From Verrucomicrobiota bacterium (GTDB taxonomy: Bacteria > Verrucomicrobiota > Verrucomicrobiia > Limisphaerales > J093): DNA of 62,290 nt. Both the position numbers and the translations under genes were made by a program. Location of the stretch: NCBI GenBank assembly GCA_012517065.1, contig JAAYVR010000264.1, forward strand, positions 1 through 62,290. Reading direction: 5' to 3'. Shown piece by piece: positions 1 to 62,290 of the stretch; the stretch's first letter is position 1; each line of letters starts with the position of its first letter. The notes beneath the pieces are model-generated. The model was given only the letters and a program-made list of their open reading frames with translations. It searched no databases and was not told the origin of the DNA.

Positions 1-697
1 CACCCGCAGCCCGCCTGCTGGTAAGCCAACCAGCAGGCCCTTACGGTGCCCGATTTTCCGCCCGTTCTGCAACAAAGACCTGAGTGTTTCACAGAGCGCT
101 CCAGTCACAAACCTCATACTCTCACGGAAAAAGCGCTGAACTTTTCCTGGTCCACCACGACGAGGTTTGCGCACATAAACCGTTGGTAATAAGGCAAAGT
201 GTTGGGGAATAGGTATCAGCCCAAATTCTGGTTCGAGGACCTTTGTGCGGCAGCATCAGGAAGTCTGAGATTAATCCAAGCCGCCTTCCAGGACCAATTC
301 GTGCCACATGACTCGTTCGGGGCTTCGCAGATTACCAGTGGCAGGGAATATGGGGCAACACTTGGCGTTCCAACAGACTATCAGGAGAAGATCATGGACC
401 TGTTGGGCGTGAAGCTCTGAGCGATGCAGCCATTTTGATTAAATCGAGAATTCCATGAACTTGCTCCGAGCAAGGCGATTGCAGAAAACCCAAATGGGGA
501 AATGGGTCTTTTGTGAGAAATGAAGTGGCGGCGGTGTGGCCACCGGGCGTTTGGCGGAATAAATGACCCTCGCAAGGATCAAGGGCAGGGATGAAGTAAT
601 CACTTCTGGCCAGAGTACCAGTTGGCAAAGTAGAATCTTGAATGCATCAAGACTTGTGAACCCGGTCTGCTGACCATCGGCGGTTGCGCGAACAAAC
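1..697. other. Region without a convincing gene; small ORF at 199-420
   Basis: No convincing complete gene is seen. A 73-codon plus-strand frame at 199-420, starting with GTG, ends in a protein-like stretch (SGREYGATLGVPTDYQ) and could be the decayed 3' end of an older gene. I cannot assign it to a family. Other frames here look like shadows. Confidence 0.4.
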
Positions 698-709
698 TTG
701 CAAGGAAAC

Positions 710-2698
710 ATGACCAGAAACGTGAATCTGATGAAGCCGCCCAAGACCAAGTTTGTTGTCGTGGTGATTGGCCTTGTTTGTTGGCTGGGGTCGGCAGGCC
801 AGCCAGCCCTGCGGATCGAAACCGGAACCGCACGCGCCGAGATCACCGCGTTGAGCTGGGACACCGAAGGCACCGGTCGCGAGAAGACGAACCTGTTGCG
901 GCCAAAGACGATGGTCGGACTTCGCATCCGCTGCGATGGCCAATGGCGGAATGGCATTGACTTGCCAACACGGTTGGAACCGGAACCGGGCGGCCAATCC
1001 TATTGGATAACCGTTGCGCCGCAGACAGAAATGAACTGGCGGATTCGGTCGGCTGGGGGCGGTCTGACCATGCATTTTTGCGGCAATGGCGTGAATCTGG
1101 GGAAGATCGAAGCCGTGGAACTCGTGTTTCCGTTCGACCCTGGCGTGACGCCGGTCACGGCTCTTTCCAGTGTTTGGGACGATGACGGCGCCTTTCATTT
1201 GCCGGCGCTAATCAGCGCGCCGGACTTTGGGCAGATGCGGCTGACCGGCAAATCCACGGCGCCTGACCGCAGACCTGTCATTAAGGCGCGCCTTGATGGC
1301 AGCCGTGCCGCGAAGACGGTCAATCTGGTGTTTGAACTGGCGCCGCCCGTGGCCGGGGCCAGTGACACTCTCGAGTTTTCCCCGCACCTGTTGGCCCCGC
1401 CCGCAGGGCTCGCAGATACGGCTCTTTGGGCGCAGGCCCGCCGCGGCTGGTTCAACATCTGGCAACCTAGCGCTCGATGGGGCGATCAGGGCTATCCCTT
1501 CAGTGCGCCTGCTGGGATGCTTGGCAACAATGTCATCAGTGATCCGGCAAGCTGTTCGCTGTGGTTCTATGCCGATCAGGCGTTGTGGACGCCCGAGGTG
1601 GCGCCGGGTGTTTCTGTGATGCCGCTGGTTCGACGGACCATCGAGTTCTGGTTGAGCGGAGATCGTCTGCGGCCGACTGGGGAAGTTGTTTGCTATTGGG
1701 ACTACCTGAACTTTTTGGACGCAAATGCAGGTCCTTTGATAGCGTCGTGGGACTATGTGGAAGCCACCGGTGACAAGGACTGGCTGGACAAACACATCGC
1801 CCAATTGGAACTCGTCGCTGAGTTCCTCGCCAAACGGGACGTTGACAACGACGGCATGGTCGAGGCCACACAAAGCGGCAACAGGGGCACGCTCAAACAA
1901 CCGGCTCGGTCGTGTGCATGGTGGGATGCATTAAACTGCGGGCACAAGGATGCGTACTGTAATGCGCTCATCTACCGCGCATGGCGGTGCATGGCCGATC
2001 TCGAGAACAAACTCGGCCGCCGCGATCAGCAGGCCCGTTACACGCAGCTCGCCAACAGATTGAAGGTAGCTTACGCACCTACGCTCCTGAATCCTGCCAC
2101 TGGCTGGCTGGCGTGGTGGAAAAGCGCAGATGGCGAACTCCACGACTACGCTGCGCCAACCGTAAACGGCCTTGCGATCGAGTATGGCCTCGAGGAGCCG
2201 AGCAAGGGCCGAGAGATTCTCGCCAAACTGCGGAAGAAGATGGAAACCGTGGGTTTCACCAGGTTCGACCTTGGCGTGCCGCCGATGCTGGTGCCGGTGC
2301 TGCGCGCTGACTACCTGCAACCTGATGGGTTCGGTATTCCGAGGAAAGAGGATGGCACGGACACGTTCGGTCATTACATGAACGGCGGCATCACCGCTGG
2401 ACAGGTCCTGCATTTCCTCGCCGCGCATTATGTCGTCGGCGACCCGGAACCGGCGGACAAGATTCTGCGGGCCATGTTGGAGCGCCAAGGGCGAGGTGAG
2501 TTTCAAAACGGTGTGCGGGATGCCGGCGGGCAGGGCATCGACTGGACAACATGGGATGGCAAGCCTTGCGGGTACGAGGGCTACCTTGCCGATAGCTTCC
2601 GTTTTCTCCAAGCGGTGTTCCTTCGAGAGGCCAAATTCCGGGAACGCTTATACCGGCCGTTGACGAGTGGCAGTTCAGCTTTGGCGGTGGACAGGTGA
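710..2698 (+). CDS. Secreted six-hairpin glycoside hydrolase-like protein
   Basis: Probably an exported carbohydrate-active enzyme with an (alpha/alpha)6-toroid domain. The N-terminus at the ATG at 731 (MKPPKTKFVVVVIGLVCWL) is a typical signal peptide. The ATG at 710 is also possible, with AAGGA just upstream, and TTG 698 is less likely. Residues after about 330 contain WDYVEATGDKDWL, then DVDNDGMVEATQSGN and WWDALNCGHKDAY. This pattern is seen in six-hairpin glycosidases of the amylo-glucosidase, GH63 and GH78 type, where acidic residues near these motifs catalyse. The N-terminal half looks beta-rich. The substrate is unknown. A second secreted protein follows 81 bp downstream on the same strand, so the two may be co-transcribed. 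The family call is from overall pattern only. Confidence 0.7.
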   Translation: MTRNVNLMKPPKTKFVVVVIGLVCWLGSAGQPALRIETGTARAEITALSWDTEGTGREKTNLLRPKTMVGLRIRCDGQWRNGIDLPTRLEPEPGGQSYWITVAPQTEMNWRIRSAGGGLTMHFCGNGVNLGKIEAVELVFPFDPGVTPVTALSSVWDDDGAFHLPALISAPDFGQMRLTGKSTAPDRRPVIKARLDGSRAAKTVNLVFELAPPVAGASDTLEFSPHLLAPPAGLADTALWAQARRGWFNIWQPSARWGDQGYPFSAPAGMLGNNVISDPASCSLWFYADQALWTPEVAPGVSVMPLVRRTIEFWLSGDRLRPTGEVVCYWDYLNFLDANAGPLIASWDYVEATGDKDWLDKHIAQLELVAEFLAKRDVDNDGMVEATQSGNRGTLKQPARSCAWWDALNCGHKDAYCNALIYRAWRCMADLENKLGRRDQQARYTQLANRLKVAYAPTLLNPATGWLAWWKSADGELHDYAAPTVNGLAIEYGLEEPSKGREILAKLRKKMETVGFTRFDLGVPPMLVPVLRADYLQPDGFGIPRKEDGTDTFGHYMNGGITAGQVLHFLAAHYVVGDPEPADKILRAMLERQGRGEFQNGVRDAGGQGIDWTTWDGKPCGYEGYLADSFRFLQAVFLREAKFRERLYRPLTSGSSALAVDR

Positions 2699-2779
2699 AT
2701 GCCGGAGCGTATAGGCTGAGACCACCGTGACGGGAAAAATCGGTGTGATCATGGACCACACCGCGAACAGATGCTATAG

Positions 2780-4672
2780 ATGCTTATGAAAACGGCCGCT
2801 GCAGTTCTTTCCTTGGTGTTTGTCTTGGGCCTGTCCGCATACGCGGAAGACATTGCGTCCGGCGTGTCCCTCCATCCCGGACCCGTAAACGGCGTGCTTG
2901 TCGAGCGACAGGGAAAAGCACTGGCAATTTACGGATTGCCGACTAATTCGGCGCGCACGGTCGATATGGTGCTATTGACACACGCGCGCCGGGATGTTGT
3001 TTGGGCGGCCGAAGAATTGTCAAAAGCAGGCGCCGAATCGATCGTGCCAAGCGCAGAAGTCAGCCTTCTTACGAACCCGAACGCGACATGGGACGCGTTG
3101 CGCACGAAAAGATTTCATGACTATTCGCAGCAATCCACAAAACTCCCAATCCAACAGTTCCAAAAAGTGCGGGGCGTGACAGACGGTGATGTGGTTCGGT
3201 GGCAGGATTGCGCGATCCGCGTAATTGCCACACCAGGTTACACGCGCGGCGCTGTGACGTACATTCTGGAAGCTGGTAGCAAGAAGATAGCTTTTACTGG
3301 TGACCTGGTTCGTGACGACGGCAAATTGCAGGATTTGTTTTCGCTCCAGGATGCGATACCCGAGGCTAAAATAGGCGGTTATCACGGCTGGGCGGGCCGT
3401 TTGGGTGACCTCGTCATAAGCCTCAAAAAGGTTGCCGATGAAAAACCTGATCTGCTCGTTCCGGCCCGCGGCCCACGCATTCGCGATCCGGCAAACACAA
3501 TCAAACGGGCCATCGAGCGAATACAGGCCGCGTACTCGAACTACCTGTCAATCGATGCGCTCCGTTGGTACTTCAAAGACGAACACATTCGAGCCAAAGC
3601 GAGGCGCGTTCTGGGTCCGGACGCCCAAGTTGACTGGATGCCGATGGGCGAGACCATGCCGTTACCGCCATGGGCGATAGCCATTTCCAACACCCGATTG
3701 ATAATTGCAAATGACGGTGCTGGGTTCCTGATCGATTGCGGCGGCCAGGATATTGTCGCCCGGCTCCGCCAGATGCGGCAGGCAAAATCACTCACATGGC
3801 TCGAACACGTGTTCGTGACACATTACCACGATGATCATACGGAGCTGTTGCCGGTCGTGGTTCAAGAGTTTGGCGCAAAAATCCACGCGTGCGGAAGCTT
3901 GATCGATGTCCTCGAGAATCCGTCAGATTATCGTCTCCCATGTCTCACTCGCAACTCAGTCAAGGTAACCGCACCGCACGCAAGCGGCGATTCCTGGCGA
4001 TGGAAGGAGTTCAAGATGACCATCTTCGATTTTCCGGGCCAGACGCTTCATCACAATGCTCTCCTTGTTGAGCACGACAACGGACAGGCGATACTGTTCC
4101 TCGGCGATTCGTTCACGCCTTCCGGGATCGACGATTATTGCCTGCAAAACCGCAACATACTTTGTCGAGACCGTGGGTACTTCAATTGTCTCGATCAACT
4201 CGAGCGGCTACCCAAGAACTGCATGTTGGTCAACCAACACGTCGAACCAGCTTTCCGGTTTTCATCCGAACAGATAGCTCGAATGCGCAAAACGTTGGAC
4301 GCGCGGATTTCGCTCCTTCGAGAACTTCTGCCATTCGACGACCCGAACTTTGGCATGGACGAAGGCTGGTGCGAGTTTCATCCCTATGCTGTTGAAGTCA
4401 GGTCCGGCCAGTCAGTCCAAATCGGATTGCGGATCACAAACCACTCTCCACACACACAAACGTTTCGCGTCGCTCTAGACGTGCCAGCGGGATGGGCCGA
4501 GGCTGAAAAGCACACGATCACACTTTCGCCCCGGGCGGAAGGCATGGTTGCAACCGCATTGCGCGTCCCTGCCAGGACCGAGCCGGGGCTGCGTGTTATC
4601 ACTGCCGACATCGCCTGGCAGGGTCACGACCTCAGGCGATGGGCAGAGTGCATGGTTGATGTAGTACCATAG
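2780..4672 (+). CDS. Secreted protein with two metallo-beta-lactamase folds, one degenerate
   Basis: An exported 630-residue protein with a signal peptide at its N-terminus. Start ATG 2780 and ATG 2786 are both possible. Two MBL-like halves are visible. The first (about 30-240) keeps only part of the metal motif: THARRDVV at 67-74 replaces THxHxDH, although later landmarks such as ATPGYTRG and FTGDLVRD remain. The second (about 300-520) has an intact THYHDDH (H348, H350, D352, H353), plus LHHNALLVE and FLGDSF. The C-terminal 110 residues look like a beta-sandwich of the NEW3/NPCBM-associated kind. The active half therefore probably binds two metals and hydrolyses an unknown substrate, while the first half may be structural. 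The gene is downstream of a glycosidase-like gene. Confidence 0.75.
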   Translation: MLMKTAAAVLSLVFVLGLSAYAEDIASGVSLHPGPVNGVLVERQGKALAIYGLPTNSARTVDMVLLTHARRDVVWAAEELSKAGAESIVPSAEVSLLTNPNATWDALRTKRFHDYSQQSTKLPIQQFQKVRGVTDGDVVRWQDCAIRVIATPGYTRGAVTYILEAGSKKIAFTGDLVRDDGKLQDLFSLQDAIPEAKIGGYHGWAGRLGDLVISLKKVADEKPDLLVPARGPRIRDPANTIKRAIERIQAAYSNYLSIDALRWYFKDEHIRAKARRVLGPDAQVDWMPMGETMPLPPWAIAISNTRLIIANDGAGFLIDCGGQDIVARLRQMRQAKSLTWLEHVFVTHYHDDHTELLPVVVQEFGAKIHACGSLIDVLENPSDYRLPCLTRNSVKVTAPHASGDSWRWKEFKMTIFDFPGQTLHHNALLVEHDNGQAILFLGDSFTPSGIDDYCLQNRNILCRDRGYFNCLDQLERLPKNCMLVNQHVEPAFRFSSEQIARMRKTLDARISLLRELLPFDDPNFGMDEGWCEFHPYAVEVRSGQSVQIGLRITNHSPHTQTFRVALDVPAGWAEAEKHTITLSPRAEGMVATALRVPARTEPGLRVITADIAWQGHDLRRWAECMVDVVP

Positions 4673-4744
4673 TGCGTGTGATCGACGCGCCGATGAGCGT
4701 GTCGGGTGGTCTGTCCGAGCCAGAGCCCCGCTACATGCCTGATC

Positions 4745-5670
4745 TGGCATACTTAAAGAATCACTCATATTTGCGAAGATTTTCACGCCGCGAGTGTGGT
4801 AAGTTTCTGTGTATCTGATTCTATCGCAGGCAGTAAGGCGGTGACAATGCTACGGCCGTGGGCAGTGAGCTGTGTAAGGTGACAGGCTCGTTGTTTGGGT
4901 TTTGCCCCCGTATTGCGGCGTGGCCCGCAAATTGCCCCTTTTCCAATCGGCGGCTGCAGAGGTCTGCGGAGGAACCCATCGGATGCTGATATGGGGACAG
5001 ACACGGTGTTTTTGGGGTCATGCCGATATGGTTCCAGGCACGTTGTTTGGGCATAAGAACAAAGCGGCGGCAAGCCGCCGCACTCCAAACGCTTCGCGTC
5101 TGCCAACGCCCGCTGCATGCAAACGCTTCGCGCCTGCCAACGCCCAGTGCATCCGCGGCAGCGCGTGAGAAACCATTGGGATCAGGGGCGAGATCGAATG
5201 GTGCGATATGGGGACAGGCACGTTGTTTGGGCATGAAGACAAAGCGGCGGCAAGCCGCCGCACTCCAAACGCTTCGCGCCTGCCAACGCCCACTGCATCC
5301 GCGGCAGCGCGTGAAAAACCATTGGGATCAGCGGCACGATCCAATGGGGCCAATATGGGGACAGACACGTTGTTTGCAAAGTCATGCCGATCTGGTTCCA
5401 GGCACGTTCGTTGTGCGTAATAACAAAGCGGCAGGAAGCTGCCGCACTCCAAGCGCTTCGCGCCTGCCAACGCTCACTGCATCCGCGGCAGCGCGCGAAA
5501 AATCAGTAGGATCAGCGCGCTGTTCCTTGCGACGGAGTCGAAGCAGGTATTTCGCAGCCCGGCGTGGTTGAGAGCCCGCATTATGGAGGCGGAGGAGCCG
5601 GGGGGCGTTGCGCGTCAGGCGAATTTGGTTCCGGCTACGCCGGGCTTGGGAATATGCGGGTTAAGCCGAT
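4745..5670. repeat. Composite dispersed-repeat array, copy 1
   Basis: This gene-free kilobase is built of modules also found at 17.5-18.3 and 23.0-23.6 kb. In order: a block (4745-4985) whose minus strand reads a conserved peptide tail ending at about 4783; ATATGGGGACAGACAC (4989); a TGGTTCCAGGCACGTTGTTT variant (5034); and a hairpin GCGGCGGCAAGCCGCCGC (5064-5081). Motif and hairpin then repeat at 5208 and 5244-5261, and at 5353, 5391 and 5428-5445. A module around 5500-5670 reads TTTCGCAGCCCGGCGTGG and ends near GAATATGCGGG. The short ORFs inside are repeat sequence, not genes. Confidence 0.85.
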
Positions 5671-5766
5671 TGCCGGGCAATTTGGCCTTGAACGGGGTTG
5701 ATGCCTCGCCCAGACTGGCTTCGAGCGGTGTTATTGACACGCTCGAATCGACCGAACGCTTCTGAA

Positions 5767-7866
5767 ATGAACTCTGGCAGTGGCATAGTGACCAAGACGG
5801 CTTTCGTGTTCATTGCAATCGGGCTTTGCGTAAGCTGCAAAACGCCGGGGCCAACCGACCTCTCCGCCGAAAATTCAGTGAGCCATGCACGGTTCCCGAG
5901 CAAGAGCGCACGGTGGTACGGCGAGCCCGAAGTCAAGCGAGCAGTCGAAGCCGTGTACCCGGCTTTGGTGCGCCTTGATGTCGTGGAAGAGCAAGGGGAC
6001 GACGGTCGCATGCAGAAGCACCGAGTCACAGGCAGCGGCACCATAATCTCGAAGGATGGCTACATCCTGACAAATCACCATGTGGCAGGCCGGGCGGTGC
6101 GGATCATCTGCCGGCTGGCCAACAGAGAGGAAATCGAGGCTGTTCTTGTTGGAACGGACCCGTTAAGTGATCTGGCGGTGTTGAAAATCGATCCGCGAGC
6201 GCGCCGCAATCCTGACGAGCCACTGCCATTCGCGGTTTTTGGCGATTCGGACGCACTGCGGATAGGCGATGTGGTGTTTGCGATGGGCTGTCCGGCCGGG
6301 CTTTCCCAGTCTGTGACAAAGGGCATCGTGGCGAACACGGCGATGATCTCTCCATCCGGCAGGTCGGAGCTGACTTTGGACGGGGAGACATTGGGCGAGC
6401 TGGTGCGTTGGATTGGCCATGACGCTGTCATTTACCCCGGAAACAGCGGCGGTCCACTCGTCAACACCCGCGGCGAAGTGGTTGGCGTCAATGAAGTCGG
6501 CATTGGCAGCCTCGGCGGAGCAATCCCCAGCAATCTAGCAAAACAGGTGGCACAAGAGCTGATTGGGAATGGCAAGGTCCTCCGAAGTTGGATCGGGATC
6601 GAAGCGCAGCCGCTTCTCAAACAAATGACCAACACGGCCGGGGTTTTGGTCGGGAACGTGTATTCCGGCAGTCCCGCAGCAGAATCCGGCTTGCAAGCGG
6701 GCGATGTAATTACAGAGTTCAACGGCACTCCGGTTCCGGAAAGCCGTGCCAAAGAGAACATCCCTGAGTTCAACCGGCTGGTTCTGACAACACCCGTGGG
6801 CGCCGCGGTGCAACTGAAAGGATTCCGCAACGGCCAGCCAATGGCTTGGTCAGTCCGAACAACTGTGCGCGATCCGCGTCAGGCAAAAGAAGTCGAACTG
6901 AAATCGTGGGGGTTGACAGTCCGCGATTTCACGCGGCTCTCGGCATTGGAAAACCAGCGCCCTGACGTCAAAGGCGTTTATGTCGATACTGTCAGGCCCG
7001 GCGGGCCATGTTCGGAATGCAAACCGCCTTTGAAATCAGGAGACGTGATCGTTGAAGTGGCTGGACGGCCGATATCGAATGTCGCCGAATTGCAAGCTGT
7101 CACGCGCGAGCTTACGGATAACGAGAGCAGTGTGCGGCGCGTGCTGACAAAATTTGAGCGCAACGCCCAGTTGCTGCTCACGGTGCCGCAGATCGGGCCC
7201 GAGCCTCAAGACGAGAAACCGCCCCGGCCCGCCAAATCGTGGCTTGGCATCGAAACCCAGGTGCTCACGACCGACCTCGCCGAAGCTCTCGGCGTGCAGG
7301 GCAAGAAAGGCGTGAGAATAACTCAGGTTGCCCCTGGATCAACTGCAGAAAAAGCGGGTCTTCGTGTAGGAGACATCTTGTTCAAGCTTGACGGCCAGGT
7401 CATCGCAGCCAGCACACCTGCCGATCAGGAGTTGTTCGACAATCTCGTTCGCGTTTACAGGATTGGAGCTCAGGTCGAGCTCGAAGGACTGCGAAACGGT
7501 GAGCCGTTCAAGATCACGGCCGTCACAGAACGTCAGCCAAAAGTAACGGCGGAATTGCCAGAGTACAAAGACGACCGATTCGAATTCACAGTCCGCGAGA
7601 TGTCCCTCAAAGAACGCATCGACGACAAACTCGGGCTTGATTTGAAGGGTGTGCGGATCAGCGCCGTTCAAAACGCCGGGTGGGCTGCGTTGGCCGGGCT
7701 GGCCGTCGGCGACGTCCTAATGGCAATCGATGGGCAACCCGTTGACAGCGTGGCTGCTGCACGTGAAAAGCTGCTCAGATTGCGCGAGACCAAGCCTTCG
7801 CGCGTTCAATTCTTCATCAAACATGGCGCCCGCACGGCATTTGTGGAAGTGGAACCCAAGTGGTAA
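5767..7866 (+). CDS. HtrA/DegP-type serine protease with several PDZ domains, probable lipoprotein
   Basis: An envelope protease and quality-control enzyme of the S1C family. I chose ATG 5767 because it gives a signal peptide ending in LCVSC, a possible lipobox with Cys24. Upstream codons from 5698 are not signal-like. The chymotrypsin-fold domain (about 50-260) carries the full triad: H105 in TNHHVAG, D135 in SDLAVLK and S227 in PGNSGGP. Three or four PDZ-like modules follow (about 265-375, 395-490, 505-600 and 610-699), recognisable by repeated GLQAGDVI, LKSGDVI, GLRVGDIL and GLAVGDVL. That is more than the usual one or two. The next gene, 38 bp downstream, encodes a similar but inactive protein, so they probably form one transcription unit. 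Confidence 0.92.
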   Translation: MNSGSGIVTKTAFVFIAIGLCVSCKTPGPTDLSAENSVSHARFPSKSARWYGEPEVKRAVEAVYPALVRLDVVEEQGDDGRMQKHRVTGSGTIISKDGYILTNHHVAGRAVRIICRLANREEIEAVLVGTDPLSDLAVLKIDPRARRNPDEPLPFAVFGDSDALRIGDVVFAMGCPAGLSQSVTKGIVANTAMISPSGRSELTLDGETLGELVRWIGHDAVIYPGNSGGPLVNTRGEVVGVNEVGIGSLGGAIPSNLAKQVAQELIGNGKVLRSWIGIEAQPLLKQMTNTAGVLVGNVYSGSPAAESGLQAGDVITEFNGTPVPESRAKENIPEFNRLVLTTPVGAAVQLKGFRNGQPMAWSVRTTVRDPRQAKEVELKSWGLTVRDFTRLSALENQRPDVKGVYVDTVRPGGPCSECKPPLKSGDVIVEVAGRPISNVAELQAVTRELTDNESSVRRVLTKFERNAQLLLTVPQIGPEPQDEKPPRPAKSWLGIETQVLTTDLAEALGVQGKKGVRITQVAPGSTAEKAGLRVGDILFKLDGQVIAASTPADQELFDNLVRVYRIGAQVELEGLRNGEPFKITAVTERQPKVTAELPEYKDDRFEFTVREMSLKERIDDKLGLDLKGVRISAVQNAGWAALAGLAVGDVLMAIDGQPVDSVAAAREKLLRLRETKPSRVQFFIKHGARTAFVEVEPKW

Positions 7867-7904
7867 GTTCAATCGTGTCACAGAACACACTTCGAAACAT
7901 AAAA

Positions 7905-8774
7905 ATGAAAAACAAGAGTATCGTCTCCGTAATCACCGGCTGGGGCATCGGTTTAGCTCTGTCGTGTTCACCGCTCACAACAACGGCCGGTGACTCGGCT
8001 GCTGCCATGGCTCGCAGCGTGGTTGACAAACACAAGGAATCAGTCGTGTGGGTTTCTGCCGTAGCAAAAATGAGCTTCGGCTCCGGCGATAGCACGCCGC
8101 TCCCGATGAACATTCCCGACCGAGAACAAAAATTCGAAGCAAACGGCACCGTGCTCGAACCGACCGGACTGACGGTGACCGCGCTGAGTTCGCTGGACCC
8201 AACCCGGGAAATCACGGGCCGCGAAATTAATACGTCTTCAGGCCGCATCACAATTGAAGCCTCAGCAGTGCTCAAAGAGGTGAAAATAATCTTGTCTGAT
8301 GGGACAGAAGTCCCCGCAGACGTCGTTATGAAAGATGCCGATCTGGACCTTGCGTTTCTCAGGCCAAAACCCGACGCCAAAGAAACCAAACAGGCGTCGT
8401 TCAAGCCGCTCGACCTCAAGTCCAACTCAACCGCGGCACTTTCCGATGAAGTCGTCACCCTGAGCCGGTCGGACGAGGTCCTGAATCGCCAACCTTCTGT
8501 TCATCGCGGACAGATCGTGTGTGTCACGGAGAAACCTCGCACTTTCTATCGCGTGTCAGGCGCGATGACCGGTTGCCCAACATTCGCACTTGACGGCAAA
8601 GTCCTTGGCATAGCCGTCAACAGGTTCATGAAAGACAAGAACACTGTCACGGTTGTCCTGCCGGCTTCGGACGTGCTTGAAATAGCCGAGCAAGCCCGAA
8701 ACGCAAAACCCATCTCGAGCGGCGATGCCGGTACTGCAGGGGAAAAGACTGACTCTGCCGCCAAGTCAAATTAG
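7905..8774 (+). CDS. Catalytically dead HtrA-like (S1C pseudoprotease) protein
   Basis: A 289-residue exported protein that resembles the protease domain of the preceding gene but lacks its active site. ATG 7905 gives a signal peptide (MKNKSIVSVITGWGIGLAL). The frame also opens at GTG 7860, overlapping the previous stop, but this is less likely. The expected catalytic His region reads VTALSSLD (91-98) with no histidine. The Asp region DLDLAFL (147-153) is kept. The Ser motif GNSGGP is replaced by AMTGCP (220-225). No PDZ domain follows. It may regulate or scaffold the active protease or bind substrates. That role is inference from co-location and degeneration. The homology call is moderately strong. 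Confidence 0.7.
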   Translation: MKNKSIVSVITGWGIGLALSCSPLTTTAGDSAAAMARSVVDKHKESVVWVSAVAKMSFGSGDSTPLPMNIPDREQKFEANGTVLEPTGLTVTALSSLDPTREITGREINTSSGRITIEASAVLKEVKIILSDGTEVPADVVMKDADLDLAFLRPKPDAKETKQASFKPLDLKSNSTAALSDEVVTLSRSDEVLNRQPSVHRGQIVCVTEKPRTFYRVSGAMTGCPTFALDGKVLGIAVNRFMKDKNTVTVVLPASDVLEIAEQARNAKPISSGDAGTAGEKTDSAAKSN

Positions 8775-8783
8775 ACAGTTTTG

Positions 8784-8816
8784 TCGTGGGGTTTTGCTCC
8801 ACGCGGTTTTGGCCCG
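8784..8816 (+). terminator. Possible terminator after the HtrA pair
   Basis: A short stem CGTGG...CCACG with a loop containing GGTTTTGCT lies about ten bases after the stop and is followed by a weak T-rich stretch (CGGTTTTGG). The stem is short, so this is tentative. Confidence 0.3.
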
Positions 8817-8949
8817 CGCTGAATCTGTGAGGAACTTCCGCAGATTCAGCCCTGATTGCGCATTGTGAACTAGGGGAGTGCGATTGCCCATTCGCTTACG
8901 CTGCACCAGCGGTGATACAGATCGCAATGCAGAGGCGCAGAAGCACTAA

Positions 8950-9088
8950 CCCGGAAATTTCACCGCTTGACCAGCCCAAGACACCCAAAGCTTCATTCCG
9001 GTGAGATTTCCGGAGCCCGCATATTCCTTGGTTGCTTAAATACGCCCGTTTCGCAGACTGCTCAGGGGATGAAATATCGGGGCTAAGC
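8950..9088. repeat. Double-hairpin repeat (family d), copy 1
   Basis: The first hairpin has arms CCCGGAAATTTCACCG and CGGTGAGATTTCCGG (8950-9013). The second has arms GCCCGCATATTCC (from 9015) and GAAATATCGGGGC (ending about 9084). The copy at 32932-33066 matches along its length, and related single hairpins lie at 23640, 29282 and 37870. The rest of the 430-bp gap at 8775-9205 shows no gene. Confidence 0.8.
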
Positions 9089-9205
9089 GGATAAAGATGA
9101 ACGGCAAATAGATGGTCCCTCAAACAAGTCACTGTTTGTCACTGCGCCGAGCATCCGTCCCCAACGCCATTTTTCTTCCACCTATCGCTGTTTTTCTGCC
9201 GTCGC

Positions 9206-9814
9206 TCATTCGTTTTCAGACCAGCTTCCGTGGCTCAAATAGGGTTTGAGCCTGGCCTTGAGCGTCTCACGTGCTCTGTGGATAAGCGACTTGGTTGCCG
9301 ACACGGACCGGCCAAGGACGCGTGCGATCTCCTCGTATGAAAGCTCCTCTTCGCGGCACAACAACAGGGCAATTCGTTGTTTGGCCGGCAGAGCGCGGAT
9401 GGCTTCTTCGACCTTGCTTTCCAACTCGCTCTTGAGCAACAAGTCACCCGGATCACGGTGGCGGATGTCTGCCACCTGGCGCGCCGCATCGCCATCGCCC
9501 GTGGCATCCTGTTGATCGAGCGACTCGGCGGGATGACGTGCTCTGCGCCGGATTTCGTTCAGGCAAAGATTGCGCGCAATCGTGAAAAGCCACGTCGAGA
9601 ACTTCGCTGACGGTTTGTATCGGTGAGCCGACTTGTGGACCTGGACAAAGACGTTCTGGGCAAGGTCTTCGGCTTCTGTTGGGTCAGGCAGCGCGAGGTA
9701 AACGAGGTTCATGACGGGCTGCTTGTACTTTTCCACCAGAACGGCAAAAGCTTCCATGTCACCGCGTTTGACGCGGAGCATCAGTTCTGTGTCTGGGTCA
9801 TGGCTGGCGCCCAT
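9206..9814 (-). CDS. ECF-family RNA polymerase sigma factor (SigE/RpoE-like)
   Basis: A 202-residue extracytoplasmic-function sigma factor. Region 2 contains EAEDLAQNVFVQVHKSAHRY and FSTWLFTIARNLCLNEIRR, which bind core polymerase and melt the -10 element. Region 4 contains LPAKQRIALLLCREEELSYEEIA and the recognition helix GRSVSATKSLIHRARETLK, which reads the -35. The ATG at 9814 was chosen; a TTG at 9850 would add twelve unlikely residues. It is divergent from rseP, the intramembrane protease that releases sigma-E-type factors elsewhere, and lies near the HtrA pair, which suggests an envelope-stress role. No adjacent anti-sigma gene is seen, so its control is unknown. Confidence 0.93.
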   Translation of the reverse strand: MGASHDPDTELMLRVKRGDMEAFAVLVEKYKQPVMNLVYLALPDPTEAEDLAQNVFVQVHKSAHRYKPSAKFSTWLFTIARNLCLNEIRRRARHPAESLDQQDATGDGDAARQVADIRHRDPGDLLLKSELESKVEEAIRALPAKQRIALLLCREEELSYEEIARVLGRSVSATKSLIHRARETLKARLKPYLSHGSWSENE

Positions 9815-9916
9815 CGCGGGGCACTTTATCAGACAGCTCAAGCCGAACAAGGTTGCAGAGTTTCGGGGTGCAGGCTAGTTTGTGCGCACGCCGTGATTGG
9901 ATTGCGGCTCGTTTGA

Positions 9917-11326
9917 ATGGAAAACCTGTTAAACCATGTTTTGATTGGCATTGCGGTGCTGTTCATGTTCAGCGCCTCGATATTCGTGCATGAATTCGGG
10001 CATTTTCTTGTTGCGCGCTGGCGCCGCATGAAGATCGAGGAGTTCGCAATTGGTTGCGGGCCCAAGATTTTCAGTCGCACACGAAATGGCATACTGTACT
10101 CCCTGCGGGTGTCGCCGATACCGATCGGCGGGTTCGTCAAACTTCCGCAGATGGTGACGTCGGAAGCAGTCGAGGGGAAGAGCGAACCGGTCCCTCCTGC
10201 GCCGCCGTTGTCGAAGATAGTTGTGGCTTTCGCCGGGCCACTGATGAACGCGATATTCGCCTTCGCCATCGCGACTGTGATCTACTTTGTCGGTTTGCCC
10301 GTGCTTGTGAACCCTTCGGTAATCGGGCACGTCGATCCAGAGTCGCCTGAGGGCAAGATGGGCATTCGCCAGGGAGACAAAATCGTTGCAATCAATGGCA
10401 AGCCGGTCAGTTCATGGGAGGAAGTCAACACAATCACCGCGTTGGCGCCGACGAATGTTTTCCAGGTGACGATTGAACGCGACGGCGCCACAACAAATTA
10501 CGTTCTCACCGCACGCGCGCATGAAAGCGTCGGCCTGAAGTGGCTGAACCTCGACCCATACCAGCGACCGGTGGTCGGCGCGGTCGAACCCGGCATGCCA
10601 GCCGAGCAAGCCGGACTTAAGAAGGGCGATCATTTCTTGTCTTTTGACGGCGTGCCAGTGATAAGCCAGGAACACTTGATCGAATTGGTCAAGAAAAGCG
10701 AAGGCAAACTGAGCGAAGTCGTTGTCGAACGCGAAGGTCAAAGGCTGACCCTCCATGTCACTCCCAAGTACGATCCAAAGACGCAGCGGGGACGGATGGG
10801 GATCGTTTTTGCGGGTGGCGTTTACCAAGTTGTGCGACCAGGCCCGCTCCCATGGGAACAGTTCGCATCGGTCTGGAACAAGACGATCGGCGCTTTGGTG
10901 GCCGTCATGCACTCGAGCAAGACCGGGGTCCGTGCGAGCGATTTCAGCGGCCCGGTTGGCATTCTGGCCGCGATGGCCGTGGAAACCAAAACCGATTACA
11001 GGCTGGCTTTGAAGTTCCTTGTCCTTCTTAATGTCAGCCTTGCGTTCCTGAATCTACTGCCGGTCCCAGTGCTTGATGGCGGGCACATTCTGCTGGCGGT
11101 GATCGAAGCATTATGGCGCCGCCCGCTCAACCCGCGAATCGTCGAGTACGCCACAAATGTTTTCGGCATTCTAATAATATCATTTGTCTTGTACGTGACA
11201 TTTTTCGATTTCAGGCGGCTGCCGTTGCTCAAGGCAATGTTCGACCGCGACGTCCACGTGCAGGAGGTCGCCACACCGCCGTCGGGACTCTCAACAAACC
11301 CAGCACCTGCTGAATCTGTCCGGTAA
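9917..11326 (+). CDS. rseP: RseP/MraY-neighbour type site-2 zinc metalloprotease
   Basis: An intramembrane zinc protease of the S2P family (M50), 469 residues. The zinc motif HEFGH (25-29) lies in the first membrane helix, and LDGGH near residue 384 gives the third metal ligand. Two PDZ-like domains separate them (about 125-210 and 215-295), with MGIRQGDKIVAINGKPV and GLKKGDHFLSFDGVPV. Membrane segments occur at the N-terminus, before the PDZ pair and at the C-terminus. In characterised bacteria this enzyme cleaves anti-sigma factors and remnant signal peptides. It stops 5 bp before ispG, so the two are surely co-transcribed. This order (often dxr-rseP-ispG) is common, but dxr is missing here. 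Confidence 0.95.
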   Translation: MENLLNHVLIGIAVLFMFSASIFVHEFGHFLVARWRRMKIEEFAIGCGPKIFSRTRNGILYSLRVSPIPIGGFVKLPQMVTSEAVEGKSEPVPPAPPLSKIVVAFAGPLMNAIFAFAIATVIYFVGLPVLVNPSVIGHVDPESPEGKMGIRQGDKIVAINGKPVSSWEEVNTITALAPTNVFQVTIERDGATTNYVLTARAHESVGLKWLNLDPYQRPVVGAVEPGMPAEQAGLKKGDHFLSFDGVPVISQEHLIELVKKSEGKLSEVVVEREGQRLTLHVTPKYDPKTQRGRMGIVFAGGVYQVVRPGPLPWEQFASVWNKTIGALVAVMHSSKTGVRASDFSGPVGILAAMAVETKTDYRLALKFLVLLNVSLAFLNLLPVPVLDGGHILLAVIEALWRRPLNPRIVEYATNVFGILIISFVLYVTFFDFRRLPLLKAMFDRDVHVQEVATPPSGLSTNPAPAESVR

Positions 11327-11331
11327 ACCAA

Positions 11332-13095
11332 ATGCGCTTCTGCGCCTCTTTGTACAGACACACCCGTAGAAGGACACGCGCCGTTCCGGTGGGCGACCCC
11401 CACCGCGGAGGTGTCATAATCGGCGGCGATCACCCGATCGTGAAGCAATCGATGATCACCGCCGACACAGCCGACACCGCAGCGTGCGCCAAACAAACCC
11501 TCGAACTCGCCGCAGTCGGATGCGAGCTCGTGCGCATTACGGTTCCCACAGTGGGTGACGCAGCCAACCTGCGCGCGATTGCAGAAAGCGTGCGGAAACA
11601 AGGATGCCTTGTCCCGTTGGTCGCTGATGTCCACTTCAAACCCGAAGCAGCTTTCGAGGCAGCGCGCTGGGTCGAAAAAGTCAGGATAAACCCGGGGAAC
11701 TACGCCGATTCAAAGAAGTTCGCTGTCAAATCATACTCCGACGAGCAATACGCAGCCGAGCTGGCGCGAATCGAGCAGAAGTTTGCGCCTCTGGTCGATT
11801 TCTGCCGCCAAAACCACCGCGCAATGCGAATCGGCGTCAACCACGGGTCGCTCAGTGACAGAATCATGAATCGGTACGGCGACACACCAGCGGGCATGGT
11901 CGAAAGCGCGATTGAATTCGCCCAAATAGCGCGTAAACGCGGCTACCACGACATCGTGTTTTCAATGAAGTCCTCGAATCCGAAGGTCACGATTGCGTGC
12001 TGCAGGCTTCTTGTCGCCCGCCTCGAGCAACTGGGCGAGGATTGGGATTACCCTGTACACTTGGGCGTGACCGAGGCCGGCGAAGGTGAAGACGGACGCA
12101 TCAAAAGCGCCATCGGGATCGGATCGTTGCTCTGCGACGGCATTGGCGACACCATCCGTGTTTCGCTCACTGAAGATTCGACGCAGGAGATTCCGGTTTG
12201 CCGGGATTTGCTCGCGCAAATCCCCATGCTGGTGAACACGACCCCTCTCGAGGAGCTGCCGGCCCCTTTCGATCTTTTCTCCTACGAACGCAGGTTGTCA
12301 TCAGAAGTGTCACTTGCACCCGGCGTGGCCTGCGGCAAACAGCAGCCAGTCAGAGTCGTCGTGACCCGAGAGACATGGACAAAGCTCGGGTCCAACCCCG
12401 AACCTTCACCCGGTGTTCGCGCCGAAGCCGTTTATGAGAATCTCAATGTGCGCGAACTGGACCCGCTGCGCGATTTTTCGATTGAGAACGACGCTGAGTT
12501 GGTCACGGTGCGTGACGGTCTTGACATTGCGCCAATAACCGCTTTCAGGCTCTTGGCGGCACGCCTTGCACGCAAAGGCAAACGAAACCCCATCCTCCTC
12601 AAAGACTGCCTCGGCGCTCCAGAACACCCGCTGTCGTCTCAAACAGCTTTGCTTCGGTCGTCTGTTGTGCTCGGGAGCCTTCTGGCCGATGGCATCGGCG
12701 ACGCGATCCTCGTCCGCTGCGAAACCGACCCGGAGAGGTCGCTTCGTCTCGCCTACAACATTTTGCAGGCTGCGGGTTGCCGTTTCACCAAGGCGGATTA
12801 CGTGGCCTGCCCGTCGTGCGGCAGAACCCTGTTTGACCTGCAATCTGTCATCGCCAGGATCAAGGCGCGAACTGCTCACCTCAAAGGCGTGCGCATTGCC
12901 GTCATGGGATGCATTGTCAACGGGCCGGGCGAGATGGCAGACGCCGATTTCGGTTACGTCGGAGGCGCGCCGGGCAAGGTCAACCTATACGTGGGAAAGA
13001 AACCGGTAAAATTCAACATCCCCGAAACCGAAGCCGTGGACAGGCTGGTTGACCTGATAAAAGAACACGGTCGTTGGACCGATCCTTCCGAGTGA
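11332..13095 (+). CDS. ispG: 4-hydroxy-3-methylbut-2-enyl diphosphate synthase, long form
   Basis: The penultimate enzyme of the MEP isoprenoid pathway. It converts ME-cPP to HMBPP using a [4Fe-4S] cluster and reduced ferredoxin or flavodoxin. The protein is 587 residues, far longer than the roughly 370-residue proteobacterial form. It matches the three-domain type of plants, Chlamydiae and Bacteroidetes, with an extra middle domain between the TIM barrel and the iron-sulfur domain. The TIM barrel contains QSMITADTADT and LVADVHFKPEAAFEAA. The cluster ligands are C493 and C496 in ACPSCGRT and C527 in MGCIVNGPGEM, followed by the conserved glutamate. The start codon follows rseP by five bases without a clear ribosome-binding site. 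Confidence 0.96.
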   Translation: MRFCASLYRHTRRRTRAVPVGDPHRGGVIIGGDHPIVKQSMITADTADTAACAKQTLELAAVGCELVRITVPTVGDAANLRAIAESVRKQGCLVPLVADVHFKPEAAFEAARWVEKVRINPGNYADSKKFAVKSYSDEQYAAELARIEQKFAPLVDFCRQNHRAMRIGVNHGSLSDRIMNRYGDTPAGMVESAIEFAQIARKRGYHDIVFSMKSSNPKVTIACCRLLVARLEQLGEDWDYPVHLGVTEAGEGEDGRIKSAIGIGSLLCDGIGDTIRVSLTEDSTQEIPVCRDLLAQIPMLVNTTPLEELPAPFDLFSYERRLSSEVSLAPGVACGKQQPVRVVVTRETWTKLGSNPEPSPGVRAEAVYENLNVRELDPLRDFSIENDAELVTVRDGLDIAPITAFRLLAARLARKGKRNPILLKDCLGAPEHPLSSQTALLRSSVVLGSLLADGIGDAILVRCETDPERSLRLAYNILQAAGCRFTKADYVACPSCGRTLFDLQSVIARIKARTAHLKGVRIAVMGCIVNGPGEMADADFGYVGGAPGKVNLYVGKKPVKFNIPETEAVDRLVDLIKEHGRWTDPSE

Positions 13096-13122
13096 AACCG
13101 CAAATCGCCAACAACGCGCGTT

Positions 13123-13875
13123 TCACTCTCGTGCTACGCCACACGTGGGACAGGATGTGTCCCGGCGCGTCTTGAGTTCCCGAAACTGCATTCGCAGCGC
13201 ATCGAGAATCAGCAGGCGGCCAATCAACGGATCGCCAAATCCGGCGATGACTTTCATTGCTTCAGTTGCCTGGATGTTCCCGATTATGCCCGGCACTGTG
13301 GAAAGCACGCCGAATGGAGCGCCGCTATGGGCACCACCGCCGCACGGGGGTTCCGGGTACATGCACCTGTAGCACGGCCCGCCCATGTGCGGCGCCAACA
13401 CCGATGCCTGCCCCTCAAACTGGAATACCGCGCCGTAAACGTTTGTCTTCCGGAGACGCACGCACGCCTCGTTAACCACATAGCGTGTTTGCATGTTATC
13501 CGAACAGTCCACAACCAAATCGTACCCGCCGACGATATCCAGAACGTTTTCCCTGTCCAACCGGACCAAATGACACACAACCTCAACTTCCGGATTAAGT
13601 CGCCGCAACGTGTCGCGTGCGGATTCGGCCTTCAACCGGCCGATGTCGGGCGTGCCATGTAGCAATTGCCGCGGCAGATTGGTCAAATCAACCCGATCGT
13701 CATCAACCACGCCAAGCACGCCAACACCAGCAGCCGCCAAATGCATCGCAACTGCCGATCCCAGCCCACCCGCGCCCACGCACAGAACACGCGAACGCCG
13801 AATACGGTTCTGGCCCTCAACACCAATCCCGGGCAGAATAACATGCCGCTCATAACGCCGCAGTTCTTCGTTCAT
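13123..13875 (-). CDS. MoeB/ThiF/HesA-family E1-like adenylyltransferase
   Basis: An ATP-dependent enzyme that adenylates the C-terminal glycine of a ubiquitin-like sulfur carrier (MoaD or ThiS type) for molybdopterin or thiamine synthesis. The 250-residue protein starts MNEELRRYERH at ATG 13875. The upstream frame to 14001 overlaps the next gene and is not conserved-looking. The Rossmann motif GAGGLGS (34-40), DDDRVDLTNLPRQ, and the zinc ligands CYRC and CPTC are all visible. There is no rhodanese domain. The downstream end of its neighbour, a putative molybdenum carrier gene, lies 70 bp upstream on the same strand, which favours a molybdenum-cofactor role over thiamine. No MoaD or ThiS gene is nearby. 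Confidence 0.88.
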   Translation of the reverse strand: MNEELRRYERHVILPGIGVEGQNRIRRSRVLCVGAGGLGSAVAMHLAAAGVGVLGVVDDDRVDLTNLPRQLLHGTPDIGRLKAESARDTLRRLNPEVEVVCHLVRLDRENVLDIVGGYDLVVDCSDNMQTRYVVNEACVRLRKTNVYGAVFQFEGQASVLAPHMGGPCYRCMYPEPPCGGGAHSGAPFGVLSTVPGIIGNIQATEAMKVIAGFGDPLIGRLLILDALRMQFRELKTRRDTSCPTCGVARE

Positions 13876-13945
13876 TGCTAAATCCAGCTCAACGCCTGCG
13901 ATGTGCGTTGCTGCCAGTGAATTGACACCAGCATCTGGTTTCAAT

Positions 13946-14416
13946 TCACCGGCAGCAACAAGTCCATGCTTCTTCCAGTGTCGCCCACACAAAACTGCCA
14001 ACAGCCGGTTCCGCCGAAGCTCTCGGTCCCGCCACGTTCAGAGTTCTGATTCCGTGCTCGCGGATGAAGTCAGCAAGGAGTCTCCCCGGCTGCTTCACAC
14101 CCGAATGCAAGTGCAGAACAGGTTTGTTGTGTCTCATCGCGCATTCCCACGTGTATCTCGATCCGCCCTCCAACAAATCCCGGATCGTGAAAATCACCGT
14201 GCCGTCCGAGTCAACCACGTTTTTCTCCGTTCGCTCCGCGTAATCTTCGCTCTCGGTTTCCTGAAGATGGTACTTGGCCGGGATGACACCGTTCTCAGCC
14301 TTGCGTCCTCTGGGACACCAGCCGCCGTGAGGCAAACCCCGGCTAATCGCCCAGTCAAGGGCAGCAATGTCAGCGCCGGTTTGACCGCCTGACACGATCT
14401 TCAATGGCGCGCTCAT
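13946..14416 (-). CDS. Putative molybdenum carrier family protein
   Basis: A 156-residue protein beginning MSAPLKIVSGGQTGADIAAL, followed by GLPHGGWCPRGRKAENG, VIFTIRDLLEGGSRYT and KPVLHLHSG. This arrangement is typical of the Pfam putative molybdenum-carrier family, a Rossmann-like fold related to LOG/MoCo-binding proteins. The SGGQTGAD loop probably binds a phosphate or nucleotide group. Biochemical roles in the family are poorly known: one plant or algal branch binds molybdenum cofactor, and many bacterial members are uncharacterised. It is the first gene of a likely two-gene unit with the MoeB/ThiF-like enzyme downstream. Confidence 0.8.
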   Translation of the reverse strand: MSAPLKIVSGGQTGADIAALDWAISRGLPHGGWCPRGRKAENGVIPAKYHLQETESEDYAERTEKNVVDSDGTVIFTIRDLLEGGSRYTWECAMRHNKPVLHLHSGVKQPGRLLADFIREHGIRTLNVAGPRASAEPAVGSFVWATLEEAWTCCCR

Positions 14417-14506
14417 GCATCACGCGCGCAGACGGCGCCGCGCCCCGAAATCAACTGTGCCTCGGCCAATCACGCGCATCGCCGGTCAAATCCCGCACTC
14501 CGCCAA

Positions 14507-15520
14507 TCAAGCCATCCATTCCCGCTGCCGATCAAGCTTGCTGTTCAGTATCTCGCGAGCCAGCGCAGCGTCTTCGGCTATTTGAAAGTCAAACATGCCA
14601 ACCAACACAAAATCAGCGCCATTCTCGAAAGCGTATCTGAACCCCGCCCGCGGATGAATCGCTCCCGCCGCAAGAACCTTGTATGCAATCCATGGCCGGC
14701 CGATCTCCGACATCAGATTGATTGTCTCTTGCGGATCGCGGCACCAGTAGTTGTCTATTGCGTAATTGTCGATCACTTCCTTGTCCTGGCCGGGCTGGCG
14801 GGTTGACCAGTAGTTGGTGCTGTGCAGTGTCTTCACATAAAAGTCCGGATTCAGCCCGGCGTCTTCGATGGCCTTGATTGTGCGGTTTTCGTGCCCCGCA
14901 ACGCCTGCAATCAAGCCATGATCTTTGATAATCTTGATCAGCTCCCCAATCTGCCGCAAGTCGCCCTCGCGCGTCCACAGGTCTCCAAGGTTGCCCAACA
15001 GAAAGGCGCCAACGGCACCGACCTCGACGGCGTCCTTGACCGAAGCGCGCAAATCTTCCTTGCTCGGATTAAGCTGCGCGAGGTACTGAATATGCCCGCC
15101 CCGTTCCTTGTACTTGCGGTACACGTCGATCGAATGCGGGTCGCCCGGGTACGCCACCATCGTGTTGATGCCCTCGCGCTCGCAACGCGACCACGTCTCC
15201 ATGATCTTTTCGTCAGTGAAATAGTGCTTCAGCAAAGTTGAGACGTAGATCAAATCTCTGCTGTGAGCGTACCCGCCAATAAGGTTGCCGCCGCAGATCA
15301 AGCGGCTGATCCGCACCTTCCCGATCTTTCCTGCGGGCATCGCATTGCCTGAAGCAACCGAAGCAGCGGGCTCAGACGTCGCGCCAGCACCGGCACGCGC
15401 CAGAATCAAAGCCCGTTCTTCCAGACTCAATGCTGCAGGAACGGCCGCTGTTGCAACAAGCGATTTCCGGATAAAACTGCGCCGTGGCAATCGAGCTTTC
15501 ATCGCCACAAACGCTGCCAT
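14507..15520 (-). CDS. Tat-exported TIM-barrel protein, aldo/keto reductase-like
   Basis: A 337-residue protein with a twin-arginine signal: PRRSFIRKSLVATAAVPAAL. ATG 15520 is preferred because AGAGGGG stands about eight bases upstream. ATG 15502 would still keep the Tat motif. After the signal the sequence reads KIGKVRISRLICGGNLIGG, like the start of aldo/keto reductases, followed by alternating strands and helices with VGAVGAFLLGNLGDL, LIAGVAGHENRTIKAIEDAGL and ADFVLVGMFDFQIAED. The usual AKR Asp-Tyr-Lys-His tetrad cannot be placed confidently, so catalysis is uncertain. Similar Tat proteins are common in Verrucomicrobiota and Planctomycetota genomes. The gene stands alone, minus strand. 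Confidence 0.65.
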   Translation of the reverse strand: MAAFVAMKARLPRRSFIRKSLVATAAVPAALSLEERALILARAGAGATSEPAASVASGNAMPAGKIGKVRISRLICGGNLIGGYAHSRDLIYVSTLLKHYFTDEKIMETWSRCEREGINTMVAYPGDPHSIDVYRKYKERGGHIQYLAQLNPSKEDLRASVKDAVEVGAVGAFLLGNLGDLWTREGDLRQIGELIKIIKDHGLIAGVAGHENRTIKAIEDAGLNPDFYVKTLHSTNYWSTRQPGQDKEVIDNYAIDNYWCRDPQETINLMSEIGRPWIAYKVLAAGAIHPRAGFRYAFENGADFVLVGMFDFQIAEDAALAREILNSKLDRQREWMA

Positions 15521-15619
15521 GTCCCCGCCCCTCTTGCAATACGACACTATCGGCGCCAGCCCGGAACTCGGGCGTTCTTAGCCGGACCAACGCGCTGGCA
15601 TAAACGTAGCGATCTTGGG

Positions 15620-15790
15620 AATGCGACATGGGGACAGGCACATAGTCGTTTCGGAAATGCAATATGGGGACAGGCACGTTGTTCCCCAATAGGTGGGCGT
15701 TTGGCCGGCGAGTTTGCGTGATTGAAACGGGCCGTATGATCGGTTATCGAGTCGATGCGGCCTAGGACGCCCACGCTCCAGACGGACCTT
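15620..15790. repeat. Two GGGGACAGGCAC repeats and an inverted copy of the 52.6-kb unit
   Basis: ACATGGGGACAGGCACATAG lies at about 15627 and ATATGGGGACAGGCACGTTG at about 15663. From about 15705 to 15785 the plus strand resembles the reverse complement of the tandem unit at 52597-52871, sharing GCGTGATTGAAACGGG and GATGCGGCCTAGGACG-like blocks. No gene is present between 15521 and 15939. Confidence 0.7.
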
Positions 15791-15939
15791 TCGACCCGCC
15801 AATTGCATCGAGAATTGACTTGACATTTACTGAAATCGCGTTCCAAGCTCGTTACTGTCGTGTTAGAGGCCCAGAGCGGTTGTGCACCCCTGCGCGGCCG
15901 TAGCTGGACAAACTTAAAAACAGCCCAACGCCAGAATCT

Positions 15940-17019
15940 ATGAAAACCTCCGTCAAAACCAGCACGCTATGTTTGCTTGTTGTGGCCATGTCCGGCACGG
16001 CCATGGCAAACATGGCGATTCTCCAAAATGTGCCGGATTGGAATCAGCCAACGCTTGCTGATCCGAATCTGCCTGACCCGGGTCCGGTAAACCAATGGGG
16101 CAATCCGGGGCAGGGATCAACCGCAGCGTGGTGTACGCCAACCGCCTCCGCGGACTTGATTGGGTACTACCGTGACCGCTCCCCGAGCCTGAGCATTGCC
16201 GATGCATCCGCATTTCCCAATACCGGGGCAAGGCCAGTATCCGACTGGCGGGATGATCTTGTTGATACGGCGATTGCGACCCCCGTGCCGGCGCGCACAC
16301 AGCGGGCGGACCTCGGATGGTTTTTGAACACAAACAACGACGGTGACGGAACGCTTCCTTTCCAAGGCGCGATGGCTGGGACGCATTATGGCAACATTCT
16401 CCCCGGACTGGCAAACTACTTTGCCGCTCACAACCTGGTTCCTCAAATCATCAATTACAGCGGAATGCCAGACGGTTTTGGCGGATATCTTTACGACAAC
16501 AGCGGAATTCCCGCCCCGCATACGGTCGCCAATTCGTACTTGCGAATACAGTCCGAGATAAACGCGAATCGTCCCGTTCTGCTACACGTCGCTTATTGGA
16601 ACGTGGTGAACCGACAGCTCTTGGGGAACAACTATGAACAGGCTGTGTGGGGCGACCCTGTTCAATCCGGTCCGGGCGGGACAGTGTATATCACCACCGA
16701 AATCGGTCACACTGTTGTTGTCATTGGCTGGATCGACATCAACGACCCGCTTAATCCATGGCAGGGACAAGTGGATGCCATTATTGTGCACGACAACAGC
16801 GACGGCACGCTTCGAGCAGATAATAAGCCGCTTGCTGGGCTGGTCTTACCGTATGGCGGCGGTGGCGCCGCCCAGGGCCTCAATGTGCCATGGAACATGC
16901 AAACCGAATTGATCGGTGTGCCCGAACCGGCTACCGCTGGAACAGTTGTTGGGATGAGTTTGCTCGCAGGCGCCACTTTGGGTCGTCGGATTTCAAGAGC
17001 AAGAAAGACCCGCAGTTGA
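15940..17019 (+). CDS. PEP-CTERM sorted exoprotein with a papain-like (C39-type) domain
   Basis: A 359-residue secreted protein. Residues 1-23 form a signal peptide. The body carries cysteine-protease-like landmarks in the right order: AAWCTPTASADLIGYY with C65, then IGHTVVVIGW with H257, then VHDNSDGT with D285/N286. This matches the Cys-His-Asn/Asp order of papain-fold C39-like domains, but activity is unproven. The C-terminus is a PEP-CTERM sorting signal: VPEPATAG (327-334), a hydrophobic helix, then a basic tail RRISRARK. Exosortase would process it, and no exosortase gene is in this window. Such proteins are usually tied to exopolysaccharide or envelope biogenesis. The gene is flanked by repeat-rich DNA. 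Confidence 0.75.
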   Translation: MKTSVKTSTLCLLVVAMSGTAMANMAILQNVPDWNQPTLADPNLPDPGPVNQWGNPGQGSTAAWCTPTASADLIGYYRDRSPSLSIADASAFPNTGARPVSDWRDDLVDTAIATPVPARTQRADLGWFLNTNNDGDGTLPFQGAMAGTHYGNILPGLANYFAAHNLVPQIINYSGMPDGFGGYLYDNSGIPAPHTVANSYLRIQSEINANRPVLLHVAYWNVVNRQLLGNNYEQAVWGDPVQSGPGGTVYITTEIGHTVVVIGWIDINDPLNPWQGQVDAIIVHDNSDGTLRADNKPLAGLVLPYGGGGAAQGLNVPWNMQTELIGVPEPATAGTVVGMSLLAGATLGRRISRARKTRS

Positions 17020-17282
17020 ACTGCGCCGTTCCATTCCTTTGCCATGGAACAAAACGGTGGCGGAGCGACCAGCTTTGGCCAGGCGGGCCACGCACCGATA
17101 ACGGCGATCACCCGTAGCGCATTGGGGTACCACATGCTTGGTCGGTGATCGAAGTGCCAAGGGCGCGGTCCATACCAGCGTGGGGTGAAACCCCACGGTA
17201 ACAGCCATCTCGAGATCACTTTCCACAATCCATGGGCTGAAAGCCCGGACTATCACAACAACGCTTTCACGCCCGCGGCCGT

Positions 17283-17345
17283 TAGAGTCCCGCCTTTAGG
17301 CGGTGTTGGAACGAGTATTCATTGAGCAGTATTACTGTTGAGCGT
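17283..17345. repeat. Repeat family f, copy 1
   Basis: Contains the small hairpin CCGCCTTTAGGCGG and a segment ATTGAGCAGTATTACTG. The same sequence, inverted, occurs at 61960-62035 (ATTACTGCTCGATGAATGC, then CCGCCCAAAGGCGGGACTCT). Confidence 0.75.
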
Positions 17346-17453
17346 TGTAGGTTGTGCGTTGTAAGTTGGGCATTCCCGAATAGGTGACCGAAATGATGAG
17401 CTCATAAAAACATTCAGCGTACAACGTTCAGTTCGCAACGTTCAACCAGCCCG
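17337..17453. repeat. Imperfect long inverted repeat
   Basis: Arms of about 32 bases, beginning GTTGAGCGTTGTAGGTTG and ending CGCAACGTTCAAC, face each other across about 55 bases. Each arm is itself built of GTTGNRCGTTG-like units. No integrase is near. Confidence 0.55.
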
Positions 17454-17479
17454 CGGGTTTGCCGTCCGAATGGCTTTAT

Positions 17480-18300
17480 CAGCCCGAGGCGGCGCAGGAG
17501 CCGGGGCGTTGCCCGTCAGGCGACTTTGGTTCCGGACACGCCCGGCTGGATTGTTCTATTTTGAAGAATCATTCATATTCGCGCTGGTTTTCACGCTACG
17601 AGTTTGCTCAGTTTCTCTATATCTGCTTCTCTGGCAGCCAGTAATGCGGTCACAACAATGGTACGGCCTTTGGGAGTGAGCCATATAAAGTGACAGGCTC
17701 GGAGTTTGGGTTTTGCCCCCTGATTCCGGCATGGTCCGCAGATTGCCCCATCTTCCAATCGGCGGTTGCCGAAGTCTGTGGATAAAGCCCTCGGGCGCCG
17801 ATATGGGGACAGACACATTGTTTTCGGCGTCATGCCGATCTGGTTCCAGGCACGGTGTTTGCGCATCGGTGTCATCCGCGCCATCCGCGGTCAAGAAGCT
17901 CAAACGAGCACAAGATCGAGTCGATCGACCACGGGTGTCACGGATGCCACGGATATCCAAGGCCTGTTATTGTACTGATCCCATCGAGTGTAACTGTGTG
18001 TCTGTTTTCTGAGTTTTGGCGGGGAATGCGATATGGGGACAGACACGTTGTTTGCGCATAGAAACAAAGCGGCAGCAAGCTGTCGCACTCCAAGCGCTTC
18101 GCGCCTACCAACGCCCACAGCATCGGCGGCAGCGCGTTAGAAACAATTGGGATCAGCGCGTTCTTCCTTGGGACCGAGTCGAAGGGGACATTTCGCAGCC
18201 CGGCGTGGCTGAAGGTCCGGGGGGTGCAAGAACCGGGGGGCGTTGCCCGTCAGGCGACTTTGGTTCTGGCTGCGCCGGGCTGCGAAATATGCGGGCTAAA
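17480..18300. repeat. Composite dispersed-repeat array, copy 2
   Basis: The modules are in the same order as in the 4.7-5.7 kb array: a GCGTTGCCCGTCAGGCGAC block (17508), the peptide-tail block (17555-17790), ATATGGGGACAGACAC (17801), the TGGTTCCAGGCAC variant (17838), another GGGGACAGACACGTTG (18029), a hairpin GCGGCAGCAAGCTGTCGC (18069-18086), and the TTTCGCAGCCCGGCGTGG block that ends GAAATATGCGGGCTAA. The last bases coincide with the stop codon of the kinase gene on the other strand. Confidence 0.85.
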
Positions 18301-19156
18301 CATACAAGGCAGACTCAAGGTCGCGCACAACCACGCTCATGTATGGATAGCGTTTGTCGGGCTCGGTCTCGATGCACTTGAGAACAATGCGTTCAAGCGC
18401 CGCGGGAATTGCCGCATTGAGTTCAGTCGGATTGCGGAATCCACTCCCACGATCCAACTGCCGCGCGAGAACTTCAGCCGCTGTTTCGCCCGGGAATGGT
18501 TTTTGGAAGGTGAGGAACTCATACGCTGTAACGCCGAAGGCGAAAATGTCGGCGCGGTGATCGACCGGTTGGCGCTGTAGTTGTTCTGGCGACATGTAAG
18601 CGGGCGTGCCGGGGTTGCCCGATAACTTGCGCGCAGATTCGGGCCGTGGCATGGCAAGATCGAAATCGATGAGGCGAACATTTGCATTTCGGCTGACCAT
18701 GACGTTTTCCGGCTTGAAATCCATGTGCATGTAACCGCTTTCGTGCACGTGTTCCAAGCCGATGGCCATGTCAATCAGAATATTGCCTGCGAACTCGGTG
18801 AGGATTGGATCGTTTTGCGCCATTAACAACTTCAGGTTGGCGCCCTCGACGTACTCGGTGGCGAGGTAATGGCATCCTTCGATTTTCCCGTGACCGATGT
18901 ATCCGATAATAAACTCGTGCTTTTCGATGTGCGCCAGAATCTCGCAGCCGCGTATGAACCGCCGCCTCGCCTTGAAATCGAGCCGATGATCAGTGCGGAG
19001 GCACCGGATTGCACAATGGTTTTGGGCAGAATCGGTTGCAAGCCAAATGTCAGCCATGCCACCGCTGTTTATCAGTTCATGCAAATAGTACGGTCCAAAC
19101 GGGCCCGGTTTGCGATGCCCACTTTCGTCAGTCCACTTTTTGCCGAATCCGAACAT
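18296..19156 (-). CDS. Divergent Ser/Thr protein kinase domain protein (possible pseudokinase)
   Basis: A 286-residue, single-domain Hanks-type kinase. The start at ATG 19156 is inferred because upstream codons look non-coding. The glycine loop is weak (NSGGMADIW, 30-38). The usual VAIK lysine is replaced: the site reads CAIRCL with R51. The catalytic loop is HMDFKPENV (144-152) in place of HRDLKPEN, keeping the aspartate and asparagine. The metal motif DFG reads DFD (164-166). APE is SPE in AYMSPEQ. No transmembrane or sensor domain is present. The stop codon lies within the end of a repeat module, so the C-terminus may have been trimmed by repeat insertion. The neighbouring hybrid histidine kinase is on the same strand. 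Confidence 0.82.
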   Translation of the reverse strand: MFGFGKKWTDESGHRKPGPFGPYYLHELINSGGMADIWLATDSAQNHCAIRCLRTDHRLDFKARRRFIRGCEILAHIEKHEFIIGYIGHGKIEGCHYLATEYVEGANLKLLMAQNDPILTEFAGNILIDMAIGLEHVHESGYMHMDFKPENVMVSRNANVRLIDFDLAMPRPESARKLSGNPGTPAYMSPEQLQRQPVDHRADIFAFGVTAYEFLTFQKPFPGETAAEVLARQLDRGSGFRNPTELNAAIPAALERIVLKCIETEPDKRYPYMSVVVRDLESALYV

Positions 19157-19368
19157 GCGCGCTTTGAAGTTACCATTTATCCTGACGTCTGCCAATGCGC
19201 CAGCAAATGAATGATTCAATACATGCCGCCTGCCACCCAAGCACATCCAACACCGACGCAAATAGAGTGACAGACTCGTTCTTTGCCACAGTTAAGACGT
19301 GGGGGAATTCGAGAGGGTGGCGGTTGAGATTCGCGGGCTGAAAGGTCCACTGCTCACTGCAGCCGTGG

Positions 19369-22300
19369 CTATTCGTCAAGGCATGTTCGCACGACCGAAG
19401 CCAAAGTCTCCACCAGATACGGCTTTTGCAAAAAACGCGTTTTGGGCGGGAGGTTGAAACGTCCCTCGGTTATTTCTGTGCTGTACCCGCTTGTATAGAT
19501 CACCTTCAGGGATGGATTGTCTTTCATGAGCCGGGCGGCCAATTCGATACCGTTAATGCCCCCGGGCATTACTATGTCTGTCATCAAGAGATTGATTTTT
19601 GCGGCGTGGCTTGGCCAAATATCCAGCGCCTCGCGTCCGGACCCAGCAGTAATCACAGCGTACCCGAGGCTTTTCAACGATACTTCAACTACAGAGCGCA
19701 CGGCCGGTTCATCTTCGACAACGAAGATTGTCTCACCCTGGCCACGAGGCATGACGCGAGGGCTGGTTCTTTCGCCTGCAAAGTTCAGAGACGGCGAGCC
19801 GGGCAGGAAAACCGTGAATCTCGAGCCCTTGCCAACGGCGCTTTCAACCTCTATACAACCGCCGTGTTGCTGAACAATGCCATGGACCGTGGAAAGCCCC
19901 AAACCGGTGCCCTTGCCAACATCCTTGGTTGTGAAGAAAGGCTCGAAAATGCGTTCCATCGTCGCGGCATCCATTCCAATCCCCGTGTCCAGCACGCTGA
20001 AACACACGTACACCCCGGCATCAGAGAGACCTTTTTGAGCAGCGGTTCGTTCGTCGAGGTTGATTGCAAAGGTTGACAGTGTCAGGGTCCCGCCTTGCGG
20101 CATGGCATCGCGCGCATTCACAACAAGGTTGACGATGAGCTGTTCCATCATGCCTGGATCAGCCTTGATCAAGGGCAAAGTTGACGCGTAATTGCAGTTC
20201 AGCTCGATGTGTTCCCCGATGAGCGTGCGAAGCATCCTGGCCATGTTTTCCAGAATCTCATTCAAATTGACGGGTTCGTATCTTGGGGATTGCTTTCGGC
20301 TGAACAGCATCAATTGCTTGGTAAGTTTTGCTGCGCGTTCCGCGCTGGCAATAATCTGCTTCACGTAACCGTGAACCCTTGATCCCGGAGGCAGATCGGA
20401 TTGCAGGAGGGAACCATTCCCAAGGATGGTTGTCAGAACATTGTTGAAATCATGAGCCACACCAGCAGCAAGCTGACCAACAGCTTCAAGTTTTTGAGAC
20501 TGTCGCAACTGCTCTTCGACACGTCTGCGTTCGCTCTCAGCGCGCTTCCGCGCAGTAGCATCATGAAAACACCACACGCGACCAACGATCTTGTCGCCAA
20601 CCTTTTGTGGTTGCGTATAAAACTCGAAAACCCGGCCGTCCTTGAACTCGATGATGTCTTCGCAGCGGGCTTCCGGATCCTGATCAATTGCATCGACTTT
20701 GGCCTTGAAACCTTCCGGGTCTTTGAGCTGGGACATCGCAAGCTCAACAAGAACACAGCTGTTCCTCTGGGTCATCACCTCTTCAGGGATTTGCCACATT
20801 TCCATGAACCTGTGATTGTAACTGGTGATTCTGCCCTCTTGGTCAACCACAAGAATACCATCCCAGGTTGAATCGAGAGTGGCCTGCAACAAAGACAATG
20901 ATTCCTTTAACGACTCTCGAGCCTCCCGCCTTTCGGTGACATCCCAAAACACACCCTGTATCCCCACGGTCTTGCCCGTCACGTCTTTGAGCGAGGTCTT
21001 GATCACCCTGACCCACCGGTTCTCGCCTTTCCGCGCCACAGTCCTTTCTTCAGCATCATACGCATGGCCGGTCTCCATCACGCGCAGATCGTCGGCACGA
21101 TATTGCTCCGCCGCATCTGCCGGAAATAGGTCAAAGTCGGTCTTGCCTACGACCTCTTCTTGCCGAACTCCGACGAACTCGCAAAACCGCTGGTTCACGA
21201 ACGTAAACCGTCCCGCGGAATCTTTGCGGAAAACACAAAGCGGCAAACTCTCGACGAGCGAATGATACAACAACTCAGAACGGCGGAGTTCCTGCTCCAT
21301 GCGTTTTCGGTCAGTAATGTCCCGACCAATGCCCTGAACACCTATTGGCTTGCCATTCTCATGCAGAAGCCGCGTGTTCACCTCGATCCAGAGCCTGCGC
21401 CTGTCCTTGGTCACAACCTCAACTTCGTAAGTTGTGGGCACGTCATTCTGCAATTTCTCCGCAACGCGCTGCCGCACCTTGTCCAAATGCTCGGGAGCAA
21501 CCACGTCGGCAATGTTAAGCTTCAAAGACTCTTCCCGCGTGTATCCGAGAAACCGTTCAGCCGCAGGGTTGAAGAAAATGAATTTGCCATCAAAATCATG
21601 CGTGTAAACCAGGTCGCTCGCGTTTTCCACAACTTCTCGGTAGCGCCGTTCCAGGGCCGCTTCGCGTTCCAGGTTCTCGCGTATTTTCCGTTCTTGCTGT
21701 GCGACACGGCGGCGAAGGGTTATGCTCCACGACACAAGAAGCAGCCCTGCCAATCCCAATCCCAAACCAACACGCACCAACACAGGTGGAATCCGCCAAG
21801 AAGGCGCAAGCTCCTCTTCCCCTGTCCACTTTCGAAACGCTCCACGTCGCTCCGCTTCCGTTAAGGTTCCAAGACCTCTGTTCAGGATGGCCAGCAATTG
21901 AGTATTCCCCTTTGCAACGGCGAGATGCTGGGGCAGCGTGAGCACTATCTCCGGCAATACCCGCAGTTCCGTAAGTGACACTTCGGTTATAACGTGCTGT
22001 CCAACGGGAAGGACTTCGAGCATTGCATCCAACTGCCCAAGCACCACTTTCATCAAACCTTCACGCGTGTTTGATACCGGCTCCACGATCAGTTCCGGAT
22101 GAGCCTGTCTCAACCATGAGTGCGCCCCGTAATCCTGCACTACACCAACACGGCGGCCTTTGAAGTCCTTTATGCCCTTGAACTGGGCCGAGGCCTTGTT
22201 GACGAAAAGCACCAATGGCACCTCGAGATACGGCTGCGTGAAATCAAGAAACTCCTCGCGTTCAGGAGTCCGCGTAAGCGTTCCAAGAAGGTCCGCTTCG

Positions 22301-22698
22301 CCCCGTTGCATCCCGGCGAGAACCTCGCTCCACGTCTTGTAACGCACCGGTTTGATTTCAGTCCCAAGACGCTGCGCAATCAAATTCAGCAAATCAGGAG
22401 TAATCCCTCCGACCTGCCCATCCGGCCCAATGAATTCAAACGGAGCAAATGCCGGGTCGGGCGCATAACGCAGAGGTTCGTGCGCTCGCAGCCATGCCTG
22501 CTCATCCGTTGTCAGGGGTACAACAGCCGTTCTCCCGGCACCGCCAAATGCACCAAAACACGCAAACAGCAACACCGCAATTACACAGAACACGGCGTAG
22601 CCGCGGCAAAATGAATCTTTCGCAGAAGCTGCACGGATTCCGGCGACGCCGCGCAGTTGCACCGCCGTTTCTGGTGCGGCTTCTTCGCTAGTGGACAT
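19369..22698 (-). CDS. Hybrid sensor histidine kinase with periplasmic solute-binding sensor and PAS domains
   Basis: A membrane signal-transducing kinase of about 1109 residues from ATG 22698; the frame stays open to 22899. Order: a transmembrane helix (about 34-50), a periplasmic family-3 solute-binding domain (about 70-300, with FEFIGPDGQVGGITPDLLNLIA and GEADLLGTLTRTPEREEFLDF), a second helix (about 312-332), three PAS domains (ENASDLVYTHDFDGKF, ESLPLCVFRKDSAGRF and DSTWDGILVVDQEGR), HisKA with the phosphorylated histidine in GVAHDFNNVLT, HATPase (NLVVNARDAMP, DTGIGMD, GTGLGLSTVHGIV) and a terminal receiver with the acceptor aspartate in LLMTDIVMPGG. This resembles BvgS-like sensors that read a small periplasmic ligand, which is unidentified here. 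No partner regulator is adjacent. Confidence 0.92.
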   Translation of the reverse strand: MSTSEEAAPETAVQLRGVAGIRAASAKDSFCRGYAVFCVIAVLLFACFGAFGGAGRTAVVPLTTDEQAWLRAHEPLRYAPDPAFAPFEFIGPDGQVGGITPDLLNLIAQRLGTEIKPVRYKTWSEVLAGMQRGEADLLGTLTRTPEREEFLDFTQPYLEVPLVLFVNKASAQFKGIKDFKGRRVGVVQDYGAHSWLRQAHPELIVEPVSNTREGLMKVVLGQLDAMLEVLPVGQHVITEVSLTELRVLPEIVLTLPQHLAVAKGNTQLLAILNRGLGTLTEAERRGAFRKWTGEEELAPSWRIPPVLVRVGLGLGLAGLLLVSWSITLRRRVAQQERKIRENLEREAALERRYREVVENASDLVYTHDFDGKFIFFNPAAERFLGYTREESLKLNIADVVAPEHLDKVRQRVAEKLQNDVPTTYEVEVVTKDRRRLWIEVNTRLLHENGKPIGVQGIGRDITDRKRMEQELRRSELLYHSLVESLPLCVFRKDSAGRFTFVNQRFCEFVGVRQEEVVGKTDFDLFPADAAEQYRADDLRVMETGHAYDAEERTVARKGENRWVRVIKTSLKDVTGKTVGIQGVFWDVTERREARESLKESLSLLQATLDSTWDGILVVDQEGRITSYNHRFMEMWQIPEEVMTQRNSCVLVELAMSQLKDPEGFKAKVDAIDQDPEARCEDIIEFKDGRVFEFYTQPQKVGDKIVGRVWCFHDATARKRAESERRRVEEQLRQSQKLEAVGQLAAGVAHDFNNVLTTILGNGSLLQSDLPPGSRVHGYVKQIIASAERAAKLTKQLMLFSRKQSPRYEPVNLNEILENMARMLRTLIGEHIELNCNYASTLPLIKADPGMMEQLIVNLVVNARDAMPQGGTLTLSTFAINLDERTAAQKGLSDAGVYVCFSVLDTGIGMDAATMERIFEPFFTTKDVGKGTGLGLSTVHGIVQQHGGCIEVESAVGKGSRFTVFLPGSPSLNFAGERTSPRVMPRGQGETIFVVEDEPAVRSVVEVSLKSLGYAVITAGSGREALDIWPSHAAKINLLMTDIVMPGGINGIELAARLMKDNPSLKVIYTSGYSTEITEGRFNLPPKTRFLQKPYLVETLASVVRTCLDE

Positions 22699-23044
22699 AG
22701 GCTGTTGGAACTGGTGACCTGGGCTCGAGGGACCGTTGAAAGCGAGAGTATCGAATGACCGTACGATCGGCGATGCTTCTGCGATGCTACCCAAGCAGCA
22801 GGACAAAAAATGACGATAACAACGCGGCGCACGAGACTCATTCCGACGCCCCGCTCTCCCCCTGCCTCCAGCAGTCGCATTCACAATTGCCTGCTCCATG
22901 TCCGCACTGCCAGTCTATGAACCATTCCGGTCACAGACACGATAGTATCCTACACTCCAATCATCTACTGTCCAGAATCTTCTGTACGGCATAACTTGGA
23001 GTGCGGGGGTGCTTCTCACGCAGCGGATCGGGATTCTGAGATTG

Positions 23045-23640
23045 TTTAGCCCGCTTATTTCCCAGCCTGGCGCAGCCGGAGCCAAAGTCGCCCGACGGGC
23101 AACGCCTCCGGCTCTTGCACCCCCCGGACCTTCAGCCACGCCGGGCTGCAAATATCCCCTGCGAGTCCGTCCCAAGGAAGAGCGCGCTGATCCCAATGGT
23201 TTCTCCCCCGCTGCCGCGGATGCAGTAGGCGTTGGCAGGCGCGAAGCGCTTGGAGTGCGGCAGCTTGCCGCCGCTTTGTTTCTATGCGCAAACAACGTGC
23301 CTGGAACCAGATCGGCATGGCGCCGCAAACAACGTGTCTGTCCCCATATCTGCATCCGAGGGGGTCCTTCGCACACTTCGGCAACCGCCGATTGGAACAA
23401 GGGACAATCTGCGGGCCACGCCGCAATCCGGGGGCAAAACCCAAACTGCGAGCCTGTCCCTCTATTTGGGTCCACAACCAGACAACGAGCCTGTCACCCT
23501 ATTCCGACTCACCCCCAAATGCCGTGCCGTTGTGACCGCCTTACCTGCGGCCAGAGAAGCAGATACGGAAAAACTGACCAAACGCGCAGCCTGAAAATCT
23601 CCGCGAATATGAAGGACTTTTCAATATATTATACCCTAAC
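23045..23640. repeat. Composite dispersed-repeat array, copy 3 (inverted)
   Basis: The most compact copy, about 600 bp, is in reverse orientation. On the plus strand it runs from TTAGCCCGCTTATTTCCCAG, through the CCCGACGGGCAACGCCTCC block, the hairpin GCGGCAGCTTGCCGCCGC (23257-23274), AACAACGTGCCTGGAACC (23293) and AACAACGTGTCTGTCCCC (23329), to the peptide-tail block, where the plus-strand frame ends EADTEKLTKRAA and stops at 23594. A family-d hairpin follows directly. No gene lies between 22700 and 23823. Confidence 0.85.
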
Positions 23641-23706
23641 CCGGAAATCTCACCGGAATGATGCCATGGGTGTGTTTGGCCGGTTGGTCAGAGAGATTTC
23701 CTGGTT
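23640..23706. repeat. Family-d single hairpin repeat, copy 2
   Basis: Arms CCCGGAAATCTCACCGG and an imperfect partner AGAGAGATTTCCTGG enclose a loop with ATGCCATGGGTGTG. It is preceded by CTAA, as at other copies. It lies 100 bp upstream of lexA. Confidence 0.7.
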
Positions 23707-23802
23707 ACCGGCTTCTCATTTTCGTTGGTGCTGCAGGCTCAGTTCTGGCACAGGACGCGGGTTGACATCGGGTTTTTGGTTGCTAGAAAAGGGCCGAGAG
23801 AG

Positions 23803-23822
23803 TACTATACAAATGTATAGTA
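23803..23822. promoter_or_regulatory. Perfect palindrome, probable LexA operator
   Basis: TACTATACAAATGTATAGTA is an 8-4-8 perfect inverted repeat ending one base before the lexA ATG at 23824. A LexA dimer binding here would block the promoter or the transcription start of lexA and the polymerase gene behind it. The position takes the place of a ribosome-binding site, so the mRNA may be leaderless. Binding is inferred from position and symmetry. Confidence 0.75.
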
Positions 23823-23823
23823 T

Positions 23824-24534
23824 ATGAACCGGCTCACAGACAGACAAAAGCAGGTGTTCGAATTCGTGCGAAACACAATACTCCGCACAGGCGTCGCTCC
23901 TACACTCCGCGAAATCGCAGCTCAATTCCGGTTCCGGAGCGTCAAGGCAGCCGCAGACCACGTCGCTGCGCTCCGGCGCAAGGGGCTTTTGACATGGACG
24001 CCACGCCAGGCACGTGCTTTGCAGTTGATGGCTTATTTGCCAATCCTGGGCGGCTCACAAACAGAAAAAACAGACAATGCTTCAAATGCATTGCCTGCAA
24101 TTCGGCATGCAGTTGCGCAGCTCCCAATTTACGGGTCGATCCCGGCCGGTTTTGCACAGGAACATGCTCAGGAAAACAAGGGACATGTGGCAATCGATCT
24201 TGGCCTCTTGGGCATTCGCCCAACTGCCCGCACGTTTGTCCTCGAAGTGCGGGGCGATTCAATGATCGGACGTCACATCGTCGATGGCGATCTTGTGGTG
24301 CTCGAGCATGGACGCACACCGCGAAATGGCGATGTGGTGGCGGCCCTGATCGACAACGAAAGCACGCTCAAAACTTTCGTCCAAGAACGCGGTCGGCAGC
24401 CATATCTCAAAGCTGAAAACCCAAAGTACCCCAAGCTTTACCCGGCCAATGAACTGGTCATCCAAGGGGTAATGGTAGGGCTGATTCGGCGCATGAAACC
24501 GACGGCGGGCAATCCAGCCCCGCGAGGCACATGA
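23824..24534 (+). CDS. lexA: LexA-family SOS repressor
   Basis: A self-cleaving transcription repressor of the SOS response, 236 residues. It begins MNRLTDRQKQVFEFVRN, the canonical LexA start, which fixes the ATG at 23824 even though no ribosome-binding site precedes it. The winged-helix DNA-binding part contains APTLREIAAQFRF and a recognition-helix region VKAAADHVAALRRKG. The cleavage bond is probably A108-G109 in SIPAGFAQE. The serine-lysine dyad is S146 in RGDSMIG and K183 in STLKTF. The linker (75-100) is longer than in E. coli LexA. It lies 30 bp upstream of the fused polymerase gene with no separate promoter obvious, so LexA would repress both itself and that polymerase. Known relatives include LexA2 of imuB-dnaE2 cassettes. 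Confidence 0.94.
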   Translation: MNRLTDRQKQVFEFVRNTILRTGVAPTLREIAAQFRFRSVKAAADHVAALRRKGLLTWTPRQARALQLMAYLPILGGSQTEKTDNASNALPAIRHAVAQLPIYGSIPAGFAQEHAQENKGHVAIDLGLLGIRPTARTFVLEVRGDSMIGRHIVDGDLVVLEHGRTPRNGDVVAALIDNESTLKTFVQERGRQPYLKAENPKYPKLYPANELVIQGVMVGLIRRMKPTAGNPAPRGT

Positions 24535-24564
24535 ACACAGCGCGGCGCGACAGCAGGGCAACGA

Positions 24565-27500
24565 ATGGATGAAGCATTGACCAAATTCACCCGGCCGGTC
24601 GTGCATCTTGACGCGGATGCATTTTTCGCCGCGGTCGAGCAGGCTGCAGACGCGCGCTTGCGAGGCCGGCCCGTTGTAGTGGGGGGCGAACGACGTGGTG
24701 TGGTGGTCAGCGCTTCCTACGAAGCTCGGCGGTTTGGCATCCACCCGCCAATGCCGACCGCACGCGCACGCAAGCTCTGTCCGAAGTTGATTGTGTTGCC
24801 GGGCGATTTCGAAAAGTACGAGCAGTTCTCACAATGGATGTTCAGTTATGCCTACGATTTCACGCCCGATGTCGAGATTTGCTCTTTGGATGAGGGATAC
24901 GTTGATTTGAGAGGCGTGCGCCGCCCGCCAATCGAGGTTGCCGCAACCATCCGCGATGCCATTCGCAAGGCACTGAAAATCAGCGTCAGCGAAGGCATCG
25001 GCAACAACAAGCTAGTCAGCCAGATTGCTTCCAAGCTCCGCAAACCGGCTGCCTTCGAGTGCGTTTTGCCGGGCCGCGAAACCGAGTTTTTACATCCCCT
25101 GCCCAATCGCTGGCTGCCGGGTGTTGGTCCGCGCACTGCCGAGCGCCTCAACACTGCCGGGCTTGTGCTCATTCGGCATATTGCAGCGGTGCCGACCGCA
25201 TGGCTTGCGCTGCTGGTTGGGCATACGGCGCCACAGTTGAAACAGTTCGCAAATGGCGTGGACGATCGGCCGGTCGTGCCAGCCAGTGTCCCCGCTGAAA
25301 GTTATTCCAAACAACATTCTTTTGACCAAGACCAGACCGACGAGCCATACGTGGCCGCCGTCCTGCGGCAAATGGCTGACACGCTCTTCGCACAAGCGCG
25401 AGCCGATGGCAAAAGCATCCGCACCATGACAGTTCGCGTGCGATACAATGACCGCGCAGAAGACCATGCCACCGAAAGCCTCCCTGAACCAACCGACCTT
25501 GAAACCGACGTGTACAATCGCCTCGACCTGCTCCTTCGCCGCGCATGGCGCAGACGCGTCAGCCTGCGTGCGGTTTCCCTGAAACTTTCCAACCTGTACC
25601 AAAGCTTCCACGTCGGCGTTCTCCAGTTCGACCGCGCCGACCAAAAACGCGGTGCGCAACGCCGATTGGCCGATGTTGTGGATCGTCTGCGGGCGGAACA
25701 CGGACACGCCGTGCTGCTCCGGGGACATGATTTCATTCTCAAAACCGGCGAGCCGAACGCAAATCTGCCGGAGAGCCACGGAAGAAATCCCCGGCGCAAC
25801 GGAACCGAAAAATTGCCGCTGCCGCTGCCTCTGGTGGTGCGCAGCCATTATTCTTTCCTGAACTCGACGCTGTCGCCAGAAGCAATTGTCGCGTGGGCGC
25901 GCAGGCGGGGCTTGTCAGCCGTTGCAATATGTGATTACGGAAACCTCCATGGCGCAGTCGAGTTTTCATTCGCAGCCCGGGCTGCCGGGCTGAAACCGGT
26001 GCTGGGCGTGGAAATGGTTGTGGACGGGCATCCGCTTTGGCTCTATGTCGAGAACGCCTCCGGCTACGCAAATCTGTGCCGCATGATTTCCGCTCATACA
26101 CCGGATGCAAAACCGCAGTGCGCCACACGACAACGCCTCGCCGAATGCGGGACACAGGGTTTAATTGGCGTATCGCGCGACCCGACACTGGCGGCGCTTT
26201 TCCCGGGACGGTTTTATCGTGCGCTGACGTGCGATGCGGATTTTCGCGATTACGCTGCGCACAAGGGCTGCCTGCCTGCAGTGCCGGTTGCGCCCGTGCA
26301 TTATGAGAAACCCGACGACAGGCTGAAATTCAACATACTGCAGAGCATCCGCACCCTCACTTTGCTTCAGCAGCCGCACCCCGAAAAACTGATGTCCGGC
26401 AATCACCATTTCGATTTGCCAGCCGGATTTGCCGAGGCCATCGAGCACCAGCCGGAACTGGTCAAACACACCTGGGAAATTGCAGAGCGATGCAATTTTG
26501 CCCTGGCACCTGGCAAACCGCAGTTCCCGGACTTTACTCCGCCCGATGGTTCGGCACCGGGGGCTTTCCTGCGCACCCTTGTTTTGCAGGGCCTGAAACA
26601 ACGATATGGAGAACGGGGCGCAATGACGCGCGAAGGCAGCATGGTTCCCCCGGCCAAACTCCGCCAACAGGCCGAAGAAGAACTAGCCATGATCCACACC
26701 GTCGGTTACGAGGAATACTTTCTTGTGGTTTGGGACCTTTTGCAGACATGCCGCGCCCGCGGCATCCAGTGGATCACCCGCGGAAGCGCCGCCGATTCGC
26801 TCGTTTGTTATTGTTTGGGCATAAGCAACGTCTGCCCGATCCGATTCGATCTGTATTTCCGCAGATTTCTCAATCCGGACCGCATGGCGCTTAACAAACT
26901 GCCGGACATCGACATCGACTTTCCGCACGACCGAAAGGACGATGTGTTGGACATTTTGTTCGCCAAGTACGGCCGGGAACGGTGCGCAGTGGTGGGCGGG
27001 TTCTCGACGTTCCATGCCCGGAGCGCATTTGCCGAGGTTGCCAAGGTGCTGGGTGTGGCAGAACGCGATGTGCGCCGGTTTACCGAGCGTTTTCCATGGA
27101 GCTTCAGCAGCTTTGGTGATTCACCAACCAATTCCCACATTCAAAATTGGGCCGGGACCATCGAGCATACAACCAGCGTACGCCTGAAAGAATTGTTGCG
27201 AACCAACCCAGAATGCGCGGATTTGCCGATCGACGAGGAACCTTACAGCACCGCGCTTGAAATTGCCGAGTTTTTGGAAGGTATCCCCCGCTACCCCAAA
27301 ATGCATCCCTGCGGCGTTGTGCTCTCCCGCCAGCCCATGCACGAATTAACCCCAACCTTTGTCTCGCAAAAGGGTTATCCCACCACGCACTTCGACATGG
27401 ACGCAGTGGAAGCGATCGGCCTGGTGAAACTGGATATTTTGGCCCAGGGCGGTCTGGCTGTGATGCGCGATGTGACGTCGGCCCTGCAAACACGAGGGGT

Positions 27501-29211
27501 CCAGATAGATATCGAAACGTTCACCGTCACCAACGCTTCTGCAAATGCCACGAACGCAAACCCGGACGCAAACCACACCGCCGCGCCAACTGCATCGGAA
27601 CAGCAGTTCAATGACCCTGCAGTGTGGGACGTGATTTCACGTGGAAACGCGCGCGCTGTCCACCACATCGAATCCCCGGCAATGATATCACTCTGCCGAA
27701 TGTGCAACGTGCGCGACATCGACACTCTGATCGCCGTGGTGAGCGTCATACGGCCGGGCGCAGCAAACGAAGACAAAAAACGCGAGTTCGCGCGCCGTTG
27801 CCAGGGACTGGCCGCGCCGGTCTATGCGCACCCTTCAATCGAACCGTGCCTGCGCAGCACGTTCGGACTCGTCGTGTACGAAGAGCATATTCTGCAAATC
27901 TGTGAAGCGTTCGCGGGCCTGTCCGCCGGGCGAGCTGACGTGCTCCGACGCGCACTGGTCAAAAACAAAATGGACGTCGTGGCGGAATTTGCAGATGAGT
28001 TCGCCGCCAGCGCTCGGCAGTTGGGAAGGACCGAGTCAGAAATACAGCAGGTGTGGGAACTTTTGATCGGATTCCACGGCTACGCGTTTTGCAAAGCACA
28101 CAGCACTGCCTATGGCGTCGAGGCATACCAGAGCGCGTGGCTCAAACGGTATTTCCCCGCAGAATACATGGCGGCCGTGTTGACAAACGGAAAAGGGTTT
28201 TATCAGCCCCTTGTTTACGTGCTGGAATGTTGGAGGCTTGGCATACCGCTCTTGCCGCCGCGCGTGAACGAGCCTGGACCGGCTTTCACAGTGGTCGATA
28301 TCGACCACGGTCTTGTGAAAGAACCGCCCAGGAACGGCGAGTCATCGCCCCGTCATCCAAACCCAACAGCCGGTTCGCCTCAGCCGCGGAAACGCGCAAT
28401 TCGCGTGCCGGTAACCCGCGTTCGTGCATTAACCCAATCAACTCAGGAGCGGCTGCTAGCAGAACGCGCCCACGCACCGTTCCGGTCGATTGCTGATTTC
28501 TACCTTCGCGTCAGACCCGACCCGGCAGAAATGGAAGCGCTGATCCGCGTTGGCGCGTTCGATGGCTTTGGCGTCGGTCGATGTGAACAGTTCTGGGAAT
28601 ATCAACGGCTCAAGGCTCGCTGGGGCGAGGGAAACAGCATCGGCCAGGGCTGGTTGATCCCCCCGGACGGCACCTGCCCAGCCACAGGTAACCCAGCCAA
28701 CAGCCCGGACAATCCCGATGCCGGCCAAAAGGCGTTCCAGGCAAGCGCACCCTTGCACCTGCAAGAGCCCACGCGCATCCAACAGCTCAGATGGGAAGTC
28801 GAGTTGCTCGGGTTCCCTGCAAGCGGCCACCCGCTCGATTTGTACCCGGACGTCGCGTGGAACACATACTGCCCAATATCGCGAACAGGCGAGTTCGTCG
28901 GCCAGGAAGTCACATTGTGCGGATTGGTGATCGAAGACCGGGTCCATCAACAAACAACCGGTGAACCGATGAAGTTCCTCACCCTGGCAGACCGAACTGG
29001 AATCCTCGAAACAGAGCTGTTCGCATCCACGTACAAAACCTATGGATTGGCAACCGTTCGGTACCCCGTGCTTGAAGTAAGCGGGCGCGTCGAAACATTC
29101 GAGAACGGGCGCGGCTTTACCTTGCGCGTCCTGCGCGCAGGTCCACCGCGTCTGCGCAGTAAACGACACACAAAATCCGATGGAACATTTCAACCATCGC
29201 TTCGCTGTTGA
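24565..29211 (+). CDS. Fused Y-family (DinB-like) and C-family (DnaE-like) DNA polymerase
   Basis: One uninterrupted 1548-residue frame joins two polymerases. Residues 1-390 are a Y-family translesion polymerase with the catalytic set kept: D16 in HLDADAFFA, and D109 and E110 in CSLDEGYVDL. Helix-hairpin-helix LPGVGPRTAERL and a little-finger region follow. Residues about 418-1540 are a DnaE-type alpha subunit. The PHP start VVRSHYSFLNSTLSPE has lost most metal ligands (CDYGNLHG replaces TDHGNLYG). The palm motif is PDIDIDF (780-786), preceded by TRGSAADSLVCYCLGI, with KLDILAQGGLAVM downstream. An OB-fold lies near 1440-1535. Low-complexity inserts fall at about 990-1015, 1252-1276 and 1369-1390. 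It follows lexA by 30 bp. Known mutasomes use separate ImuB and DnaE2, so this single chain may be a self-contained SOS mutasome. Confidence 0.93.
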   Translation: MDEALTKFTRPVVHLDADAFFAAVEQAADARLRGRPVVVGGERRGVVVSASYEARRFGIHPPMPTARARKLCPKLIVLPGDFEKYEQFSQWMFSYAYDFTPDVEICSLDEGYVDLRGVRRPPIEVAATIRDAIRKALKISVSEGIGNNKLVSQIASKLRKPAAFECVLPGRETEFLHPLPNRWLPGVGPRTAERLNTAGLVLIRHIAAVPTAWLALLVGHTAPQLKQFANGVDDRPVVPASVPAESYSKQHSFDQDQTDEPYVAAVLRQMADTLFAQARADGKSIRTMTVRVRYNDRAEDHATESLPEPTDLETDVYNRLDLLLRRAWRRRVSLRAVSLKLSNLYQSFHVGVLQFDRADQKRGAQRRLADVVDRLRAEHGHAVLLRGHDFILKTGEPNANLPESHGRNPRRNGTEKLPLPLPLVVRSHYSFLNSTLSPEAIVAWARRRGLSAVAICDYGNLHGAVEFSFAARAAGLKPVLGVEMVVDGHPLWLYVENASGYANLCRMISAHTPDAKPQCATRQRLAECGTQGLIGVSRDPTLAALFPGRFYRALTCDADFRDYAAHKGCLPAVPVAPVHYEKPDDRLKFNILQSIRTLTLLQQPHPEKLMSGNHHFDLPAGFAEAIEHQPELVKHTWEIAERCNFALAPGKPQFPDFTPPDGSAPGAFLRTLVLQGLKQRYGERGAMTREGSMVPPAKLRQQAEEELAMIHTVGYEEYFLVVWDLLQTCRARGIQWITRGSAADSLVCYCLGISNVCPIRFDLYFRRFLNPDRMALNKLPDIDIDFPHDRKDDVLDILFAKYGRERCAVVGGFSTFHARSAFAEVAKVLGVAERDVRRFTERFPWSFSSFGDSPTNSHIQNWAGTIEHTTSVRLKELLRTNPECADLPIDEEPYSTALEIAEFLEGIPRYPKMHPCGVVLSRQPMHELTPTFVSQKGYPTTHFDMDAVEAIGLVKLDILAQGGLAVMRDVTSALQTRGVQIDIETFTVTNASANATNANPDANHTAAPTASEQQFNDPAVWDVISRGNARAVHHIESPAMISLCRMCNVRDIDTLIAVVSVIRPGAANEDKKREFARRCQGLAAPVYAHPSIEPCLRSTFGLVVYEEHILQICEAFAGLSAGRADVLRRALVKNKMDVVAEFADEFAASARQLGRTESEIQQVWELLIGFHGYAFCKAHSTAYGVEAYQSAWLKRYFPAEYMAAVLTNGKGFYQPLVYVLECWRLGIPLLPPRVNEPGPAFTVVDIDHGLVKEPPRNGESSPRHPNPTAGSPQPRKRAIRVPVTRVRALTQSTQERLLAERAHAPFRSIADFYLRVRPDPAEMEALIRVGAFDGFGVGRCEQFWEYQRLKARWGEGNSIGQGWLIPPDGTCPATGNPANSPDNPDAGQKAFQASAPLHLQEPTRIQQLRWEVELLGFPASGHPLDLYPDVAWNTYCPISRTGEFVGQEVTLCGLVIEDRVHQQTTGEPMKFLTLADRTGILETELFASTYKTYGLATVRYPVLEVSGRVETFENGRGFTLRVLRAGPPRLRSKRHTKSDGTFQPSLRC

Positions 29212-29281
29212 AGTGACAGAAAAACGTGGCGCGGACGAATGACGATGAATGGGCGTCTTGCCCAATCCCGTTGATGCCAAG

Positions 29282-29346
29282 CCGGGAATCTCACCGCCTG
29301 ACCAACTAAAGACACCCAAAGCGTCATTCCGGTGAGATTACCTGGT
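29282..29346. repeat. Family-d single hairpin repeat, copy 3
   Basis: Arms CCGGGAATCTCACCG and CGGTGAGATTACCTGG enclose a loop GACCAACTAAAGACACCC that closely matches the loop of the copy at 8950. Confidence 0.75.
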
Positions 29347-29358
29347 TCGGGCCCAATC

Positions 29359-29508
29359 ATGACAGGGCAGAAAAATCAAGGAACATTGACGACGGTGGCG
29401 GAAATACCGTTGGCGGAAATATCGGTGGCAGAAACATCGCTGCCAGAAATATCAATCGCAGAAAAATCAGTGGCAGAAGAATGGGGTTGGCCTGATTCTC
29501 GGCATTGA
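29359..29508 (+). CDS. Possible 49-residue peptide with pentapeptide periodicity
   Basis: A short frame starting ATG 29359 runs through a 15-base tandem repeat and would encode units such as AEIPL, AEISV, AETSL, PEISI, AEKSV and AEEWG. The pattern resembles the alternating hydrophobic rhythm of a designed-looking helix or coil, not the A(D/N)LXX pentapeptide-repeat fold. No ribosome-binding site is clear, and the minus strand is also open here. Coding status is doubtful. The feature is mainly of note for the repeat. Confidence 0.25.
   Translation: MTGQKNQGTLTTVAEIPLAEISVAETSLPEISIAEKSVAEEWGWPDSRH
29394..29485. repeat. 15-bp tandem repeat, about six units
   Basis: Units such as GTTGGCGGAAATATC, GGTGGCAGAAACATC and GCTGCCAGAAATATC follow head to tail without gaps, with a constant GC-(A/G)GAAA core and drift elsewhere. 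It lies between the polymerase and the arsenic island. Confidence 0.85.
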
Positions 29509-29648
29509 GGCAGGCAGTCACTTGACGCATGAACAATTTTTCTGCCCCGCGTTTTTCCACCTCCGGAGATTTCAAATCAGCTTTATCGCTTGACGCGCCG
29601 TCATTCAGGGTCTAGTCTCATTTCGACATTTGGCGAAACAACAATGTG

Positions 29649-30011
29649 ATGCGCGAGTTCATGGCCATAACAAAAGCGCTGTCCGACCCCAACCGGGTAC
29701 GGATGCTACTTGCGCTGCGCGGACGCGAGTTGTGCGTCTGCCAAATCACCGAATTGTTTGGCTTGGCTCCTTCAACGGTGTCAAAGCACCTGTCCGTCCT
29801 GCACAACGCAGGGCTTGTTCGGTCCAGAAAGAACGAGCGATGGGTGTACTACAGGTTGCCGGGTCAAGGTGCACCGGTGATGGCGCGTGAAGCGCTTAAT
29901 TGGGTGTGCAAGTCCCTGGGCGGAAGTGAAGAGGCCACTGCAGACCAAAAGCGATTGAAACAGATATTGAAGATGGACTTGTCTGAAATCTGTCGTCGGC
30001 AATGCCAATAA
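29649..30011 (+). CDS. arsR: ArsR/SmtB-family metalloregulatory repressor
   Basis: A 120-residue winged-helix repressor that senses arsenite (or a related soft metal) and controls the genes that follow. The motif ELCVC (28-32, C29 and C31) at the start of the recognition region is the classic As(III)-binding site of ArsR proteins. GLAPSTVSKHLSVLHNAGLVRSRK is the DNA-binding helix and wing, and WVYYRL the beta-hairpin. The ATG at 29649 is preferred over an adjacent GTG at 29646. A further cysteine pair near the C-terminus (C(K/R)-type WVCKSL and EICRRQC) might add ligands. arsM begins 114 bp downstream. Confidence 0.93.
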   Translation: MREFMAITKALSDPNRVRMLLALRGRELCVCQITELFGLAPSTVSKHLSVLHNAGLVRSRKNERWVYYRLPGQGAPVMAREALNWVCKSLGGSEEATADQKRLKQILKMDLSEICRRQCQ

Positions 30012-30124
30012 GTCGAGTGGTGCAGGTGGTACGGGATGCCACGCATTTCCGCTTTATCAGGGAACAGCCGGGTCATGATCTCCAGATCAAGACGGATAAA
30101 CAGAACGTTGGACAATGCTGTACT

Positions 30125-30994
30125 ATGAATGACGCAAAGAAACAGATCATACGCGATCAGGTCCGCAAAGGTTACGCCCAAATTGCCACAACTGCATCCT
30201 CCTGCTGCGGAACCACTGGTTCATCTTGTTGCGGGTCCGTTGCTCCGGACAATCTCGCGCAACAAATCGGCTATTCCACCGAGGACCTCGCCAGCCTCCC
30301 GGACGGCGCCAACATGGGATTGTCGTGCGGCAACCCGAATGCCCTTGCAGCCCTGCAGGCGGGAGAGGTCGTGCTCGATCTCGGCAGCGGCGGTGGGTTT
30401 GACGTTTTCATCGCCGGGCGCAAGGTCGGCCCCACAGGCCGCGTTATTGGGGTGGACATGACGCCCGAGATGATCTCGAAAGCGCGGCGAAATGCGGAAT
30501 TGTACCGCCAGCGAACCGGCCTCGACAACGTCGAGTTCAGGCTCGGCGAAATCGAACATCTGCCTGTTGCGGACGCCACTGTTGACGTTGTGATCTCGAA
30601 TTGTGTCATCAACCTTTCGCCGGACAAACCGCAGGTCTGGCGCGAGATTGCCCGCGTGCTGAAACCGGGAGGTCGTGTGGCGGTGAGCGATCTGGCACTC
30701 CTGCAACCACTGCCACCCGCAATCGTCGAAAGCGTCGCGGCAATGGTCGGGTGCATTGCTGGCGCAGCGCTGGTGAGCGAAACCGAGCGAATGGCGCGTG
30801 AAGCGGGTCTGGTTGACATCGTGCTCACTCGCCGATCGGACTATGTGGAGAAGATGGCCGATTGGCAGGACCCGTTGTACAAGCAGATCGCGTCGCATCT
30901 TCCGCCCGGAACGAAGCCCGGCGATTTCATCACGAGCCTCGAGATTGCCGCGCGCAAGCCCGCTCCAAGCCGTTGTTGTTCAAGAACCACCTGA
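30125..30994 (+). CDS. arsM: Arsenite methyltransferase
   Basis: A SAM-dependent enzyme that methylates As(III) to mono-, di- and trimethylarsenicals. The 289-residue protein starts at ATG 30125; the open frame to 30002 overlaps arsR and is not conserved-looking. The SAM site is VLDLGSGGGFDVFIA (83-97). The three cysteines that bind arsenic in characterised ArsM proteins are at comparable places: C68 in GLSCGN, C160 in ISNCVINL and C210 in MVGCIAGA. N-terminal CC pairs (27-28, 35-36) are typical extras. It lies between arsR and acr3 and is surely part of the same detoxification unit. Confidence 0.95.
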   Translation: MNDAKKQIIRDQVRKGYAQIATTASSCCGTTGSSCCGSVAPDNLAQQIGYSTEDLASLPDGANMGLSCGNPNALAALQAGEVVLDLGSGGGFDVFIAGRKVGPTGRVIGVDMTPEMISKARRNAELYRQRTGLDNVEFRLGEIEHLPVADATVDVVISNCVINLSPDKPQVWREIARVLKPGGRVAVSDLALLQPLPPAIVESVAAMVGCIAGAALVSETERMAREAGLVDIVLTRRSDYVEKMADWQDPLYKQIASHLPPGTKPGDFITSLEIAARKPAPSRCCSRTT

Positions 30995-31034
30995 CATCAT
31001 CACGAATCACGTATCACTCATCACAAACTCATCC

Positions 31035-32141
31035 ATGAACAAACCCATCACCTCAACTCCAACTGTCGCGCCCAAGCGCTTGAACTTTTTCGAGCGCTAC
31101 CTGTCGCTCTGGGTCTTGATCTGCATGGTCGTGGGGGTGGCGCTGGGCAAACTGCTGCCGGGAACCGTCGCTGCCTTGAGCAGCCTCGAGTTCGGCAAGG
31201 GTTCTCAGGTCAACATTCCAATTGCGGTGCTCATTTGGCTGATGATCTACCCGATGATGCTGAAGATCGACTTTGGCTCATTGGTTGGCGTCACCAAACG
31301 CCCGAAGGGATTGCTCGTGACACTGTTTGTCAACTGGCTGGTCAAGCCGTTCAGCATGGCGTTTTTTGCGTGGGTATTCCTGCACAACGTGTTTGCCGCA
31401 TGGATCGATCCGGAAACAGCCCGCAATTACACCGCAGGTCTGATCATCCTTGCTGCTGCCCCCTGCACGGCAATGGTGTTTGTCTGGAGTTATCTCACCG
31501 ACGGTGACCCGGCCTACACACTGGTTCAAGTGGCTCTCAACGATCTGATCATGCTTTTCGCTTTTGCACCCATCGTGATGTTTCTGTGCGGCGTGGCCAA
31601 CGTGGTCGTGCCCAGCAAAGTGCTCATCACCTCGGTCGTAGTGTTCATCGTGATCCCGCTCGTGGCGGGTTATCTGACCCGCTCCAGCCTCCTGAAAGCG
31701 CGGGGCGCGGAGTGGTTCGAGAAGACCTTCCTGCCGAAGTTCCATCCTGTCACCGTGGTGGCGCTGCTGGCCACCCTCGTGTTGATCTTCGCCTTCCAAG
31801 CAGAGAATCTGACCACGAAATGGTTCGCGGTCATTCTGTTGGCCGTGCCGATTCTGGTGCAGGTTTATTTCAATTCGAGCCTGGCCTACGGCTTGATGTG
31901 CCTGTTCAAGGTGCCGCACAACGTGGCCTCGCCCGGCGCGCTCATTGGCGCGAGCAACTTCTTCGAGCTGGCGGTTGCTGTGGCAATAACGCTGTTTGGT
32001 CCGGGGTCGCCTGCGGCACTGGCATGCGTAGTGGGCGTGCTCGTTGAAGTGCCAGTCATGCTCTCAGTCTGCAAGGTCTGCAACGCCACTCGCAGCCGGT
32101 ATCAGGCAAGACTGCTGGCCAAACCGTCTTTGGGTTCGTAG
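31035..32141 (+). CDS. acr3: ACR3-family arsenite efflux transporter
   Basis: A ten-helix inner-membrane carrier that exports As(III) using the membrane potential. The 368-residue protein starts MNKPITSTPTVAPKRLNFFERYLSLWV at ATG 31035. The hallmark AAAPCTAMVFVWSYLTDGD contains the essential cysteine (C144). PMMLKIDFGSL and SLAYGLMCLFKVPHNVASPGALIGASNFFELAVA are also typical. It follows arsM by 40 bp. The last 200 bp of this gene are duplicated 760 bp downstream (32711-32928), a scar of a recombination that placed a defence segment between acr3 and arsC. Confidence 0.95.
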   Translation: MNKPITSTPTVAPKRLNFFERYLSLWVLICMVVGVALGKLLPGTVAALSSLEFGKGSQVNIPIAVLIWLMIYPMMLKIDFGSLVGVTKRPKGLLVTLFVNWLVKPFSMAFFAWVFLHNVFAAWIDPETARNYTAGLIILAAAPCTAMVFVWSYLTDGDPAYTLVQVALNDLIMLFAFAPIVMFLCGVANVVVPSKVLITSVVVFIVIPLVAGYLTRSSLLKARGAEWFEKTFLPKFHPVTVVALLATLVLIFAFQAENLTTKWFAVILLAVPILVQVYFNSSLAYGLMCLFKVPHNVASPGALIGASNFFELAVAVAITLFGPGSPAALACVVGVLVEVPVMLSVCKVCNATRSRYQARLLAKPSLGS

Positions 32142-32262
32142 TTCAGGCTTTAGCGTGTCCGGTGAGAGCCGCGCTGCACTTCGGGCAAACCAGCTTTGGC
32201 CTCGAGCAGCCAGACGGTTTCACCACTTGCACTCATCCGAGCAGAAGTGCAAAATCCCGGCA

Positions 32263-32361
32263 ATGGCGGCCAAGACGTGCTAGGAAATCAAAGACACACT
32301 CCGACCACTTTACGTTGAAGACGCCAGCCGGTGGTCGGTCGGCTTCAGCGGCTTCAAAGTA
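32263..32361 (+). pseudogene. Fragment resembling the start of a DndC-like PP-loop sulfurtransferase, copy 1
   Basis: The plus-strand frame reads MAAKTC, a stop (TAG), then EIKDTLRPLYVEDASRW followed by SVGFSG. In DndC/PAPS-reductase-like proteins the segment LYxxDxxxWxVGFSGGKDS leads into the ATP-binding PP-loop. Here the loop itself is damaged (SGFK). A second, also broken, copy lies at 33178-33309. The assignment rests on this short motif only, so it is tentative. It would fit a lost phosphorothioation or related defence gene. Confidence 0.4.
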
Positions 32362-32429
32362 ACAACGACTTCGTTGCCTGTTGACGAAATCAATCGTCAG
32401 AACAACCTGTCTGCGGTATATTTGCTCGC

Positions 32430-32696
32430 ATGAACGGACCAACTGAAACCGCCTACCGTTACATCACGCGCCAGCCGGGCGTGCGCGGCGGACACCCCAT
32501 TGTGGCCGGCACGCGCATCGGCGTCCACGATGTGATCGGCCTGCTGCAGACGGGCGAAACGGTGGATAGCATTGTCGCTCGCTGTTTTCCCAACCTCACC
32601 CGCGCCCAGGTCTATGAGTGCCTCGCTTATTACGAGGATCATCGAGGCGAAATTGACGTGCTGGTGGCGCGTCAGATGGCCGAGTCCACGTCGTGA
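32430..32696 (+). CDS. DUF433-family antitoxin
   Basis: An 88-residue helix-turn-helix protein: YITRQPGVRGGHPIVAGTRI, then GVHDVIGLLQTGETVDSI and FPNLTRAQVYECLAYYEDH. This is the DUF433 pattern, known as the antitoxin partner of PIN-like DUF5615 nucleases. Its last codons overlap the start of a toxin-like frame in the GTGA arrangement usual for such pairs, but that toxin is truncated after seven residues. The antitoxin itself looks intact and may now be an orphan. Confidence 0.88.
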   Translation: MNGPTETAYRYITRQPGVRGGHPIVAGTRIGVHDVIGLLQTGETVDSIVARCFPNLTRAQVYECLAYYEDHRGEIDVLVARQMAESTS

Positions 32697-32893
32697 AGTT
32701 TCTCTTCGACGCGAGCAACTTCTTCGAGCTGGCGGTTGCTGTGGCAATAACGCTCTTTGGTCCGGGGTCGCCTGCGGCACTGGCATGCGTAGTGGGCGTG
32801 CGTGGTGGCGTGCTCGGCTCGTTGAAGTGCCAGTCATGCTCTCAGTCTGCAAGGTCTGCAACGCCACTCGCAGCCGGTATCAGGCAAGACTGA
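32693..32893 (+). pseudogene. Truncated DUF5615-like toxin joined to a duplicate of the acr3 3' end
   Basis: The frame starts GTG 32693 with MKFLFDA, the usual opening of DUF5615 PIN-like toxins (MKFLFDANL). It then continues directly with SNFFELAVAVAITLFGPGSP, which is internal ACR3 sequence. The breakpoint is at about 32711, where both sources share GCGAGCAAC. A 17-base extra segment shifts the acr3 frame further on. The toxin is certainly non-functional. Confidence 0.85.
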
Positions 32894-32928
32894 TGGCCAA
32901 ACCGTCTTTGGGTTCGTAGTTCAGGCTC
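32711..32928 (+). repeat. Duplicate of the acr3 3' end
   Basis: Nearly identical to 31950-32149, with two or three substitutions and a 17-base addition (near CGTGGTGGCGTGCTCGG). The direct order of the acr3 tail and the following PP-loop-like segment is kept in both copies. Confidence 0.92.
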
Positions 32929-32931
32929 TAA

Positions 32932-33066
32932 CCCGGAAATCTCACCGGTCACCCCCTCGGATTCGCCCGTGCCTTTAAGCCGGTGAGATTTCCGGGGCCC
33001 GCATATTCCTTGGTTGCTTGAAGACACCCGTTTCGCAGACTGCTCAGGGTATGAAATATGCGGGCT
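32932..33066. repeat. Double-hairpin repeat (family d), copy 4, with a readable empty site
   Basis: First hairpin: perfect 17-bp arms CCCGGAAATCTCACCGG and CCGGTGAGATTTCCGGG. Second: GCCCGCATATTCC and GAAATATGCGGGC. The related copy of the flanks at 32149-32160 lacks the element (GGCTTTAGCGTGTCC). The occupied site reads GGCTCTA, element, CTAGCCTGTCC, so the element is about 132-135 bp and is bounded by a duplicated CTA. Confidence 0.88.
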
Positions 33067-33177
33067 AGCCTGTCCGCTGAGAGCTGCACCGCACTTCGGG
33101 CAAACCAGCTTTGGCCTCGAGCAGCCAGACGGTTTCACCACTTGCGCTCATGCGAGCAAAAGTGCAAAATCCGGGCG

Positions 33178-33309
33178 ATGGCAGCCAAGACGTGCCAGGA
33201 GATCAAGCACACACTCCGGCGACTTTACGCTGAAGACCCCAGCCCGTGGCTGGCCGGCTCCAGCCTGTTTCGGCGCAAGACAATCACCCTCCGCACTACC
33301 AATGGCTAA
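33178..33309 (+). pseudogene. Fragment resembling the start of a DndC-like PP-loop sulfurtransferase, copy 2
   Basis: Reads MAAKTCQEIKHTLRRLYAED followed by PSPWLAGSS and then unrelated residues. The surrounding 33066-33290 is homologous to 32150-32360. The frame is open through the region where copy 1 has a stop, but the PP-loop does not follow. A minus-strand CxxC frame (VCPKCGAAL) is also shared by both copies. Confidence 0.4.
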
Positions 33310-34870
33310 CGAGGCTGATACCTGTCGAAGATTTATTGTGCCGAAACTCTATGCGGCGGGCTGGAACGATGATCAGATCAGTGAGCAACGCACCTTCACA
33401 GACGGCCGGATCATGGTCGCCGGCACAAAGGTCTGGCGTCGTCCGCAAAAGCGTGCCGATTATCTACTGCGCTACCGACCGGGTGTGATGCTGGCGGTGA
33501 TTGAAGCGAAAGCATCTTACAAATCACCCGGCGACGGCCTCCAACAGGCCAAAGACTACGCTGAAACACTCGATCTGAAGTTTGCCTATTCCAGCAACGG
33601 CCAGCAGATCATCGGCCGCGGCACCCGGGTGCGCGCCGATTACGGCAAGCTCTGGTTTTCCATCCTCGACTACACCGGCAGCGCCACTCGCCTGTTCGCC
33701 GACCCGGACTTTGACGGCGACCCGATTGAAGCGCCCACCGAGACCAAACTCGACGAGCCAATTCCTGAACCGCTATCCGAGCCAATCACCTACCCGCACC
33801 CATCCGACCAGCCAGAGGTGATGAAGGAACCAGCCGAGCCAGCGCTCCGCAAGTGCTATGTGGACGGCGGCTCGGTCGAGATCGCCGCCCATGTGGTGTA
33901 CGAACTGGACGCCTCCGGCAAAAAGCTCCGCGTCGTCAAATTCATCGTCACGGTCGTCAACCCGCGCCTCGGCGAAACCATCCTCGACCCCGCCTGCGGC
34001 ACCGGCGGATTTCTGGCCGAAGCTTTCGAGCACCTCAAAAAACAATGCAAAACCGCCGAAGACCACCGCCGTCTCCAGCGCGAAACCCTCTTCGGCATCG
34101 AAGCCAAACCGTTGCCTTACCTCCTCTGCCAGATGAACCTCCTGCTCCACGGCGTCGAGACACCCAACATTGACCCGCTCAACGCCCTTCGTTTCCCACT
34201 GCGCGAGATCGGCGACAAAGACCGCGTGGATGTCATCATGACCAACCCGCCCTTCGGCGGCGAGGAAGAACGCGGCATCCTAACCAACTTCCCCGAAGAC
34301 AAACAAACCGCCGAAACCGCCCTGCTGTTCCTCCAGCTCATCATGCGCAAACTGCGCCGACCGCCCAAGCCCGGCCGCGCTGCCGTCGTCGTCCCCAACG
34401 GCACGCTTTTCGGCGACGGCGTCTGCGCCCGCATCAAAGAAGAACTGCTCAAGGACTTCAACCTCCACACCATCGTCCGCCTGCCCAACGGCGTTTTCTC
34501 GCCCTACACGCCCATCCCGACCAACGTCCTATTCTTCGACCGCTCCGGGCCGACCCGCGACGTCTGGTATTACGAGCACCCGCTGCCCGAAGGCCGGAAA
34601 AACTACACCAAAACACAGCCGCTCCAGTTCGAGGAATTCAAGCCGCTCATCGAGTGGTGGAAGCACCGGGAGGAGAACGAGCGGGCGTGGAAGGTGCCTG
34701 CGTCTGAACTCCTGGCCAACAACTGCAACCTCGACCGCAAAAACCCGCGCGCAAAAGAAGACATCACCCACTTGCCGCCCGAGCAACTCGTCGCCAGCAT
34801 CCTCGAAAAAGAACAGCGCATCGCCGAAATCATGGGCAACATCCGAAAACTGCTTGGCAACGAAAGATAG
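33302..34870 (+). CDS. Chimeric HsdR (nuclease) and HsdM (methylase) type I restriction-modification protein
   Basis: A 522-residue frame made from parts of two type I subunits. Residues 1-100 are the HsdR N-terminal PD-(D/E)xK nuclease: D53 in KRADYLLRY, and E68 and K70 in AVIEAKA. At residue 101 it jumps to QQIIGRGTRVRADYG and LFADPDFDGDP, which belong to helicase motif VI and the region after it, so the motor (motifs I-V) is absent. Residues 183-212 are the HsdR C-terminal YVDGGSVEIAAHVVYELD. From 213 on it is an N6-adenine methylase: DPACGTGGF (229-237) and NPPF (315-318), lacking the normal HsdM N-terminal helical domain. Both joins are in frame. The methylase half may be active with the downstream HsdS. 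Assembly error cannot be excluded. Confidence 0.85.
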   Translation: MANEADTCRRFIVPKLYAAGWNDDQISEQRTFTDGRIMVAGTKVWRRPQKRADYLLRYRPGVMLAVIEAKASYKSPGDGLQQAKDYAETLDLKFAYSSNGQQIIGRGTRVRADYGKLWFSILDYTGSATRLFADPDFDGDPIEAPTETKLDEPIPEPLSEPITYPHPSDQPEVMKEPAEPALRKCYVDGGSVEIAAHVVYELDASGKKLRVVKFIVTVVNPRLGETILDPACGTGGFLAEAFEHLKKQCKTAEDHRRLQRETLFGIEAKPLPYLLCQMNLLLHGVETPNIDPLNALRFPLREIGDKDRVDVIMTNPPFGGEEERGILTNFPEDKQTAETALLFLQLIMRKLRRPPKPGRAAVVVPNGTLFGDGVCARIKEELLKDFNLHTIVRLPNGVFSPYTPIPTNVLFFDRSGPTRDVWYYEHPLPEGRKNYTKTQPLQFEEFKPLIEWWKHREENERAWKVPASELLANNCNLDRKNPRAKEDITHLPPEQLVASILEKEQRIAEIMGNIRKLLGNER

Positions 34871-34875
34871 GCGCT

Positions 34876-35808
34876 ATGCTCCTGTTCTACATTGACGAAT
34901 CCGGCAACCGCGACCCGCGCCTGAAGATTCCGCGCGCCGATGGCTCGCTGATAGACGGCGATCCCATCTACGTTTTGACTGCTGTCAGCCTGTTCGAGCA
35001 CCGCTGGCATGGTTTTGAGAAGACCTTGAACCGTCACAAGAACAGGCTCATCAGCAGCCTTTCGCGGGAGAAACATCTGCGCCTCGATCTGCCCGACGCC
35101 GAGTTGAAATCCAACTGGCTTCGCCAGCCCAAGGCCAGAGCTGACCGCCCCTTCCTTGCCAATCTTGCGCCTGACGAACTGGAGCGCCTTGTGGATCTCT
35201 TCTACCAGCAACTCGGCTACCACCACATGAACATCTTTGCCGTGGTGGCCGACAAGCGGCATCTCCGAGATTACATGGACGCTCCCAAGCTGCACCGCAA
35301 GACTTGGGAATTGCTCCTCGAGTTGGTCGAACAGTTTATGCGCAATGTTCATCCCCGCCATCAGGCAATCATGGTCAATGACGACGTTGGCCGGGAAGCC
35401 AACCGCAGTCTGGCCCTCAAGCACGCCTACATCCTCGACCAGGGCACGGCGGAAGGCACATGGTTGCGGCATATCTGCGAGATGCCCATGTTTGTGCGCA
35501 GCGAACTGTCCAACGGCGTCCAGCTTGCCGACCTCTGCAGCTACAACATTTACCGTGCTTTCAAAACCGGTGACCTTGCTTACCCATTCTTTGCCCGAAT
35601 TGTACCCCACATCTGGTCGCGGTCCAATGCGGCCACCAAGCCCTTCAGCGGCATCCGCGTTTTCCCGGAAAACAGCCCGATGCAAAGCCTGGTGGATGCC
35701 TTCGAAAAACAACGAGCCGGAGTTCTCGCGAACTCCGGCTCCGAAATGGTGTCCGGCGGGGCGAACCCTATCGAGCCGACCAGCGGCACCGGACAGAAAA
35801 CTGACTAA
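34876..35808 (+). CDS. DUF3800 domain protein
   Basis: A 310-residue cytoplasmic protein starting MLLFYIDESGNRDP, which gives the YIDESG motif of the DUF3800 family. Other conserved acidic sites are IMVNDDVG and the C-terminal GVQLADLCSYNIYRA. The family is thought to adopt an RNase H-like fold with these acids as metal ligands, and its members are frequent in defence and mobile loci. The function is not established. It lies 5 bp after the hsdR-hsdM chimera and before hsdS, so it is embedded in the restriction locus, a recurrent placement for the family. Confidence 0.85.
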   Translation: MLLFYIDESGNRDPRLKIPRADGSLIDGDPIYVLTAVSLFEHRWHGFEKTLNRHKNRLISSLSREKHLRLDLPDAELKSNWLRQPKARADRPFLANLAPDELERLVDLFYQQLGYHHMNIFAVVADKRHLRDYMDAPKLHRKTWELLLELVEQFMRNVHPRHQAIMVNDDVGREANRSLALKHAYILDQGTAEGTWLRHICEMPMFVRSELSNGVQLADLCSYNIYRAFKTGDLAYPFFARIVPHIWSRSNAATKPFSGIRVFPENSPMQSLVDAFEKQRAGVLANSGSEMVSGGANPIEPTSGTGQKTD

Positions 35809-35923
35809 TGCTCATGCAGACCCCAGGTTCGAGGATTCCACCCATTCGGGCTGCCACCGTTGCCGGTGGCCTCTACAAACCCTGCGCTGGTCTGCGTGCA
35901 CAATGTGCCAACGTAACCTGAGC

Positions 35924-37123
35924 ATGTCAACACCCTTCCCAAACAAATCTCCCGCCGCCAATCCCTGGCCCAAAGTCCGCTTGGCCGAGGTGCTCACGCG
36001 TGTGGAACGCCCGGAAACCCCGGTACCGGGCAAGACTTACCGGCAAATTGGGGTCAGACTGTGGGGTGAAGGCGCATACGAACGCGAGCCGATTGATGGG
36101 GGAGAGACAAAATATGCGCAGCTTTTCCGAGCCCAGGACGGGGATGTTATTGTAAACAAAATTTGGGCGAGAAACGGCAGCGTTGCTGTTGTCCCCGAAT
36201 CTCTTGCTGGATGCTTCGGATCTGGCGAGTTTCCGATGTTTGAGCCAAATCGCGATCGCCTTGACCCGCGCTGGATGGGTTGGCTAACAAAGACGCGCGA
36301 ATTCTGGGAGCAATGCGACGAAAAATCGAGAGGCACCAGCGGGAAGAATCGAATCAAGCCGGACCAATTCCTTCAGATCGAAATCCCTCTGCCGCCGTTG
36401 GCGGAGCAGCGGCGGATTGTGGCGCGGATTGACGCGCTGGCCGCCCAAATCGCCCAAGCCCAATCCCTCCGCCATCAAGCTACCCAAGAGGTCGAAGCGC
36501 TACTTGTTTCCACCGCTGAGAAACTGTTTGAGCCAAAGCAGGGTTGGGATATCAAACGGGTCGCCGATTTCTGTGAACCGCCTCAGTATGGTTACACCGC
36601 ATCAGCGACACACGAGCCGGTTGGTCCTCGGCTTTTGCGCATCACAGACATCCAAGATGGCTGTGTAAACTGGGATCAAGTGCCTTATTGCCTTTGTCCC
36701 GAACCGGAGAAATATCTGCTCAAATGCAACGACCTCGTTTTCGCCCGGACCGGCGCTACAACTGGCAAAAGCTACGTCATTCGCGAATGCCCAAAAGCAG
36801 TTTTTGCTTCCTACTTGATTCGCCTTCGTGTTCGCGAGTCGGTCCTCGTTGACTATCTCTATCGCTATTTCCAAAGCCCCGGATATTGGGATCAAATCGC
36901 AGACGAAAAGAAAGGAACGGGACAACCAAATCTGAACGGCTCGAAACTAGCGAAGCTGAGAGTGCCTGTCCCCCCTATCTCCGAACAGCGGCGGATTGTG
37001 GCGGAGTTGGATGCGTTGCAGGCGGAGGTGGAGCGGCTGAAGCGGCTGCAAGCCGAGACCGCCGCCGAGCTCGACGCCCTCCTGCCTTCCATTCTCGACC
37101 GCGCCTTCAAAGGAGAACTTTGA
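35924..37123 (+). CDS. hsdS: Type I restriction-modification specificity subunit
   Basis: A 399-residue HsdS with two target-recognition domains, each followed by a conserved helical spacer. The first ends IPLPPLAEQRRIVARIDALAAQ and the second VPVPPISEQRRIVAELDALQAE. The duplicated PPxxEQRRIV signature is the family hallmark. The two domains would each read half of a bipartite DNA site. ATG 35924 was chosen; the open frame to 35237 overlaps the DUF3800 gene in another frame. The gene appears complete. With HsdM only as part of a chimera and no full HsdR, the system can at best methylate. Confidence 0.93.
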   Translation: MSTPFPNKSPAANPWPKVRLAEVLTRVERPETPVPGKTYRQIGVRLWGEGAYEREPIDGGETKYAQLFRAQDGDVIVNKIWARNGSVAVVPESLAGCFGSGEFPMFEPNRDRLDPRWMGWLTKTREFWEQCDEKSRGTSGKNRIKPDQFLQIEIPLPPLAEQRRIVARIDALAAQIAQAQSLRHQATQEVEALLVSTAEKLFEPKQGWDIKRVADFCEPPQYGYTASATHEPVGPRLLRITDIQDGCVNWDQVPYCLCPEPEKYLLKCNDLVFARTGATTGKSYVIRECPKAVFASYLIRLRVRESVLVDYLYRYFQSPGYWDQIADEKKGTGQPNLNGSKLAKLRVPVPPISEQRRIVAELDALQAEVERLKRLQAETAAELDALLPSILDRAFKGEL

Positions 37124-37399
37124 GCCCGGAAGCTGCAGGAACAGCATGGCAAAACGCCCGAGGCTCGCCGCTTGAAACACCATCCCGCAAACCCTGTTCA
37201 TCCTGTCCAATCCCGGCGAGACTGTGGCCTAATTGGACAGGCGATGTAACCGTCCGAACCTGCCACGTCCACCGAGACGGCAACGACATTTGCTGCGAGA
37301 TAGACGGCAGCCAAACGCGTCGAACCGTTCCGGTTTCGTGCTGGCATTGGCGGTGCAGAAGTGAAGAATTCGGTGCGACATCCGTAACCTGAAACCCGA

Positions 37400-37870
37400 A
37401 TGAAAACCGAAGACCGAAAGCAGAAAGACTCGCATCCGCTGGTGCTGATCCTTTGCACCGGCAACTCCTGCCGCAGCCAAATGGCAGAAGCCATCCTGCG
37501 AAAGGCCGCCGGCGACCTGTTGGATGTGCACAGTGCCGGGTCAAAGCCCGCAGGCTACGTCCATCCAATGGCCATCAAAGCAATGGCCGAAATCGGCATC
37601 GATATCTCATCTCACCGCTCGAAACACCTGAATGAGTTCCTCGGGCGCCCGGTGGAAACCGTGATCACCGTATGTGCCGGCGCCGACGCCGCGTGCCCCG
37701 TGTTTCCCGGTCAGGTGAATCGTCATCATTGGCCCTTTGAGGACCCGGCAACCGCAACCGGCACCGAGACCGAACAAATGGAAGCTTTCAGGCGAGTGCG
37801 CAATGACATCCGCCGTGTGTTTGAGGCTTACGCCGCCGGGCGCCGCGACCAGGCAAGCCCACATGCTTGA
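37400..37870 (+). CDS. arsC: Thioredoxin-coupled arsenate reductase (low-MW phosphatase fold)
   Basis: A 156-residue cytoplasmic enzyme reducing As(V) to As(III), the substrate of Acr3 and ArsM. It has the LMW-phosphatase P-loop CTGNSCR (C19-R25) and the redox relay cysteines C92 and C99 in [15 protein letters not shown], with the same seven-residue spacing as in the Staphylococcus enzyme. FEDPATATG carries the general acid region. The gene is 277 bp after hsdS. Its natural partners arsR, arsM and acr3 lie 5 kb upstream, so the intervening defence segment appears to have been inserted into an ars operon. Confidence 0.93.
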
Positions 37871-37935
37871 CCCGGAAACCTCATCGGACTGAACTTTCGG
37901 GTGCGTTTGGCCGGTGAGCTGATGAGTCTTGCGGG
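37870..37935. repeat. Family-d hairpin repeat, copy 5 (degenerate)
   Basis: ACCCGGAAACCTCATCGG and CCGGTGAGCTGATGAG resemble the arms of the other copies, with a loop TTTCGGGTGCGTTTGG. It overlaps the arsC stop region and ends near the stop of the convergent hydrogenase-related gene. Confidence 0.6.
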
Positions 37936-38702
37936 TTAGACTGAGACTCGATCTTCCCCACCAACCGCAGCAAACCGTCAAGAATCGTCAGCGGATGCGG
38001 TGGACAACCCGGAATGAACAGATCGACGGGAAGCAAACCGCTGACGCCGTTGTGCGTTTCAGCGTGATTAACGTACGGCCCGCCTGAAATTGCACATGCA
38101 CCGCAGGCTATGACCAGCTTCGGTGGCGGAATGGCCTCGTAGGTCTTCTGCAGCGCGAGTCTCATGTTCTCGGTTACCGGACCGGTAATCAACAGGCCAT
38201 CGGCATGTCTGGGCGAAGCAACAAACTGAATCCCAAACCGCCCCAGATCGAACACAATCGTGCTTAGCACGTTCACATCGGCTTCGCAGGCGTTGCATCC
38301 GCCAGCGCTCACTTGCCGAAGCCTGAGAGACCGGCCATACAACCTCCGCATGTTTTCCTCCAGGGCAGCGGCCAATACAGGCAAACCCTCCTCCAAGACC
38401 AGGTCCTCGCGTTTCCTTGCAGCCATTCGATAGTCCTTTGTGAAAGATATCGCGTTCGAAGGACATTGTCGGGCGCAGTCACCACAAAACAAACACCGAC
38501 CAAGGTCAATGCGAACCCGACTCTGCTTAACGCCTATGGCCCCTGTCGGACAGGCAGTTGAACAATTCTCGCAGCCAGCCCGGCATTTTGCCCTGTCCAC
38601 CAGCGGAACCCCACGGAACCGATCCGGGAGATTCACGTGCGCGTCGGGAAACTTGATCGTGCGATAACCCTGTGCGAACCTTGCGATGACAGCCTTCAGC
38701 AT
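37881..38702 (-). CDS. Fused ferredoxin and small subunit of a hydrogenase-4-like (Ehr) complex
   Basis: A 273-residue electron-transfer subunit that joins two usual genes. The N-terminal half (HyfH/HycF/NuoI-like) has two [4Fe-4S] sites: C40, C44, C47, C51 and C70, C73, C76, C80. The C-terminal half (HyfI/HycG/NuoB-like) carries the proximal-cluster ligands C136, C139, C203 and C233 in GGCNACE, ACGACA and PGCPPHP, all kept. It is the last gene of the operon and probably sits at the cytoplasmic face of the complex. The tail after about 250 is low-complexity and overlaps a repeat hairpin. Fusion of the two subunits is uncommon in E. coli-type hydrogenases. Confidence 0.88.
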   Translation of the reverse strand: MLKAVIARFAQGYRTIKFPDAHVNLPDRFRGVPLVDRAKCRAGCENCSTACPTGAIGVKQSRVRIDLGRCLFCGDCARQCPSNAISFTKDYRMAARKREDLVLEEGLPVLAAALEENMRRLYGRSLRLRQVSAGGCNACEADVNVLSTIVFDLGRFGIQFVASPRHADGLLITGPVTENMRLALQKTYEAIPPPKLVIACGACAISGGPYVNHAETHNGVSGLLPVDLFIPGCPPHPLTILDGLLRLVGKIESQSNPQDSSAHRPNAPESSVR

Positions 38703-38711
38703 ACGTTTCTC

Positions 38712-40265
38712 CTACAGATCGAAGCCGCAATAGGAAAGGTTGAAGCTTTTGTTGCAGAGCGGGAAGTCTGAGATTTGCTGGTTGCGCATCGCCATTGCAA
38801 GACCAGTCCAGTTGTGGAATGACGGGTCCACAATTTTGTACCGCGCGAACCGGCCCGTGCCATCGGTGATCGCAACATGGCAAATCTCACCGCGCCATCC
38901 CTCAACCAGAGTCACGGCAACCGAATTCGGCGCCAACCCGCCGCATCTGGCGCTAACCGGTCCGGATGGCAAAGAAGCAAGCTGCTCACGAATAAAAGTG
39001 GCCGACCGCTGAATCTCCAGCCATCGTACAAGGCTCCTTGCAAAAACATCACCCGTCTCCGCAGTCGAAACCGGAATGTGAGCGAACCTGTAAATGCCCG
39101 AGGGAAAATCATGGCGCACGTCGCGGTTTAAACCGCAGGCGCGCGCCGCCACACCCACAAGGCCGAGTGCCTCAGCGATTTCCGGCGGCACATGGCCTGT
39201 GTTCTCGAAGCGGGCTCGAACAGACGATGTGTTCCACAACAGGTCTGTCGCTTGCTCAACATCCCTGAGCGTCAAATCCAATCGCCGCCGTAACTCCGCA
39301 ACAAGCGCATCGTCCACGTCAAATGCAACTCCACCCGGCTGCAGCAATCCGCGACCAAACCGGCTCCCGCAAAGCAGGGCGGTCATGTTCAAGAAATCAC
39401 CCCGCAGCCGGCCACAGTAACTCGCAGTGGGCAGGTACCCAACATCTCCCGCCAGCGCGCCGAGGTCGCCGGTGTGATTTGCCAGTCGTTCCAATTCAAG
39501 TGCGATGCCTCGCAACGCATGTGCACGAGCCGGCACGCGGCAATCCGCCAGCGCTTCTACAGCCTCACAATATGCGAGCGTATGACCAACCGTGGTGTCC
39601 CCAGCCAGAGTTTGGAAATAGTGAATCGTGCGTTTGTCCGGTCCCCCAACCAATGCCGGTTCAACCCCCCGATGCTGATAGCCGAGGGCGATTTCCAAAT
39701 GCAAAACTTGTTCGCCGTGACACTGAAATCGGAAATGGCCGGGTTCAATTATTCCCGCATGCACCGGTCCTACAGCCACTTCGTGCACCTCCTCGCCTTC
39801 AACGCGAAAAAAATCACAGCCGCCCGGAGCAATCTCAGCTCTCGAAGTTCTGCCCCACGCGTCCCGTCCAGGCACATGGCTCATGTGAAAACGCACCGGC
39901 TTCAACCACGGATGGCCCTCCGGCACCACACCCCACTGTTCCGCAATCTCGCGCTCGAACATGTGAGCCTGCGTGCAAGCCGGAGTGATTGCCGGATAGG
40001 TTGCCTGAAAAAGGCCCGTGCCAAGGATGTGCAATGCGCCCACGGCCTCGTGAGCCAGAACAGCAAACAGTCGCAAAACCTCAGCCGGCTCGGAATCGAT
40101 CCCTGACACAGCCGATCGTGGCATCCCAAACAACGCAACCAAACGATGCCCCGCCCTCACAGACTCGGTAACAACTCTGCTGAATTCATCGAACCGGACA
40201 GTTGGTATCCCGGAAAGGCCCGTTTTCTGTCCGTTCTTCACATGGAAATCATCAAGTAAACTCAT
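38712..40265 (-). CDS. Large-subunit-like protein of a hydrogenase-4/Ehr complex lacking the N-terminal NiFe motif
   Basis: A 517-residue fusion of a NuoC-like part (1-160) and a NuoD/HycE-like part, the same order as E. coli HycE and HyfG. ALGYQHRGVE (193-202) marks the large subunit. The N-terminal metal motif RxCGxC is absent: the place reads LAGDTTVGH (220-228). At the C-terminus, DPCxxC is replaced by LCNKSFNLSYCG with C504 and C513. The protein therefore cannot hold a standard NiFe site. This matches energy-converting hydrogenase-related (Ehr) complexes, whose redox partner is unknown. The start at ATG 40265 overlaps the stop of the upstream gene by four bases. Confidence 0.9.
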   Translation of the reverse strand: MSLLDDFHVKNGQKTGLSGIPTVRFDEFSRVVTESVRAGHRLVALFGMPRSAVSGIDSEPAEVLRLFAVLAHEAVGALHILGTGLFQATYPAITPACTQAHMFEREIAEQWGVVPEGHPWLKPVRFHMSHVPGRDAWGRTSRAEIAPGGCDFFRVEGEEVHEVAVGPVHAGIIEPGHFRFQCHGEQVLHLEIALGYQHRGVEPALVGGPDKRTIHYFQTLAGDTTVGHTLAYCEAVEALADCRVPARAHALRGIALELERLANHTGDLGALAGDVGYLPTASYCGRLRGDFLNMTALLCGSRFGRGLLQPGGVAFDVDDALVAELRRRLDLTLRDVEQATDLLWNTSSVRARFENTGHVPPEIAEALGLVGVAARACGLNRDVRHDFPSGIYRFAHIPVSTAETGDVFARSLVRWLEIQRSATFIREQLASLPSGPVSARCGGLAPNSVAVTLVEGWRGEICHVAITDGTGRFARYKIVDPSFHNWTGLAMAMRNQQISDFPLCNKSFNLSYCGFDL

Positions 40266-41779
40266 CTTGCTATCGAAAACATCGAATCCGCCTGCACCGC
40301 ACCAGCCTGCTTGATGACGTCAGCAGCAGCCGCCAACGCATGCTTGAAAGAAGCCGGCATCCACAACCCCAGCACAAGCAGCGCCGCCAAAGGCAAAAAA
40401 ACAATCGCCGCTTCCGCACGCCTTGCCGGCAACGCAAGCCGCGCGTCGCCGGGATCGCCCCATGCCAGTGGCATGGCATGACCAAGCGCCCCAACAAACA
40501 CAATCCCACACCCGACAAGAAATAGCGCGGCGACCACCATTGCCTGATTGTCTGCGGCAGCTTTGAGAATCTGGAATTCGCTCATGAAAATCGCGAAAGG
40601 CGCAATTCCAATCAGAACCAGAATGCTGCAAAAGAGCCCGCCCCCCCATACAATTGAAAGTCGCATGGAACCACTCAGCCGGCTCATGTTGTGCGTGCCA
40701 CAAGCCTGTCCAAGCCTGCCTGCAGTGAAAAATGCCACTGTCTTGCACAGCGAATGGTTCAGAGTGTGAAACAGGGCGGCAAATGTACCAAGCCCGCCCA
40801 GACCTAGCCCCAGCGTTATTATTCCCATGTGTTCGACGCTGTGGTATGCCAGCAGCCGCTTCAAATCATGCTGCGAAAGAATGAAAACCGCCGCCACGAG
40901 AATCGACACAATACCAAGCAGGATCAACAGGCTCGAACTCCAGCCTTTCAAACCGGGGACCGATTCAACCACCGGTACGTATCGCATCACACAGTACAAC
41001 GCCGCGTTCAACATGAACCCGGAAAAAATGGCCGACACAGGCGTTGGCGCCTGACTGTGAGCGTCTGGAAGCCAGTTGTGCATTGGAGCCAGACCAGCTT
41101 TTGTGCCGTACCCAACAAGCAGAAAGACAAATCCAGCCTTCACAAACGCAGGGTCCAATACCGAAGCATTCCGACACAGTTCCGTCCAAAACAGAATGTG
41201 CTCGGATTCGATTCCCATCGAGCGCGCCCCTGCTGCCACAAGCAGCGTACCCATGAACGCAAAAGCCACGCCCACCGAACAGATCAGTATGTATTTCCAC
41301 ATCGCCTCGAGCGACTCCCGCGTAACATGCACGGATATCAGCGGCGCCGTCAGCAGCGTCGTCGCTTCTATGCCAACCCACATGATTCCGAGGTTGTTCG
41401 ATACGAACACAAGTGTCATCGCCCCAAGCGCCCCACACCACAAACCAGCAAACATCCTCGCCCGATTCGCCACAAGCTTGCCCGCGTCAATTTCACGACC
41501 AAAATAGAACAACGCGTACACTGAGCTCAGAAAGTAAACAACCAACATCACCACAAGGTTGTATGCGCCAAGCGCGTCCAACCGCAGCCACTCCGCCCCC
41601 GCCGTCGCCGCCCCGGAACTGAATACACGCTTCGCAATCGCCAGCCCCAAACACAACTCAATTCCCACCCCCACAAGAGCAATCCGCAATGCCACCCTCG
41701 CGGACTTTTGCAACACCGCCAAACACGCCGCCGCCACCGGCACAATCAGCAACAGCCAAATCACCAGATACGAATTCAT
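40262..41779 (-). CDS. HyfF-like proton-antiporter membrane subunit
   Basis: A 505-residue polytopic membrane protein of the NuoL/M/N (MrpA/D) superfamily, about 14 helices. The conserved ion-translocation core is present: LGIMWVGIEATTL, KAGLAPMHNWLPDAHSQAPTPVSA, FILSQHDLKRLLAYHSVEHMG and TLNHSLCKTVAFFTAG. It is the second of two antiporter-like subunits in the operon and, by analogy with hydrogenase-4, couples electron transfer to proton or sodium movement. The stop overlaps the start of the large-subunit gene (ATGA-type), indicating translational coupling. Confidence 0.92.
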   Translation of the reverse strand: MNSYLVIWLLLIVPVAAACLAVLQKSARVALRIALVGVGIELCLGLAIAKRVFSSGAATAGAEWLRLDALGAYNLVVMLVVYFLSSVYALFYFGREIDAGKLVANRARMFAGLWCGALGAMTLVFVSNNLGIMWVGIEATTLLTAPLISVHVTRESLEAMWKYILICSVGVAFAFMGTLLVAAGARSMGIESEHILFWTELCRNASVLDPAFVKAGFVFLLVGYGTKAGLAPMHNWLPDAHSQAPTPVSAIFSGFMLNAALYCVMRYVPVVESVPGLKGWSSSLLILLGIVSILVAAVFILSQHDLKRLLAYHSVEHMGIITLGLGLGGLGTFAALFHTLNHSLCKTVAFFTAGRLGQACGTHNMSRLSGSMRLSIVWGGGLFCSILVLIGIAPFAIFMSEFQILKAAADNQAMVVAALFLVGCGIVFVGALGHAMPLAWGDPGDARLALPARRAEAAIVFLPLAALLVLGLWMPASFKHALAAAADVIKQAGAVQADSMFSIAR

Positions 41780-41785
41780 CGCTTC

Positions 41786-42424
41786 TCAACCTCTCAGCAC
41801 ATCCAGTTTGTCCGTTTCCATGTGATCGAACTCGCGGTTGATGTGGTACACCGCAATCCCCATGACGAACACGGCCACAAATATGTCCAGCAGCAAACCC
41901 AATTCGACCAACAACGGAATCCCGGGAATCGCTCCTATCCCAAAAATGTATATCCCGTTCTCCATGACAAGAAAACCAAGAACCTGATGTATCGCGCGCT
42001 TCCGTGCCACGATCAAAAACAACCCGGTCAGAATCGAAAACATCGCCACCGCCACAACCCAGGACAAATCGGTCGTTCCGCCAATAACGAGTCTGTCCCC
42101 AAGCCAAACCGCGCCCCCCAACATAAACCCACCAATCAATAACGACCCGGTGTAGCCAATGAACGGTTCAACCTCGCGAGTCACGTGCGCCTCACGCAAC
42201 GCCCAAAACAGTAGCCGCGGAAAAACGAATCCTTTCAACACCATGCTCCCAACCGCCAGCACTACTACATGCAAGGTCGTAAGCCGCCCGCCTGTTGCCA
42301 ACGGCAGCAAACCAAGAAGCAGTCCTTGCAATCCCACAGTGCGAATGCACGCGCCCAACCGGCTCGCACCCAACAGGCGCAAATTTGTCAATACAACGAC
42401 AGTTAGTATAAGCTCGACACTCAT
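41786..42424 (-). CDS. HyfE-like membrane subunit
   Basis: A 212-residue membrane protein starting MSVELILTVVVLTNLRLLG at ATG 42424; the upstream frame to 42514 is hydrophilic and unlikely. Several hydrophobic helices, then a KRAIHQVLGFLVMENGIYIFG segment with the lysine and glutamate expected in NuoK-like proteins, followed by ELGLLLDIFVAVFVMGIAVYHI. It is the counterpart of HyfE, the NuoK-related subunit of hydrogenase-4. It sits 6 bp before the HyfF-like gene in the operon. Confidence 0.87.
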   Translation of the reverse strand: MSVELILTVVVLTNLRLLGASRLGACIRTVGLQGLLLGLLPLATGGRLTTLHVVVLAVGSMVLKGFVFPRLLFWALREAHVTREVEPFIGYTGSLLIGGFMLGGAVWLGDRLVIGGTTDLSWVVAVAMFSILTGLFLIVARKRAIHQVLGFLVMENGIYIFGIGAIPGIPLLVELGLLLDIFVAVFVMGIAVYHINREFDHMETDKLDVLRG

Positions 42425-42534
42425 GGTTTCTCGACTGGTCCGGTGACTGAGAACCGCAAAATCCAATCGCTCGTTAGTCCCATTCTCGCCTTTCTGCTCC
42501 GGCCGGGAAAACACCCGCGGGTCTCACGTCCTCC

Positions 42535-43455
42535 TCAACTCAGCGTTATCATCAAGGCAACGGCCGATAACGCCGCGCCACCCACCAAAAGTTGTGGAAC
42601 CCGCAGCAACCTCAGCCGCGCCATTACAGATTCGATAATCCCCACCACCATCGCCAAAACGAACATGCACAACACGCCCGACAACGTCCCGCACCACGGC
42701 CCGAAATGCCCCGGCACAATCAGCCCAGAAATCAAAGCTGACATCGCCCACAGCTTCACAGCCCCGCCATACAGAATAAATCCAAAGTCCGGCCCCCCGT
42801 GGTCCAACACCATCACTTCGTGTATCATCGTCAGTTCAAGGTGCGTGTTCGGGTCGTCCACGGGAATCCGCGAATTCTCAGCCAGCAGAACCACAACCAA
42901 CGTCCCAATGACCAACAGCAGGAGCGCCGGCGACGTTCGCCAAACTTCCACGTCAATCCCGGCATAAATCCCGGACAGCGACAGGCTTTCGGTCCGTCTG
43001 ACCAGCGCAGCCAGAGCCAGAAACATTGCCGGCTCCGCCAAAGCTGAAAAAGTCACCTCGCGGCTCGCGCCCATGCCTTCAAAACTCGACCCCGTGTCCA
43101 GCGCACCCAACACCGTCAAGAAGCGCATCAGCCCAAAGCAATAGGCGAACAAGACAAGGTCGCCATCAAACCTGATCAAACCCGGTGCTCCGCCGAATGG
43201 AACAAGTGCCGCTGCCACAATCGCCGCCGCAAGACCCACAGCCGGCCCGGCACGAAACAACCAACCAGTCGTGCGGCTGTACACCGCACCCTTCCGCGCT
43301 AGCTTGGCCAAATCGTAATAGAGCTGAAACAGAGGCTGACCGCGGCGCCCCGCAAACCACGCCTTGGTTCGGTTGATCAAACCGATCAACAACGGCGCAA
43401 AAACAACCGCCAGGAAGAAGTTTATCAACGATTGCATTGAAATGGTCGTGTTCAT
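42535..43455 (-). CDS. HyfC/HycD/NuoH-like membrane subunit
   Basis: A 306-residue membrane protein of the complex I subunit 1 family, which links the soluble redox arm to the membrane. The signature region is present: RRGQPLFQLYYDLAKLARK near residue 38, TGSSFEGMGASREVTFSALAEPA around 122 and AENSRIPVDDPNTHLELTMIHEVMVLDH around 192. The acidic residues of these loops line the quinone or coupling channel in complex I. It lies 40 bp after the HyfB-like gene and 110 bp before the HyfE-like start. Confidence 0.92.
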   Translation of the reverse strand: MNTTISMQSLINFFLAVVFAPLLIGLINRTKAWFAGRRGQPLFQLYYDLAKLARKGAVYSRTTGWLFRAGPAVGLAAAIVAAALVPFGGAPGLIRFDGDLVLFAYCFGLMRFLTVLGALDTGSSFEGMGASREVTFSALAEPAMFLALAALVRRTESLSLSGIYAGIDVEVWRTSPALLLLVIGTLVVVLLAENSRIPVDDPNTHLELTMIHEVMVLDHGGPDFGFILYGGAVKLWAMSALISGLIVPGHFGPWCGTLSGVLCMFVLAMVVGIIESVMARLRLLRVPQLLVGGAALSAVALMITLS

Positions 43456-43495
43456 GTTAGTGTCCGCGCGCGAACCTCTGCAGTTCGCCCGCTTG

Positions 43496-45496
43496 TTAGC
43501 GCGTTTTCCAGACCAACAGCGTCACCAGCGCAATTGCCACATACAGAATGTAAACCTGAAGCCGCCCTTGCTGGAGCCAAAGCAACCTCGAAAACAAAGC
43601 CCCAACCCCGGAAAAAATAGGCCGAAACAAAAATTCCCCCGCCACGTCAGGCGTGTGAGTCTCAAGTTCCGAGTGGCCGGGAAATACGTCATCGATCGCC
43701 ACGGCCTTCCGAGCCGTCCGCAGCACCGGCGAAAATAGCGCTGTCAAAGGTTGTGCGAAGGACGACGCCGTATATTGCATGCGCGCGGTCGGCCGAACAT
43801 ACCCGCAATCCCACGTCACTGCCGTCGAAACACTGCGATGCCTCAGCAAACGCCACCGAACCAGCGCAAATCCCGCCCCAAGCATAATCAGAACAACCCC
43901 GCAGCCGGCAACCAACGTCAGCGGCCGCATCGACGTCGCCAATTGACCTGCCACGCTCGACAATGGAAGCCCGCTGACGCATTCAACCGCAGGAGCCAGA
44001 ACAGACACCACCCATGGCCCAAACAAACCGATCAATGCACATCCAATCGCCAGAAAAAGCATCGGCACACGCATCAATCCAACACATTCATGCGCATGTG
44101 CCGCTTGCTCGCTGCGGGGCTCCCCTTGAAACACAATCCCAAACGCCTTCGCGAAACACGCAGCAGCCAGCCCCCCAATCAGTGCCAGACCAACCACCAC
44201 AGCAAGCATCGGCGCCGCAACCAGGGCGGCCATCGATTTCGCCCCGTTAAACGCACCAAGGTAAATCAAAAGCTCGCTCACAAACCCGTTCAACGGAGGC
44301 AACCCACAAATCGCCGCAGCTCCGACAAAAAACGCAAGGCCTGTCCATGGCATGCTCTTGATCAGGCCACCCAGCCGCTCGATGTTCCTTGTGCCCGTTT
44401 CGTGCAGCACCGCTCCCGCCGCAAGAAACAGCAGCCCCTTGAAAATGGCATGGTTGATGACGTGAAGGAACGCCCCAGAAAAACCGAGCACCACCAGCGC
44501 AGGCAAATCAAAGCTCATTCCGATCAAACCCACCCCAATCCCCGTCCCGATAATCCCTATGTTCTCAACGCTATGGTAAGCAAGCAGCCGTTTGAGGTCA
44601 TGCTGCGCCAAAGCAAACAACACTCCAAAAACACCCGATGTCAGCCCAATCGCCACCATCAGATACCCCCACCACCATACAGGCCTTTCAGCCCATGTCA
44701 GCACACGCACCAATCCGTAAATGCCAGTCTTGATCATCACCCCCGACATGAGAGCCGACACATGGCTCGGCGCAGCCGGATGCGCTTCCGGTAGCCACAC
44801 ATGCACCGGCATGAAACCCGCCTTCGTCCCAAACCCAACCAAAGCAAGAATAAACAACACACTCCCCATGTTCCCACTCAGCAGTTTCAACTCACCAAAA
44901 CGGTCAAAATCAAAACATCCCGCTGCGCGCCCCAACAGAGCAAACATCACAAGCAAAAACGCCGTTCCCAAATGCGTCGCAACAAGATACGTCCATGCCG
45001 CCTCTCGCACCTCGGCACGCTCATTCTCAAACGCAACCAGAAAAAACGAGGCCAGCGACATCGTCTCCCACGCAATCAGGAACAGCACCGCATCCCGCGC
45101 CACCAGCACCATCACCATGCTGGCCGCCAGCAAATTGAAGAAAAACCAACTGACACCCAGCGGCTTCCGGCCACCATATGGCGCGAGATACTCGATGCCA
45201 TACACCGCCGACAAACCGGACATGCCGAAAACCGCCAGCAGAAAAACAGCTGATAGTGCGTCCACCGAAACGTGTAACTCGCCGAGAGGCAACGCCCACG
45301 CCAAACGCAGCGATTCCACACCGCCACTCGACAGAATTCTGGCCGAGCTGACCACACCTAACACCGCGGCTGCCACCACGCCCCCGGCGCCAACGTATGA
45401 CGCCCATAACCGGCGGCCCCGTATCAGCAACGCCAAAAAGCCACTCGCCAAAAGAATGATGATCCCAGTCAGAATGCCTAACATTTGAATACTCAC
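43496..45496 (-). CDS. HyfB-like proton-antiporter membrane subunit
   Basis: A 666-residue polytopic NuoL/M-type subunit, the largest membrane protein of the complex. Key landmarks: VLFLIAWETMSLASFFLVAFE, TKAGFMPVHVWLPEAHPAAPSHVSALMSGVMIKTGIYG, LAQHDLKRLLAYHSVENIGIIG and HVINHAIFKGLLFLAAGAV. The C-terminal 130 residues form the extra helices and a soluble segment seen in HyfB/HycC. It follows the regulator gene by ten bases and opens the structural part of the operon. Confidence 0.92.
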   Translation of the reverse strand: MSIQMLGILTGIIILLASGFLALLIRGRRLWASYVGAGGVVAAAVLGVVSSARILSSGGVESLRLAWALPLGELHVSVDALSAVFLLAVFGMSGLSAVYGIEYLAPYGGRKPLGVSWFFFNLLAASMVMVLVARDAVLFLIAWETMSLASFFLVAFENERAEVREAAWTYLVATHLGTAFLLVMFALLGRAAGCFDFDRFGELKLLSGNMGSVLFILALVGFGTKAGFMPVHVWLPEAHPAAPSHVSALMSGVMIKTGIYGLVRVLTWAERPVWWWGYLMVAIGLTSGVFGVLFALAQHDLKRLLAYHSVENIGIIGTGIGVGLIGMSFDLPALVVLGFSGAFLHVINHAIFKGLLFLAAGAVLHETGTRNIERLGGLIKSMPWTGLAFFVGAAAICGLPPLNGFVSELLIYLGAFNGAKSMAALVAAPMLAVVVGLALIGGLAAACFAKAFGIVFQGEPRSEQAAHAHECVGLMRVPMLFLAIGCALIGLFGPWVVSVLAPAVECVSGLPLSSVAGQLATSMRPLTLVAGCGVVLIMLGAGFALVRWRLLRHRSVSTAVTWDCGYVRPTARMQYTASSFAQPLTALFSPVLRTARKAVAIDDVFPGHSELETHTPDVAGEFLFRPIFSGVGALFSRLLWLQQGRLQVYILYVAIALVTLLVWKTR

Positions 45497-45505
45497 TTTG
45501 ATGTG

Positions 45506-46189
45506 TCAGGAGCGGGACTGCAGACCGGCGTCAATACGCTTCGCCTCAGCCATTATCTCCTCCCGTGAACTCTGCCCGCAAATAGCGTCCTTAAAGCCCC
45601 TATCCCGTAGTGCAAAAGCCAGCCTCGACAGCAAATGCAAATGCCCGCGCACGGTCGGACTGATAAGCGAAAAAAGCGCGCGCACCGGTTGCCCGTCAAT
45701 CGCGCCGAAATCAACCGGCTTCTCCAGAAAACAGAGAGTGATCATCGGCCGCGGTACATGAAGCACAATCGGATTCCGCACGTGCGGAATCGCTATGCCG
45801 TCGCCAATCCCCGTCGAGCCGAGATTCTCACGTGCCAATAGGACTTGAAACAAAAACTCGCGGTCAACTTCCTCGGGCAAGCGCATGCTCTCAACAACTT
45901 GGCGTAACACAGACTCCCGATCCACCCCGCCAACCCGATAATGAATCCCCCCTGCTTGCAACGCTTCAGCAAGCCCCGGCAAAGGCACCCCCAAGCTTTC
46001 CTGTTCGTTGAATATCTCAGCAGAGACCTTGATCCGACGCGCACTTGCCCATTCAAGCAGCTCGGCTCGATTGAACCGGTACTGCTGATTAATCCGATAA
46101 GCCGGCAGATTACCTTGTTCGACCCAACGGTAAACTGTCTTCTCAGACACAGACAACAGTTTTGCTACATCACGGACACAGAGTTCCAT
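45506..46189 (-). CDS. Helix-turn-helix protein fused to a PTS EIIA (fructose/mannitol-type) domain
   Basis: A 227-residue regulator. Residues 1-55 form an excisionase/MerR-like DNA-binding domain: MELCVRDVAKLLSVSEKTVYRWVEQ then LPAYRINQQYRFNRAEL. Residues about 75-225 are a PTS_EIIA_2 domain with the phosphorylatable histidine H136 in IAIPHVRNP. This joins a phosphorylation-sensing module of the nitrogen-PTS type to a DNA-binding head. It is the first gene of the hydrogenase-related operon, ten bases from the HyfB-like gene, and probably sets its expression or activity in response to PTS state. No EI or HPr gene is in the window. Confidence 0.9.
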   Translation of the reverse strand: MELCVRDVAKLLSVSEKTVYRWVEQGNLPAYRINQQYRFNRAELLEWASARRIKVSAEIFNEQESLGVPLPGLAEALQAGGIHYRVGGVDRESVLRQVVESMRLPEEVDREFLFQVLLARENLGSTGIGDGIAIPHVRNPIVLHVPRPMITLCFLEKPVDFGAIDGQPVRALFSLISPTVRGHLHLLSRLAFALRDRGFKDAICGQSSREEIMAEAKRIDAGLQSRS

Positions 46190-46379
46190 TTGTTCTCACC
46201 GCGTGACAGATATTCTTTGAATGTGCACGACGCGAGAAGGATGTTCACCGCTATAGATTATTGTCAAGCTTTCGATCTCAGCGCGTAAGCCATTCGCTCA
46301 CCTCACCGCGATCACGCTTTGCCTCTCTTGATCTCGCAAGGCCCTGAGATTGTGTGGCTAAAGGCCGAATTCTGAAGCT

Positions 46380-46620
46380 CTGGCCGCTGATTCCAATGGT
46401 TTCACACGCGCTGCCGCGGATGCAGTGGGCATTGGTAGGCGCGAAGCGCTTGGAGTGCGGCAGCTTGCTGCCGCTTTGTCTTCATGCCCAAACAACGTGT
46501 CTGTCCCCATATCGGCATACGTGGGGTTCCCACAGACTTCGGCAACCTCGGATTGTAAAACGGGATAGCATAAGGGCTATGTCCGAATCCGCCCGGCAAA
46601 ACCCAAACAACGTGCCTGTC
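46380..46620. repeat. Composite dispersed repeat, partial inverted copy
   Basis: In reverse orientation: hairpin GCGGCAGCTTGCTGCCGC (46457-46474), AACAACGTGTCTGTCCCC (46494), and AACAACGTGCCTGTCACC (46607), linked by a degenerate form of the GGCAAAACCCAAAC block. This occupies most of the 46190-46866 gap, in which no gene is seen. The promoter of the hydrogenase-related operon must lie at its left end. Confidence 0.8.
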
Positions 46621-46866
46621 ACCCTATTTGCGTTCTCGTTGGATGTGCGCCAGTGGCAGGCGGCTTGTACTGGAGTAATCCGTTGGCCGAAGCGTTCGGC
46701 TGCCAATGGAGGAAGTGGCCCCGGAGCAGGACCGTTCTAGCGACGCAGGCAATGGGCCGTGAGCGTTGACGACCAGTTGGGCACTACGGCACCGCACGCA
46801 TGGCTGGTCTGGGGTGTGGCCTCGGCAGAAACATGCGCGCCAAAATTTCTCGGAGAAAAAGCCAGG

Positions 46867-47952
46867 TCAGATCTCCCGGCGGGGTGCGCCCTGTTTCAAC
46901 AATTCGCGTTGCCACGGCAGCAACATTGGCGCATTTGCCTCCCAGTCCTGGGCAAGGGCTATGAGCGTTGCCCGGCTGGCAATGAGGGCGGGGTCCAGCT
47001 TGAGCTTTTCCGCGTGCCGATCGCGTATGCTTCGGAGCCTGGCAAGCCGCACCTTCTCGGCGGGTGTTTGTCGGCGGCCCAGATTCACAATTGGCTGTGG
47101 AAGCTGGCTGTCCGGGATTGACATTGCTTTGTTGACCGCGGCAAGGAGGGCGGCCCGACGCCGCGGTGAGAATCTTGCAGGAATGAGTTGGTCAAGCGCG
47201 AGGTGTGCCGCAGCGGACTCTGCTATTGATATGAGGGTGTCATGTCGAAGCACGAAGAACGGCGGCCGGTTTGCGGAGCGGGCCTCATGTTCACGCCATT
47301 CCCACACTGCGCGCAAGACTGCCAGAGCCCGCGGACCAAGACGCGTTGACCCTTTGATCCGCCACGGTTCGTCGTCGGTGTGAGCCTGTGGACGGCTGCA
47401 ATCGCGCACAAGCTGATCGCAGAGCTGAGCGTGCCAGTCGATTCTTCCTTTTGCTTCGAGTTGACGGCGCAACAGGTCGGCGAGCGGCTGCAGGTACTTT
47501 GTATCGGAAATTGCGTAAGCGATCATTCTGCGGGTGAGCGGTCGCATCGCCCAGTTGGCCTTTTGTGGCGCTTTGTCCATGTGCACGCCGAAGAACTTCG
47601 CCACAAGATCGGACAAGCTGAACTTCGGGATGCCCAGCAATCTTGCGGCGAACATGGTGTCAAACACCCGTTTGGGCACAAACTCGTAAGTCATGTAGAG
47701 CATCCGAAGATCGTAATCTGCTCCGTGCATGATGATTTCCCTGTCTTTGAGGGCCGACCAGAGCGTTGACAGATCGAGGCCAGCCAGAGGATCAACCAGC
47801 ACATCTTCTCCCGGTATGCTGAATTGGATCAAACAGAGCTTTTGTGGGTATGCGTGCAGGCTGTCGGCTTCGGTGTCCATGGAAACCCACGGCGCAGCTC
47901 GCAATCGGAAAACAAGAGCAGCAAGTTCTTTCGCGTTGTCGATCAAAGCCAC
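46867..47952 (-). CDS. rnd: Ribonuclease D-like 3'-5' exonuclease
   Basis: A 361-residue exoribonuclease of the DEDDy family, active in 3' trimming of tRNA and other RNAs in model bacteria. The catalytic acids are D26 and E28 in SMDTEAD, D81 in HGADYDLRML, and the tyrosine-aspartate motif YAISDTKYL near 167. An HRDC-like helical domain follows (about 210-290), with LRAVWEWREHEARSANRPPFFVLRHDTLI. The start ATG at 47952 gives MALIDNAKELA, typical of the family. The gene is alone, on the minus strand. Confidence 0.93.
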   Translation of the reverse strand: MALIDNAKELAALVFRLRAAPWVSMDTEADSLHAYPQKLCLIQFSIPGEDVLVDPLAGLDLSTLWSALKDREIIMHGADYDLRMLYMTYEFVPKRVFDTMFAARLLGIPKFSLSDLVAKFFGVHMDKAPQKANWAMRPLTRRMIAYAISDTKYLQPLADLLRRQLEAKGRIDWHAQLCDQLVRDCSRPQAHTDDEPWRIKGSTRLGPRALAVLRAVWEWREHEARSANRPPFFVLRHDTLISIAESAAAHLALDQLIPARFSPRRRAALLAAVNKAMSIPDSQLPQPIVNLGRRQTPAEKVRLARLRSIRDRHAEKLKLDPALIASRATLIALAQDWEANAPMLLPWQRELLKQGAPRREI

Positions 47953-48164
47953 TGCCGATGAGCTTGCCTAATATGCGTTGTTGAGAAAAGGTAAAAAGTC
48001 TGGACAACATGTCTCACAGGCCTTATACATGGGCTTGAAATGCACGTTCGGCCGGCAAATCGGATCGGTTTGATCGTTGCTCCCCGACAAGGCGGGGGGG
48101 CTGCTCGAGTCAACCTCGCCTCTGGCCGAGTTCAACCCAAAGCCAACTAATAGAAAGACACCAT

Positions 48165-51100
48165 ATGAACAGAGATACAAAATCCCGCTGTTTGGCCACG
48201 TCCGCAATCCTTGCGGTTGCTTTCGTTGCTGGAAGCAACGCCATCGGCGTGGGCGCAGACTATCAATCCACTGTTCTCGCCAATAACCCACTTTATTATT
48301 GGCGACTGAACGAGACCACCCAGCCGCCGGCGGCTGATGTCGCCCACAACTTGGGAACACTTGGCAACGCGGCCGACGGTTTTTATTCGCCCGACGCCAC
48401 ACACGAGTACTTTGGCGCTTTGGCTGGCAGCCCGGATACAGCGGCAGCGTTTCAATCGGGCGCGCGGGTGAGCGTGCCATACAATCCCGCTTTGAACCCG
48501 AACAGCCCGTTCACAGTTGAATGCTGGGCATACAAGTTCGAAGGTTCAGGATATCCGCTGGGTGTGTTTTCATCGATTCAATACATCGGCGGCGCTGAAC
48601 GCCGCGGCTGGCTCATATACGCAATGGCAGTTCAGGGTTGGCGACGGGAGCGGTTACGTGGCAACTGCCGCTGGCGGCACAGCCAACGTTGGCGAATGGT
48701 ATCATCTTGTTGGTGTCTATGACGGCGCCAATGCCATCCTGTACGTCAACGGTGTCGAGGTGGCAAAGGTGGCAATATCACGCCCGTTTGTTCCCAATCC
48801 GATGCTTCCTACTGAAATTGGGACAGCCAGTGCTTTCGGTCGGCACTTCTCTGGCGTAGTCGATGAAGCTGCGATTTATCCAGCGGTTTTGTCTCCCGCT
48901 GAGATTCTCGCTCATTATCAGAACGGCATAAACCCATCACCGGCCACACCTTACAATCAGCTCGTCTTGGCGCAGAACCCGCTCGGTTATTGGCGGCTGA
49001 ATGAGCCGGCTTCACCGCCTCCCGGCAGTTTGCCTGCCGCTGCAAATCTTGGCAGTGCCGGAGCAGCGGGCAACGGCTCATATAATCCCGGGATGCAAGC
49101 CGGTGCACCTGGAGCCACGTTTACTGGATTTGGGGCGGACAACAAAGCCGCTGCGTTCAATGGCATCATTGGGCACGTGTCAACGCCGGCTCAGCTCAAC
49201 GACATGGCCCAATTCACAGTAATGGGGTGGATCAAACGCGGCACGGCACACAGCACGCGTGGCGGGTATTTCGGCCAAAACGATTTGCTCGAAATCGGTG
49301 ATGCGGATGGAGCGCAAAACATCGAGGTTTGGGTTAACGCTTACGGAACCAACATGAAAATCCCTTACCCGTTCAGGGATGACGAGTGGGGTTTTCTGGC
49401 AATTGTTGGTGATGGCACCAAGACTGTCATGTACGCAAACGGCGAAGTCGTTGCCACCCTCGCGGGCAATGCACCCACCTACGGGCTCAGCTCCTACTAC
49501 TTCAACATCGGCGGCGGCGGAATATTCAATGCCACAGGCGATGTTTTCCTCGGCAGTATTGACGAGGTGGCTGTTTTCGACAGGGCGCTGACCGAGCAAC
49601 AGATCAAAGAGATTTTCAATTCCGCCGGCATACCGCCATTCATCCTCCAGCAGCCTGCAGCTCCTGCGGGGACTATCTATCAAGGCAATCCTGTCACACT
49701 CAAGGTCACTGCGGCGGGCACCGCTCCGTTGTCTTACCAATGGCGAAAGAACGGCGCCGATTTGCCCGGCAAGACCTCGGCTGAACTGGTGTTCACACAA
49801 ATCATGGCTGCAGACGCCGGCACTTACGATGTTGTCGTCAGCAACGCTTACGGCTCCGTCACAAGCGATCCCGTGACCATCACAGTTCAGACCGACACCG
49901 TTGCGCCTGTGTTGATGTACGCGACCGGCAATGCAACGTTCAACGGAGTGCGCGTCTGGTTCTCTGAGCCGGTTGATCCGGTAACAGCCCAAGACAAGGC
50001 AAATTATCAGCTCTCTGGCGGGCTGACGGTCTTGTCAGCCACACTCCACGCCCCGGCGGGAAGCCCCGGCGACAACATTGTCGATTTGGTTACCTCGGCT
50101 CAGACTCCGGGCACAATGTACACACTCACGGTTAACAACGTAAAAGATCAAGCTTTCCCGGCCAACACAATCGCCCCTAACAGCAGCGTCGAGTTCAGCA
50201 GTTGGGTGTTGGTCCGCGGCATGCTCAAGTTCGAAACGTGGAGCGGCCTTTCAACTACAGACAATTCACTGGCCAACACGTTGTTGAAAGACCCGCGGTT
50301 CCCGAATTCGCCGACCTTCGTCAGCGTGACTCCGAGCTTCTCGAGCCGGCCGGTGTACCCGGATGATTCGCACGAAGGTTACGGCGGCAAAATGTCCGGT
50401 TACATTTTACCGACTGAAACCGGGGATTACAGGTTCTTCCTCTACAGCGATGATTCGTCGCGGTTGTACCTGAGCACTGACAGCGATCCCAAGAACGCCG
50501 TATTGATCGCTGAGGAAACCGATTGTTGCGACGTGTATCAGGAACCCGGCATTGCCAATGACGACGGTGTCACCTATCCAACAAGCGAGCCTGTCCATCT
50601 CGAAGCAGGCAAACGCTATTACGTCGAAGCAATCTGGAAGGAAGGAACCGGCGGCGATTATTGTCATGTCGCATGGCGCAACGAAAACGATTATACACCC
50701 GCCAATGAGTTGTCTCCAATCCCGAGCGATTACCTCGGCATGATTGTTGATCCGAACGTTGAACTGAAGTTCACCAAACAACCGACTGATCAAGTGGCCG
50801 TGTTGCCATCACCGGGCGTCGAATTCTTCGCGCGCGATTTCAACGCAAACGACGGAGGGTTCACGGTCGAAAACACAGACCCTGCACCGCCCGGCCCGTT
50901 CTTCTATGACAGCGTGAACGGCCAATGGACTGCCGATGGCGCCGAATCCGGCTGCACTGGTCCGTATAACTCGCGCCTCAGCAGCCCGGCCATCACATTG
51001 CCAAACGCTGGCATGGTGACTCTTACTTTCAGTCACCGATATTCGTTCGAGACACCGCTGTGGGACTGCGGAATCGTCCGGATCAGTGTCAATGGCGGCG

Positions 51101-52335
51101 AATTCACTTACGTGCCCGCTGATAATTTCATGCTCAACGGCTACGCCGAAGGCGCGATTATCGGCAACGGCATCGCCATAGGACTGAGAGGCTTCAACGG
51201 GGATTCCCCGGGTTATGCTGACGGTGAGTTCATCACCAGCAAAGCCATGCTGGGAACATTCAACAAGAACGACAAACTCGTTGTTCAATTCGTCGGTGCA
51301 TGGGACGATTGCACAACCGCTTCTGTCCCCGGCTGGGTGATCGACAGCGTGAGCCTCCAGATTGTGCCCATGATCATCCAAGACTTCAGCAAGGACAACG
51401 GCGGTTTCACGGTCGAGAATACCACGCCCGCACCTCCGGGGCCATGGGTGTACAACGCAACAGCCGGACAATGGGCCGCTGACGGCGGCGAGGACGCCTG
51501 CACCGGTCCTTACAACTCGAAACTGACAAGCCCGGCTTACGTCGTCCCTGTAAGCGACGAAGTCACCCTGAGCTTCACACACAGGTACTCGTTCGAGAGC
51601 GACCTGTGGGATGGCGGCCAGGTGCGAATCAGTGTCAACGGCGGTCCGTTCACGCCGGTGTCGCCTGATAACTTCACAGCCAACGGTTACGCCGAAGGGC
51701 TCATCCAGGGCAGCGGTATCCTGAACGGTCAACGCGCGTTCAACGGCGATTCACCCGGATACGCATCCGGGCAGTTCATCACCAGCTCGGTAATCCTTGG
51801 CAAGTTCAATCAGAACGACACCATCGCAATCCAGTTCGTGGGCGCATGGGACGATTGTTCGACCGGCAGCAAGCCAGGCTGGGTCATCAAGAGCCTCCAG
51901 TTGGCGTTTGGCAAGGCTGCGCAGGCCGTTACGTTCACCTCAGAGGCGACAGCGACTCTGCGCGGTGAACCTCAAGCTGTATCTTATCAATGGCAGCGAA
52001 ACGATGGCGCCGGCTGGGCAGACATTCCTTTCGCCGACGATCCATCGTATCGGTTCTTCCCGAAACCCGAAGACTTCGACGCCAAGTTCCGCGTCGTGGC
52101 TTACGTTCCAGGGAAGAGCATCACAAGCAACGAGGTTAAACTCCTGACCGAGCAGGTCGAGCAGCCGACCATCTCGATCGCGAAATCGAATCAGGGGGTT
52201 GTCATCACGTTCACTGGAACGCTGCAATCCTCGACCTCAGTAGCCGGTGGTTACACTGATGTGCCGGGTGCCACAAGCCCGTACGTGGTGAGTAATCCAA
52301 CTGGCACAGTGTTCTTCCGGAGCGTTGTCAAATAA
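48165..52335 (+). pseudogene. Large secreted LamG/Ig/PA14 protein interrupted by a frameshift
   Basis: One gene read in two frames. The first (48165-48722) starts with a signal peptide and enters a LamG-like domain, then loses homology after about ERRGWLIYA. The second (open from 48517 to 52335) resumes the same LamG domain at about WQFRVGDGSGYVATAAGG. A +1 change lies near 48615-48640. It may be a read error, a real mutation or, less likely, recoding. Downstream: a second LamG domain, an Ig-like domain (QWRKNGADLPGKTSAELVF), an SbsA-like Ig domain, a PA14 domain (GYILPTETGDYRFFLYSDDS) and two tandem jelly-roll repeats (each FTVENT...PPGP and FNGDSPGYA). It is probably a cell-surface or polysaccharide-binding protein. 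No PEP-CTERM tail is seen. Confidence 0.85.
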
Positions 52336-52388
52336 CGCCGCACGGAACCGCTCGGGAGAATAAGGCTCTCGGGCGACAAGCTCATCGC

Positions 52389-52424
52389 GAGACCGGGAAG
52401 TGCTACTTCCCGGTCTCTTTTTTT
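52389..52424 (+). terminator. Rho-independent terminator after the LamG gene
   Basis: A perfect 12-bp stem (GAGACCGGGAAG and CTTCCCGGTCTC) with loop TGCTA is followed by seven T residues, 53 bp after the stop codon. This is a textbook intrinsic terminator and suggests the gene is, or recently was, expressed. Confidence 0.95.
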
Positions 52425-52429
52425 GGGGA

Positions 52430-52590
52430 TGTCCCCTGCGACTCCGTCGCAACGAAGAGCGCGCTGATCCCAATCGTTTCTCCCCCGCTGCCGCGGATGC
52501 AGTAGCCGTTGGTAGGCGCGAAGCGCTTGGAGTGCGGCAGCTTGCTGCCGCTTTGTTTTCATGCCCAAACAACGTGTCTGTCCCCCTGTA
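52430..52590. repeat. Composite dispersed repeat, partial inverted copy
   Basis: In reverse orientation: CGACTCCGTCGCAACGAAG, the CCCCGCTGCCGCGGATGCAG block, hairpin GCGGCAGCTTGCTGCCGC (52534-52551) and AACAACGTGTCTGTCCCC (52570). The order is the same as in other copies. Confidence 0.82.
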
Positions 52591-52596
52591 GCGTTT

Positions 52597-52871
52597 TGGG
52601 AACACGGCCGTCCTCGGCCGCATCAACCCGACGACCGATCGTACGATCCGTTTCGATCACGCAAATCGTACGGCCGAACATTCACAGGCTGGGTGCGGCC
52701 AAGAATGGCCGCGCTCCTGCCAACGCGGCGGAAAAGCAACGGCGCCGGGAGCGCGGCCGTCCTCGGCCGCATCAACCCTACGACCAATCTTACGACCCGC
52801 TTCGATCACGCAAATCGTACGACCGAACATTCACCGGCTGGGTGCGGCGAAGAATCGCCGCGCTCCTGCCT
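52597..52871. repeat. Tandem direct repeat of about 125-150 bp, two units
   Basis: Unit 1 at 52597-52719 and unit 2 at 52747-52871 share GCGGCCGTCCTCGGCCGCAT-like, TTCGATCACGCAAATCGTACG and GGCTGGGTGCGGC blocks. A third, inverted and diverged copy lies near 15705-15785. The sequence between here and 53130 shows no convincing gene. Confidence 0.85.
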
Positions 52872-53130
52872 GCCGGTCGGCAGGGAAAAACCGCTCGCAC
52901 GGGTCTGTAGAGGAGCCGGTGGGACACCACCGGCTCTATCCGGGTTCGGTGCGCCAAGGACGGCTTGCCTTACCGTACATGAAGCGTTGCATGAGGTGAG
53001 GCGGGCGGTCCGCGCACGCCGAGAATTGCCCAAAGACATCTTGCTTTCGGCTGTCGGTGCTTTGCACGGAAACACTGGACTCAGAGTGCAATCTGGATTC
53101 CAATCTGCCCAGGTGAAAAAATCCTGCCAA

Positions 53131-53994
53131 ATGTCAGAGAAGGAAATCGCAGCGGCACTGCAAGCGGCTGTGAAGGCTGCATGCGCTGCGGGCAGCCGCA
53201 TGCGCAACAACCTCAATCGCACCAAGCAAGCTAACAAAATCTCACACCACGACGTTAAACTCGCGCTCGATGTCGAGTGCCAGGACGTTATCACTCGCCA
53301 ACTGAGACGGGCGTTTCCGTCAATCCCGGTTGTGGGCGAGGAGGGTGTCAGCGGCCGGTTGGATTCGGGCTTCCGCTGGGTAATCGACCCGATAGACGGC
53401 ACTGTGAACTTTTTCCACGGCATTCCCCATGCAGCAGTGTCGATTGCACTGCAGGTGCGTTGCGCGTCCAACAATAGAAAGAAGGCCGACCACGTTGCCG
53501 GAGAGATCTCCATCCAGGCAGACAAAGCCTGCAAGGTGGGTTACAAAACCGTTGTTGGCGCAGTTTGCGATCCGTTTCTGGACGAACTTTGGACCGCTGT
53601 CGATGGGCAACCAACGCGGTTGAACGGGAAAAAGGTTTGCGTAAGTGCACACAACCGGCTCGCAGACGCAATGATGTCCATGGGGTTTGGGAAACAGCCT
53701 TCACTGTTGGAGGCCGCGCTTCCCGTGTTCGGCGAACTGTCATTCAAGGCACGAAAAGTGAGGATTACAGGGTCTGCTGCGCTGGCGCTTGCGTATGTGG
53801 CATGCGGCAGGTTCGACGCGCACATTGGCGCTGGAATCAGATTGTGGGACGTTGCAGCGGGCAGTCTGCTGGTTGAATGTGCAGGCGGTAAGGTTCAGAT
53901 GAACTGTCTGACGCCGGGCTGCGGGGGCACGATCATCGCCGTGAATGGTCGTCTTGAGGCTCCTGTCTTGCGGTTGGCGGCAGGGCTGATGTGA
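53131..53994 (+). CDS. Inositol monophosphatase-family phosphatase
   Basis: A 287-residue Mg-dependent phosphatase of the IMPase/FBPase/CysQ superfamily. Metal-binding residues are seen in VVGEEGVSG (the GEE motif), WVIDPIDGTVNFFHG (DPIDGT) and LWDVAAGSLLVECAGG (WDxAAG). The substrate could be inositol phosphate, PAP or another sugar phosphate, and no motif decides. ATG 53131 (MSEKEIAAALQ) was chosen. The frame is open to 52561 but crosses repeat DNA. A GTG at 53113 is an alternative. Its last 62 bases overlap the 3' end of the convergent SGNH gene. Confidence 0.9.
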   Translation: MSEKEIAAALQAAVKAACAAGSRMRNNLNRTKQANKISHHDVKLALDVECQDVITRQLRRAFPSIPVVGEEGVSGRLDSGFRWVIDPIDGTVNFFHGIPHAAVSIALQVRCASNNRKKADHVAGEISIQADKACKVGYKTVVGAVCDPFLDELWTAVDGQPTRLNGKKVCVSAHNRLADAMMSMGFGKQPSLLEAALPVFGELSFKARKVRITGSAALALAYVACGRFDAHIGAGIRLWDVAAGSLLVECAGGKVQMNCLTPGCGGTIIAVNGRLEAPVLRLAAGLM

Positions 53995-55318
53995 ACGGGG
54001 CCAGATGCTTTGCCAGCTCTTTTGCTACTGCGGCTGATCCACGCGCGTTCAGGTGAGTCTCGTAAAGGCCGTTGTAAGTCAGCTCCCCACTTTCGGTTGT
54101 TTCCTTGATCAGTGCTGGGGTCAAGTCGATGAACCTTACCCCGTTTGTAGCGCATAGCTCCGCAACGAAATCCGGCAGGTCAGACGGTGTCCAATCGCGG
54201 ATTACCGGAATGACCCTTTCGGTGAATTCGAGCTGCCCGTATAAGACGCGTTCTTTTACAGGCATGTAAGCCAGCCATGTTGTGAGGCCACGATTTCTGC
54301 CGAACTCCGCGTAATTGCTCATGAACTTTGCGAGGCTGGCCGCCACGTGACCTGGAAGATTCTTTCGCCCCGGCGGTGCAGAAAACAGGCTGACCGGAAT
54401 CCGGTTTGTGTCCGAGACGAAGAATGCGTCCGGGGTAGCATCACAGCGTGAGGCAGTCTCATTTTCTCCAAGAAATCTGTCGCATATAGCTCTCAAGAAC
54501 GAAGTTTGCGGCTTGAGGCTTCTGTCAACTCTTCGCCCGATAGCCTTGTAAACGGCGAGATTGGACTCCTCGGCTTCCACGTCTTCGAGGTCGTTTGCTT
54601 CGCAGAACACGATAATGGTGTGCCGCGTAGAGCGAGCGATGCCATACTGTTCGAGCAAATGAAGTTGGTTCAGCGGGCCGGTGGCGCTAACCCCGAGGTT
54701 CAACACCCTCGCTTTCAGAATGCGCCCCATGACGGACGTGAACAACTGATCGTAAGGCAGATAACCGAGCTCGGTGAAAGAGTCTCCAGCCACCGCAATT
54801 TCCCAGTCCTGCAGTTTCTCTTCATTGCGGAAGCCCAGTTCATCGTAGTGCACCGTCACCACGGGCTCTTCCTTGTAAGGATCCTCTGGATAACCCATCT
54901 CTCGAAGGGCCGTTCGGATTGCCTGGCCCGTCCATGTTTCGGGTCCCGGGCGCCGAAAAAACACAGGACCTGTGGCAACGATGGGCAAGCGGTAGTAAGG
55001 CGGGAGGCGACGGAGGTTCGCCTCAGTGTGTTTGAAATCAATCTCCAATGCGCGCCCAACAGTCTCGAGGCAAGCTGCACCGCTTATCAAGCCGATCAGC
55101 ACCAAACACAGCATGGGCGAGAACCGTCTTGCCCACTGAGTCTCGGCCAGTGCACCGAGCAGGAAAACAATTATACCGAGTGCAACCAAAGCGGGTTTCA
55201 GCACCTCGCCATAGGGCTGAAGATAGGGCAAAACGCCAGCGATCATCGCAGTCGCAATGACAAGCACCCCTGTCATCAAGTGCAGAACGCGGTAAACACG
55301 TGTGTTGGGGGCAGACAT
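53933..55318 (-). CDS. Membrane-anchored SGNH/GDSL-type hydrolase-like protein
   Basis: A 461-residue protein from ATG 55318 (MSAPNTRVYRVLHLM). Three hydrophobic segments occupy the first 110 residues. The soluble part contains GDSFTELGY (SGNH block I, with the nucleophile serine), NLGVSATGPLNQLHLLEQYG, VFCEANDLEDVE and a C-terminal ETHLNARGSAAVA, where the catalytic histidine would be expected. The family includes acyl-, acetyl- and peptidoglycan or polysaccharide O-acyl esterases. The export-side orientation suggests a cell-envelope polysaccharide role. The 3' end overlaps the inositol-phosphatase-like gene by 62 bp on the opposite strand. Confidence 0.78.
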   Translation of the reverse strand: MSAPNTRVYRVLHLMTGVLVIATAMIAGVLPYLQPYGEVLKPALVALGIIVFLLGALAETQWARRFSPMLCLVLIGLISGAACLETVGRALEIDFKHTEANLRRLPPYYRLPIVATGPVFFRRPGPETWTGQAIRTALREMGYPEDPYKEEPVVTVHYDELGFRNEEKLQDWEIAVAGDSFTELGYLPYDQLFTSVMGRILKARVLNLGVSATGPLNQLHLLEQYGIARSTRHTIIVFCEANDLEDVEAEESNLAVYKAIGRRVDRSLKPQTSFLRAICDRFLGENETASRCDATPDAFFVSDTNRIPVSLFSAPPGRKNLPGHVAASLAKFMSNYAEFGRNRGLTTWLAYMPVKERVLYGQLEFTERVIPVIRDWTPSDLPDFVAELCATNGVRFIDLTPALIKETTESGELTYNGLYETHLNARGSAAVAKELAKHLAPFTSALPPTARQEPQDDHSRR

Positions 55319-55696
55319 TGCTACTGCATGTTGGGTTTTTGGTGACACTGATGTGCGACGCGACGCTTCATGCGCAGCGCGGCACAGCCGCAACCGAGCG
55401 CTCCGCCAAACGCAACTGCGTTGGTTCCAGGGGCACCTACCTGTCGTGCCCCGCTGGCCGGGACAACTTCATCGCCCTCGGGGTGGGACAATAAGTTGGG
55501 ATGGGCCAATGAATCTCTGCAAGACAAATGCCTTGGACAATCACAAAGTTTGGCGTCCCTGTGCCAGTTCTTGGACATAAGCAGTGCAAAGAGGGTATCA
55601 CGGCACCAAAGGGTTTTGAACCAATCTCTGCCCCGAAAATCTCGGCGGAATAATCGTTCCTGTGTAACTAATCGGGCGGCCAGTGACATTTCCGTG
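55319..55696. other. Gene-free spacer between SGNH and GH95 genes
   Basis: No gene, repeat or clear terminator is recognised. A minus-strand frame continuing from the GH95 region through here (to 55321) is out of phase with the glycosidase and contains GALGCGCAALRMKRR, which looks accidental. Confidence 0.5.
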
Positions 55697-58054
55697 TCAG
55701 TTTCGCGATGGCAGGACAACAGGCGCTGCAAGGTTCGGCGGCGGCGCCGGTATTGTCGCGGACTTGGGCAGAAAACCCTCGATGACATCGCCTTTTCTGG
55801 CCGGTATTTCGAAACACGCGCCAATCTTCTTGACGTCTTTTCTGTTCCACCTCGGTTCAACGCACGAAAAGTTGTCCAGTATCCGCATGGGACCGTCGGA
55901 ACCAGCGACGATCTGAAACCAGGTTGTGGCATTATTTTCGCGGCGAGCGGAAACGAGATGACCGCCTTCGGCACGGAGGTTCGTGAAGGACGCATCATGC
56001 CATCGCCACGGCGTCGAAGGGAACAACCGTATGATCCCTGGAGCGTTGCTGCCGGGGTTGGGCGCCCAACTCTGCAAGAGCATTTCATGAACCGCGGCCA
56101 TTGCGAGAAAATTGCCTTCGAGGGTAAAAGGACGATACGTGAACGAGCTGAAGCCGGATTTGGTTTGGTCGCCGTTTGCGTGAAAACCGTTTCGGAGCAC
56201 GAAAGCGCGAGTGAAGATGTCAAGGTGCCTTACAGCGGATTCTGCGTCGCCGACCCGCGCCCGGAGGGCGGACATCCATGAGAAGCTATATCCGCACCAC
56301 GCGCTGGTTCCGAGAGCGTCCCATTGTTTGAGGGAAGCGTTGATGATGCGGCGGTCCATTTCCGGACCATCGATGGTGATCAGGTTAAACGGATAAATGC
56401 CGATTATGTTTGAGAGGTGCCGGTGGCTGGCCGGCAACGGCGTGTTTGGAGCTACCAACAACACACCGTCAGCGTCGGTATGGAACTCCCCAAGCTGTCT
56501 TGCGGCAGTCACCCATTTGACCGAGTCCGATGTGTTTCCACTGGCTGCGGCCATTTCTGTGAGCGCGAGGAAAAGCATTTTAATGCACATCAGGTCGTAG
56601 TTGCTGTTGGGCGTGACGAACGCACGGCGGGTATTGTCAAAGATCTCAGGCGAACTCGAGAGCGGCAGTTTCAAGATGCCATTGGCGTCGGGTTTGAGAA
56701 GGTGAAGAATGCACTCCCCGATTTCGCTGCACCACGGATAAGCGCGTTGTTTTAGGAACTCGTTGTCTTGTGTGTAGCGCCAATGCAGATAGAACAGGTG
56801 CGCGTTCCATGCGCCCATGGTTGGCGAGAGGCTGTACTGGCCCCAACCGCCAAGTGCCTGGCCCTTGAGGGACATCACACCCGGCACTGCGGCTCCGGGC
56901 GCGTCGTAGAAATCGCGGGCGAACCTACGAAACGTCGGCAGCAACTCCCATAGCATGTCAAGGAATGTCGCGCCTTCATCGAAATGGCCTGCCGGTTGAT
57001 ATCCCATGTAGGTCATCTGAGTGTTGAGGTCGTTGTGATAATCACCTTTCCACGGCGGAAGCGACCCGTCATCAGCCGTCCAAACTCCCTGCAACGGCAT
57101 TGGTGGGGCGCCGCGTCGTGAGGCTGCTCCGTAAAAATAGCGCACAAGGTAGTAATGCTGAAGAATGTGGTGTTCGGGAATGTCAATAGACGACCTTGCC
57201 CAGAACCGCTCCCACCATTTGGCATGCAATTCCTGCAATTTGTCGTAGCCGACGTTCAGAGCGCGCTCGACCCGCTTTTCTGCAATGAGACGAGGATTTG
57301 GCCCCTCATTGCTTGTTGCAATGGTTATGGCCAGTTGGGTTTCATTGTGAGCCCGTTTCCACGCCGCCCACACTGCGTAGGACAAACCATCCGCGCATTC
57401 CTGCTCGAACCAACAACAGTTCTCGCTTCTGCCCGTCACTGGCGGAGGATATCCGAGTTTCCCAAGTGAATCGGGGTGCTTGAGACGAAAACCGACAGGC
57501 GCTTGACCTGGGATTCGAGCAATTGCCACGGGTTCTGTGATATCGCCCGCGTTGACAAAAACGCGTAGTGCCTCGCCGTTGGCAAATCTCGCCAGACCTT
57601 CTGCGACAGCGAGATTCAATTGGAACGACTCGACGCGGGTGCCGTTGGCCAGTTCGATTTCGAGGCGGACTGCCGGGAGCTTCGTTGGCGGACCGTTGTA
57701 GTCGTAGTTCGAGTCAAACACAGCGTTGAACTCCTTCATGTTGTTATCGGCCACCATTCGCTGCATCGAAGCCCAATTGAACCTGTCCTGCACTGCGAGG
57801 TGCGCCTTTGAAGGGCGTTCATCCCACAGATCGCCCCGGTCGAGCGACAGCCGAATCATGTTGTTTTCACCCCACAACAGCACTCCGATTACGCCGTTTC
57901 CGAGTGGGATCGCCTCGTCCCAGGTCGTGATCGGCGCGGTTATGGCCAGGTTCAGCGATGCATCTGGTAAACGCGCCTCAATCGCCGCCTGAACAGCACA
58001 ACCGAGAAGCGCAGTGAGCATTCCGCGATGCACGACAGTTTTTGCGAATTTCAT
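55697..58054 (-). CDS. GH95-family glycoside hydrolase (alpha-L-fucosidase type), secreted
   Basis: A 785-residue exported glycosidase. The start at ATG 58054 gives a signal peptide (MKFAKTVVHRGMLTALLGCA) with GGAAG upstream; a slightly longer start at 58069 is possible. The N-terminal beta domain contains WDEAIPLGNGVIGVLLWG, characteristic of GH95. The (alpha/alpha)6 domain contains KGDYHNDLNTQMTYMGYQPAGH, where GH95 enzymes place their catalytic asparagines, and SSSPEIFDN, HRHLSNIIGIYPF and a late HANGDQTKSGFSSFTYRPFTLEGNF. Known members cleave 1,2-alpha-L-fucosyl or alpha-galactosyl links. Likely acts on plant or algal polysaccharides. asnS lies about 95 bp upstream on the same strand. Confidence 0.9.
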   Translation of the reverse strand: MKFAKTVVHRGMLTALLGCAVQAAIEARLPDASLNLAITAPITTWDEAIPLGNGVIGVLLWGENNMIRLSLDRGDLWDERPSKAHLAVQDRFNWASMQRMVADNNMKEFNAVFDSNYDYNGPPTKLPAVRLEIELANGTRVESFQLNLAVAEGLARFANGEALRVFVNAGDITEPVAIARIPGQAPVGFRLKHPDSLGKLGYPPPVTGRSENCCWFEQECADGLSYAVWAAWKRAHNETQLAITIATSNEGPNPRLIAEKRVERALNVGYDKLQELHAKWWERFWARSSIDIPEHHILQHYYLVRYFYGAASRRGAPPMPLQGVWTADDGSLPPWKGDYHNDLNTQMTYMGYQPAGHFDEGATFLDMLWELLPTFRRFARDFYDAPGAAVPGVMSLKGQALGGWGQYSLSPTMGAWNAHLFYLHWRYTQDNEFLKQRAYPWCSEIGECILHLLKPDANGILKLPLSSSPEIFDNTRRAFVTPNSNYDLMCIKMLFLALTEMAAASGNTSDSVKWVTAARQLGEFHTDADGVLLVAPNTPLPASHRHLSNIIGIYPFNLITIDGPEMDRRIINASLKQWDALGTSAWCGYSFSWMSALRARVGDAESAVRHLDIFTRAFVLRNGFHANGDQTKSGFSSFTYRPFTLEGNFLAMAAVHEMLLQSWAPNPGSNAPGIIRLFPSTPWRWHDASFTNLRAEGGHLVSARRENNATTWFQIVAGSDGPMRILDNFSCVEPRWNRKDVKKIGACFEIPARKGDVIEGFLPKSATIPAPPPNLAAPVVLPSRN

Positions 58055-58149
58055 GGCAAGGACTTCCATTCAAGCTGCAACGCGACAGAGCGCCAGCCGC
58101 GCCTTTCATGGATTCGCGGAGCAGGCTTTCGCCGGAAACAGAGCCGCTT

Positions 58150-59511
58150 TCAAAACTCGGCGTTCCCCGGCGTTCGCGCAAATGGGATCACATCTCGAAT
58201 GTTCGGAACGCCCGTCAAAAACATCAGAAGGCGCTCGAACCCGACGCCGAACCCGGCATGAGGCACAGACCCAAACCGCCGGAGGTCAACGTACCACCAG
58301 TAATCCTCTGGCCGAAGCTTGTGGAACCGCATGTTCTCGAGCAGCACATCCAGTCGCTCTTCACGCTGTGAGCCGCCAATGACTTCGCCAATGCCAGGCA
58401 CAAGCACATCCATCGCACGCACGGTCTTGGCATCGTCGTTCAACCGCATGTAAAATGGCTTTATCTCACGCGGGTAGTTGAAAACGGTTACCGGGCACTT
58501 GAAGTGTTCTTCGGTGAGAAACCGTTCATGTTCGGACTGCAGGTTCAGCCCGTAACTGACAGGGTACTCGAAGGTTCGACCGGATTTTGAGAGGATCTCG
58601 ACTGCTTCCACGTACTCGATCCGCTGGAAAGGGCGTTCCACGACAAACTGGAGCCGCTTGATCACTTCCCGGTCAACAAACTTGGCGAAAAGAGCAAGGT
58701 CTTCCTCGCAATGTTCGAGCATGTACCTTGCCATGGACCTTATGAACTCTTCGCCAAGGTCCATGTCACCCGCAAGATCGCAGAATGCCATCTCCGGCTC
58801 GATCATCCAAAACTCGGCTGCGTGCCTTGCCGTGTTCGAGTTCTCGGCGCGAAAGGTTGGACCGAACGTGTAAACCCTGGACATTGCGCACGCAAAGGTT
58901 TCGGCTTCTAGTTGGCCGCTGACGGTGAGGTACGTGCGTTTTCCGAAAAAGTCCTTTCCCACATCCTGGTCAATGTCGCCTTTCAATGTTGTCACGCGAA
59001 ACATCTCGCCCGCGCCCTCGCAATCGCTCGCAGTAATGATCGGCGTGTGAACATACACGAAATCGCGTTCCTGGTAGAACTGGTGGACTGCCCATGCCAG
59101 GCGGCTGCGCGTGCGGAACACGGCACCAAACAGGTTCGACCGCGGCCGCAAATGCGCAATCGTCCGAAGAAACTCCGGTGTATGCCCTTTCTTCTGGAGG
59201 GGATATGTGGCATCCGCAGGGCCTACAAGCTCGATCTTTGTGGCTTTCAACTCCCACTTTTGACCAGTGCCCGGCGATGGAACTAGGTTTCCTTCCACGA
59301 TTGCGGATGAGCCGGTTGTAAAGCGGGATACCGGGTCGGCCCCGGGCACGCCGGCATCGACGACGATTTGAAGGTTTGCAAGGCACGAACCGTCATTTAG
59401 TTCAATGAAAGAAAAACCCTTTGAATCGCGCCGGGTTCGCACCCAGCCCTTGACGGTCAGGCCTTCGATCGGATTCGTGGCTGACAAAACATGCTTGATC
59501 AGTTTGTGCAT
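58150..59511 (-). CDS. asnS: Asparagine-tRNA ligase
   Basis: A 453-residue class IIb aminoacyl-tRNA synthetase charging tRNA-Asn. The N-terminal OB-fold anticodon domain starts MHKLIKHVL and contains [23 protein letters not shown]. Class II motif 2 and the adenylate region read [25 protein letters not shown], and motif 3 is [15 protein letters not shown]. The length and the [13 protein letters not shown] block, where asparaginyl enzymes differ from aspartyl ones, support AsnS. A direct AsnRS allows asparagine-tRNA formation without the GatCAB amidation route. The gene precedes the GH95 gene on the minus strand. Confidence 0.96.
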
Positions 59512-59643
59512 TGGACAAGTTTGCGCGCCGCATTCTCAACAAACATCGCCCAGACAACAAGCCTGAAGGTTGCGTCACTGAAATTCAGAAACCGTTTGAC
59601 TTAAAACGCAGCATGTAAATAATTCGCCCTGAAATTCCGACCG

Positions 59644-60144
59644 ATGGCCAAGCTTGTCATCCTCACAGAGGGATTCGCCGGCACCAGCTACGAGCTGAAG
59701 ACCGACAGAACAACTGTCGGCAGACACGACGACAACGCGTTTGTCATTCCCGAACCTTCGGTCTCAGGCCACCACTGCGAAATCCTCCGTAAAGGAAATG
59801 AGATCGTCGTCCGTGATCTGAATTCGACCAACGGCACTTACATCAATTCCCAGCCGGTCACCGAGAGCGTGCTCAAGCCAGGCCAAATACTGCGCTTGGG
59901 CCAGGTTGAACTCAGACTCGAGGATGGAACCGCTCCTCCGCCAAAGAAACCGCTCGATCACACCGCCGCAATCGGCGCAGGCGTCAAACTGACCGAACTC
60001 GAACAGAAAAGCGGCCGGCCTGTTGTCCCGCCCTTTGCAAAGAAAAGCGACAAGGCAAACCGGATTTTCCTATATGTCGGGATGGCTCTGGGCCTGTTGA
60101 TCCTCGGGTTGATCGGTTACTCGGTGTTCAAGCTCACTTTTTGA
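59644..60144 (+). CDS. FHA-domain protein with a C-terminal membrane anchor
   Basis: A 166-residue protein. Residues 1-95 are a forkhead-associated phosphothreonine-binding domain with the expected residues: VGRHDDNAFVIPEPSVSGHHCEI and LNSTNGTYINSQPV. A flexible linker (about 98-138) is followed by a hydrophobic helix (FLYVGMALGLLILGLIGYSV) at the C-terminus, so it is tail-anchored with the FHA domain in the cytoplasm. It could bind phosphorylated partners of a Ser/Thr kinase; a divergent kinase is encoded at 18-19 kb, with no direct link shown. Its stop overlaps the end of hemB by 11 bp in convergent orientation. Confidence 0.9.
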   Translation: MAKLVILTEGFAGTSYELKTDRTTVGRHDDNAFVIPEPSVSGHHCEILRKGNEIVVRDLNSTNGTYINSQPVTESVLKPGQILRLGQVELRLEDGTAPPPKKPLDHTAAIGAGVKLTELEQKSGRPVVPPFAKKSDKANRIFLYVGMALGLLILGLIGYSVFKLTF

Positions 60145-61162
60145 GTCCGCCTCTGCTGCAAGGTGTTAGCCACCGCGCCACTTCAACAGCCGCGTATGTT
60201 ATGATTATGTCAGCGCCCGCGCGGCGCAGCGCCGTCAGCGTTTCCATAATCACCGCTTTTTCATCCAGCCAACCATTTGCTGCCGCAGCTTTGATCATCG
60301 AGTATTCACCGCTCACAGAATACGCCGCTGTCGGATAACCAAACTCGCTTTTCACCCTGTACAGCACGTCAAGGTACGCAAGCGCCGGCTTGACCATCAC
60401 AATGTCTGCGCCCTCGGCAATGTCCATGGCTACCTCGCGCAACGCCTCTTCGACGTTTGGCGGGGCCATCTGGTGCGTCCGCCTGTCGCCAAATTTCGGT
60501 GCCGATTCGGCTGCCTGACGGAATGGTCCATAGAACGCCGAGGCGTACTTGGCAGCGTAAGATAGAATCGGGATTTGCTGATGTCCGGCCTTGTCCAAGG
60601 CCGCCCTGATGGCTGCTACGCGGCCGTCCATCATGTCACTGGGAGCGACAATGTCCGCGCCAGCGTCTGCGTGGCTCACAGCGGTTTGAGCCAACAGCTT
60701 GAGTGTGGGATCGTTCAATATAGCGTGGCCGCCTCGATGTCTTCCCACAACACCACAATGCCCATGGCTGGTGTACTCACACAGGCAAACGTCTGTAATC
60801 ACAACAAGCTCCGGCAGCTCCTTCTTCAGCAATCGCACAGCCTCCTGAACAACACCGCGCGGGGAATACGCTTCAGACCCGCGCGCGTCTTTCTTCTCCG
60901 GGATTCCGAACAGCAACACTGCCGGTACCCCGGCAGCAAAAGCGTCTGCGGCGTCGCGCACAAGCTCGTCCGCGGACAGCTGGTAAACACCCGGCATCGA
61001 AGCCACCGGCCGACGCTCCTTGCGCCCGGGTCTGACAAACAGTGGCAGGACAAGTTGATCTGCGCTTAACCGCGTTTCGGCGAACATGCGCCGCAAGGCA
61101 GGCAGCTCACGCAACCGCCGCCCACGATATATCGGAAACAAAGCCATGTTACCCGTTTTCAT
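60134..61162 (-). CDS. hemB: Porphobilinogen synthase (delta-aminolevulinate dehydratase)
   Basis: Condenses two 5-aminolevulinate molecules to porphobilinogen in haem and corrin synthesis. The 342-residue protein from ATG 61162 (MKTGNMALFPIYRGRRLREL) carries the zinc-type cysteine cluster DVCLCEYTSHGHCG. The two active-site lysines are in SYAAKYASAFYGPF and MVKPALAYLD. RRTHQMAPPNVEEALREVAMD is also typical. Start alternatives are ATG 61147 and a longer frame to 61189. The zinc cysteines place it in the zinc-dependent, not the aspartate/magnesium, branch. It is convergent with the FHA gene. Confidence 0.95.
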   Translation of the reverse strand: MKTGNMALFPIYRGRRLRELPALRRMFAETRLSADQLVLPLFVRPGRKERRPVASMPGVYQLSADELVRDAADAFAAGVPAVLLFGIPEKKDARGSEAYSPRGVVQEAVRLLKKELPELVVITDVCLCEYTSHGHCGVVGRHRGGHAILNDPTLKLLAQTAVSHADAGADIVAPSDMMDGRVAAIRAALDKAGHQQIPILSYAAKYASAFYGPFRQAAESAPKFGDRRTHQMAPPNVEEALREVAMDIAEGADIVMVKPALAYLDVLYRVKSEFGYPTAAYSVSGEYSMIKAAAANGWLDEKAVIMETLTALRRAGADIIITYAAVEVARWLTPCSRGGLKK

Positions 61163-61269
61163 GCGGGCATTCTCTGTTATGGCGCCCATCCTGCAAGCAG
61201 CTTCTTTGGTATTGAGTGCAGAGACGAATCACGGCAATCATCGCCACAAACAACTGTCTTTGAGTCGCC

Positions 61270-61941
61270 ATGCCTACTACTGATCAGCCTCCGCGCAAGG
61301 GCCACGGGTGTTGGTTCTACGGGTGTTTAAGTTTCGCAGTCGTCCTCCTCATGGCCGTTCTGGTGGTGGTTTTGGGGACCCGCTATTACGTTCGGCGAAC
61401 CATAATCAGGTATTCTGACACTGCACCCATGTCCCTCCCGAAAGTCGAAGCTTCAGCGTCAGAAATCAAAAACGTCCAGGAAAGGTTGGAAGAGTTCAGA
61501 AAAGCGATCGAAAGCGGGCGCCGGGCTGATGAACTCGAACTCGATGATAAGGCCATAAACCTGCTAATAGCCAACTCACCTGAACTTCAGCAGCTCGCCG
61601 ACAAGGTCCACGTCGCAATCGAAGGCGACCAAATCAAAGCGCAGATCAGTTGGCCCCTGGACCGTTTTCCGCTCATCTCAATGCCGGGCCGGTACCTGAA
61701 CGGCTCAGCCGCCCTGAAAGTCTCCTTGAAAAACGGATCGCCAACGGTCGTCCTCGATTCGGTCGAGCTCAAAGGGGAAAAGCTTCCAGAAAACATCATG
61801 TCTGCCTTGCGTGGACAGAACCTTGCCCGCGATCTTTCAAACAGCCCTCAAACAGCCAACATTCTGCGCCGACTCGAGAGCATCGAGGTCAACGACGGCA
61901 AGATAATAATCCGCGCCGCTAACCCGGAAGCCGAGCGGTGA
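61270..61941 (+). CDS. Membrane-anchored protein of unknown function
   Basis: A 223-residue protein with one N-terminal hydrophobic helix (about 14-37, FYGCLSFAVVLLMAVLVVVLG) and a periplasmic or extracytoplasmic remainder. A helical segment ASEIKNVQERLEEFRKAIE is followed by a beta-rich region with LELDDKAINLLIANSPELQQLADKV, GDQIKAQISWPLDRFP and LNGSAALKVSLKNGSP. This alternating pattern resembles lipid- or membrane-interface-binding folds, but I recognise no named family. It is divergent from hemB. Function unknown. Confidence 0.7.
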   Translation: MPTTDQPPRKGHGCWFYGCLSFAVVLLMAVLVVVLGTRYYVRRTIIRYSDTAPMSLPKVEASASEIKNVQERLEEFRKAIESGRRADELELDDKAINLLIANSPELQQLADKVHVAIEGDQIKAQISWPLDRFPLISMPGRYLNGSAALKVSLKNGSPTVVLDSVELKGEKLPENIMSALRGQNLARDLSNSPQTANILRRLESIEVNDGKIIIRAANPEAER

Positions 61942-61959
61942 TCGCCCTTGGAACCGCGT

Positions 61960-62045
61960 CGTGCAACGTTCAGAGGTATTACTGCTCGATGAATGCTGGT
62001 TTCAAAGCCGCCCAAAGGCGGGACTCTGCCAGCCGCAGGCGTGGC
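61960..62045. repeat. Repeat family f, copy 2 (inverted relative to 17283)
   Basis: GTATTACTGCTCGATGAATG is followed by CCGCCCAAAGGCGGGACTCT, matching the reverse complement of 17283-17345. It lies just after the stop of the unknown membrane protein. Confidence 0.8.
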
Positions 62046-62179
62046 ATCACCCGAGGTGCAGAGCAACCCATCGCCATTAGAGTTCCGCGTTTACGCGGAA
62101 AACTGAAAGCTTTTTGGTCTTGATTGTGGTATCCCAGCGATTTGCACCTGCGCCAAGGGACGACCAGCGCCGATCCGAG

Positions 62180-62210
62180 CCAACAACGTGTCTGTCCCCA
62201 TATCGCGTCA
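62180..62210. repeat. Inverted GGGGACAGACACGTTG repeat
   Basis: CAACAACGTGTCTGTCCCCATATCGCG is the reverse of the motif found in the composite arrays. No gene is seen between 61942 and the end of the window. Confidence 0.85.
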
Positions 62211-62290
62211 TGAAAAGCCCAGTGAGAGGGGCGTGCTTAAAAGGCACAAAACTCTCAAACGGAACTCTGTGGGTAACCAATCCCACCCGG

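Follow-up and report, generated by a model that had tools for sequence, protein, structure and literature searches.

The lexA-polY::dnaE locus

We analyzed a stretch of 62,290 nucleotides from a Verrucomicrobiota genome, here called the window, in which a lexA gene is preceded by a palindrome and followed by a gene for a polymerase fusion protein (Table 1). The ORF at 23824-24534 matched TIGR00498 with 155 bits (cutoff 111). Its product has the winged helix-turn-helix domain PF01726 and the S24 peptidase domain PF00717 and retains both the A108-G109 cleavage site and the S146/K183 catalytic pair, which bears out its identification as lexA in an earlier note on this DNA. The protein aligns without gaps to residues 1-69 of Escherichia coli LexA; therefore, residue numbers are common to both proteins. 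It is the sole LexA detected in this genome, which is 95% complete; a second PF01726 match (L101) was rejected as another LexA, as this 342-aa protein lacks an S24 domain, judged from its sequence. Those relatives that carry names are Verrucomicrobiota MAGs, many of them labelled Limisphaerales, Pedosphaera or subdivision 3.

Table 1. Features at the lexA locus (positions in the window)
Feature	Position	Strand	Basis
Alternative -35 TTGACA; leader would be ~26 nt	23762..23767	+	TTGGCA in sister species
Probable -35 TTGCTA; 17-nt spacer to the first six operator bases	23780..23785	+	TTGCCA/TTGCGG 16-17 nt before TACTAT in the close relatives L005, L007, L021, L022, L027, L030, L151
Putative LexA operator TACTATAC-AAAT-GTATAGTA (9-2-9 palindrome)	23803..23822	.	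Same 20-bp frame and co-varying letters in 111 lexA genes
Probable -10 TACTAT, within the operator	23803..23808	+	Spacing to TTGCTA
Predicted transcription start; leader ~8-9 nt, no Shine-Dalgarno	23814..23817	+	-35/-10 spacing
lexA, 236 aa; domains PF01726 and PF00717, cleavage at A108-G109 predicted, catalytic residues S146 and K183	23824..24534	+	TIGR00498, Pfam, alignment to E. coli LexA (PDB)
Recognition-helix codons, residues 39-46 SVKAAADH; K41 = 23944-23946	23938..23961	+	Gap-free alignment to E. coli LexA; co-variation of residues 40, 41, 42 and 45 with operator letters
polY::dnaE, Y-family polymerase (IMS, IMS_C) fused to DnaE-type polymerase (PHP, pol3_alpha, finger, HHH_6), 1548 aa; second gene of presumed operon	24565..29211	+	Pfam

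The fusion protein contains the catalytic motifs HLDADAFF, SLDEGY and PDIDIDF, and a fused polY::dnaE is present at 75 of 119 lexA loci. Operons of PolY and DnaE2 with lexA are known (PMC6511836). The locus resembles these and the lexA-linked mutagenesis cassette imuA-imuB-dnaE2 in that lexA adjoins genes for Y-family and DnaE-type polymerases; however, both polymerases are here part of a single chain. It also differs from the imuA-imuB-dnaE2 cassette, which is defined by imuA, a catalytically dead ImuB and a separate dnaE2, because the Y-family part retains its catalytic motifs, and the ORF list of the region holds no imuA-like gene beside the fusion gene. The passages of polymerase surveys that were found by keyword do not mention a Y-family-DnaE fusion. 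An operon with a two-polymerase fusion is in itself unusual.

A palindrome at the lexA start codon and its counterparts in the order

The sequence TACTATACAAATGTATAGTA is a perfect 8-4-8, indeed a 9-2-9, palindrome; a single T (23823) separates it from the ATG (23824-23826), and no Shine-Dalgarno-like sequence is found at the usual distance before this ATG. The earlier note was thus right about the palindrome, its distance to the start codon and the lack of a ribosome-binding site. Six perfect 8-N4-8 palindromes occur in the window compared with 1.45 expected from block shuffling, and two of them are of the 9-2-9 type compared with 0.3 expected. Palindromes of the 8-N4-8 type are common by chance, and the symmetry of TACTATACAAATGTATAGTA by itself is, therefore, weak evidence. 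In shuffled sequence, a given 66-nt start region held a perfect 8-4-8 palindrome in 0.06% of cases, TACTATACAAATGTATAGTA is unique in the window at up to three mismatches, and its arms are conserved in relatives. The weight of the evidence lies in position and relatives rather than in symmetry. The five further perfect 8-4-8 palindromes of the window (at 12204, 25973, 35718, 45772 and 52915) are GC-richer.

Within the order, 111 distinct lexA genes have a palindrome with N4 spacing in the same 20-bp frame, at or near the start codon. In this set, at least six of the eight pairs are symmetric and the center is near the start except in two genes; symmetry and a weight matrix of the family served to choose the operators, and this choice favors clean cases. 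The frame is filled with 40 distinct left half-sites, among them TACTATAC (the window), TACTATTC, TACTGTTC, TACTGTAT, TACTGTCC, TACTACTC, TACTAGCC, TACCGTAT and TAGCGTAC. In 54 genes, the A of the ATG is the final base of the 20-mer. A perfectly fixed distance between operator and ATG was rejected, as this distance is 3 nt in the sister species compared with 1 nt in the window; the operator centers span -8 to -25 relative to the start, with two far upstream. At four lexA genes (L008, L024, L025 and L141), no recognizable box was found.

Promoter and leader

Of the 111 genes, 95 have a TTGAC upstream; counted back from the start codon, its first T is found at 35-46 nt in 87 of these 95 (mode 41). 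The commonest spacing between TTGAC and operator is 16, which makes the first six bases of the operator the -10; TTGACA-N16 precedes the operator in 39 genes other than that of the window. In some genes, this spacing is 10-14, and the -10 must there sit deeper in the operator. In the window and its close relatives, TTGC[CTG][AG] lies 16-17 nt before TACTAT; from this spacing, the predicted start is near 23815 and the leader would measure 8-9 nt. The window's -35 TTGCTA is weak. Because a generic sigma-70 promoter scan reported no plus-strand promoter, including TTGCTA/TACTAT, we only infer this leader. The recA gene of this genome has an ordinary Shine-Dalgarno sequence, GAGGAGG.

We consider it probable, from promoter spacing and the lack of a Shine-Dalgarno sequence, that the lexA mRNA is near-leaderless. 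The leaderless mRNA of the earlier note would, thus, hold in this weaker form, with a predicted leader that is short rather than of zero length. The suggestion in that note that the operator overlies the promoter or start site agrees with this arrangement, as the palindrome would cover the likely -10, the transcription start and the start-codon region. Alternatively, the operator could be that of LexA while the leader is ordinary; transcription would then begin ~26 nt before the ATG from TTGACA at 23762-23767 and a weak -10 near TAGAAA, and LexA would block from within the leader. This TTGACA is nearer to the -35 consensus than TTGCTA; however, it is not conserved in the family, reading TTGGCA in the sister species, whereas TTGC[CTG][AG] is conserved at 16-17 nt before TACTAT. 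Moreover, the order-wide -35 is too near the ATG for a leader, and Shine-Dalgarno-like tetramers precede lexA in only 2 of the 111 genes. We therefore regard an ordinary leader as unlikely.

Co-variation of the recognition helix and the operator

The letters of the operator follow the recognition helix of the cognate LexA. In all 109 operators that are symmetric at position 5, K or R at residue 41 goes with A5, and N, T, Y, S, H, G or F with G5 (109/109). At residue 42, A or G goes with T at position 4 (90/90) and T with C (9/9), while S occurs with either. For residues 40 and 45, the groupings were picked after the data were seen: L or V at residue 40 goes mostly with A at position 7, M, S or T with T, and H or K with C; N, K or G at residue 45 goes with G at position 3, with one exception in 110. 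The residue-41 and residue-42 rules had been fixed in writing before 100 further regions were fetched, and in the 54 new genes that these regions yielded, each rule was correct in 108 of 108 half-sites. A weak box among the unfiltered cases (L212, R41) has one half-site with G5, against the residue-41 rule. Outside the order, the boxes of two K41 LexA proteins from other phyla, those of Desulfonema magnum (L080) and a WOR-3 bacterium (L092), likewise have A5.

On a tree built from the LexA C-terminal domain alone, residue 41 changed ~21 times and operator position 5 ~21 times. The well-supported branches allow only five tree comparisons, all of which agree (p = 0.06). When independent evolution was simulated at the fitted rate in 1000 runs, the concordance reached at most 77/109, and in five other co-variation tests, the simulation never reached the observed concordance. 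Could the co-variation reflect shared ancestry, with linked letters drifting together in the absence of direct contact? Residue 48 also tracks position 5 (101/109), as lineage effects would give. However, ancestry alone sits poorly with 21 changes on each side in full agreement and with a simulated maximum of only 77/109, and the co-varying residues 41, 42 and 45 make DNA contacts in E. coli LexA, as do residues 39 and 44 (PMC3091678). We consider this explanation very unlikely.

Judged from these rules, the CTAT in place of CTGT in the window's box goes with lysine 41; N or T at this residue would go with TACTGTAC boxes.

Comparison with known LexA boxes

The SOS box of E. coli is TACTG(TA)5CAGTA, or CTGT-N8-ACAG (PMC9578287, PMC8565304). 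The window's box shares with it the length of 20 bp, the palindromic symmetry with half-sites 8 bp apart and in the same register, the outer letters TACT...AGTA and the location in the lexA promoter, consistent with LexA autoregulation. In contrast to the E. coli box, it reads CTAT on both arms (position 5 G to A), has C instead of T at position 8 and touches the start codon; moreover, it is the only site in its genome, while the E. coli regulon comprises >40 genes. Within the order, TACTGTATGGATATACAGTA of L054 is nearly identical to TACTG(TA)5CAGTA.

For Verrucomicrobia, Erill et al. reportedly described the LexA motif TGTTC-N4-GAACA in 2016. The window's box has the N4 frame in common with this motif but not the letters, as TGTTC is TATAC in the window; the box TACTGTTC-AAAT-GAACAGTA of L040/L041 contains TGTTC-N4-GAACA exactly. 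The earlier note had proposed a new LexA-box type that differs from the GTTC-, CTGT- and GAAC-based boxes. The CTAT letters are indeed new; the box is otherwise a CTGT variant of E. coli length (G to A at position 5, T to C at position 8) in the frame of TGTTC-N4-GAACA. Based on its sequence, the window's box is a new letter variant of a known frame, and its function would be that of an ordinary LexA autoregulation site.

The LexA408 variant of E. coli carries P40A, N41S and A42S and binds CCGT. Similarly, S or T at residue 42 without N41 goes with C4 in this order, i.e. with CCGT or GCGT; unlike LexA408, these variants are natural and arose repeatedly, and the window itself has A42 and T4. 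LexA proteins with T or S at residue 42 and CCGT or GCGT boxes were seen at L012, L018, L029, L061, L146, L149 and L209 (and L014 and L042).

Identity of the operator and proposed mechanism

Because its letters follow the recognition helix and the rules held in all half-sites of the new genes, we conclude that the palindrome is very likely the operator through which the single LexA of this genome regulates its own gene. The sequences themselves show the match to the LexA family, the frame of the operator, its co-variation with the protein and its single copy in the genome, on which this assignment draws; the co-variation also supports that this protein has the LexA family trait of binding its own operator. 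We infer LexA binding, repression, self-cleavage, the transcription start and co-transcription as follows. A LexA dimer would place one recognition helix on each half-site TACTATAC and reach from the -10 element across the transcription start to the edge of the start codon; operator occupancy would block transcription of lexA and of the downstream polY::dnaE, which would encode an error-prone polymerase. When DNA is damaged, RecA filaments would induce LexA to cleave itself at A108-G109, and synthesis of the near-leaderless mRNA would follow.

An RNA hairpin over the start codon that controls translation of lexA, in place of a DNA operator, is highly improbable. The 9-2-9 arms could pair in RNA just before the ATG, and a ribosome-binding site is absent, as such control might suggest; however, G-U (G-T) pairs make up 18% of arm mismatches in relatives compared with 23% expected, i.e. 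there is no excess, the operator letters track the LexA helix residue by residue, and the left arm would lie outside the mRNA given the predicted transcription start. Binding of another regulator, or a chance sequence beside lexA, is the least credible explanation: ~1.5 perfect 8-4-8 palindromes are expected per window, but 111 lexA genes have kept the frame while its letters co-vary, and the concordance with LexA residues exceeds simulation by far.

Putative LexA sites in this and related genomes

The box occurs only once in the 5.26 Mb genome, before lexA and polY::dnaE. The scan upstream of recA, dinB and similar genes that the earlier note suggested thus gave no further target: recA has no N4 box, in contrast to recA of Verrucomicrobium spinosum, which has a LexA box, and the lexA-polY::dnaE operon has the sole copy. 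At up to three mismatches, only two imperfect sites were found besides the operator (C291 and C157); both adjoin response-regulator genes and share a different core, ACCAAGGT, and were rejected as LexA sites. A wider regulon was also rejected, as a search with the 18-mer at up to three mismatches returned 22 sites compared with 56 for the reversed control, i.e. no enrichment, as was a TGTTC-type site, AACTGTTCGCTTGAACAGTT at C274, which lies at a gene end and not in a repair promoter. Similarly, ten searched genomes with an A5-type lexA box held no further convincing copy within two mismatches.

LexA motifs are described as varying very little over broad groups; 17 distinct ones are known, and their changes have been linked to gene duplication (PMC8565304). 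By contrast, a single order here has ~40 left half-sites and ~21 switches at one base pair, and its lexA genes have few or no other visible targets. This fast co-variation of LexA and operator inside one order is the most surprising point of our analysis. We consider it likely, from sequence comparison, that LexA in this order has few sites (here one) and that helix and operator changed together dozens of times in a fixed 20-bp frame, giving a natural recognition code in which positions 5, 4, 7 and 3 are read by residues 41, 42, 40 and 45, respectively, including natural counterparts of LexA408 and with K41/A5 in at least two other phyla. We hypothesize that a tiny regulon frees LexA and its box to drift, which fits with, yet differs from, the duplication model (PMC8565304). 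The code allows LexA boxes to be predicted from protein sequence, and the joint change of repressor and operator becomes directly testable.

In G100, polY-dnaE lies apart from lexA and has a box of its own, TACTGTTC-AAGC-GAACAGTA, with the same promoter geometry. Same-genome sites in G031 (three), G061, G091, G143 and others were mostly intragenic or unclear and were excluded as support. A prophage-like region of G031 (L269:1996) carries TACTGTTCGTTTGAACGGTA, matching the mixed CCGT/CTGT type of that genome's lexA box. The near-palindrome ACTATACCAAGGTCTAGT is repeated in L108, L109 and L127 (G000 and G004), in G000 beside response-regulator genes, and is probably the site of another regulator. 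Finally, G141, which has R41 and no box at lexA, has a perfect TACTATTC-ATAT-GAATAGTA ahead of a radical-SAM gene (L268:1336-1355); this box contains an in-frame ATG, and the radical-SAM protein resembles spore photoproduct lyase.

Follow-up and report, generated by a model that had tools for sequence, protein, structure and literature searches.

In the portions of the literature covered here, the systems closest to the locus described below combine a Y-family DNA polymerase (PolY) with DnaE2, with RecA, or with both. The Y-family member of the ImuA-ImuB-DnaE2 system (ImuABC) is catalytically dead (Timinskas 2013), PolY and DnaE2 are separate genes in Cellulophaga (Timinskas 2019, PMC6511836), and DnaE2B modules, for example in Bacteroidetes, include an active PolY and RecA as separate proteins (Timinskas 2026, PMC12926913). 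According to Timinskas 2019 (PMC6511836), many Y-family proteins carry a C-terminal "RecA-NT" motif, and RecA binding through this motif has been predicted for UmuC and PolY proteins.

The window, that is, the whole stretch of 62,290 nucleotides analyzed here, encodes a PolY and a DnaE2-like polymerase in a single chain. Like the DnaE2B-PolY-RecA module, the fusion appears to unite an active-type PolY carrying a RecA-NT motif with DnaE2, in a genome in which neither ImuA nor ImuB is apparent, but the module consists of separate genes, whereas the fusion is one chain with a linker predicted to be disordered and is found in Verrucomicrobiota. With ImuABC it shares a LexA-linked operon that brings together a Y-family protein and DnaE2; unlike in ImuABC, the catalytic residues of the Y-family part are retained, the polymerases are fused, and ImuA was not found. 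The resemblance to Pol V (UmuD'2C-RecA) lies in a Y-family polymerase with a RecA-NT-like motif adjoining an S24 gene, although here DnaE2 is fused on, and the genome encodes a full LexA and no UmuD above the cut-off. Finally, the first 349 residues agree with Pol IV (DinB) in domain content and active site, but the fusion additionally has the RecA-NT-like motif and DnaE2, a poor clamp motif, and scores below the NCBIfam cut-offs for Pol IV.

A preliminary description of this DNA, made from the sequence alone, knew of no enzyme with this architecture, and no published PolY-DnaE2 fusion was found in the portions of the literature covered. Specifically, there is no mention of one in the covered portions of PMC12926913 or in those of Timinskas 2013, Aravind 2013, the Bacteroidetes LexA paper, and a 2012 review. 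The parts and their composition were already known, and the novelty lies in their covalent joining and in the clade concerned. The claim of novelty thus stands for the covalent linkage and falls for the pairing of two apparently active polymerases, which are known as separate genes in Bacteroidetes from the covered portions of Timinskas 2019 and 2026. The interpretation as a whole was partly supported; lexA next to the fusion, the degenerate PHP domain, the RecA-NT-like motif, and the fission forms had no place in it.

Architecture of the locus

The fusion gene starts with ATG and encodes 1548 aa with no internal stop, and all six Pfam domains of the product exceed their cut-offs, confirming the earlier reading of one open frame with DinB-like followed by DnaE-like domains. 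Along the chain, IMS and IMS_C are followed by a motif resembling the RecA N-terminus, a linker predicted to be disordered, PHP, palm, fingers, HhH, and an OB-like end; the stretch between IMS_C and PHP is free of Pfam domains. The features of the locus are as follows.

23803..23822, no strand: perfect palindrome TACTATAC-N4-GTATAGTA, a proposed operator, ending one base before the lexA start
23824..24534, + strand: lexA, 236 aa, with LexA_DNA_bind and Peptidase_S24 (Pfam; TIGR00498, 155.1 bits, cut-off 110.95)
24565..29211, + strand: PolY-DnaE2 fusion, whole gene including the stop (ORF list, Pfam, alignment)
24607..25035, + strand: IMS, Y-family palm/fingers, aa 15-157, with D16, D109, and E110 (Pfam, 147.6 bits, cut-off 23.2)
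25297..25596, + strand: IMS_C, Y-family little finger, aa 245-344 (Pfam)
25618..25632, + strand: degenerate clamp-motif-like place, aa 352-356, VLQFD (family alignment)
25660..25740, + strand: RecA-NT-like motif, aa 366-392 (profile against the genome's own RecA; helices in the model)
25747..25815, + strand: linker, aa 395-417, predicted disordered and variable among relatives (pLDDT <50, alignment, dN/dS)
25834..26184, + strand: PHP domain, aa 424-540, with degenerate metal-binding residues (Pfam, alignment)
26566..27444, + strand: DNA_pol3_alpha, C-family palm, aa 668-960, with D781, D783, and D957 (Pfam, 225.2 bits, cut-off 23.9)
27592..28020, + strand: DNA_pol3_finger, C-family fingers, aa 1010-1152 (Pfam)
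28240..28584, + strand: HHH_6, helix-hairpin-helix region, aa 1226-1340 (Pfam)
28906..29142, + strand: C-terminal β-rich, OB-like region, aa ~1448-1526, followed by the protein end (secondary structure of the model; named OB by analogy with DnaE)

The source genome (5.26 Mb in 298 contigs, 95.4% complete) encodes, beyond the fusion, one stand-alone Y-family polymerase (C147), which by eye keeps the D and D-E motifs, and one DnaE (C47), bringing the totals to two PolY and two DnaE. In this genome, a query with one Pseudomonas ImuA was answered by RecA only. These results agree with the earlier distinction of the fusion from ImuA-ImuB-DnaE2, and membership in ImuABC was rejected given the intact catalytic residues of the Y-family part and the lack of a detectable ImuA.

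Elsewhere in the window, ORFs 3' of the fusion (29646-32138) encode an ArsR-family HTH protein, a methyltransferase, and an SBF-family (bile acid/ACR3-like) transporter according to Pfam, presumably forming together an arsenic-type cluster. Diverged inverted copies lie about 5 kb apart at 17505-18302 and 23043-23628, with arms of 35-189 nt that are 74-94% complementary; the second copy directly precedes lexA.

From the architecture, residues, neighborhood, and selection pattern, we infer that the fusion is probably a translesion synthesis machine under LexA control, in which the predicted DnaE2B-PolY-RecA mutasome takes the form of a single chain. DNA damage would lead to RecA filaments and to LexA self-cleavage, and the operon would be derepressed; the Y-family part would bind RecA, or the filament tip, via the RecA-NT motif, and the enzyme would be recruited or switched on. 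One or both polymerase sites would then copy past the lesion without PHP-type proofreading, possibly with a hand-off between the sites inside one molecule, and the fusion would hold two polymerases, which are separate genes in relatives, at a 1:1 ratio and recruit them jointly. By analogy, separate-gene modules of the same composition, such as dinB-dnaE of Adhaeribacter and those in the covered portions of PMC12926913, favor the one-chain mutasome. Against it speak the apparently degenerate clamp motif, the short match to RecA-NT, the lexA regions that lack the palindrome, the search for further copies of it, which made no wider LexA regulon evident, and the scores below the NCBIfam cut-offs, as well as the close relatives with separate genes, for the function of which the fusion is not needed. 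A more specific version, in which the Y-family site inserts and the tethered DnaE2 extends, the enzyme is switched by RecA through the intervening motif, and its own lexA makes the whole a self-repressing mutagenesis cassette, is conceivable but somewhat doubtful as a complete scheme, the insert-then-extend mechanism as such being plausible. The fusion provides a ready-made single-protein system for asking whether a paired Y-family polymerase and DnaE2 both synthesize, and in which order, and allows the knock-out of each active site within one chain at fixed stoichiometry.

The two polymerase halves

Alignment of the window protein with 60 fusions from related loci revealed D16 and E110 in all 61 sequences and D109 in 60, so that the DinB-like catalytic residues, located where the preliminary description had placed them, are intact in 60 of the 61 proteins. 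The single exception across the catalytic residues of both halves, DDE in PolY and DDD in DnaE, is the D109E replacement in L059. F20 is invariant (61/61), and the next position is occupied by F in 59 proteins and by Y in two; we take F20-F21 to be the place of the steric gate. The best score against the NCBIfam Pol IV models was 249.3 bits, with a cut-off of 389, and the model approached most closely relative to its own cut-off was PRK02406 (240.1 vs. 256). The best PDB match by sequence was 7yll, and Foldseek searches with the first AlphaFold2 model (32 sequences; mean confidence 79.7, pTM 0.41) likewise retrieved Y-family polymerases as the best PDB matches (9a5e_A, E 6.2e-33; 7yll, 7.7e-28).

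It appears unlikely that the Y-family half is merely an ImuB-like scaffold that recruits RecA and the clamp, leaving synthesis to the DnaE2 half alone. Such a role would be in line with the dead Y-family member of ImuA-ImuB-DnaE2 (the covered portion of Timinskas 2013), with D109E in one fused protein, and with the low confidence of the model at the catalytic loop (aa 89-109), but is hard to square with the conservation of D16, E110, F20, D109, and an aromatic F or Y at position 21. Furthermore, the Pseudomonas ImuB compared lacks the first acidic motif, and PolY is the more constrained half, with a lower dN than DnaE in all 10 close pairs compared.

In the C-family half, the motif PDIDIDF is present at residues 780-786, as described previously, and the third C-family Asp, which had not been named, is D957 in VKLDIL; D781, D783, and D957 are found in 61/61 proteins. 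Thus, judging from the alignments, both polymerase active-site signatures of the fusion are apparently intact. In the PHP site, V and R replace the two His of L-H-V-H in the DnaE1 of the same genome, and Y takes the place of H after the conserved Asp; a degenerate PHP domain is usual in DnaE2, with few exceptions, according to the covered portions of Timinskas 2026 (PMC12926913). In a quick DnaE tree of 52 rows, including 37 of the 61 fusions and few references, with long branches flagged, the clade fell on the DnaE2 side (SH-aLRT 99-100), separated with support of 100 from the genome's own DnaE1 and from the DnaE of Limosilactobacillus and Sinorhizobium. The nearest outgroups were G004, a member of the same phylum, followed by the plasmid DnaEs of Desulfosarcina and Adhaeribacter (99). 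In Adhaeribacter there is a 4-base overlap between this gene and a separate dinB, and the Desulfosarcina gene comes after lexA, a DUF72 gene, and a gene for a hypothetical protein. The fusion passed the DnaE superfamily model TIGR00594 (524.5 bits, cut-off 434.35) and fell short of the error-prone model PRK05672 of NCBIfam (462.2 vs. 939); with this score below the error-prone cut-off, the DnaE half is DnaE2-like by tree placement and PHP site. Identity with the replicative DnaE was rejected, given the separate DnaE on C47 and the placement of the fusion elsewhere in the tree. The model of the DnaE part (pTM 0.83) had Pol III alpha structures as its best Foldseek matches in the PDB (4iqj_D, 4.4e-59; 7pu7_A, 1.3e-58).

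Substitution patterns indicate that both halves are under purifying selection. In eight of the 10 close pairs, dN/dS was 0.03-0.07 for PolY and 0.07-0.14 for DnaE, compared with 0.17-0.5 for the linker in the seven of these eight pairs in which it was computable; the near-identical pair L006/L017 yielded 0.21, 0.17, and 0.11 for PolY, DnaE, and linker, respectively, and dN/dS was saturated in L016/L018. The low values in both halves argue that both are in use, which need not mean that both are catalytic. PolY and DnaE distances were strongly correlated (Mantel r 0.942 over 66 taxa, with 0/999 permutations as high), a correlation that is also expected from common descent alone.

The junction and the adjacent lexA gene

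At the clamp place, where QxxLF is usual, the commonest letters in the family are E-L-P-L-E, and the window protein has VLQFD; the unfused PolY of the outgroup G004 has QLDLF. A profile of the 61 proteins run over the RecA of the source genome peaked at RecA residues 27-53, a score that was reached by 2/1000 shuffled RecAs, the motif match being short. D373, H388, and L392 are present in 61/61 proteins and R386, G387, and D389 in 59-60, which suggests that residues 366-392 resemble the N-terminal oligomerization segment of RecA. AlphaFold2 places helices at 357-379 and 387-393, and with pLDDT below 50 at 395-417, these residues are predicted to be a disordered, flexible linker.

A disordered and fast-changing linker, together with the natural fission forms and the in-frame GTG/TTG codons at positions 383, 417, 424, and 425 of the window fusion, could be taken to indicate that two proteins arise from the gene, through a protease site in the linker or an internal start, and that it acts as a two-gene operon. 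We consider this rather improbable: residues 380 to 439 include no ATG in frame, no clear ribosome site is seen by eye before the GTG/TTG codons, the linker looks unconserved in the alignment, and the in-frame fusion is retained in the deep branches of the clade. A continuous chain, as in the one-chain mutasome proposed above, is better compatible with these features.

The lexA gene is separated from the fusion gene by 30 bases, and its product is the sole S24 protein above the Pfam cut-off in the source genome. The palindrome TACTATAC-N4-GTATAGTA has no exact copy elsewhere in the genome, and allowing up to three mismatches yielded two other places (with two and three mismatches), no more than in the reversed control, so this search made no LexA regulon evident beyond the lexA-fusion operon. 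Among relatives, 56 lexA regions were compared, taking fused, split, and cut loci together and leaving out the duplicate L101, the HTH-less genes, and short upstream pieces. A palindrome of the form ACTnnnY-N4-RnnnAGT occurs at -60..+20 of lexA in 33 of these regions, with 0.003 expected per interval of this kind from whole loci, and is absent in this definition from the other 23. Its inner letters vary by lineage (GTTC in seven, GTCC in five, ATAC in four, ATCC in four, and others); with the outer ACT....AGT kept, this variation might represent a natural series of LexA specificity changes. The position of the fusion behind lexA and the palindrome suggest that it is under LexA repression and damage-induced.

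TGTTC-N4-GAACA is reportedly the LexA box of Verrucomicrobium. Allowing up to two mismatches, the window contains 42 matches to it (shuffles: mean 29, largest 40); as the window operator this box was rejected, as there is no match before lexA, where a different palindrome stands.

Of 64 loci with a PolY-bearing frame, 59 have an S24 gene, either lexA or an HTH-less LexA-like gene, upstream on the same strand, and 53 have it within 150 bp of the frame; three of the five loci without it have less than 1 kb of contig upstream. Fifteen of the 59 genes scored as UmuD-like, and in seven loci of Prosthecobacter/Brevifollis type (L034, L035, L037, L043, L044, L065, and L080), the S24 protein lacks the HTH and retains the AG cleavage site as well as the dyad residues Ser and Lys. 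These genes are compatible with a Pol V-like machine in which the S24 protein, LexA or an HTH-less derivative, serves as a working subunit in the role of UmuD. For the window this has a low probability, its upstream gene encoding a complete LexA that is alone among the S24 proteins of the genome in exceeding the cut-off; a UmuD partner above the cut-off is lacking in this genome, and UmuD-like genes are seen in some relatives only. A one-chain mutasome with LexA as its repressor fits the window better. As a separate observation, an HTH-less S24 gene in the place of lexA may mean that LexA gave rise independently to a UmuD-like protein at this locus, and TGTTC-N4-GAACA is present in 12 of 16 upstream regions of the Prosthecobacter-type HTH-less S24 relatives.

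Spread among relatives and history of the fusion

A scan of genome contigs, covering 84,980 species with one genome each and detecting close relatives only, identified 85 relatives, of which 80 were kept. Verrucomicrobiota groups are named in the titles of 76 of these loci, and the remainder are titled Klebsiella (L021) or "bacterium" (L048, L056, and L069); L021, a 1438-aa open frame with the fusion from a Klebsiella pneumoniae MAG, is probably a mislabeled record. A single ORF of more than 1250 aa spans the Y-family half and DnaE in 60 of the 80 loci, from 56 other assemblies, and seven more loci have the junction in one frame and are broken or cut elsewhere (L022, L024, L036, L056, L064, L073, and L084). 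The genes are split in four loci (L032, L039, L063, and L071), and the Y-family half is off the contig in nine. The single-frame fusion is the commonest form found, counting loci that include close kin and up to three per assembly and are not independent events. A stop or frameshift near residues 390-420, named earlier as the point at which the fusion might fail, is absent from the window as assembled, and the junction is in a single frame in 67 of the 71 loci that could be judged on both sides, with length and sequence differing between relatives. Given these 60 full-length single-frame loci, among them a locus from a genome listed as a single contig (G363) and another from Brevifollis gellanilyticus, a cultured isolate (L034), an assembly or frameshift artefact joining adjacent dinB and dnaE genes, for which the only argument is that the window's genome is a draft in 298 contigs, was rejected as having practically no probability.

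Of 86 genomes sampled from the window's order, its own among them, 46 gave matches of E 1e-100 or better, and by hand count 30 had both halves in one open frame, four of them flagged with a stop inside the match (G294, G310, G318, and G330); the others comprise two split cases (G300 and G329), two with the Y-family half alone (G339 and G312), and 12 fragments. Among the matches listed for a phylum-wide sample of 288 genomes (that of the window plus others from outside its order), there was at least one more fusion, G187, and the halves of G004, which show 45% and 44% identity across the matched parts, are separate ORFs on different contigs (L085/L086). In IMG/VR, a scan with two short patterns matched 85 stretches, none of them a relative by tblastn. 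All matches in plasmid and phage records were below 60% identity, and neither the eight plasmid regions inspected nor the feature names in the rows listed, which cover 30 of 2037 and 8 of 1264 records and are in part unannotated, made a fusion evident.

Split members are nested within the fused clade in both trees. G329 groups with L074 (support 91 in the PolY tree and 100 in the DnaE tree), G373, G375, and G374 group with the window (88 and 85), and G339 groups with L042 in the PolY tree only (99). The polymerase genes lie at different places in the close relatives G373 (= G300), G375, G374, and G329, and the Y-family gene remains behind lexA in G373, G375, G374, and G339. Similarly, the PolY gene and dnaE are on different contigs in L032+L089, L063+L090, L039+L091, and L102+L103, with the Y-family gene still behind lexA in the first three. 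Supported branches force at least three changes of state in the PolY tree and at least two in the DnaE tree; as few changes were needed with 43-44 of 500 shuffled labelings for PolY and 74-86 of 500 for DnaE, indicating that the split state is scattered rather than confined to one clade. In the PolY tree, in which ImuB-like rows are too diverged to place, the stand-alone PolY rows G018 and G312 also nest within the fused clade, on long branches. Because the outgroup has separate genes and the deep branches are fused, the simplest history that these trees suggest is a single fusion with several later fissions, although re-fusion may have occurred in the lineage of the window, given that its nearest relatives G373, G375, and G374 are split. 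The coexistence of fused genes in many members and split genes in some provides independent support for the physical partnership previously inferred from separate genes.

The synteny comparison took in the window, two fused relatives, one locus with a split PolY, and five with a split dnaE; in the best 60 pairs, the sisters L032 and L063 had flanking genes in common. A gene for an M24 metallopeptidase lies upstream of the split dnaE in L032 (2903-4168) and upstream of lexA in the fused L038 (4390-5151), possibly a trace of the ancestral place. In the MAG H5_VER1 (G376 C11, ~54.8-56.0 kb; L094, L099; L071), the Y-family gene behind lexA is fragmented into several frames, through either decay or sequencing errors, and the split DnaE2, located elsewhere, has a long open frame. 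The related Y-family polymerase at G271 C1:1601349-1602521 lies within a 772-aa open frame and may be joined to another part. Several assemblies contain two or three fusion loci (L043+L052+L077, L059+L065, L029+L068, L073+L081, and G361 C31+C41).
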